From positions 1-30,265 of IMG/VR virus record IMGVR_UViG_3300032309_002580: a DNA stretch of 30,265 nucleotides. One strand, written 5' to 3'. Positions within the stretch are counted from its first letter, which is position 1, and every line of letters starts with the position of its first letter. The notes beneath the pieces were generated by a model. That model did no database searches and was not told the DNA's origin. It saw only the letters and a list, made by a program, of their open reading frames with translations. Source of the DNA: a virus. The position numbers were made by a program, and so were the translations under genes. Positions 1 through 30,265 of the stretch are shown here, one piece after another.

Positions 1-1910
1 GATAAGTATTCAATTGAATTTTGTTTTGTGATTCCAGTCAGATCAGCATATGATGTTTTTAGACCACTGAATATATCTCCACCAAAACAGGTGGTATTGT
101 TTGGATTGAAAATTCCAACAACTATTCCATCGTCATATTCCATGCCAGGTGTTAGTTGTGTTCCTTCTATTATGGAATAACATGGTATTTCTGCTGGAGA
201 GCAATTAAATTGCCCGCATGTGGTTCCATCACCAAAATAAGTTTTAAATTGGGATAAACACACAGAACCAGTTATGCCAGATTCACATGTAACACCAGAA
301 TCGCAGCATCCACCTATTCCATCATAACAAACATTCAATCCATCGGAAGTAGAACAATTTATTCCAATTCCCTGAAAGTAATGGCCCAAAGATAAGCACT
401 CATCGCTAGTCAATTCCTGACAACCACCATTTCCATCACAACAAGCTCCAATTGAGTTTTTAGCGTTTTCACAATTAAAATCAGCACAAGATTTCTTCAA
501 TGTTGTGAATTTATTCCAATTGTATTCCAGTCCTGATTGGCTTGCGGCTTGAGCACATTGACAATATGTAAGTTCTTGGCAAGGAACAACCAAAGATCTA
601 TCGGTTGAATATAAACAACATGCACCTAACGATGAGCATGGTCCAGAAACTCCGCATGTCAGCCCAGCGTAGAAATACCCAGAGCATTCAAAATCATATG
701 TATCTTCGCACGAACAATCGGCTTTGCAGCAAATTCCAGATACTGGATTAAAAGTTATTCTATAGAATGCTTCATAATTTATAGGTTTGCAGCTAAATGT
801 AGTTGGGACTGGAGCGATAGTGGCTTCTGTATTTAAATTGGTATTGACTATTCCAGGAATCCCAACATATCTGGATCCTATCGATATGAAATTTACTACA
901 TCATATTTCTGGGATGGGCAAAAGTATGTGCTATTTTGCCAAATAACATTTGGGGTAAATTTAGTTTTAAATCCGCCAGTTCCAAAATTTGCAAGAACCA
1001 GATCTGAATCTAATTCATATGTTGAATAAAATAGTCTATTAGGAACAGTCGAAACATAAAATTCTTGTGGTAAAATTAAAGTAAAAGCCTTTGTCGAATT
1101 TGTCGTTAAATCTCTTTTTATCATTATATGATGGCCAGAGACACGACCGCCTTCAATTGTAGAAATATCCAAGTAACCAGATAAGTAAAAAACAGATCCA
1201 ATTGTTGGATCTATCGGCCATATTTGAATTCTATTAGATGATAGATTTATTGGTTTGACAACTACAAGCTGTTCAGCTCCATTCAATATACCAAATCCCG
1301 CTGCATTTTCTGATATATTGTATGTGGTTCCAGTATATCCACTCTGAATGTTTCCAGGATTGTTTATGACTAGTGATCCATTTGGACCACCAGAAACATT
1401 TGATGCTCCTAGATTGAATACATCATATGTCAATTTTATCGTTTGACCTGGTTCACCCTGATTTGGACTTGATGGTGGGCCTTTATATTCTATCTTAATG
1501 AAAGGGGCGGAATTCGTTTTTATATTTTTAAAATTCAATCTTCTGACTATCTCGAAGATATTTGCATCGTCATCCTCGTTATATGCTATGGATTGATCGA
1601 ATATTTGCTCAGTTGATGCTAATGGAGAAAAATTCCCTCCAGTAGTACCTGTTATTTCAAGAAGATAATTTCCAGTTAATTGTCCTATTGTTTCCGAGGA
1701 TCTAACTTCGCCATCAGTGTATACGGTGTTTATCTTGCTGTTGATAAAATTTATAAATGTTACACCATATCCAGTTGGTCCAGTTGGACCATACCCAGGA
1801 TTTCCCCGTGGTCCTTGTGGGCCTTCTGGGCCTTGAGCTCCTTTTGCTCCATTGTTTGCAAAAAAAGTAAGACCAGTTACGTTGTATGGTGATGATCCGT
1901 ATAATGACAT
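1..1910 (-). CDS. Collagen-like, cysteine-repeat virion protein (3' end beyond window)
   Basis: The reading frame is open from the ATG at 1910-1908 to the left edge (636 codons), so the C-terminus is missing. Residues about 21-47 form a short collagen-like run of Gly-x-y triplets (GAKGAQGPEGPQGPRG and then GPTGPTG). A beta-rich middle follows. From about 740 down to 180 there are four cysteine-rich units, each starting Gly-x-Cys-Cys (GICC, GACC, GACC, GGCC), with further spaced cysteines and an F-x-G-x-G-x-x-C-like end in the later units. Collagen-like stretches in phages usually occur in trimeric fibres, and disulphide-type CC repeats occur in surface proteins. The gene is the last visible one of the fibre cluster, 12 bases after its upstream neighbour, so a host-contact or fibre-tip role is inferred. 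No enzyme motif was recognised. A one-mismatch late box (AATAAATA, minus strand, 1917-1924) lies just upstream. Confidence 0.85.
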   Translation of the reverse strand, partial: MSLYGSSPYNVTGLTFFANNGAKGAQGPEGPQGPRGNPGYGPTGPTGYGVTFINFINSKINTVYTDGEVRSSETIGQLTGNYLLEITGTTGGNFSPLASTEQIFDQSIAYNEDDDANIFEIVRRLNFKNIKTNSAPFIKIEYKGPPSSPNQGEPGQTIKLTYDVFNLGASNVSGGPNGSLVINNPGNIQSGYTGTTYNISENAAGFGILNGAEQLVVVKPINLSSNRIQIWPIDPTIGSVFYLSGYLDISTIEGGRVSGHHIMIKRDLTTNSTKAFTLILPQEFYVSTVPNRLFYSTYELDSDLVLANFGTGGFKTKFTPNVIWQNSTYFCPSQKYDVVNFISIGSRYVGIPGIVNTNLNTEATIAPVPTTFSCKPINYEAFYRITFNPVSGICCKADCSCEDTYDFECSGYFYAGLTCGVSGPCSSLGACCLYSTDRSLVVPCQELTYCQCAQAASQSGLEYNWNKFTTLKKSCADFNCENAKNSIGACCDGNGGCQELTSDECLSLGHYFQGIGINCSTSDGLNVCYDGIGGCCDSGVTCESGITGSVCLSQFKTYFGDGTTCGQFNCSPAEIPCYSIIEGTQLTPGMEYDDGIVVGIFNPNNTTCFGGDIFSGLKTSYADLTGITKQNSIEYL

Positions 1911-1922
1911 TTTAATTATTTA

Positions 1923-4217
1923 TTATAATTCTTTGTATACTACAAATGCATCTAGTGCTATGTGAGAAAATGTCGATCCATAATCTGGCCCAAAATCTAG
2001 TCTCATTTGATTTATTTGAGTTATATCTAGAGATTGATTTTTCATGAAAAAATCCCCAGCTCTAAAGAAACAAAAATTAGGAACAGTTGGATAAGCACCA
2101 ACAAAAATAGGATTAGTTCTATTATCTATTTTAGTCTGTGGATAGAATCCCGTAGAATAATTTTTAGAACTTATTGTAGAATTATTTCCTGACGTATCTA
2201 TTAATGTAAGATTAAAATTAGAAAATTTATCATTTTTAGATATGCCAGATATACCGTGAATGTATGTATGACATGCTCTTAGACCAATATAGGTATTTTC
2301 AGATAAAACTATATTATTTATAAATGTATATCCTAGTTGTAAATTTGATTCTATTGGAACAAATAAAGATCTATATGAATTAAATATAATTCCATTATAT
2401 GTATCATTGTCCCAAAATTCTTCCAATGTTGGAGAATAACCACTATTTTGTAATATACAAAAACTTGTTTTCATTTCCAATAGATTATTAATATATGTTT
2501 GACCAACAATAAGAGTTGGATTGCCAGATAATAGGGTTGGATCTTGGTAAAAAGATGAATCTAATGTATAATCAAATGTAAATCCTAATGGATTTTGTAG
2601 CGTGAATCCTGTATTACCAGCAAAAGATAAGGTTAATCCATAAAAATTATCTATTTGTATGGCAATATCCTCAGCTATTGGATAAAACGAATGAAATGCT
2701 GCTATTTTTACATTATTCTTTACTATATTATTAATATTTTGTTTATGTGGAGAAATATATCTTAATTTTTTTAATTTATTATTAGAAAATACATTTATAC
2801 TTAAAAAGTATATTACCCAAGCTAAATTTTCATTTAGCACTAATCGATTTGAGTTTAAATAGTGATTATCAACATATCTTGGGCTAATACTAAAGCTATA
2901 TTCATCTTCTGGATATGTAGTTAAATCACTTAAGCCATTATGTTCCCTATTTGAAATTAAAATATATTTATCCAGATGATTTAACTTATCAGTATAACTA
3001 AATCCAGGATTAAATAATGAATTAGTATATCCAGCCATTATAGATTCATTATCATTTAATCCTACAATTACTACAGTTGGAATATCATGATCATATTGAT
3101 AATAGTGTAAATTATTATCATCTGGATTTACTATGGACTCTCCTTCTCCTGCCGCAAATCCACCAATATCTTCTCTTACAGTAATTCCATCAATTCCAGT
3201 GGTGAATTTTCCAACAGATCCAATAGTAACTAAAGCTTTTATATCGGAATAATCAAATGATATATTTGATATTTTTGAATAAATGGCATTTTTTCTTTTC
3301 ATCAAAGTGACAAGATTTTCGACAAAAAGTCCACCCAGACTAAGTCCAGAAAAAATAATTTTATTAAAATCAATTTTTAAATTGAATCTTCCAGAATTTA
3401 TCTTCGATATATTTTGCTTTAGATGATCTATTATTTGTAAAATATACACATCGCCAGTAGTTTGTAGATCTTCTGGTGTAATATAAACAGACACACAAAA
3501 ATAACCATAAGAAGCTAATGTTGATAAATAGCTATCAAATGTTTCAGTGTATTGTTTATTCCCATGCGTATATACAAACAGAGGCATTTTTTTGTTTATA
3601 TTAGATGAAAAAAAACATCTAATAGATTCAACACCAAGCATTGTTGGTTTTGAATTTATTATTTGTTGTCTTTCTGTGACTGTAAATTCATTGGGATTTA
3701 ATAAATCTAATTGTAAAAATTCAACATCATATGGTCCAGTTTCGTATGTGTTGAGACACATATTAAAATCGCTAACTATATCATTTGCTAGAAGTAGCTT
3801 TTGATCCCCAGTTCCATTTGAGCTTTGAAATATTCTAAATGCTATTCTATATTTTTTAAACAACTTATGAATATCATCTTCTGTGCAATGAAGAAGGATA
3901 TAATCATTTGTAAAATTATCGGTGATAGAAGATATATCTAAAACAATAAATCCATTTATTATATTAGATGCCGATAACGGGAATACTGTAGATACAAAAG
4001 TATCTGTTGTTGTCGCGGTTATAACTCTAACAAGTAAACTAAAATTTCCAATATTTCCAGAATTTATAGAAGTTCCTATTAATGAATTCAACATGTTAAT
4101 AGAAACTACAAAACTTATTGGAGTTTTTGCTATAAAAGTGTCATTTATAGCACATGGTAAATCTATAGATGGATTATTATCTGTTATTCGAATGCCAGTT
4201 AGAGTTTTTTGAATCAT
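1923..4217 (-). CDS. Virion-module protein with alpha/beta-hydrolase (esterase-like) domain
   Basis: This 764-residue protein has three apparent parts. Residues 1-180 are beta-rich with no recognised family. Residues about 200-480 look like an alpha/beta-hydrolase: an HG oxyanion-type motif at 218-219 (FVYTHGN), a nucleophile elbow G-L-S-L-G-G with Ser293, a candidate acid Asp389 after a hydrophobic strand (VVIVGLND), and a candidate base His426 (REHNG) followed by Gly. The order and spacing Ser-Asp-His fit the fold. Residues about 500-764 are a second beta-rich domain ending in FVVYKEL, possibly ligand-binding. The gene lies between two fibre-type genes, joined to the upstream one by a TAA-A-ATG junction, so it is probably virion-borne and may de-esterify a host surface glycan or lipid. 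The substrate is unknown. Its base composition looks more AT-rich than the baseplate genes, consistent with turnover of adhesin genes. Confidence 0.8.
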   Translation of the reverse strand: MIQKTLTGIRITDNNPSIDLPCAINDTFIAKTPISFVVSINMLNSLIGTSINSGNIGNFSLLVRVITATTTDTFVSTVFPLSASNIINGFIVLDISSITDNFTNDYILLHCTEDDIHKLFKKYRIAFRIFQSSNGTGDQKLLLANDIVSDFNMCLNTYETGPYDVEFLQLDLLNPNEFTVTERQQIINSKPTMLGVESIRCFFSSNINKKMPLFVYTHGNKQYTETFDSYLSTLASYGYFCVSVYITPEDLQTTGDVYILQIIDHLKQNISKINSGRFNLKIDFNKIIFSGLSLGGLFVENLVTLMKRKNAIYSKISNISFDYSDIKALVTIGSVGKFTTGIDGITVREDIGGFAAGEGESIVNPDDNNLHYYQYDHDIPTVVIVGLNDNESIMAGYTNSLFNPGFSYTDKLNHLDKYILISNREHNGLSDLTTYPEDEYSFSISPRYVDNHYLNSNRLVLNENLAWVIYFLSINVFSNNKLKKLRYISPHKQNINNIVKNNVKIAAFHSFYPIAEDIAIQIDNFYGLTLSFAGNTGFTLQNPLGFTFDYTLDSSFYQDPTLLSGNPTLIVGQTYINNLLEMKTSFCILQNSGYSPTLEEFWDNDTYNGIIFNSYRSLFVPIESNLQLGYTFINNIVLSENTYIGLRACHTYIHGISGISKNDKFSNFNLTLIDTSGNNSTISSKNYSTGFYPQTKIDNRTNPIFVGAYPTVPNFCFFRAGDFFMKNQSLDITQINQMRLDFGPDYGSTFSHIALDAFVVYKEL

Positions 4218-4218
4218 T

Positions 4219-6291
4219 TTATAAAACCAATATTTGTTGTATTATTTGTTGTGACGTTGAATTATATTTAAATATTTTTCCATTTAATAGAAAAAATTCT
4301 CCATTTGCATTGCTATAAAATTGAGCTTTACTAAAATCTTCATTTGTATTAAATTTTATAAATGTAGATGATGATAATGTAAATACCACAGTATATGTTG
4401 GTGTGCATATAAAAAATATAGAATTTGTTCCAAATAAATTAAAATATGTGAGGGCATTTAATTCTGGAATATCGGATGTTGTAAAATACTTTATAAATCC
4501 ATGACCAACAGTTGATGGTTCTATTGAATTTGTTTTTGGATTATATTCAAAATATCTAAATACTGTATTTTCATCATTCGTATAAAATGGAGCTCTGTAA
4601 ATATTTAGTTTTTTCTCTCCAGTTTCATAAAAATTGTATAATACAGCAGCAACAAATGAATTGGTAGTAGAGTACATTCTAGAACACAGAACTTCTCTTA
4701 TCTTATTTGCTACTAAAAATGATCCAGCCCCCCCGAACGTGCTATCAGCATCAACACTGTCTACATCGGAAAATATTGTATATGGCATTGGACCAGGCTT
4801 TACATAAAATCTACTTAAATCGGGCTGAAATCCATATATTGTTTTGTATGAATTATCTTCATAATAATAATTATTAATTTTTTTATGAATAATAAAATGA
4901 AAATTTGAACTCTGTAATTGATATTTTCTATTTGGTATTTGATAATTTTTAATAAAAAATGGAGTCAACGTGTTAGTAACAGTTGATATTTTTTCTGATC
5001 CTGTGATTCCACGTAACATGACCACAGCTTCAACTGGTTGTGTTGGGATTGAAATATTCTGATATCTAGGTAAAAGTATTGTGGTTTCTCTTGCTTTATA
5101 ATTTATCTGATCATCTTTTAGTGAAAATGTAGATAATGTATAATTTTTATTAAAACATTTTATATCAGAAGTTCTAAAAATACCAGGGGTTCTAATAAAA
5201 CTACCATTCGCTGGAATAGCAAAATTTTCATTGTCCTGACTATCTTTAATAAATCCTATTGCATTACGTTCATGACACTTTTTCCATTTATGTTTAAATC
5301 CAGTTATATTATTAACACTTCTTCTATAATATTTTATCTTAGAGGATATTGATGGTGTAATATGCCTACAGTCAATTGTGCTGGGTTCTCTATTCAATGA
5401 TCGCGTAGAAACTACCATTGAAGTCAATTCATCATCTGCTGCCCATAATTTATCTTCTGGTGATCCAGCGATATCAACGTTGATTATGCTCTTTAAAGTA
5501 TAAGTGGATCCAGATATGGAAATACAATATACTTTATTTGTATGCTTTGCAAATAATAAAATTGTATTTCCATCGTTTGATACCTTGCCTTCATAGTTTG
5601 AATTTATATTAAAATCAATTAAATCTAGACCTGGATCTATTGCTATATTGGAAAGCCTAGAAGAATGTAATTGCGTGGTAGAAAATAATCCATTAAACGT
5701 TAAATTTCTGACAAATAAGGTAAATGTATATGGATTAAATAGTAAAATCTTAGAAAGATCGTCCGATACATTTACTACCTTAAGAACTAGTGGGTTTGAA
5801 TCTTCTATTGTTATACTATTTACATAACCAAGATAATTTCTAACCAAACCAGTAAAAGATCCGTGTGGAGCATTATAATATACTGGTTTTATTATCATGT
5901 CTGTAAATGTTGGACCACAATTTTGTAAAAATCCAGAACTAGTTCCACTTAAAAAATAAATATCATTGCCACCATTATTAGTTCCAGTTATGTTAACTAA
6001 TCTATTTGCTGGTAGTGTTATGGATCCATTTGTAACAACATTTAAGGATAAATCAGATCCAACAGTTTCAACTATTCCAAATACTTCTGCATTTGCAGAA
6101 TCATTTGCCATTGAACGAACAAACTGATTTGCTATGCTATCAAAATGAATAACATCCCCAACCGTTATTCCCGCCGAATATTCTCCAAATAATAGTTTAG
6201 TAATTATTCTAGAGCTAAATCTAGACCCTTCATCTATATCGAAGACTTTTGTCTGTTTGTTTATTGTGGAATAATTTTTATCTAGACTCAT
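4219..6291 (-). CDS. Fibre/adhesin protein with duplicated N-terminal module
   Basis: This 690-residue protein begins with a roughly 160-residue module clearly paralogous to the whole of the next gene upstream. Shared landmarks are GSR near the start, GDVI-FD, EVFGIVETV, SLNVVT-GSI, NRL-N, GGND-YFLS, IKPVY and APHG. The same module recurs more distantly in the gp10-position protein. The rest is predicted beta-rich, with strand-like repeats such as KVSNDGNTILLFAKHTNKVY that could form a propeller or sandwich, but no named family was recognised. The start lies one base after the upstream stop (TAA-A-ATG) with no clear Shine-Dalgarno, suggesting translational coupling. A role as a tail-fibre or receptor-binding subunit is inferred from position and from the shared module. 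Composition is very AT-rich compared with the baseplate genes. Confidence 0.8.
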   Translation of the reverse strand: MSLDKNYSTINKQTKVFDIDEGSRFSSRIITKLLFGEYSAGITVGDVIHFDSIANQFVRSMANDSANAEVFGIVETVGSDLSLNVVTNGSITLPANRLVNITGTNNGGNDIYFLSGTSSGFLQNCGPTFTDMIIKPVYYNAPHGSFTGLVRNYLGYVNSITIEDSNPLVLKVVNVSDDLSKILLFNPYTFTLFVRNLTFNGLFSTTQLHSSRLSNIAIDPGLDLIDFNINSNYEGKVSNDGNTILLFAKHTNKVYCISISGSTYTLKSIINVDIAGSPEDKLWAADDELTSMVVSTRSLNREPSTIDCRHITPSISSKIKYYRRSVNNITGFKHKWKKCHERNAIGFIKDSQDNENFAIPANGSFIRTPGIFRTSDIKCFNKNYTLSTFSLKDDQINYKARETTILLPRYQNISIPTQPVEAVVMLRGITGSEKISTVTNTLTPFFIKNYQIPNRKYQLQSSNFHFIIHKKINNYYYEDNSYKTIYGFQPDLSRFYVKPGPMPYTIFSDVDSVDADSTFGGAGSFLVANKIREVLCSRMYSTTNSFVAAVLYNFYETGEKKLNIYRAPFYTNDENTVFRYFEYNPKTNSIEPSTVGHGFIKYFTTSDIPELNALTYFNLFGTNSIFFICTPTYTVVFTLSSSTFIKFNTNEDFSKAQFYSNANGEFFLLNGKIFKYNSTSQQIIQQILVL

Positions 6292-6292
6292 T

Positions 6293-6799
6293 TTAATCTA
6301 TGTCTATTATTGAATATCCAACGTAATTGACAACAGTTCCAGTGAATTCAGCTCCATGTGGGGCTCGTTGATAAACTGGCTTTACTATATTTCCAAGATT
6401 ACTTGGGGGAAGATTCTGTAATCTTCCAGCTTGTGATTCACTTAAAAAGTAAACATCGTTTCCACCAAAATTTGGCCCATCAAAATTGATTAGTCTATTT
6501 GATGGATAATTGATAGATCCATAAGTTACAACGTTAAGGGATCCATCTCCATTTACTGTTTCTACAATTCCAAATACTTCAGATGATGCAAGCGAACTTG
6601 CAACTGCTCTTGTGTATCCGTTCAAGGCAACATCAAATCGAATGACATCACCACCAGTAAGCCCTGGTGCTAGAAATCCAGCGTACTGATTAGTTAGATT
6701 AACCAGTAATCTTGATCCAGAGTTTGCACGCTGAACTGATATTTTTAGTTCAGACGATCTTATGTTTGAGCTATTGCTGGTATTGCTTGCGGATGGCAT
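6293..6799 (-). CDS. Small fibre-module protein, paralogue of neighbouring adhesins
   Basis: This 168-residue protein consists almost entirely of the module found at the N-terminus of the next gene downstream and in the middle of the gene upstream. Conserved features are GDVIRFD, EVFGIVETV, SLNVVTYGSI, GGNDVYFLSES, NIVKPVY and APHG. A GAGG-type ribosome-binding site overlapping the upstream stop codon (about 6806-6810) precedes the ATG at a good distance, so this start is well supported. Marine T4-like fibre proteins often contain domains with a YFLS(P)-x-G-L pattern, but a precise family name cannot be given. It occupies roughly the position of T4 gene 11, but no gp11 similarity is visible. 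It may be an accessory baseplate or fibre attachment subunit created by partial gene duplication. Confidence 0.8.
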   Translation of the reverse strand: MPSASNTSNSSNIRSSELKISVQRANSGSRLLVNLTNQYAGFLAPGLTGGDVIRFDVALNGYTRAVASSLASSEVFGIVETVNGDGSLNVVTYGSINYPSNRLINFDGPNFGGNDVYFLSESQAGRLQNLPPSNLGNIVKPVYQRAPHGAEFTGTVVNYVGYSIIDID

Positions 6800-6807
6800 G
6801 TATTACC

Positions 6808-9183
6808 TCATATCGTGAAGTCTGCATTTGCTACAACATTGAAATATATTTCATCATAGTTTACATAGCCAGATTGAGCGCATATATTTGCACCATGTAT
6901 CGATGGAGTAGCTGTGAGTGTAGTTGCATTCAATCTAGACTCGCGTACTGCATTTGCATATCCTACAGTTCCAGAAGTATTTCTCATGTCTAACTGAGCA
7001 GTCTTGTTGTATGCATCGTTTGCCACACCAGATAGCGGAGAATATATCGTGACTGTTGGTGTAATTCTCATTCTAGTTGGCCAACGAAGCATATTGCAGG
7101 CTTTGTTTGGTTGAATGAACATATCCAGCGAATTCTGCGTTGGTGTTGCTAAATCAGCCATAGTTATCGATCCAATGGTCTGATTTACATCGTAATTTGT
7201 ATAGTAGAATTGCTGGCAATAACGGAGTTGGTCTGGATAATCAAGATATATTGCATTTGGAATGCTGGAACCGATTGTGGCAACGAATGATGCCAGACTT
7301 ACGGTTACGTTCTGCCCAAGAGTAATTCCATTGATATTAGCCTGTTCCATCAGTGGAATGAAATCAACACCAACTTCACAGTAATCATTGTCTAGATCAA
7401 TGTCGATTCCATTGTTTTCCAAAGCTTCAATCGATGAATTGAATGTAAATGGTTGCCATGTTCCAGTTAGATTTGCAGTTCCAATCTTCTTGTAGTCTAT
7501 CAAAGACACACCAGAATATCTGCTGAAATAAACATCAACTGGATATAGATCGGACGAAACTTTTCCATAGAACTTGACGTTTAGATTGTTTAGATCAAAT
7601 TTCTTTGCTCCTGGAATGACATGTCCAACCATCAAGTGGTCGTAATCTGCATATGCACCAGAAGTTCCAGATGCACCAATGGCAGAAAGACCTAGATGCT
7701 TTATATCGATATAATATTGTGGATTTCCTTCGATTTCGGTCTGATATTCATCGAATTCGCTTCTTATTATAGAATAACTCTTCGATCCATTAGACCCCGT
7801 GACATCATCGTGTCTTCTCCACATATCAGCAAAGATCACATTACCAGTTGTTGTATATGCTGCTTCTCTGCCTACACTATCTCTCTGCCATACTTGGAAG
7901 TTTCCATTGACAAGATAGTTGATTCCTTGATTTAGTCCACCACTTGCTCCATCTGCCGTGATATAGGTAGCAGCTGAAGCTGGCAAAGACCTATTTGCAA
8001 CAAATCCAGATTTTGGTTTGTTTACTATTACGGCTCCGTTGGTAGAATACTTAATATATGCAATATGTTCAGATGGAGTCTTAGTATATTGTGGATTTGT
8101 CACTGGATCTGATGCATCATACAATGGATTCAGATAATATGTTCCAGCCGCCGACGAATTGAATATATCGGCAAAGCCATGTAGAGTTATTTCTAGGAAT
8201 CCAAGGCCACCAATATTAAATACATCGGTAACTATTCCAAGTGAATTTTCTGGTCGTATTTCAACCACACCACTTGCTGGTGGATTTGACCATGAAATAG
8301 ATCTTTCAGTCATCGATGCTATCAAAGCGTATCCATTTGGAATATCGCTTCCAGCAACCCCACCATAAAGTTCATACCCAAGAGCTATCATTTCTGCTCT
8401 GGCTTGACCCTGAACATCGATAAGAGAAACCATAGTTCCTTCGACAACTGTAGTTGAAGTCAGAACAGCAGATGATCCTGTATTGATGATAATTCTATCT
8501 ACAGCACCAGTTCCGCCACTAAATCCTTCAGAGTTTAGATAATTACCACGCATCTGGAGAACCATACCGACGTTTCCAGTAATTCCCATGATAACTGGCT
8601 TCGATACCTGTCCAGTTTGAATTGGCTCCACATCAGTAATCATTCCAGTAGAACCTGGATTCAAGAAGTAAATCCAGCCTGCGGTAAGACCAATTCCTCT
8701 GGAATTTACAGCAGTAAAATCTCCTGTTATTTGACCTAACAAAGTTACATATGAATATGTCGATGTTATTTCAGATACAACGCCGAAGACTTCAGCCTGA
8801 TCTGGATCATTTCCTCTGGCTGGTTCGTATTTATTCAAGCCAGTTGCGGTATCCCAATATACTCTGACTGGAGTACCGAAAGTATATCCACCAACAGTTG
8901 AATTGATTGAATTTACTCGTACTGAAATGTTTGGAATGGCAACAGAATTATTGAAATAAACAGGGCCATTGAAAGAAATACCATTATCAACTTTTCCACT
9001 AAGGCTGATTGTAGCCTTTCCAGTCAACGCAATTGGAGCAGTTATTCCATCACCACCTTCAACTGTGAAGGTGTTGATTAAATTTAATTTTTCTATGATT
9101 TCAGTATTTTCTTTTAGAAACCAATCGTAAAATGAACTATTTGAGTTCAGTTGTGATATTTGTGTGTCTCTATCTATAGCCAT
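6808..9183 (-). CDS. Tail fibre / short-fibre-like structural protein in the gp10 position
   Basis: This 791-residue protein starts with a helical segment (DWFLKENTEIIEKLN, about residues 19-34) of the type that anchors fibre proteins in T4-like marine phages. A GGDGI turn and beta-rich repeats follow. Residues about 100-215 carry the module shared with the two downstream genes (EVFGVVSEI, IYFLNPGSTG, GQVSKPV). A second, weaker copy may lie at about 250-395 (TYYLNP, HIAYIKYSTNGAVIVNKP). Near residue 416 there is NYLVNGNFQVWQRDS, a pattern I associate with the start of carbohydrate-binding-like domains at the ends of phage fibres. The remaining C-terminus looks like a beta-sandwich. It follows the gp8-gp9 region as T4 gene 10 does, so a baseplate-attached fibre is likely, but sequence orthology with gp10 is not claimed. 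Confidence 0.85.
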   Translation of the reverse strand: MAIDRDTQISQLNSNSSFYDWFLKENTEIIEKLNLINTFTVEGGDGITAPIALTGKATISLSGKVDNGISFNGPVYFNNSVAIPNISVRVNSINSTVGGYTFGTPVRVYWDTATGLNKYEPARGNDPDQAEVFGVVSEITSTYSYVTLLGQITGDFTAVNSRGIGLTAGWIYFLNPGSTGMITDVEPIQTGQVSKPVIMGITGNVGMVLQMRGNYLNSEGFSGGTGAVDRIIINTGSSAVLTSTTVVEGTMVSLIDVQGQARAEMIALGYELYGGVAGSDIPNGYALIASMTERSISWSNPPASGVVEIRPENSLGIVTDVFNIGGLGFLEITLHGFADIFNSSAAGTYYLNPLYDASDPVTNPQYTKTPSEHIAYIKYSTNGAVIVNKPKSGFVANRSLPASAATYITADGASGGLNQGINYLVNGNFQVWQRDSVGREAAYTTTGNVIFADMWRRHDDVTGSNGSKSYSIIRSEFDEYQTEIEGNPQYYIDIKHLGLSAIGASGTSGAYADYDHLMVGHVIPGAKKFDLNNLNVKFYGKVSSDLYPVDVYFSRYSGVSLIDYKKIGTANLTGTWQPFTFNSSIEALENNGIDIDLDNDYCEVGVDFIPLMEQANINGITLGQNVTVSLASFVATIGSSIPNAIYLDYPDQLRYCQQFYYTNYDVNQTIGSITMADLATPTQNSLDMFIQPNKACNMLRWPTRMRITPTVTIYSPLSGVANDAYNKTAQLDMRNTSGTVGYANAVRESRLNATTLTATPSIHGANICAQSGYVNYDEIYFNVVANADFTI

Positions 9184-9194
9184 TTTTTATCCAA

Positions 9195-9902
9195 TTAATT
9201 TGTACCTGTTGCGAATACCTGTGTGTAGTTTGCATAGGGCCAATTCAATGTAAATTGGCTTTGTGATGTTCTGATTGCACCAAAAAGGGTTGAGAATTTG
9301 CTTAAGGATGAACTATATTTGACCAGTTGAATATTATCGATTTTAATTCTATTTGCCCCAGGAACAGTCATGTTTGCATTTGCAGCATTTGATTGATCGT
9401 ATAATGTATCATCAGTTGCAGCATTGATATCGCTTACGATGTATGTGAATCCATATCTTGTTACTGTTGTGGATGTCTCCCCAAAACTTACAGAAATGCT
9501 TAAATCTTGTGGTAGATTAATCCAATATCCAAATCCAGAATTTAAAATTCCAGTTCCAGCAAAAACCGCGTCTACTAGATAATACCAACCTTTAGTAGCT
9601 GTTACCGTAATTGTTCCTGCGGCTCCAGACACAGTTAGTAGGGTGGGATTATATGGGGTAGTTCCATCCCAGAAAGGATTTGCTGTAGCATACAAATCTT
9701 TCCATGTATTTTGGCATCTATTTGTCAGAGTCTGATTTGCTAAAACTTGTTCCTGTAACTCATTTAATTCAGCAGCTTGTAGGGCAAATCCTGGTCTAAA
9801 TCCACTTAGTACATAATTTGCCCGTCTATCCATGAAGGATGAGATTCTAGACAAATATGTACTAGTCTGCAAAGGTAACAGTGAAAATGGAGTTAGTGCC
9901 AT
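9195..9902 (-). CDS. Baseplate/fibre attachment protein with FRPG-x-ALQ-x-x-ELN motif
   Basis: This 235-residue protein carries near its N-terminus the pattern SGFRPGFALQAAELNELQE. This resembles the conserved opening of a family of phage tail proteins of unknown function (DUF4815-like), whose members contain FRPG-x-ALQ-x-x-ELN-x-LQ. The remainder is beta-rich (GTITVTATKGWYYLVDAVF and similar strands). It lies where T4 has gene 9, after gp8 and before the gp10-position gene, so a connector between baseplate wedge and fibres is inferred. The start is supported by AAAGGA about eight bases upstream, inside the end of the upstream gene, and by a perfect TATAAATA late-promoter box on the minus strand at 9923-9930. 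Family assignment is from memory of the motif, not a search. Confidence 0.85.
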   Translation of the reverse strand: MALTPFSLLPLQTSTYLSRISSFMDRRANYVLSGFRPGFALQAAELNELQEQVLANQTLTNRCQNTWKDLYATANPFWDGTTPYNPTLLTVSGAAGTITVTATKGWYYLVDAVFAGTGILNSGFGYWINLPQDLSISVSFGETSTTVTRYGFTYIVSDINAATDDTLYDQSNAANANMTVPGANRIKIDNIQLVKYSSSLSKFSTLFGAIRTSQSQFTLNWPYANYTQVFATGTN

Positions 9903-9905
9903 TAA

Positions 9906-11708
9906 TTAAAATCCTTTTACGATATTTATACGAAAAATCTTTGTATTTTCTGTATCGGTCGTAGCATTTCCAAAAGTCAAGGGACTATTCAAGACTTTTG
10001 TCTGTGCTACCTTACCACTATATTGCTTGAATGTTGGTTTATATTCGACCGAATCAACAGCATATACGGTTGAGTTTAACGTAACAGTTGAAATTTTTGA
10101 CACATCAGAATAGTTAATATTATTAATCTCTACCTTCAGGGATCCACCTGTAGTATCAATGTTTGTTACATCAACATCCGATAGAAGATTTCCATTGTCT
10201 AGAGTGGCCTCACCTACGATTCCAGGTTCTAGTCCAGGATCTGGGATACCAGTTAGAACCAACTTGCTGGTTGTTTTTTCTACATAAGTGTTGTCTTTAC
10301 CATATTGTGAGCCAGCTGTAATTTCCAGACCATCGTTCAATACTTCTATTGGATTTTCAACCAAAGCATAGAAATTAATGCGATTTGGTATTGATAGTCC
10401 TTCTTGCTTTAGGACATTTGTTTCTACTCGAATATCAAACATTATATTTTCAGCAGACAATGCAGCAACTGGATCGAAGTTTAATCCATCCAGGATGTCA
10501 AGATTTATTTCAATGGAAGCAATTAATTGATCTACTTGTGTGCTCGACAAGTAGGGGAATTTAGAATAATCGATTGATAAATGGTAATCCTTGTAACCTT
10601 CACCAGAGTTGGTCAAGGCAACTCCATCTATTATATGTTCGCCATTGGTGTTTATGTGCGTTATGAATCTAAGTGAAGCTCCAGAACCAGATGAACTTGT
10701 TATGGTTATTTCAGAATTGGCTTTGTCGATAACTAAATCTTCCTTGTTAAAGGCTGATAGATCGATAATTGCAGAAACTATACCACCGTCTGGAAGACCA
10801 TTTGCAGATATCGTATATAATGCATGATATGGAGATGCCGTAGATATTTGATTTGTTGTAACCAACTCTTCTATCTGATCGAATTTATCTTTTATTACTA
10901 TAGATTGTGGAACAGGTATTGATGTCGAATACTGAACGGAAGTATATCTATCATCATTCTCAAAAAGATAATAGCATTGCTGGCACGTAGATCTGAAGGA
11001 CAAATATATCTGACCTGGATTGTATGTGGTGAAATTTCCAAACGTTGTTTCTATTTGACTGGTGTTGTTGAAATAGACGGCGCAGTTTATTGATGAGCTT
11101 TGACTTCCATTGCAGAATCGTTCAGCACCATTGTATTTTGAAGTATCATTTGTCCTGAAATCATCAAAAGAAATTACTGGCATCCACGTTGAGTTGACGA
11201 ATCTTAGAAGATCTGCTGTTATTTTGTACAATGGTAGCCAAGTATATCCATCGGCATATGTTTTCAATCCATATGGGTGATTTGGAATCTGTGTGGAAAC
11301 ATTGGTTAGTGATAAGTCTTTTCTATTTAAGGAATTATTGGAAACACAAAGATATACAATATTGTTTGTCTTGTTCCAGACATAATAGGAGTCAGTATTT
11401 CTAGCTCCACTCATCCAGTAATTGTAAACATTTCCTGCGGCCCATGTTCTATTTGGAACCACGGCAATCGAATCTTTTTTGCCAACGCGATAAGACATTT
11501 CGGATGTTCTCCAAATGTCAATACTGCTAGTTGTTGTATTGCTAGAAATATTATTTGGTGTATTTCCGAACAGAAAAAACACCTGGTTCTTACTTCCAAT
11601 ATCTCTTAAATACGATTTTAGTGTATTTGATTTATTTAACATTTTAGCAATTCGCGCAAGATTTATCGTCGTTTGGGCTAGTAATTCCGCTACTGTAGCA
11701 GAGCTCAA
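9906..11708 (-). CDS. gp8: Baseplate wedge protein, gp8-like
   Basis: This resembles T4 gp8, a wedge subunit, and follows gp6 and the gp7-position gene as in T4. Landmarks are a short N-terminal helix then IGSKNQVFFLFGN (compare the IFITFG strand near the gp8 start), YVWNKTNNIVYLCVSNNS at residues 109-126, and ADGYTWLPLYKI at 152-163, the DGY-W-x-x-L/Y signature of gp8-type proteins. At 600 residues it is much longer than T4 gp8 (334), with an extended beta-rich C-terminal half. The longest frame starts at 11708 and overlaps the upstream gene by 65 bases. The internal ATG at 11642 (Met23) forms a TAA-A-ATG junction identical to that of neighbouring genes and lies downstream of a TATAAATA box, so 11642 may be the true start. 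Neither start has a strong Shine-Dalgarno. Confidence 0.8.
   Translation of the reverse strand: MSSATVAELLAQTTINLARIAKMLNKSNTLKSYLRDIGSKNQVFFLFGNTPNNISSNTTTSSIDIWRTSEMSYRVGKKDSIAVVPNRTWAAGNVYNYWMSGARNTDSYYVWNKTNNIVYLCVSNNSLNRKDLSLTNVSTQIPNHPYGLKTYADGYTWLPLYKITADLLRFVNSTWMPVISFDDFRTNDTSKYNGAERFCNGSQSSSINCAVYFNNTSQIETTFGNFTTYNPGQIYLSFRSTCQQCYYLFENDDRYTSVQYSTSIPVPQSIVIKDKFDQIEELVTTNQISTASPYHALYTISANGLPDGGIVSAIIDLSAFNKEDLVIDKANSEITITSSSGSGASLRFITHINTNGEHIIDGVALTNSGEGYKDYHLSIDYSKFPYLSSTQVDQLIASIEINLDILDGLNFDPVAALSAENIMFDIRVETNVLKQEGLSIPNRINFYALVENPIEVLNDGLEITAGSQYGKDNTYVEKTTSKLVLTGIPDPGLEPGIVGEATLDNGNLLSDVDVTNIDTTGGSLKVEINNINYSDVSKISTVTLNSTVYAVDSVEYKPTFKQYSGKVAQTKVLNSPLTFGNATTDTENTKIFRINIVKGF
9923..9930 (-). 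promoter_or_regulatory. Possible late promoter box TATAAATA
   Basis: A perfect TATAAATA on the minus strand sits 20 bases before the start of the FRPG-motif gene (9902), at the end of gp8. The spacing leaves room for an AAAGGA ribosome-binding site in a short leader. Chance occurrence in AT-rich DNA cannot be excluded. Confidence 0.45.
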
Positions 11709-12840
11709 TGAAACTTAAAATATTTATATCGAAGAATTTTGTTTGTGTTATCGCTCCAGTCCATGTTGGTAGAACGTGGATTGGACCAGTAAATCCTGTT
11801 GCTGATGGAGTTCTATATGAACCATCACAACCAGAACAGCCAGTAAGACCATACAAGGTTATTCCGTATTCAGATCCAATTGCACCATAACTCAATGTCA
11901 TTGAATATGCTGCATAATTTTTCAGCATTGGATATTCACACACAATGCTGGTTTCATCAGCCACACCTGGTCCCTGATAATCTGAAATTTGTTTTCCGTA
12001 GATCAAACGAAGTCCAGCTGGGTGCAATGACTTCAGATACGCATCCCGTAAAACTAAATTTTCTTGATAGTTGTTTACGAACAGTAGATACGACCAATCC
12101 TGAAACCAGTCGTTATCCTGGAATCTTGAAATATTCAATCCAGACCCAAGGCTGTTCGTGTCTGCATACGCGCCCGTAGCGGAAGCGAATGTAAAATAAT
12201 CATTGGCAAACATTCCACCATTGAGCCGCAGAACTTCAGTCTTTGGGTAATAAACTGAAATGTCGGTTTCATCGATTGAGAATAGTTTAGTAAAGAAATA
12301 ATTAATTGATTCTAGATTGGTTTTTCTTCCATGTAGATTTTTCTTTATTCCTACTATAAATTCTCTGGCCTTGTTCAAATCAAATGCAAGATCTGCATCA
12401 TTCTTCACATCATCGTATGGGAATGGCTTGAAATATACGCTGTATATTCTTTTTAAGAATTCTTCTCTTGTTCTCTCTACGTCGATTATATCCAATAAGT
12501 TATTAGCCAGAGCATATTGAGAACCATCGGCAGAATCGCAATATAGCCAATCATAATACTTCTGCAAAAAGTCAAATACGGAAATTACATTCGATTCGCC
12601 TTTTGCTATTTTTGAAGACTTCTCGGCTATAACCCAATTCGGAATCAATCTGGAAATATCGTAATTGGTAACACAAGAAGTTTGATTAAATTGCAGGGGA
12701 TCAAGTTGTTGATTTGCTTCAGCAGCTCTGAATGTTATATCAGCATAGTTTTGATCATACTCAGTGGATATATCAACCAAAAATTCGGCTAAGGTATGAT
12801 TAATATTTTTTACTGAGTTATTTAAATATCCAGATAGCAT
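11644..12840 (-). CDS. Baseplate wedge protein in the gp7 position
   Basis: This 398-residue protein lies between gp6 and gp8, the place of T4 gene 7, and starts one base after the gp6 stop (TAA-A-ATG). The N-terminal half is helical and aromatic (FDFLQKYYDWLY, EEFLKRIYSVYFKPFP, and a lysine-rich KNLHGRKTNLESINYFF). The second half is beta-rich. The C-terminus from about residue 330 is Gly-rich and contains GLTGCSGCDG and a terminal cysteine cluster (SCANC). T4 gp7 is about 1030 residues, so this would be a much reduced version. I do not see unambiguous sequence similarity to gp7, and the assignment is mainly positional. Such proteins form the core of the wedge together with gp6 and gp53. Confidence 0.8.
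   Translation of the reverse strand: MLSGYLNNSVKNINHTLAEFLVDISTEYDQNYADITFRAAEANQQLDPLQFNQTSCVTNYDISRLIPNWVIAEKSSKIAKGESNVISVFDFLQKYYDWLYCDSADGSQYALANNLLDIIDVERTREEFLKRIYSVYFKPFPYDDVKNDADLAFDLNKAREFIVGIKKNLHGRKTNLESINYFFTKLFSIDETDISVYYPKTEVLRLNGGMFANDYFTFASATGAYADTNSLGSGLNISRFQDNDWFQDWSYLLFVNNYQENLVLRDAYLKSLHPAGLRLIYGKQISDYQGPGVADETSIVCEYPMLKNYAAYSMTLSYGAIGSEYGITLYGLTGCSGCDGSYRTPSATGFTGPIHVLPTWTGAITQTKFFDINILSFIELCYSSGITSPNDDKSCANC
11721..11728 (-). promoter_or_regulatory. Possible late promoter box TATAAATA
   Basis: A perfect TATAAATA on the minus strand lies 12 bases before the first possible gp8 start (11708) and 78 bases before the alternative start at 11642. With T4 spacing the transcript would begin around 11715, too close for a normal leader to the first start but suitable for the second. 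Confidence 0.4.
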
Positions 12841-12841
12841 T

Positions 12842-14605
12842 TTATTTTAGTTCTACTGATGATGTTCTGAATCTGAACTTGTTGTTTACATTCGATATAA
12901 AATAACTATTTTTGAATGGGACACTGACAGTTACTGGCGTTCCACTCAATCTATTGTCATATATCTCAATTACTCCGCGCTTTATGTTTATTCTTCCATT
13001 GACCTCGGTTGATACCAGGAAGTTGTTGCCAGACTTAAGTAGAGTTTTTAGATTTATAAATTCAAATTGATTTTGTCCAGCTTGTATGAAGGCAACTAAC
13101 TTGATCGTTTGATTAAGTTTATTTTTATATTCTCCAGTGATCTCAAAGTCTGTGTATAGAGGAATGTCGAGCTCGTTTTCCAAATTTAGGGACAATGGTC
13201 CGTCTTCGGTAAATGTCTCGGTATATGTAAATGAGAAATCTGAAGGCTCTATTATTACATCTGGATACGTCGATTGAATTTCTGCAATTGCATCTACGGC
13301 ATTGAATGTGAAATTATATTGGCCATCACTGTCATAGTTGTTATTCATCAATGCCTTGATTCCATTTCTAATCGCCTGTTGCTCGGACTGTGAGTATGTC
13401 CTATTTGTTGCCAGACGATAGTTCACATCGTTTCGAACATCTCTTTGCTTTGGCAATGTGAATTCTGGAATGACGGTGACTACACATTTTGTTCTAAGAA
13501 CATTGTATATCTGTTGAATTTTCTGCAAATCACCTTCTTGTGTTGGATCTAGATCCGCAGTGAAAAATACCCTTCCATACATTCTTGGAAATGTTTCATC
13601 TCCACCAAATACATTGAACTCCGATGGAGATGTGAAGAATGGGGCTATCAATGCCTTTATATCGTCCTTTGTAACCGCTCGGTTCTGGGATGCAAATGCT
13701 CTTGGCGCGATAAACTTTACAAAGTCTAGATTTGGTTCATCCAATCCACCAGAAGAAGCTTTGAGCAATCCGATGTTCAAATTGCCAGCTATTTCCGTTG
13801 GAGAAACAAAAGAGAAAGCTACGATTCCATTTGCAGCACTTCCACTAGAAGCCAAGTAATCGATGAAGACTTGATCCGATCCATCAGCTATAGAATTACC
13901 AAGGCTGTTGGTTTTTCCGAATAAAACATATACTCCATTGTTTACTCGTTCTAGGTAATATACGTTTTGATTGGCGGTTGTTGTGTTTCCCAGTGTATCG
14001 GCCAAAACCCAGGGATCTTTTGTGTTTGCTGGATTGTTCAATCCATCTAATTGAACCTTGACCTTCAATGTATTGACATCGATATCTGGATCGTTTATGA
14101 AAAATCTTTGCTTTACAAAATCAAATCTATTCGTCACATTTAAGTCCGTATAGATTCGTTTTCCTTCATATATTTCAACGTTTAAAGCATCGCTATCTAC
14201 TGCTTGATATGATGATATCGTATAAAATGAATAGATGATTCCATCCGAATCTACCCCATAGAAATGAGCATATTCTGGAATATCATCCAATAATCCGAAT
14301 ACATTGATAACAGCCTTTGATGAGGATTTAAGTGGAACAAAATATCCAAGTGGCTTAGATAGTGAAATTATAGAGTCTATTCTTTGAGCAGAATCTAGAA
14401 AAGTTTCATTTGCCACCATGTTAGCATAGAATGCATAGTAATACGTGTTGTATGCCAGTGCATTCAAAATAGTTTGCATCACAGATCCCTCAAAATTAAA
14501 ATCTCGAAGATTATCTTGATTCTTAAGATAGTTCTTTAAACTTTCTTTTATTTCTTCAAAATTTAAACTTCCTAGATTTGGAGTTTGATTGGGGTATGCT
14601 ACCAT
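12842..14605 (-). CDS. gp6: Baseplate wedge subunit gp6 (baseplate J-like)
   Basis: This 587-residue protein is a clear gp6/baseplate-J-type wedge subunit; T4 gp6 is 660 residues. The N-terminus has the characteristic DFNFEGSVMQTILNALAYNT, followed by NMVANETFLDSAQ and SIISLSKPLGY (residues about 35-88), which describe the helical entry region. A central segment with NRAVTKDDIKALIAP and a later RTKCVVTVIPEF-type region match the J-domain order. gp6 dimers form the continuous ring that ties six wedges around the hub and triggers sheath contraction. The gene follows the hub gene with a 27-base gap that contains a one-mismatch late box (AATAAATA on the minus strand, 14625-14632). No strong ribosome-binding site is visible. 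Confidence 0.95.
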   Translation of the reverse strand: MVAYPNQTPNLGSLNFEEIKESLKNYLKNQDNLRDFNFEGSVMQTILNALAYNTYYYAFYANMVANETFLDSAQRIDSIISLSKPLGYFVPLKSSSKAVINVFGLLDDIPEYAHFYGVDSDGIIYSFYTISSYQAVDSDALNVEIYEGKRIYTDLNVTNRFDFVKQRFFINDPDIDVNTLKVKVQLDGLNNPANTKDPWVLADTLGNTTTANQNVYYLERVNNGVYVLFGKTNSLGNSIADGSDQVFIDYLASSGSAANGIVAFSFVSPTEIAGNLNIGLLKASSGGLDEPNLDFVKFIAPRAFASQNRAVTKDDIKALIAPFFTSPSEFNVFGGDETFPRMYGRVFFTADLDPTQEGDLQKIQQIYNVLRTKCVVTVIPEFTLPKQRDVRNDVNYRLATNRTYSQSEQQAIRNGIKALMNNNYDSDGQYNFTFNAVDAIAEIQSTYPDVIIEPSDFSFTYTETFTEDGPLSLNLENELDIPLYTDFEITGEYKNKLNQTIKLVAFIQAGQNQFEFINLKTLLKSGNNFLVSTEVNGRINIKRGVIEIYDNRLSGTPVTVSVPFKNSYFISNVNNKFRFRTSSVELK

Positions 14606-14624
14606 TTGTATTCTTTCTATTCTT

Positions 14625-14632
14625 TATTTATT
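14625..14632 (-). promoter_or_regulatory. Weak late-like box AATAAATA before gp6
   Basis: The 27-base gap between hub gene and gp6 contains AATAAATA on the minus strand, one mismatch from the T4 late box and consistent with the looser NATAAATA motif reported for marine T4-like phages. It ends 19 bases before the gp6 ATG. Confidence 0.3.
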
Positions 14633-17600
14633 TCAGAATATATCCTTTTTATATGTCCCTGGTGTTTGTGGATCTTCTTTTTCCTGATAGAAGGAGTCAC
14701 GATTCAAGGAAACAACCATAAATTCTATGTTTGTCGATTTGAAAGTTCTGGTGATTCCCGTAACCATCCATTTTCCACTCACCCGATCATATCTGTTGGC
14801 ATATTGAATCGATGGATTTGGCTTTTTGATGGTAATTATGCTACCGATCTTGAGTTGATCGTTTGGATAAATGGTCATCACTGCCCTCTGTGCGTTGAAC
14901 AGCATCATCTGGGCTTGTCTTCTGAGTGGGGTTTCTGGAGGCGTTACGTAGAACGTGGCATTTGATCTTATCGTGTTCAGGAACGTTGGGAAATATTTTC
15001 CTTGCTCTGGACAATTGCAGGAGGAAACGTTCTGATCATCCGATAGAATACATCCAAGGTAATCCTTACCAAGATGCTTTTCTATTAGTTTGCATTCCTT
15101 CGTTTCATCAAAAGCAACGGCGAGTTCCTTATAGCTAGGTTCTCTTTCCTTTGGCATTATGTTTTTTGCTGGGCAATTGCAGTATGGATCATTCTCTGGG
15201 CAATCGGTATTGGATACTGGACCCTTTGGATTCAAGCATTTCAGCTTTAATTTTTTGCAGATATTTGATTCTGATGTAGCTTGTGAGAATACCACGAACT
15301 GAGCGGCAAAATTATTGTCAAACAGATCATATTCTGGTGGTAGTGTTGGTGGACTGGTCAATCCATATTCAGTTTCCCCAAACACATCATATTTCCAGAC
15401 TTGCTTCGTGAGCAATCCTGGTTTATATATTGTAAAGTCTGTGTTCAGATAAAATTCGATATCATCGGAGAATATTTGCTGGATTGCATTCTGAGCCGTA
15501 AACGTAATTCCAGAGAACTGAGTCAATAGCGAATCGCCACCAAAGTCATTGTTATCTACGATTATGTTGTTGATACTATTTGTTTGTAGGAAAGCCCTCA
15601 GTGGAGCCGTATTCTTCAGCTTGATTGAATTTTCCACCGCCAAGGAGAAGTCATTTCCACCAAAAGCAGCAAAATCATCACCAGTCAACATTGTTTTCAC
15701 TTCAAATATTGGTATGCTAATGCTTGGCTTGTAGTTGTTGAAGTTTGCTATTCTATTCAGTAAAGTGTTGAAATATAGTTTAGATGGGAAGGTAAAATCA
15801 TACCAGCTTCTTCTAACATTGCAATGAAGATGCGATCCAATAAGATTGAAAGAACCATATTTCGCATTCGCTATCGATTTAGTTATTGATGGTTTTGGTG
15901 ATTTTATATACGAATTTGTTGTTGTTTGATCCCTGATTGGAACGAAGTAATCCGTTGGAGTCAGAATATTATTCAATCCATTGTTTAGACTAAAGTAGTA
16001 ATAGTTCGATCTGTAGTCTGGATAAAAGGCTCCATTTGGAACATTAGATCCTATGTTCAGTAAAACAGGCCCAGCAGAACCAACGTAATTATCATACTCG
16101 GTGAAATCTTGACCGATATCAGTTATATACGATCCGTTGTTTTCAAAATATGTAAATTCATTTTCAAACTGCTTTTCGGACCATAAGGACATTTCAGTTA
16201 TGTCTTTGGTCTTATTTTCCAATCGCAATTTATTAACTGGAGTATGCCACCAGTAATGTCCCCATTCCTTATAGTCTGAATATGAATTTTTTGTCTTGTT
16301 CTTCTTAACAGCGACATCAAATCCGTATGGATCTATTCCTATGACTGCTACGTTATTTTGTATTGTTTGTCTTCCATTTGGTCCAGCTGTAAGCTGAACG
16401 ATGTACGGTAGGAAATATTCACTTCCAGCATCCCGTATAAATCCATTTGGGAAATCCACCAGTCTATCCAATCCTATTGGATTTGTGAATTCGATTCTAA
16501 CATAAGATGCAATTTCCTCTTTTATCAGCGAGGGTGCTTTCTTGTTATCTACATTGGTAAATATGTTATACTTGTTTGTTATTGTATCAAGAGATGTATT
16601 CGCTGGCAGATATGAAGATATTGCGCCAGCTGGATCCAATGTCGCTCCAGAAGGATAACTTAGATTGTTTGCCGCGAATACTCCAGATGGCAATATTAAA
16701 GATGCACCTAGATCATCTGGGAATGTAGTCGGATCTAATCCTGGTGGACCAACCAAGTAATTCAAATTATCATCATAATAATATGCATCTGCATAATCTC
16801 TTTTTTCTGTATCAAATCCTGGTTTGGTAGCATAGTTGACCGATAGTTGTGTGCTATCGTTTCTAAATGTTTTGTATTTTTGATCATAATATGGATGATT
16901 TCCAGTTATGCCTGGATTTCGAGATCTATCGTCTCCAAAGAAAACATCATAAACGTATGTTCCAACACCACTTGTAATTCCTATTCTCTTAGCTAATATT
17001 TCATATTTGCTTCCACGAATAGGTTTTCTTTTTATGGATTTTATATTGAATAAATTAATTGGTGATTTTTTATCTACTATGTTTCCGATTTCGAGCGGAT
17101 CGAATGGATTCTTTGAGATGAAAAATGCTTTTCTATTTAAAAATTCTTGATATTTTTGATTGAATGTATTTTGAATATTTTGTAGTTTTGCTATTAAATT
17201 TTCCAAAACAAATTTTCTTAATTTCAATTGTTTTAGAACTTTTGCATATTCATACTTAGCTCCCTGTAGAGCTATAGGATCAAGGCATGTTGCACACCAA
17301 ATTGTTTCGTTGTCAACACCATCATTTAGGTCTTGATTCAACCAGCTGCTTTCATCAGTAACATCGATTTTATTATTGTCATTTGGTACGAAATTTGGAT
17401 CCTGATATGTTCTATAGTATTCTCCACTCAATAGTTTTGTCTTTGAGCAAGCATATAGAAACCCTGGTTTCTGGAATGGAAGTTGATATGCCATCTGCCC
17501 ATCTACTACTATTGGACATCCAAATAATAGATAAACTAATCCAGCAGCTGGAGTGACATAGTATGGATATGTCTTCGATGTGTAGGAATAATTTACAAAC

Positions 17601-19741
17601 TTATTCCAATATCCAGAGAAGTCAGTTGGATATTCCCCAAATTTATCTGGATTGAATTGTAGATTTACATATAATGGTAGTTTCTTTATATTACAAATAT
17701 GACTTCCAAAATCAAATCTTAGATCGTTTCCATTCAGCTGGGATCTATAGTAATATAATTCCTCCGATGACGTTGGATAATCGTTATTTACTCCAAATAA
17801 ATAACAATTAAAATCATTGTAAACATTGCAACATCTAATTCCAGTTCCTGGACCACCATTTGGGGTGTTATCTTGCGGGGGATTTGAACAAGTTTGCAAA
17901 AAGCCTGGAGTTAAATTGGTGTATGCTAAGTCTACAGCTGCACTGATCCACGAATCTACATTTGGCAAAAATTGATTTTCTATTCTTGTAATATACGGAT
18001 TGATGTTTGCCAATTCCGTTTGATATTCTGTAATAGTTCTATTAATTTGATTATTAATCGTAGATAAGTTTTGCTGTAAATGATAGAACTCTCCTATTGT
18101 TTGATTATAGGGATAAGAATTCATATCATAGGAGAAAGTCAATCCATTGCCAGTTACACCAGTAACTCCTGGCATATAGTTGACTGTATCGGTGAATGCA
18201 CCAGCTGCAACTATTCCATAGCCTTCTGTTGTAAGATCTCCAAATATTCCAGTTGGTCCAAAGTAGTAAACATAGTCTCCAGCATTTCCAGTAAGTCCAG
18301 CTAAAATTTTGGCATCAGCTGTTCCACCAGGTTCATTGGAGCAACAGACCGAACATCTGTATACTTCCCATTTTCTCTTGGCATTTTTCAGCTCAACATA
18401 CTTTTGTCTGTTTTTAACCAAGTCCTTTTTCACCAATTTATCATAAGCATATAAAATTTCTGGATATACCTCATCATCCAGATCATATTGATTTTGCCAG
18501 ACCACGTTTGATAGTCTGGTATCGGCTGTTATGCCAAGATAGTCCCATTCCTGTGGATGGGGAGTGTTGTATCTGTTCTTTGAAAAATAACCATAGATAT
18601 CATCGTCTTTTCTCTTGCTCTCTGTATATTTTGAATATTTCTGATCGACATCTACTGTTATTCCCTTTTGAAATATCTTTCCAGATTCTATATGATTGAT
18701 GTAATCATATTCAGTTTCAATATCGTACTCTATCTTCTTTCTGATTAGAGAATCCGAAGAATCGACAAAGTCTAGATATGGATCAGCATAATCTGGTATG
18801 ATTCTTTCATACCATGAGAAATACGTATCAGCATTCATCAGATTCAACGCATCAAATTCACTTAATGTATTGAAACTTCTTATGCTAGTTGTCTTAAGAT
18901 CCAAGTCGCTGAAATCAAAAACGATATCATCGGAAGCCGAAATATTCTCTGATATCAGCGAATTGATCGATTTGAAGTGAAATCCATTTATATCTTGCCA
19001 GAAAAGATAATTTGCTGCTTCGGGATTATTGAATTCCGTTGCATTTTCCGCAAGATACTGAAGTGTTTGCAATATACTTGGCTGGCCCTTGAGCTTGCCC
19101 CAGGGATACGATAGATTGTTCTTTTTCAGATAGCAAACATTCCATGTTGGTGTTCCATCTAGGTTTATATTTAATTTTTCCTGTAGATATTGATTGAACC
19201 CCTTTATCTTTATCTCGGTTTTGTTTTCACCATTCAATGTAACCACTGCTGGTTCTGATTTTATTATTGGTCCAATGAAATTATCATCTTCCAGCAGAGA
19301 GGACAAAAATTCACTTGACAATATGCTTTTGGCTACAAACTCTATTGTTAGTATCTTGGAAGTTTCCAGTGAATTCTGATATGCTGTATTTGCAATGTCT
19401 ACTGTATTTTTTACATTGACGATTTCAAATATTAAATTTTGCTTTTTAATATTTGAACTCTCGTCGGAACCAGATAACTCGTTATCTCTTTTCTGAAAAT
19501 TCAAAGAAATATGAACTTCATCGAACGCATTTAATTTCATTTCGTTCGACCAATCACCAACATCCTTGACAACAATGGTTCCAGTCATCAATGGAGCAAA
19601 TATATTTTCATTAATGGAGAATGAAATCAACGGATTCGTGGAATTTACATTCCATGGAAAAATACTGATTCCCGTTCCGTCTTTTTTCTGTATTCTTATA
19701 GATTTTAATGAATCAATTGCAAATGGAAAATTTCCAGCCAT
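14633..19741 (-). CDS. Giant baseplate hub protein, gp27-like ends with very large insertion
   Basis: This 1702-residue protein is far longer than T4 gp27 (391) or gp5 (575). Residues 1-290 look like the first hub barrels (NPLISFSINENIFAPLMTG, then EVHISLNF, LIFEIVNVKN, ILTIEFVAKS). Residues about 1590-1690 look like the closing barrel of a gp27/D-protein hub (NDQLKIGSIITIKKP, GKWMVTGITRTF, VVSLNRDSFY). Between them is an insertion of over 1100 residues with helical segments (about 550-595 and 825-872), aromatic-rich beta regions, a WGHYWWH patch (about 1160) and clustered cysteines (CSVCC at 463-467, CATC at 816-819, CxCP motifs at about 1521 and 1575). No lysozyme signature was seen. The gene is joined to gp53 upstream by a one-base gap. 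The hub anchors the tail tube and central spike. The insertion's role is unknown; decoration, adhesion or metal binding are possibilities only. Confidence 0.85.
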   Translation of the reverse strand: MAGNFPFAIDSLKSIRIQKKDGTGISIFPWNVNSTNPLISFSINENIFAPLMTGTIVVKDVGDWSNEMKLNAFDEVHISLNFQKRDNELSGSDESSNIKKQNLIFEIVNVKNTVDIANTAYQNSLETSKILTIEFVAKSILSSEFLSSLLEDDNFIGPIIKSEPAVVTLNGENKTEIKIKGFNQYLQEKLNINLDGTPTWNVCYLKKNNLSYPWGKLKGQPSILQTLQYLAENATEFNNPEAANYLFWQDINGFHFKSINSLISENISASDDIVFDFSDLDLKTTSIRSFNTLSEFDALNLMNADTYFSWYERIIPDYADPYLDFVDSSDSLIRKKIEYDIETEYDYINHIESGKIFQKGITVDVDQKYSKYTESKRKDDDIYGYFSKNRYNTPHPQEWDYLGITADTRLSNVVWQNQYDLDDEVYPEILYAYDKLVKKDLVKNRQKYVELKNAKRKWEVYRCSVCCSNEPGGTADAKILAGLTGNAGDYVYYFGPTGIFGDLTTEGYGIVAAGAFTDTVNYMPGVTGVTGNGLTFSYDMNSYPYNQTIGEFYHLQQNLSTINNQINRTITEYQTELANINPYITRIENQFLPNVDSWISAAVDLAYTNLTPGFLQTCSNPPQDNTPNGGPGTGIRCCNVYNDFNCYLFGVNNDYPTSSEELYYYRSQLNGNDLRFDFGSHICNIKKLPLYVNLQFNPDKFGEYPTDFSGYWNKFVNYSYTSKTYPYYVTPAAGLVYLLFGCPIVVDGQMAYQLPFQKPGFLYACSKTKLLSGEYYRTYQDPNFVPNDNNKIDVTDESSWLNQDLNDGVDNETIWCATCLDPIALQGAKYEYAKVLKQLKLRKFVLENLIAKLQNIQNTFNQKYQEFLNRKAFFISKNPFDPLEIGNIVDKKSPINLFNIKSIKRKPIRGSKYEILAKRIGITSGVGTYVYDVFFGDDRSRNPGITGNHPYYDQKYKTFRNDSTQLSVNYATKPGFDTEKRDYADAYYYDDNLNYLVGPPGLDPTTFPDDLGASLILPSGVFAANNLSYPSGATLDPAGAISSYLPANTSLDTITNKYNIFTNVDNKKAPSLIKEEIASYVRIEFTNPIGLDRLVDFPNGFIRDAGSEYFLPYIVQLTAGPNGRQTIQNNVAVIGIDPYGFDVAVKKNKTKNSYSDYKEWGHYWWHTPVNKLRLENKTKDITEMSLWSEKQFENEFTYFENNGSYITDIGQDFTEYDNYVGSAGPVLLNIGSNVPNGAFYPDYRSNYYYFSLNNGLNNILTPTDYFVPIRDQTTTNSYIKSPKPSITKSIANAKYGSFNLIGSHLHCNVRRSWYDFTFPSKLYFNTLLNRIANFNNYKPSISIPIFEVKTMLTGDDFAAFGGNDFSLAVENSIKLKNTAPLRAFLQTNSINNIIVDNNDFGGDSLLTQFSGITFTAQNAIQQIFSDDIEFYLNTDFTIYKPGLLTKQVWKYDVFGETEYGLTSPPTLPPEYDLFDNNFAAQFVVFSQATSESNICKKLKLKCLNPKGPVSNTDCPENDPYCNCPAKNIMPKEREPSYKELAVAFDETKECKLIEKHLGKDYLGCILSDDQNVSSCNCPEQGKYFPTFLNTIRSNATFYVTPPETPLRRQAQMMLFNAQRAVMTIYPNDQLKIGSIITIKKPNPSIQYANRYDRVSGKWMVTGITRTFKSTNIEFMVVSLNRDSFYQEKEDPQTPGTYKKDIF

Positions 19742-19742
19742 A

Positions 19743-20720
19743 TTAAACCTTTGTACTTATTATTCTAGATGTATTGTTGGTAGATGATATCAAAGAGTTG
19801 AATGTATCTAAAAATGATGGAAGAACTTCACGTGGAATTATCTTTATTCTTCTATATTTTTCATTTTTTTCTTGTATATCGGTTATTAGTTTTTTATACG
19901 CAACATTATTTACCGCCTGACCATCCATTATTACATGATAAAGAATGGATTGCCTAAATGCATTGTCATCGGCTATGTTCGCATAAGTTCCATTTGCATC
20001 GAGTTTGACGAAATCGTTTATCAGAATCGTAGTTGAAAATTTTTGATATGGAGATAATATTGAATTGTCGGATGTATTGTACATGTAAACTGGAGAATTT
20101 AGATATTCGTCTACTCTCTTGATCTCCATCACACAAGCATTGGTTTCCGCATCTCCGATATTGGTTTTTTTCTTGAATGTAACAAGATTTAGAACATTTC
20201 CAGTTTTTCTGAATGCTGCAATTTTATTTCCAGCTACGAATGTTTCACTTATGTTCGTGACTCTCGTATATCTGAATTCGTTGCTATAAGTATTGGCAAA
20301 ACAATATTTTGCCGTATTCAAATCAGTTGATAGTAAGTTTTCTGGCAATGTATCCAGCGATGTACTGGAATTTACGGATATCAATATATCCCCAGGAAGC
20401 AAATCTATGTTTTCTTCTAGATAGAATATAGTGCCTTTGTACTTGGTTTCAAACAAGTATTGCAGCAATGCCGTTGATTTTACGAATTCTTCGATTGGAT
20501 TGACTATATCGTTGATGACCGCAATTATCCATGATAGTTTTGGGTCGTCATAGTATTTTTCAGCCAAAGATTCCAACGTATCAGAATCAGTTACCACCAC
20601 TTCATTGTATAAAGTATTGTTTGTTGCCTTTGCAATAGAAACCTTACGAAATATGTCAAGTACCTCTTCGGTTCTTCCATTTATGGTGTATGAAGTTTTT
20701 GGAAATGAATTAAAATACAT
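19743..20720 (-). CDS. gp53: Baseplate wedge subunit gp53
   Basis: This 325-residue protein matches the gp53 pattern. It opens MYFNSFPKTSY, then FRKVSIAK, and residues about 40-72 form the LysM-like segment seen in this family (VVVTDSDTLESLAEKYYDDP followed by WIIAVINDIVNP). T4 gp53 is 196 residues, so the C-terminal part is extended, containing strand-rich sequence and a basic helix near the end (EKNEKYRRIKIIP). gp53 bridges adjacent wedges by binding gp6 and gp7 next to the hub. The start codon overlaps the upstream stop (TAATG), so coupled translation is likely. The hub gene follows after one base. Confidence 0.93.
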   Translation of the reverse strand: MYFNSFPKTSYTINGRTEEVLDIFRKVSIAKATNNTLYNEVVVTDSDTLESLAEKYYDDPKLSWIIAVINDIVNPIEEFVKSTALLQYLFETKYKGTIFYLEENIDLLPGDILISVNSSTSLDTLPENLLSTDLNTAKYCFANTYSNEFRYTRVTNISETFVAGNKIAAFRKTGNVLNLVTFKKKTNIGDAETNACVMEIKRVDEYLNSPVYMYNTSDNSILSPYQKFSTTILINDFVKLDANGTYANIADDNAFRQSILYHVIMDGQAVNNVAYKKLITDIQEKNEKYRRIKIIPREVLPSFLDTFNSLISSTNNTSRIISTKV

Positions 20721-21589
20721 TATCCAAATATCTCCCCAGAGGAATTTGATATTACTGAAGCTAGTGCTTGGGATCTTGATATCATATTGAGTGATCCATT
20801 TAGACGGTAGATTGGTTCTATTTCCACGAAATTCAACGATATGGTTGTTACCGATGGCTTTAGTCCATATTTGGTGAATACCGCATATGATCCACCGTCT
20901 GGTGCGGATCTATTTACAGCAACCGATGCAAGGGAACATAGTTGTGGATCCGTCAGCCAAGTGTAGTCTATGAATGGACCAGTACCAGGTCCGACTCCAA
21001 ATCCCCACATAGGGGGGTGTTTGAATGCAAGAACAGATGATCCCGTATAAGCTACGCTGAGAGCTTCGAATGATCGACCGATGGCAAAGGCCGCAAATGA
21101 GTCCTCATCTGTTAAACATGGTAGGACTATGTTGAATTTAAATGTTCTTTTATTGGTTCCAGCATAGATATTATCATTAAAATCTGGCGGAACTATATCT
21201 AAAAAGTAACCACCTAGGCCATAGAATATATCGGCAAAGCTTGAAAGAGCTGTAGCAGTTTGTGCTCCAGCTAGTAAAGAAGCACCTACTGCGGTTTTTT
21301 TACCAGCAACATTTCCCAAGGCGTTTAATGCCGATAAGAAATTATCAAATAGATTTTTGGCTGGAGTTTCGTTGAATTTATTGCTAACACCACTAGTTAG
21401 TAGGGTTGGGGCTGGTACATATATGGTAGCCAACATTCTTGGTGGAGATGGCATAACTCCATCCGCATCACCGCCAGCATTTACATATCTACCACCAAAG
21501 CCGAGATATTCAAAGGCTCTAAACTTAAGCCAAAGTGGTATTTCGTTTCTTAATTTTGGATTAGTTGGATATATTTGTTGGACTAGCAT
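20720..21589 (-). CDS. gp48: Baseplate tail-tube cap protein, gp48-like
   Basis: This 289-residue protein resembles T4 gp48, which sits on the hub and nucleates the tail tube. It has an Ala/Gly-rich helical segment (about 80-125), then NKRTFKFNIVLPCLTDEDS at 146-164, which corresponds to the 'NR-x-K-x-F-x-W-x-L-x-P' strand of gp48. Next come KHPPMWGFGV at 190-199, corresponding to 'NPTVWMVKNFG', and VTTISLNFVEIEPIYRLN near 247-264, corresponding to the gp48 ending 'TLEITMREIITLNR'. A gp54-type assignment is the main alternative. It is the first gene of the minus-strand baseplate cluster. Its ATG is separated by only 18 bases from the divergent head-completion gene. No Shine-Dalgarno was seen. 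Confidence 0.8.
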   Translation of the reverse strand: MLVQQIYPTNPKLRNEIPLWLKFRAFEYLGFGGRYVNAGGDADGVMPSPPRMLATIYVPAPTLLTSGVSNKFNETPAKNLFDNFLSALNALGNVAGKKTAVGASLLAGAQTATALSSFADIFYGLGGYFLDIVPPDFNDNIYAGTNKRTFKFNIVLPCLTDEDSFAAFAIGRSFEALSVAYTGSSVLAFKHPPMWGFGVGPGTGPFIDYTWLTDPQLCSLASVAVNRSAPDGGSYAVFTKYGLKPSVTTISLNFVEIEPIYRLNGSLNMISRSQALASVISNSSGEIFG

Positions 21590-21597
21590 TTTTTTCT

Positions 21598-21605
21598 GAT
21601 AAATA
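21598..21605 (+). promoter_or_regulatory. Weak late-like box GATAAATA abutting gp4 start
   Basis: GATAAATA on the plus strand lies in the 18-base divergent spacer, two bases before the TTG start. T4-like spacing would place the transcript start at about 21611, giving a leaderless message. It may therefore be coincidental. Confidence 0.25.
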
Positions 21606-21607
21606 AA

Positions 21608-22045
21608 TTGGTGGCGTACAGAAACAAATTTTTCCCAAAGAATGTATCAAAATATATAGGCGATCCATCCAACATCGTCTGTAGATCTCTATGGGAAAGA
21701 AAATTCTGTAAATATTTAGACGAAAATAAAAATATTTTACGCTGGGGATTTGAAAAATTCAATATCCCATATCAGTCGCCTTTAGACAATCAACTCCATT
21801 ACTATATACCAGATTTCATTCTGGAGAAAAAAAATAAAGATAACACTGTATCGACAATTTTAGTTGAGATAAAACCACTCAAGCAGACAAAAAAACCAGT
21901 AATGACGGAATCGGTGTCAAAGAAGACATTTAGCAAGAACATGCAGACGTATCTGATAAATCAAGCTAAATGGACTGCCGCAAAACAATTTTGCGAACAA
22001 AATAATATTAAATTTATGGTTTTAACCGAAAAAGAGATATTTTAA
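21608..22045 (+). CDS. gp4: Head completion protein gp4 (nuclease-fold-like)
   Basis: This 145-residue protein matches T4 gp4 (150 residues). It has FFPKNVSKYIGDPSNIVCRS near the start, then SLWERKF, an IPYQSPLD turn, YYIPDFIL, TILVEIKP and NQAKWTAA, and ends VLTEKE. Asp69 of the PD pair, Glu87 and Lys89 of VEIK, with Glu30 before them, give the layout of a PD-(D/E)xK/TnsA-like nuclease core. In T4, gp4 acts after DNA packaging to finish heads before tail joining. The start is TTG at 21608 or GTG at 21611, since no ATG lies at the expected N-terminus. No ribosome-binding site is apparent, and a GATAAATA box at 21598-21605 abuts the start. The stop overlaps the next start (TAATG). Confidence 0.9.
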   Translation: MVAYRNKFFPKNVSKYIGDPSNIVCRSLWERKFCKYLDENKNILRWGFEKFNIPYQSPLDNQLHYYIPDFILEKKNKDNTVSTILVEIKPLKQTKKPVMTESVSKKTFSKNMQTYLINQAKWTAAKQFCEQNNIKFMVLTEKEIF

Positions 22046-22680
22046 TGGCAGACAAATTTCCCAAAGCACCAGAAAACTTCATACCAAAAACAGTATCAAA
22101 CCTAAGATCTAACATAGTTAGACGGGATGGGATACAGTTTGCTAGCAGATATATCGTTGAGTTTGTTACTCCAGAGGATTCATTTGTCACATACCCAAAT
22201 GAAGTCAACATACCACAAAGAGCCCTTACAACATACAATGCTGGGCAACCTCAGTCTCTGTGGGGAACCAATAGAAAAGTTCCATTGATGCATGAATTCG
22301 ATGAGGTGACTATGTCGTTTGTCATTTATCAGGATTGGGCAGAAAGAAACTTCTTCGAGAAGTGGATGGACTACATCATAAATAAAGGCAACTACGAAGA
22401 TCAATATTATGAATACGCTAGACCGTATTTCAGCTATGTTGGAAAGATATACATCTCTACGCTGAAAACCGTAAGCAATCTTCACAGACCAGAAAAGCCA
22501 GTTAGATTTAGCTCCATGACATTACTGGACGAAGCATATCCACTTTCTCTCCTACCCATCAGCTTAACCGCAGAGAGCACTGGATATCCAACTTATGTTG
22601 TTAATTTTGCATTTAGAAAGCTTTATAATTTAGAAGTAAATTCGGATCTATTGATTGAATTTGACCAAATAAATAATTAG
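22045..22680 (+). CDS. Tail-tube-fold protein (gp19/gp54 family)
   Basis: This 211-residue protein has the look of a phage tail-tube subunit. It contains RYIVEFVTPEDSF, then TYPNEVNIPQRALTT, a GTNRKVPLMHEFDEVTMSFVI segment, an NFFEKWMDYIIN helix, ARPYFSYVGKIYISTL and a closing strand PTYVVNFAFRKL. In T4 gp19 and gp54 the same order is seen: strand, central loop, 'W-x-x-x-I' helix and final 'F-x-Y' strand. It could be the tube initiator (gp54) or a tube-related protein. The main tube gene is not otherwise visible here. It overlaps gp4 by one base and is followed by the gp26-family chaperone, so it belongs to the tail-assembly operon. Confidence 0.78.
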   Translation: MADKFPKAPENFIPKTVSNLRSNIVRRDGIQFASRYIVEFVTPEDSFVTYPNEVNIPQRALTTYNAGQPQSLWGTNRKVPLMHEFDEVTMSFVIYQDWAERNFFEKWMDYIINKGNYEDQYYEYARPYFSYVGKIYISTLKTVSNLHRPEKPVRFSSMTLLDEAYPLSLLPISLTAESTGYPTYVVNFAFRKLYNLEVNSDLLIEFDQINN

Positions 22681-22689
22681 GAATAAAAT

Positions 22690-23379
22690 ATGAATTTAAA
22701 AAATGCTCTGACGGAATCTTTGCCAAAATATTCATGCGACTTACCTTACAGCAAGATAAAAACAAAATTTAGACCATTTCTCGTCAAGGAAGAGAAAAAG
22801 CTTCTAATTCTTGAGGAAACATCATCCCAAGCAGAAATCTACAATGGCATAATAGAAGTTCTCGAAGCTTGCTTTTCTGAAAATGTAGATTTCAGAAAAC
22901 TCCCTCTATTTGAGGTTGAATATTGCTTCCTTAAACTAAGAGCAAAATCTGTCGGTGAACTTATAGCCCCCAAAATAGTATGTCCAGTGACTGGTGAATC
23001 CCATGTCGTGTCCGTGGATTTAAATGAAATAAATCTAAAGATCACCGAAAATCCAGAATCAATAGAGCTTGGCAATAACTTTATATTGCACATGCGTTAC
23101 CCATCAGTTGGCGATTTGATAGACGACAGTGGGGACATCAACACGCTAGTTTCAAATTGCATCATTTCTTTTGAAGATAAAACTGAAAAGGTAGAGGCAG
23201 ATAACTTCTCCAAGAGCGAGATCAAAGACTTTCTGGAGAACATGACCAGCTCCCAGTACGAAAAAATAATAGCATTTTTTGAGAAAATGCCATCGCTTGA
23301 GATCAAAGTTCAATACCAGACCAAAGATTTGGAGGTTAGAGAGCTAACACTCAAGGGGATAAAGGATTTTTTTTCCTAA
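22690..23379 (+). CDS. gp26: Baseplate hub assembly / tail chaperone, gp26 family
   Basis: This 229-residue protein matches the T4 gp26/gp51 type (T4 baseplate assembly family). Landmarks are KTKFRPFLVKEEKKLL and the diagnostic FEVEYCFLKLRAKSVGE (about residues 75-95), followed by CPVTGESH, a likely loop. Later parts include LHMRYPSVGDL and a helical C-terminus. In T4 these proteins help assemble the central hub. A TAGGA ribosome-binding site precedes the ATG by about seven bases. The gene ends GAT TTT TTT TCC TAA. The eight-T run (23367-23374) is a canonical slippery sequence, and the -1 frame is open into the next reading frame. It may therefore make two products, 229 residues and about 292 residues, like the lambda G/GT and P2 E/E' chaperones that precede tape measure genes. 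Confidence 0.9.
   Translation: MNLKNALTESLPKYSCDLPYSKIKTKFRPFLVKEEKKLLILEETSSQAEIYNGIIEVLEACFSENVDFRKLPLFEVEYCFLKLRAKSVGELIAPKIVCPVTGESHVVSVDLNEINLKITENPESIELGNNFILHMRYPSVGDLIDDSGDINTLVSNCIISFEDKTEKVEADNFSKSEIKDFLENMTSSQYEKIIAFFEKMPSLEIKVQYQTKDLEVRELTLKGIKDFFS
23367..23374 (+). promoter_or_regulatory. Predicted -1 ribosomal frameshift site (T TTT TTT T)
   Basis: Eight consecutive T residues are positioned so that in the gp26 frame they read as the last base of GAT, then TTT, TTT, then the first base of TCC, two codons before TAA. A -1 slip on T TTT TTT would next read TTC and then continue without a stop to TAA at 23565. The site, the position next to the zero-frame stop, and the location immediately before a tape measure gene match known tail-chaperone frameshifts. 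No strong downstream stem is seen; a weak CTCA/TGAG pairing occurs about 25-45 bases on. Confidence 0.7.
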
Positions 23380-23417
23380 CCCTTAGTCATATATCACTCA
23401 GAAATTATTTTGAGATA

Positions 23418-23567
23418 ATGTATATCTTGACTAAGCACTATAAATATTCTTTAAGTGATTTAGAAACCATGTTGCCCTGGGAGAGAGACATCTACATCGA
23501 ACAGCTAAAAGCAGATGTAGAAAAGGAAAAGACCAAGAATAAAACATGGAACAAATCATGGAGATAA
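23418..23567 (+). CDS. Small tail-chaperone C-terminal reading frame (probable frameshift extension of gp26)
   Basis: From the ATG at 23418 the frame encodes 49 residues, including HYKYSLSDLETMLPWERDIY and a basic, Lys-rich end. The same frame is open back to the slippery run at 23373, adding about 15 residues, with ISLRNYFEIMYILTKHY reading smoothly across the ATG. This suggests the segment is normally translated as a 64-residue extension of the gp26-family protein. Small proteins with a 'Y-x-Y-S-x-x-D-L-E-x-M-L-P-x-E-R-D-I-Y' core accompany gp26 in T4-like marine phages. In lambda and P2 the equivalent extension recruits the tape measure. The end overlaps the tape measure start by 22 bases. 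If translated alone, it has only a weak GAG upstream. Confidence 0.8.
   Translation: MYILTKHYKYSLSDLETMLPWERDIYIEQLKADVEKEKTKNKTWNKSWR
23439..23446 (+). promoter_or_regulatory. Possible T4-type late promoter box TATAAATA
   Basis: A perfect TATAAATA lies 100 bases before the tape measure start, inside the gp26 extension frame where it encodes Tyr-Lys-Tyr. T4-like phages use this -10 motif with gp55, gp33 and the sliding clamp. In AT-rich DNA the octamer is expected several times by chance in a window this size, so only its position next to a large structural gene supports it. Confidence 0.35.
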
Positions 23568-26500
23568 ATCAGTCACAAGATCAAACAGATAAAAGTCAAT
23601 TGAAAGAAAGATTAAAATCTGTTCTTTTTCCTTCATTGCCAGAAGACAATAGGATCGAAAAAACAGCGATCAATACTGAGCAATATAAGGTTGAAAAAAA
23701 AGAGGAACTTCAGACTGAAATAACTCCAGTAAAAAAACACGATTCGATTAGAAAAGGAAAAGAAGCTGATCTTAAAAAGCTGATTGCTCTGCATTCTGAA
23801 AAACAGAATGGGTCGAATAATATAATAAAATATTTCATTACCAATATAATTCCAGATCAATACTCTGAAAATATCAGCAGAAGCGAAAATACCGCAAACA
23901 ATCTAAATGCAAGTTTAGGTTTCAACTTATCAAATTCATCGAAAAGTGATTTGAATAAAATTTCTTTATTTGGAAATAAATCAAATAAAAATTTTAAACT
24001 ATCGGTTTTGTCGATAAAGAACAATCCGTTGTTTGATTTATCAAAAGTGACAAATAGCAATATAAGCAATATCAATGAATCTAGAGAAAATTATTCATCA
24101 ACTGATTCGACCAGACTAATCAATACAAATCAAAATACCAATAAGACAAATACTAATAATAATTCCAATATATTCAATCAGGCTAAAGCTGAAAGCGTAA
24201 GCGCGGATTCTATCAGCTCATATACACAGAATTTAGCTGAAGAAAATATAGTATCAAATAAGAATTCAAATATAAACTCTGAAAACTATTCAAATAGCCT
24301 TGCAAAGAACAATATAGATTCGAATACTGAATCTAATTCTACAAATTCTAGTCAAAATAATTCATCAATTTCAAATATAGATGAAAATATAAAAAACACA
24401 ATTAACAATATCAAAGACATCGATAATACTTTAAACGATAATAATAGAAATGATTTTAATTCAATTGTATCAAATAGTCATGGTGTCAATACAGATATCA
24501 ATAAGAACGTAACTAATAGTAATACCAAATCATTAACTAATGATAATGATATCTCCACGGATATCAATAAAAATATTCATAATAATAGAAATGATTTTAA
24601 TTCAATTGTATCAAACGATAAAGATATTAAAAATTCTATTGTTGCTAATTCAAATGAGTCTAATAATAAAATAGATTCAAAATCTTCAACTGCATTTTCA
24701 AATAATAATGAATTAAATAATACTAATGCAAAAAATAATAGCACTGTAGATGCTACTAGCAATTCAGAAAACACTGAAAATAGAACAGCACAAGTCCTAT
24801 CAACTTTAATAGATGAATATAAAACAAATCTGAACAAAAACTTACAAATCTCGAATAATAATTTAATTTCATCTGCATCTGAAGAAAATACAGTTTCTGA
24901 TACAAAGACTACATCAACTGATATTGATACGATAGAATCAAAGAATTTTAAAAATAATAAAAATATTATTGAAGTTGATTCGCCTAATTCCGATATTAGT
25001 ATATCAAATACACGAAATAATATTGGAAGTGAGGTAAAAAATATAGAAATTGCATCAAGCAATAATTCTACCGATAATATCTCTGAAACTAATAAAATTC
25101 AAAAACCAAATTTAAACTTATCATCATCGTTGATAAGCGAAAATAATACATCAGAAAATAAAAATATTGAGAATACAACCAAGGTAGATTTACCAAAAGT
25201 AAAGTCGAGTTTACATCCAGTAAATAGAGCCAATGTATTGATTCAAAGATACAAGAACAATCTGGTTTTAAATTATCCAAGCAATACAGTACAAACGAAT
25301 GGTAATTCTGAGATATTTTCAAATAAATCAAATGAAAATAATACATTAGTATCTACAGCAAATTCCAATCAAGATACTTTTTCATCGGATAAAGATTTTA
25401 AATATAATTTAAATAATATTTTAAATACAAAAAATACAAATGCAGCAGATTTAAACCAAATACAAAATTTAAATGAGTTTGTAAATAATTCATCTGAAAT
25501 ATTAAAATCGGAAAATCATAAAACAATATCACAACTCACAGATCAATCTGGAGATCAAAGCTCAGTTGAATCTGAATCATCAAACAATGTAGTCTCAAAT
25601 AAAAATCAAACTACAGATTCTAAAAAATCTAGTGTTTTACAAAATCTATTAACAGATAAAATCAATTCATTTAGCGTATTGATCGGTAATAGAATTTTTA
25701 CTCCACGATTTGAAGAAAATAAAAACACAAAATATTATTCAGCTGAAACTACTAACAATGCACAAAACACTGTAGCAGAAACTCAACCAAGCAATAGCTC
25801 AAATCAAAGTTCAATATCATCTGAAAACATATTCAATGGATATCCTAGTTCATCGTATTTCAATACGTTCGATAGATATAATCCAATTTTAAAATATTCG
25901 ACAAATTTAAATTTGATTAATAACGAAAAAGAATCGCAAGAAAAAGTATCAAATAATATAAACACAAGTGATAGTAAAATAGAAAATACCACATCTTCAC
26001 GAAATTCATCCAGTGAAATGACTAATATGGATGAAAATACCTTAGAGCTTAAAAAGGCATATCAGTCTCTGGTTAACTCTAAAAATTATATCAGTGAAAA
26101 TATAAAAGTTAATAAATCTATAGCCAAGTCTTTATTTGATTCAAAATACAAGACAAATAATCTATCGAATTTAACAAATACAAGTAGATCTAATAATATT
26201 GAAATCAACTTTAATAACGATAAAGCAATCTCTACTGCTGAGGGTAGTCTGTTTAAAAATGCAACAAACATCAACCCCAGTACGATACATTCGGTAGAAA
26301 CCACATATTCTACAAATCCATCTTCAGTAGAAAACAAAACAAATAATTTTAATAAAAAAACCACAACGAATAATTCAAAGAAAAATAATAAAAATCAAGT
26401 AAATAATAAAAATTCTAAGAATGTTGCCATTGAAAAAATCGCCATAATCGATAATAAAACCAATAAATTAAAATCAATCTTAAACAAGCAGAACATAGAC

Positions 26501-27277
26501 AACGCAATTGCTACGAATCTGACGATGGATACCAGCAAGATATTTTCAGATACAATAGGAGCTGAAAATATCACATCGTTGAAAAATTCAATACAAAATA
26601 AAAATCAATTGCATTCTTCTAGTGAAGACACAACCAATAACATGGACTTTGATCATACATTTATTCCATCCAGCGAGGTAATAAATGAAATCCACGAAAA
26701 GTTCTACTCAAAGACCACCAATAAACTTGGAAAAACAAATGGGGTCAGTTCTGCATATAAGATGGTGAATCTTTCAAATTCCAAGAATGAACAAAATAAT
26801 TTTATAAGTTCAAAAAATGGAATGGGCAAAAACATTGGAGCTATGCCAGCTCTTAGAGCTGGTGGCTTTGTAAAGACACCAACTGTTGCATACTTGCACG
26901 AAAACGAAGCGGTTGTTCCCTTGGAAAAGTCCAAGGAGTTCTCCAAGTTTGTAAGTGACATGAGATCTGGTGGTGATATGCGTGTCGAGAAAAATGAAAC
27001 AAATTCAGACATCAGAGCGGTAGATCAGGAAAAAACAACCACAACTGATAAAATCATCCGCGAAATAACAAAATTGATTGAAGTGACGAATAATAAACCA
27101 CAAGCACAGCAAATGCAGCAGCCAGCACCTCAAATCAATATGTCTGGTGGTTCAGATGGTGCAGAAATAACACAAGGCACAAACAATCTTGGTTCTGTTT
27201 ATGGTGGGAGTTCATCTATTGCAGATATGTTTGGCAAGACATTCAGAATACCCGAATGGCGAACAAAGATGGGATAA
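23546..27277 (+). CDS. Tail tape measure protein, Asn/Ser-rich
   Basis: This 1243-residue protein directly follows the tail chaperone, where a tape measure is expected. Most of it (about residues 100-1050) is low-complexity and dominated by Asn, Ser, Lys and Thr, with runs such as NTNKTNTNNNSN. A recognisable end follows: ALRAGGFVKTPTVAYLHENE and then AVVPLEKSKEF (about 1110-1135). This is the G-G-x-V-x-x-P-T-x-A-x-x-x-E-x-x-E-A-V-V-P-L pattern common at tape measure C-termini. The tail SSIADMFGKTFRIPEWR closes it. Using the general rule of about 0.15 nm per residue, a tail near 185 nm is implied; T4 gp29 has 590 residues. The composition is atypical, since most tape measures are helical and Ala/Gln-rich. 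No transmembrane segment is evident. The gene ends at a bidirectional terminator. Confidence 0.82.
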   Translation: MEQIMEINQSQDQTDKSQLKERLKSVLFPSLPEDNRIEKTAINTEQYKVEKKEELQTEITPVKKHDSIRKGKEADLKKLIALHSEKQNGSNNIIKYFITNIIPDQYSENISRSENTANNLNASLGFNLSNSSKSDLNKISLFGNKSNKNFKLSVLSIKNNPLFDLSKVTNSNISNINESRENYSSTDSTRLINTNQNTNKTNTNNNSNIFNQAKAESVSADSISSYTQNLAEENIVSNKNSNINSENYSNSLAKNNIDSNTESNSTNSSQNNSSISNIDENIKNTINNIKDIDNTLNDNNRNDFNSIVSNSHGVNTDINKNVTNSNTKSLTNDNDISTDINKNIHNNRNDFNSIVSNDKDIKNSIVANSNESNNKIDSKSSTAFSNNNELNNTNAKNNSTVDATSNSENTENRTAQVLSTLIDEYKTNLNKNLQISNNNLISSASEENTVSDTKTTSTDIDTIESKNFKNNKNIIEVDSPNSDISISNTRNNIGSEVKNIEIASSNNSTDNISETNKIQKPNLNLSSSLISENNTSENKNIENTTKVDLPKVKSSLHPVNRANVLIQRYKNNLVLNYPSNTVQTNGNSEIFSNKSNENNTLVSTANSNQDTFSSDKDFKYNLNNILNTKNTNAADLNQIQNLNEFVNNSSEILKSENHKTISQLTDQSGDQSSVESESSNNVVSNKNQTTDSKKSSVLQNLLTDKINSFSVLIGNRIFTPRFEENKNTKYYSAETTNNAQNTVAETQPSNSSNQSSISSENIFNGYPSSSYFNTFDRYNPILKYSTNLNLINNEKESQEKVSNNINTSDSKIENTTSSRNSSSEMTNMDENTLELKKAYQSLVNSKNYISENIKVNKSIAKSLFDSKYKTNNLSNLTNTSRSNNIEINFNNDKAISTAEGSLFKNATNINPSTIHSVETTYSTNPSSVENKTNNFNKKTTTNNSKKNNKNQVNNKNSKNVAIEKIAIIDNKTNKLKSILNKQNIDNAIATNLTMDTSKIFSDTIGAENITSLKNSIQNKNQLHSSSEDTTNNMDFDHTFIPSSEVINEIHEKFYSKTTNKLGKTNGVSSAYKMVNLSNSKNEQNNFISSKNGMGKNIGAMPALRAGGFVKTPTVAYLHENEAVVPLEKSKEFSKFVSDMRSGGDMRVEKNETNSDIRAVDQEKTTTTDKIIREITKLIEVTNNKPQAQQMQQPAPQINMSGGSDGAEITQGTNNLGSVYGGSSSIADMFGKTFRIPEWRTKMG
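24440..24474 (+). repeat. 35-bp direct repeat, copy 1 (tape measure)
   Basis: The 35 bases at 24440-24474 recur exactly at 24581-24615, offset by 141 bases (47 codons), so the frame is kept. Each copy encodes NNRNDFNSIVSN. A recent in-frame duplication inside the low-complexity region is the simplest explanation. Confidence 0.9.
24581..24615 (+). repeat. 35-bp direct repeat, copy 2 (tape measure)
   Basis: This is the exact second copy of the 35-base sequence at 24440-24474. Related DINKN-encoding sequence follows the first copy and precedes the second. Recombination between the copies would delete 47 codons without breaking the frame. Confidence 0.9.
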
Positions 27278-27280
27278 AAG

Positions 27281-27306
27281 AAAACCCGCTCAAACGAGCG
27301 GGTTTT
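27281..27306. terminator. Bidirectional intrinsic terminator between convergent genes
   Basis: AAAACCCGCTC and GAGCGGGTTTT form a perfect 11-bp stem with an AAAC loop. The plus strand continues in TTGTTTT, and the minus strand gives TTTTCTTTTAT. It therefore serves both the tape measure operon (ending 27277) and gp32 (ending 27312). Confidence 0.9.
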
Positions 27307-27311
27307 TTGTT

Positions 27312-28205
27312 TTAGCTTTCCATTTCGAAAAGCTTCATCGGATCAATCTCATCGTCCGATTCGTCCTCAACACGGGACGGCTTCTTCTGCTTCATTGCAG
27401 ATGGCTTCTCCTTGAAGTCGTCTGAATCAAGATCCTCTGCCGTCTTGCTAGATGCTGGAGTAGTTCCACGGATATCACCGCCAAGAACATCAAACAGACG
27501 CTTCTTCAGTTCATCATAAGACTTAAAACTCTCTGGTCCAATGAAAGGCTGAAGGGCGTGTTGCTGCTTCCAGATCTTTTCAATCCGAACATCATCACCA
27601 CCAAACAGAGCACTGGTGGAATCGAATTCCGACTTGTCGTAGTTCGTATATCCACCGATCTTACGAATCTTCAACTTGAAGTTGCAACCTTCCCAGAAAT
27701 TAAACGGATTGATTGCCTGCTCATCCTTAAACTCTGGCTTCATCTTCTCCTGAATCTTGTCGAAGATCTTCGTTCCATACTTGAAGAGGAACACCTTACC
27801 CTCATTCTGAGGATTTGCCTCATCCTTGATTACAAGGATATTGCTGATATAAGTGGTCTTGCGCTTGCGCGAGCGAGCGATATTCTTATCCTCTTCTGAA
27901 CCAGTGTTCCACAGTTCACTGTTCAGTTCACTGACTGGATCCTTCTGATTGAGAGTCGTGAGAGAGTTCTCAATATACCAGCCACCCATGCCTTGGAATG
28001 CGTGTGAATAGACCTTCACCCAAGGACAATCCTCGCCATCAATCTCTGGAAGAAAACGAATTACTGCAAATCCATTTCCTTGCTTATCCTGCTCAGGTCG
28101 CCAAAAACGATCATCCTTGTAATCCTTCTTGGACGTATCCTCAAGCTTCTTCATCAGGTCATTGATACTGTTCTTTGACCTACTCTTAAGATCCTTAAAA
28201 CTCAT
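27312..28205 (-). CDS. gp32: Single-stranded DNA-binding protein gp32
   Basis: This 297-residue protein (T4 gp32 is 301) has the standard three parts. A basic N-terminus with SRSKNS resembles the LAST motif used for cooperative binding. The core has FAVIRFLPEI, then RKRKTTYISNILVIKDEA with NEGKVFLFKYG (residues about 113-143), very close to the T4 core, and WEGCNFKLKI. The C-terminal tail is acidic (EDESDDEIDP). Only two cysteines are present (60 and 173), so the T4 zinc finger is absent, as in many cyanophage-like relatives. gp32 coats single-stranded DNA during replication, recombination and repair. A strong AGGAG ribosome-binding site (28212-28216) lies six bases before the ATG, and the leader holds two hairpins and a possible pseudoknot. 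The gene looks more GC-balanced than the fibre genes. gp33 lies upstream, as in the T4 33-59-32 region, but gene 59 is not between them. Confidence 0.95.
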   Translation of the reverse strand: MSFKDLKSRSKNSINDLMKKLEDTSKKDYKDDRFWRPEQDKQGNGFAVIRFLPEIDGEDCPWVKVYSHAFQGMGGWYIENSLTTLNQKDPVSELNSELWNTGSEEDKNIARSRKRKTTYISNILVIKDEANPQNEGKVFLFKYGTKIFDKIQEKMKPEFKDEQAINPFNFWEGCNFKLKIRKIGGYTNYDKSEFDSTSALFGGDDVRIEKIWKQQHALQPFIGPESFKSYDELKKRLFDVLGGDIRGTTPASSKTAEDLDSDDFKEKPSAMKQKKPSRVEDESDDEIDPMKLFEMES

Positions 28206-28216
28206 TTTTTTCTCCT

Positions 28217-28257
28217 CTGGGATCTACCCAGTTCTTTCTTAGCGGGAACTCCCCGCT
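28217..28257 (-). promoter_or_regulatory. Structured gp32 leader: possible autoregulatory pseudoknot
   Basis: On the mRNA strand the stem AGCGGG/CCCGCU (28257-28252 with 28246-28241) has the loop GAGUU. AGUU of the loop is complementary to AACU at 28233-28230. Together they make an H-type pseudoknot with loops of one and seven bases. A competing hairpin CUGGG-UAGAU-CCCAG (28231-28217) sits directly before AGGAG. T-even gene 32 mRNAs carry a pseudoknot with loops of this size that nucleates gp32 binding and represses its own translation. The role here is inferred. Confidence 0.5.
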
Positions 28258-28266
28258 TTTTAATTT
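28241..28266 (+). terminator. Plus-strand terminator-like hairpin in gp33-gp32 spacer
   Basis: On the plus strand AGCGGG-AACTC-CCCGCT is followed by TTTTAATTTT, the form of an intrinsic terminator for rightward transcription. The same bases form the gp32 leader stem on the minus strand, so the T-tract may be incidental. Confidence 0.4.
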
Positions 28267-28271
28267 TACCA

Positions 28272-28320
28272 GAAACACTCTTCTTAGTCAACCGAACGGA
28301 AGAGTGTTTCTTCCTTTTTT
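28272..28320 (+). terminator. Strong hairpin with plus-strand T-tract at end of gp33
   Basis: GAAACACTCTTC (28272-28283) and GAAGAGTGTTTC (28299-28310) form a perfect 12-bp stem with a 15-base loop that contains the gp33 stop. The plus strand then reads TTCC followed by seven T. On the minus strand no U-tract follows. There the structure could instead protect the 3' end of gp33 mRNA or separate it from gp32. Confidence 0.55.
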
Positions 28321-28515
28321 TATTAGATTTAAATCCATACCCTCCTTCTCAAGCTTTTCCTTGAGTGGTTGAGATATAAATTTTGCGATTAAAGAATAGT
28401 CTAATCCATGATCTTCCTGCATTTTCAGCACGGCATCAAGGTACGAATATTTCTTTTCTGTTACGATAGTTTCGACTTTTTTGCAAAAATCTTCTTTTGT
28501 TATTATTGGGAGCAT
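28288..28515 (-). CDS. gp33: Late promoter transcription accessory protein, gp33-like
   Basis: This 75-residue, mainly helical protein opens ITKEDFCKKVETIV and ends FISQPLKEKLEKEGMDLNLI with GRNTLPFG, a pattern I associate with gp33 of marine T4-like phages. T4 gp33 is 112 residues. gp33 bridges host RNA polymerase and the DNA sliding clamp so that the late sigma factor gp55 can fire at TATAAATA promoters. It sits just upstream of gp32 on the same strand, as in T4 (33-59-32). Its stop codon lies within the loop of the strong hairpin at 28272-28310. Its start is 46 bases from the divergent gene at 28562, in a spacer with TATATATA-like sequence that could hold promoters for both. The call is from motif memory and position. 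Confidence 0.75.
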   Translation of the reverse strand: MLPIITKEDFCKKVETIVTEKKYSYLDAVLKMQEDHGLDYSLIAKFISQPLKEKLEKEGMDLNLIKKGRNTLPFG

Positions 28516-28541
28516 ATGGTAAAGGTCTGGATTAACTTATA

Positions 28542-28549
28542 TATAAAAA
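28542..28549 (+). promoter_or_regulatory. Possible late-type promoter TATAAAAA before the Gly-rich structural gene
   Basis: TATAAAAATA in the 46-base divergent spacer differs slightly from TATAAATA. It is followed by AAAGGA, a good ribosome-binding site six bases before the ATG at 28562. The box ends 12 bases before the start codon. Confidence 0.35.
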
Positions 28550-28561
28550 TAAAGGACAAAT

Positions 28562-29839
28562 ATGGCAGACGATATTACAAGTAATATTTCAATTACTACT
28601 AGCGATGGGACTGCTATCCTAGCCACAGATTACGGAACTAGCGGAATTGGTCTAACTCTAGCCCACGTTCAACTAGCAAAACTGGCATGGGGTAATGATA
28701 GCATAACAAATAGAGTAAGTGAAGCATCACCTCTACCAATATATTTATATGGTACAACAGGGTCTGCTTTAATTGGAATCACTGGTACTGTAAATGGTAC
28801 TGGTGGTGTATTCCCAGTAAGAAACGTAACAAATGGGTTTTTAGTTGTCGGTGGACCAACTGCTGGCTTTACCTATGGATATAATCCAGTACAAGTTACT
28901 GGCTACGTTCAAGGCATAACAAACGGCGTTCTGCTGGGTGTTACTGGAACTGTAAGATTAAACCAGAACTTGAATGTTCAAGGTGTAACCAGCGGAATTC
29001 TCATCGGGGTTAGTGGTGGTAGGATTCTATCCAATGCCACAGACAGTGTAACCGTCTATGGTAATGTCGGTATATCAGGCGGATTGGCCCTCTCAGCGGC
29101 TTCTAACTCCGTGGCTGTCTGGGGATCGGATCTAGGCGGTAAAGTCTTATCACGAATCTACGCAAGCGATGGAACGACTCTAGGATACTCTGGAAATGCT
29201 CTCAACGTAAACATCGTTGGGGCTGGCATTACTGCAACCGTATCCATAAATCCAGTAGTTGGTGTGACCAACGGTAACGGTCTGCCATTGAAAATATGTG
29301 GAAGCGGAGTCACTACAGACGCTGCCGTGATCGTACAAGGAAGACTATCTGGTGGTGCTCTTGAGATCGGTGCTCTTAGCCCAGTTCCAGTAGGAATCTC
29401 TGGTCCTGTAGATATTGACGATGCCGCAATCATCAATTCACTTGAATCCACAAACAAACCGCTGATTTCAAATCTTATAACTGTAAAAAATAATACAGCA
29501 ATAATTTCGACAATCAACGAAAAACTAAACAGTGGAATCGTACAGTCGAAGATAACTGAAATTGTAAGACCAACCAAACTGTCAAACGGCGTTAAGGATC
29601 TCACCACCACTGCCGCCAGCATTGGAACCAGCACTGCATTGAAGGTTGGAGTTCATCTCAAGGCTCCGCTGACCAATACACAGACAGTATACGTTGGATC
29701 AAGCACACTGGTAACTGCTCCAACCAGCGGATTCCCAATGGAACCAGGCGAGTCGATGTTCATAGAAATTGATAACATAAGCAAAATATACGCAAAGTCA
29801 AATTCAACTGGCCAGAAAATAACTTACATAGCCTCGTAA
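28562..29839 (+). CDS. Gly/Thr-rich repetitive virion structural protein
   Basis: This 425-residue protein has an N-terminus with LAHVQLAKLAWGND. A long beta-rich region follows with repeated GITG/GVTG/GVSG turns, for example the related units QGITNGVLLGVTG and QGVTSGILIGVSG. The C-terminal domain reads VYVGSSTLVTAPTSGFPMEP, then GESMFIEIDN, then KIYAKSNSTGQKITYI, a beta-barrel-like ending found on several phage virion proteins. The repeats suggest a solenoid or fibrous shaft. It could be a neck, decoration or fibre protein, and no specific name is justified. It has the clear AAAGGA ribosome-binding site and starts a plus-strand operon. The next gene begins one base after its stop (TAA-A-ATG). 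Confidence 0.82.
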   Translation: MADDITSNISITTSDGTAILATDYGTSGIGLTLAHVQLAKLAWGNDSITNRVSEASPLPIYLYGTTGSALIGITGTVNGTGGVFPVRNVTNGFLVVGGPTAGFTYGYNPVQVTGYVQGITNGVLLGVTGTVRLNQNLNVQGVTSGILIGVSGGRILSNATDSVTVYGNVGISGGLALSAASNSVAVWGSDLGGKVLSRIYASDGTTLGYSGNALNVNIVGAGITATVSINPVVGVTNGNGLPLKICGSGVTTDAAVIVQGRLSGGALEIGALSPVPVGISGPVDIDDAAIINSLESTNKPLISNLITVKNNTAIISTINEKLNSGIVQSKITEIVRPTKLSNGVKDLTTTAASIGTSTALKVGVHLKAPLTNTQTVYVGSSTLVTAPTSGFPMEPGESMFIEIDNISKIYAKSNSTGQKITYIAS

Positions 29840-29840
29840 A

Positions 29841-30265
29841 ATGACATCAAGATCCTCCTATAGCACCAACAAGAGATTTTCTCGCGGTGAAGATGCGGAA
29901 TTAGTACCCGTGAGGAGTGGTGTTCTGTATGGAATAGAAACTCAGAAGGTAAACGATCAAAAGACCACGGTAAAGAGAGAAATACTAGCAGTTCCGAATA
30001 TCACATATTATTCAAACTACACTAAGGTATTTTTTGATTTCTCAGACTACATGAACAATCCAGAGAAAGCAGATGTAAAATCATTCTTTGAATTGTTGCA
30101 GAATGGGTCCACCTTCACAGTTAAAAATTCAAAGTGGAATAACAAATCAATAGAGCCTGCCACATATGATTTGTCTGGAACTTACACCTTCACGAAAATA
30201 GTAGATAATATTGTTTTTGCTGATGTAACTTCAATCAGTTCATACAACAACAAGCTTTCAAGATA
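29841..30265 (+). CDS. Unrecognised gene, 3' end beyond window
   Basis: The frame is open from ATG at 29841 to the right edge (141 codons), starting one base after the upstream stop. The N-terminus is basic and Ser-rich (TSRSSYSTNKRFSRGEDAE). Alternating strand-like segments follow (EILAVPNITYYSNYTKVFFD, then FVFADV-type hydrophobic strands). No family was recognised. Linkage to a structural gene suggests another virion protein, possibly neck- or head-related. No signal peptide or membrane segment is seen. Confidence 0.75.
   Translation, partial: MTSRSSYSTNKRFSRGEDAELVPVRSGVLYGIETQKVNDQKTTVKREILAVPNITYYSNYTKVFFDFSDYMNNPEKADVKSFFELLQNGSTFTVKNSKWNNKSIEPATYDLSGTYTFTKIVDNIVFADVTSISSYNNKLSR

Follow-up and report, generated by a model that had tools for sequence, protein, structure and literature searches.

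In the gpG/gpGT system of phage lambda and the E/E'-T system of phage P2, a short gene ends in a slippery site, an extension follows in the -1 frame and the tape measure gene lies adjacent. For T4, the products gp26 and gp51 have been described as hub assembly chaperones in a review of the T4 tail, where the function of gp51 is given as unknown (PMC3004832). As cited in two later papers (PMC10885494; PMC12846349), the tail assembly chaperone (TAC) genes of T4-like phages were identified by Vladimirov, Gautam & Davidson (2022; Virology 566:9-15). In the citing text, some T4-like phages are described as having a short gene together with a longer gene that is a fusion (PMC10885494), and poly-T is given as a known -1 signal in the TAC-N genes of these phages (PMC12846349).

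Here, a stretch of 30,265 nucleotides of viral DNA (the window) was analysed, which contains a gp26-family gene followed by an open -1 frame. An earlier note on this DNA had compared the layout with that of G/GT of lambda and E/E'-T of P2, and this is supported by the slippery heptamer, the -1 extension and the tape-measure-like open reading frame (ORF) that comes next. The slippery sequence, in contrast, is a different one, and the likeness to these systems is one of layout. The earlier note had furthermore supposed that such an arrangement was not established for T4 gp26. This did not hold, since T4-like TACs that use frameshifting had been published by 2022, with T4 genes 26 and 51 representing the two-gene variant, as far as the citing papers relate. 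Judged by the same accounts, the window shares with those TACs the gp26/gp51 family, the poly-T slippery site and the presence of a short and a long form, and it differs from them in no way of kind. It is a T4-like TAC of a sort already known, and the frameshift reading is not new. In contrast, the frames are reversed in a sister clade, called the T10 clade here, which merits a closer look by specialists.

T4 itself has two separate, oppositely oriented genes and no frameshift. Its gp26 (208 aa) covers the short part only and ends at GLKEFF like the short form (C-terminus ...GLKEFFELL), whereas gp51 (249 aa) matches phrog_150 from end to end as well as phrog_634 in a single frame and represents the long form encoded in frame. 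T4 gp51, with the two parts joined in a single frame, shows that such a fusion exists as a protein among kin. The abstract of the 2022 study reportedly names genes 26 and 51. Two phrog_150 copies are present in T4, Aeromonas phage 31 and Pseudotevenvirus vB_Cfr_Xman, and one copy is present in Mendera, Vibrio phage K448 and Salmonella phage SJ2.

The probable chaperone gene of the window

The features of the locus are collected in Table 1.

Table 1. Features of the chaperone locus, in window coordinates
Feature	Position	Strand	Evidence
gp26-family gene, short tail assembly chaperone (TAC-N), 229 aa	22690..23379	+	PF12322 E 2.1e-49; phrog_150 E 7.7e-53
Shine-Dalgarno-like AAGGGG, 8 nt 5' of the heptamer, putative stimulator	23353..23358	+	sequence; tetramer in 149/165 junctions
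T8 run containing the slippery heptamer T_TTT_TTT (23367-23373)	23367..23374	+	sequence; T_TTT_TTY/A in 165/165 distinct junctions
-1 frame extension, 64 codons and stop, gp51-like TAC-C domain	23373..23567	+	phrog_634 E 1.2e-18; phrog_150 C-terminus; constraint
Zero-frame stop TAA of TAC-N, 1 codon past the heptamer	23377..23379	+	1-codon spacing in 147/165 junctions
Predicted RNA hairpin, 8-nt spacer, putative stimulator	23382..23435	+	-15.0 kcal/mol, z -3.57
Tape-measure-like ORF, 1243 aa	23546..27277	+	phrog_15478 tail length tape measure E 1.5e-7; position

Read directly from the sequence, the zero frame of the gp26-family gene ends in GAT TTT TTT TCC TAA. The T-run reported near the stop is therefore confirmed, with TCC as the single sense codon between the heptamer and TAA. 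No stop interrupts the -1 frame between 23340 and 23564; counted from 23373, this frame comprises 64 codons before its stop at 23565-23567. Its phrog_634 match carries the annotation 'baseplate hub assembly catalyst', that is the gp51 family, and its match to the C-terminus of phrog_150 is weak. Together, 228 gp26 codons and the 64-codon extension would give a TAC-NC of 292 aa. The earlier note had described this frame and a 22-nt overlap with the tape measure start. The frame stands as described; the overlap amounts to 22 nt from the first ATG of the next ORF (23546) and to 10 nt if the second one (23558) is the start. The phrog_15478 match of this ORF spans 83 residues, and the chaperone lies directly upstream. 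An ATG inside the extension had been taken for the only one, but two are present, at 23418 and 23469.

From the sequence, it is very likely that this is a T4-like tail assembly chaperone gene in which a -1 frameshift adds the gp51-like domain, resulting in the 292-aa TAC-NC. Most ribosomes would terminate at 23377 and release TAC-N. A minority would pause, with the Shine-Dalgarno (SD)-like element on the 5' side and the hairpin on the 3' side, slip back by one base on T_TTT_TTT and translate the 64 further codons that carry the gp51-like domain. By analogy with lambda gpG/gpGT, the tape-measure protein may be coated by many TAC-N and few TAC-NC, and the extra domain of TAC-NC may recruit tail-tube subunits. 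What the sequences show directly is the signals, how well they are conserved and the constraint on the amino acids; we infer the shift, its efficiency and, from family, position and analogy, the chaperone role of the gp26/gp51 product.

By sequence, no solved structure resembling gp26 or gp51 was found. A model predicted for a long-form homologue from the T10 clade (L219, mean pLDDT 91.5) matches proteins of the gp26/gp51 family among predicted viral structures, and a comparison with the PDB, including the fold of solved TACs, revealed nothing convincing. A profile search of cellular genomes yielded no relatives. Within the 30-kb record, which is a fragment, the gp26 protein matched its own gene only.

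Conservation of the junction among relatives

A set of 195 sequences was assembled from scans that used gp26 or the extension as the query and from isolated phages. Both parts are present in 188 IMG/VR and phage loci, and 165 distinct junctions were left after identical ones had been dropped; loci from the extension-profile scan were selected for the extension and not for its frame or T-run. The extension follows in the -1 frame directly after gp26 in 187 of the 188 loci and belongs to the same ORF in one (L025), so that a small gene split off or placed elsewhere, the contrary outcome named in the earlier note, was not encountered. In all 165 junctions the heptamer is in register with the open -1 frame, and the alignment over related phages proposed in that note thus reveals a conserved slippery run as well as a conserved frame. 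The run is T6 in 139 junctions, T7 in nine and T8 in 17, with T7-T8 in the clade of the window. As a control, other FF pairs in the same genes read NNT TTT TTY in only 8 of 166 cases. From the residues and the codon usage, the Ts would be expected by chance in about 48% of the sequences, compared to 165 of 165 observed. The conservation of the heptamer is far beyond chance, also when relatedness is allowed for.

The layout of the window is also present in the isolated phages Bellamy, HTVC008M, Melnitz-3, Mendera, G2, PhiW-14 and Atu_ph07, and TTTTTTC together with a -1 extension is found in Mendera, Aeromonas G2, Delftia PhiW-14 and Atu_ph07. Homopolymers are prone to error, and the frame break could accordingly be ascribed to sequencing or assembly. 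However, the break is seen in isolated phages as well as in 165 distinct junctions, most of which have a C after T6, and the T-run is found again in independent assemblies. An error in the homopolymer has therefore a negligible probability and is in practice already refuted.

As a separate observation, Vibrio phage K448 (L201:2342-3258) and Salmonella phage SJ2 (L203:2342-3306) retain the -1 extension with the weaker runs ACTTTTC and AATTTTC, respectively, and have no canonical tandem heptamer.

The coding constraint was determined for 14 codons, which start at the second codon past the slip and lie before the first ATG of the extension in the window. Here, the -1 frame has a pN/pS of 0.153 within the window clade (n=11) and of 0.48 when all sequences are taken together, and none of 200 column permutations reached a value as low as the observed one, while the other two frames are at about 1 or above. 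Stops within these codons are absent from the -1 frame in all 165 sequences and occur in 162 and 150 of them in the other frames. Amino-acid constraint between slip site and ATG, as looked for in the earlier note, is thus present. The position of the first ATG of the extension is not conserved among relatives, which together with the low pN/pS upstream of it makes a separate start an unlikely main source of the segment.

These data bear on the reading that translation of the gp51-like segment begins at one of the internal ATGs, perhaps by termination-reinitiation, and yields a small protein of its own. Cyanophage and pelagiphage records do contain a separate CDS for this segment, and ATGs are available in the extension frame. 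Nevertheless, the constraint reaches from these ATGs upstream to the slip site, the place of the first ATG varies, and a separate start would leave the heptamer and the stimulators unexplained. Furthermore, the fused form is read in a single frame in T4 gp51 and in the T10 clade. For the window taken by itself, a start at 23418 or 23469 is still conceivable. A separate protein is therefore highly improbable, and the fusion of gp26 with the small -1 frame, as already proposed, is supported by heptamer, frame, constraint before the ATG, stimulators and position.

Of the 165 junctions, 149 have an SD-like tetramer at a distance of 6-20 nt on the 5' side of the heptamer, compared to a background of 11.7% in random 15-nt windows from the same genes. 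At this site, a conserved Glu is encoded by GAG in 93 of 121 cases versus 27% elsewhere (p 3e-30), which indicates a signal at the DNA level and not only at the protein level. On the 3' side, the first 60 nt fold more stably than expected from synonymous recoding (mean z -2.01 over n=165; -0.45 for a later segment). For the hairpin of the window, none of 200 shuffles was equally stable; its shape differs among relatives, and an Rfam search at the slip site gave no match.

Instead of the ribosome, RNA polymerase slipping on the T-run might change the frame in the family of the window. Bacterial RNA polymerase is slippery at runs of nine A or T (reviewed in PMC5009743). In line with this, the window clade has runs of T7-T8, and sites lacking the SD-like element are richer in such runs (Fisher p 0.0047, kinship uncorrected). 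On the contrary, 139 of the 165 junctions have T6 only, which is shorter than such a run, and the T8 of the window itself stays below a run of nine or more A/T. Since the SD-like element and the hairpin are ribosomal stimulators and the window retains both, transcriptional slippage is very unlikely here, and the ribosomal -1 frameshift is the preferred reading for this family.

The sister clade with a run of ten Ts

The T10 clade consists of 12 IMG/VR loci (L195/L025, L196, L197/L198/L255, L219/L250, L220/L251, L221/L256, L222/L252, L253, L254, L257, L258 and L262). A tree of the short part recovers it as monophyletic (100/100) and places it together with the window clade (100/99, 22 rows). 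Here, one uninterrupted ORF of 283-293 aa encodes the long form in frame 0 and runs through AAT TTT TTT TTT at the homologous place, and the run is exactly T10 in all 12 loci. An example is L219, where the long form spans 3001-3867 with T10 at 3672-3681 (L219/L250 lies on a contig of 153.8 kb). The same T10 is seen in both members of near-identical pairs that come from different metagenomes, and an assembly error is accordingly less likely. The search with the T10 pattern also returned L213, L217 and L218, which are unrelated chance matches.

In the +1 frame, the third codon is a stop in all 12 loci, with varying codons (ATA, CTA, TTA, TTG or CTG, then A). The -1 frame meets an immediate TGA, TAG or TAA in 11 of 12, and an SD-like element in the stimulating range was found in none of the 12. 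As a side observation, L251 has ATT for AGT after T10 when compared with the near-identical L250 from a different metagenome, and the immediate -1 stop is gone.

Judged by these sequences, we somewhat favour the view that the T10 clade is recoded inversely: normal decoding would result in the long form, and slippage, probably that of RNA polymerase, would lead into the stops and yield the short form. If a transcript gained or lost one U, translation would meet a stop immediately or no later than the third codon. Should this clade require a short form like the rest of the family, it would come from slippage at T10. A ribosomal -1 shift giving the short form is possible as well, and the clade could also need the long form only. 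In addition, its short gene could lie elsewhere and have been missed. Contigs of 153.8, 61.4, 48.6 and 31.7 kb, which are maybe incomplete, yielded only one phrog_150 gene each; the same search recovers both copies of T4.

In these AT-rich genomes, a T10 run is by itself no rarity. When the residues NFFF and the codon usage are taken into account, T10 departs only mildly from expectation (log10 P -3.1 for the 12 related loci), and for the codons compatible with a +1 stop the value is log10 P -1.2. The case for inverse recoding rests therefore more on the homologous position, the exact length in repeated assemblies, the loss of the SD-like element and the stops.

Similar arrangements are known from bacteria. 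In Thermus dnaX, RNA polymerase slippage combined with stops in both non-zero frames leads to a short product (PMC5009743). The T10 clade shares with Thermus thermophilus dnaX the long product in frame 0, a homopolymer of at least nine and the stops in both other frames, and with tssM3 of Yersinia pseudotuberculosis (PMC4256274) the long product in frame 0, a homopolymer of at least nine and a short product by slippage, which was measured in these two unrelated genes and is only inferred for the T10 clade. In the literature covered, which includes Vladimirov et al. (2022) as cited by later papers, no earlier report of the inverted T10 arrangement was found. The window clade, with its T7-T8 runs and partly lost SD-like element, may represent a route to it.

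Neighbouring genes and meaning for the family

The ORF 3' of the chaperone differs widely in length. In the T10 clade it mostly encodes 169-219 aa (L219:3864-4430, L222:3864-4373, L221:3857-4474, L258:3872-4414), with 579-627 aa in L195 and L196. About 300-316 aa are found in relatives of the window (L009, L010, L013, L019, L021), and 1243 aa in the window itself. A C-terminal PxWRxxxG is common to many of these ORFs, and the 1243-aa protein shares its N- and C-terminal parts with those of 312 aa, with about 900 extra residues in between. If this ORF is the tape measure, predicted tail lengths vary greatly. Elsewhere in the window, five large ORFs (168-791 aa) on the minus strand before the baseplate wedge genes (1923-9183 and 9906-11708) had no PHROGs match at E 0.001, and the head-closure (gp4-like) gene at 21608-22045 matches a TnsA-like endonuclease N-terminal domain (E 1.3e-19).

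For freshwater and marine T4-like phages, gp26 and a small gp51 that are annotated as two genes are best read as one frameshifted chaperone gene, to which the window adds two conserved putative stimulators and quantitative support. If the inverse recoding is true, the T10 clade would represent a third route to two chaperones in T4-like phages, beside frameshifting and two genes. One gene family would then use three expression strategies for two chaperone forms, and the switch from ribosomal to probable transcriptional slippage would be traceable on a tree.
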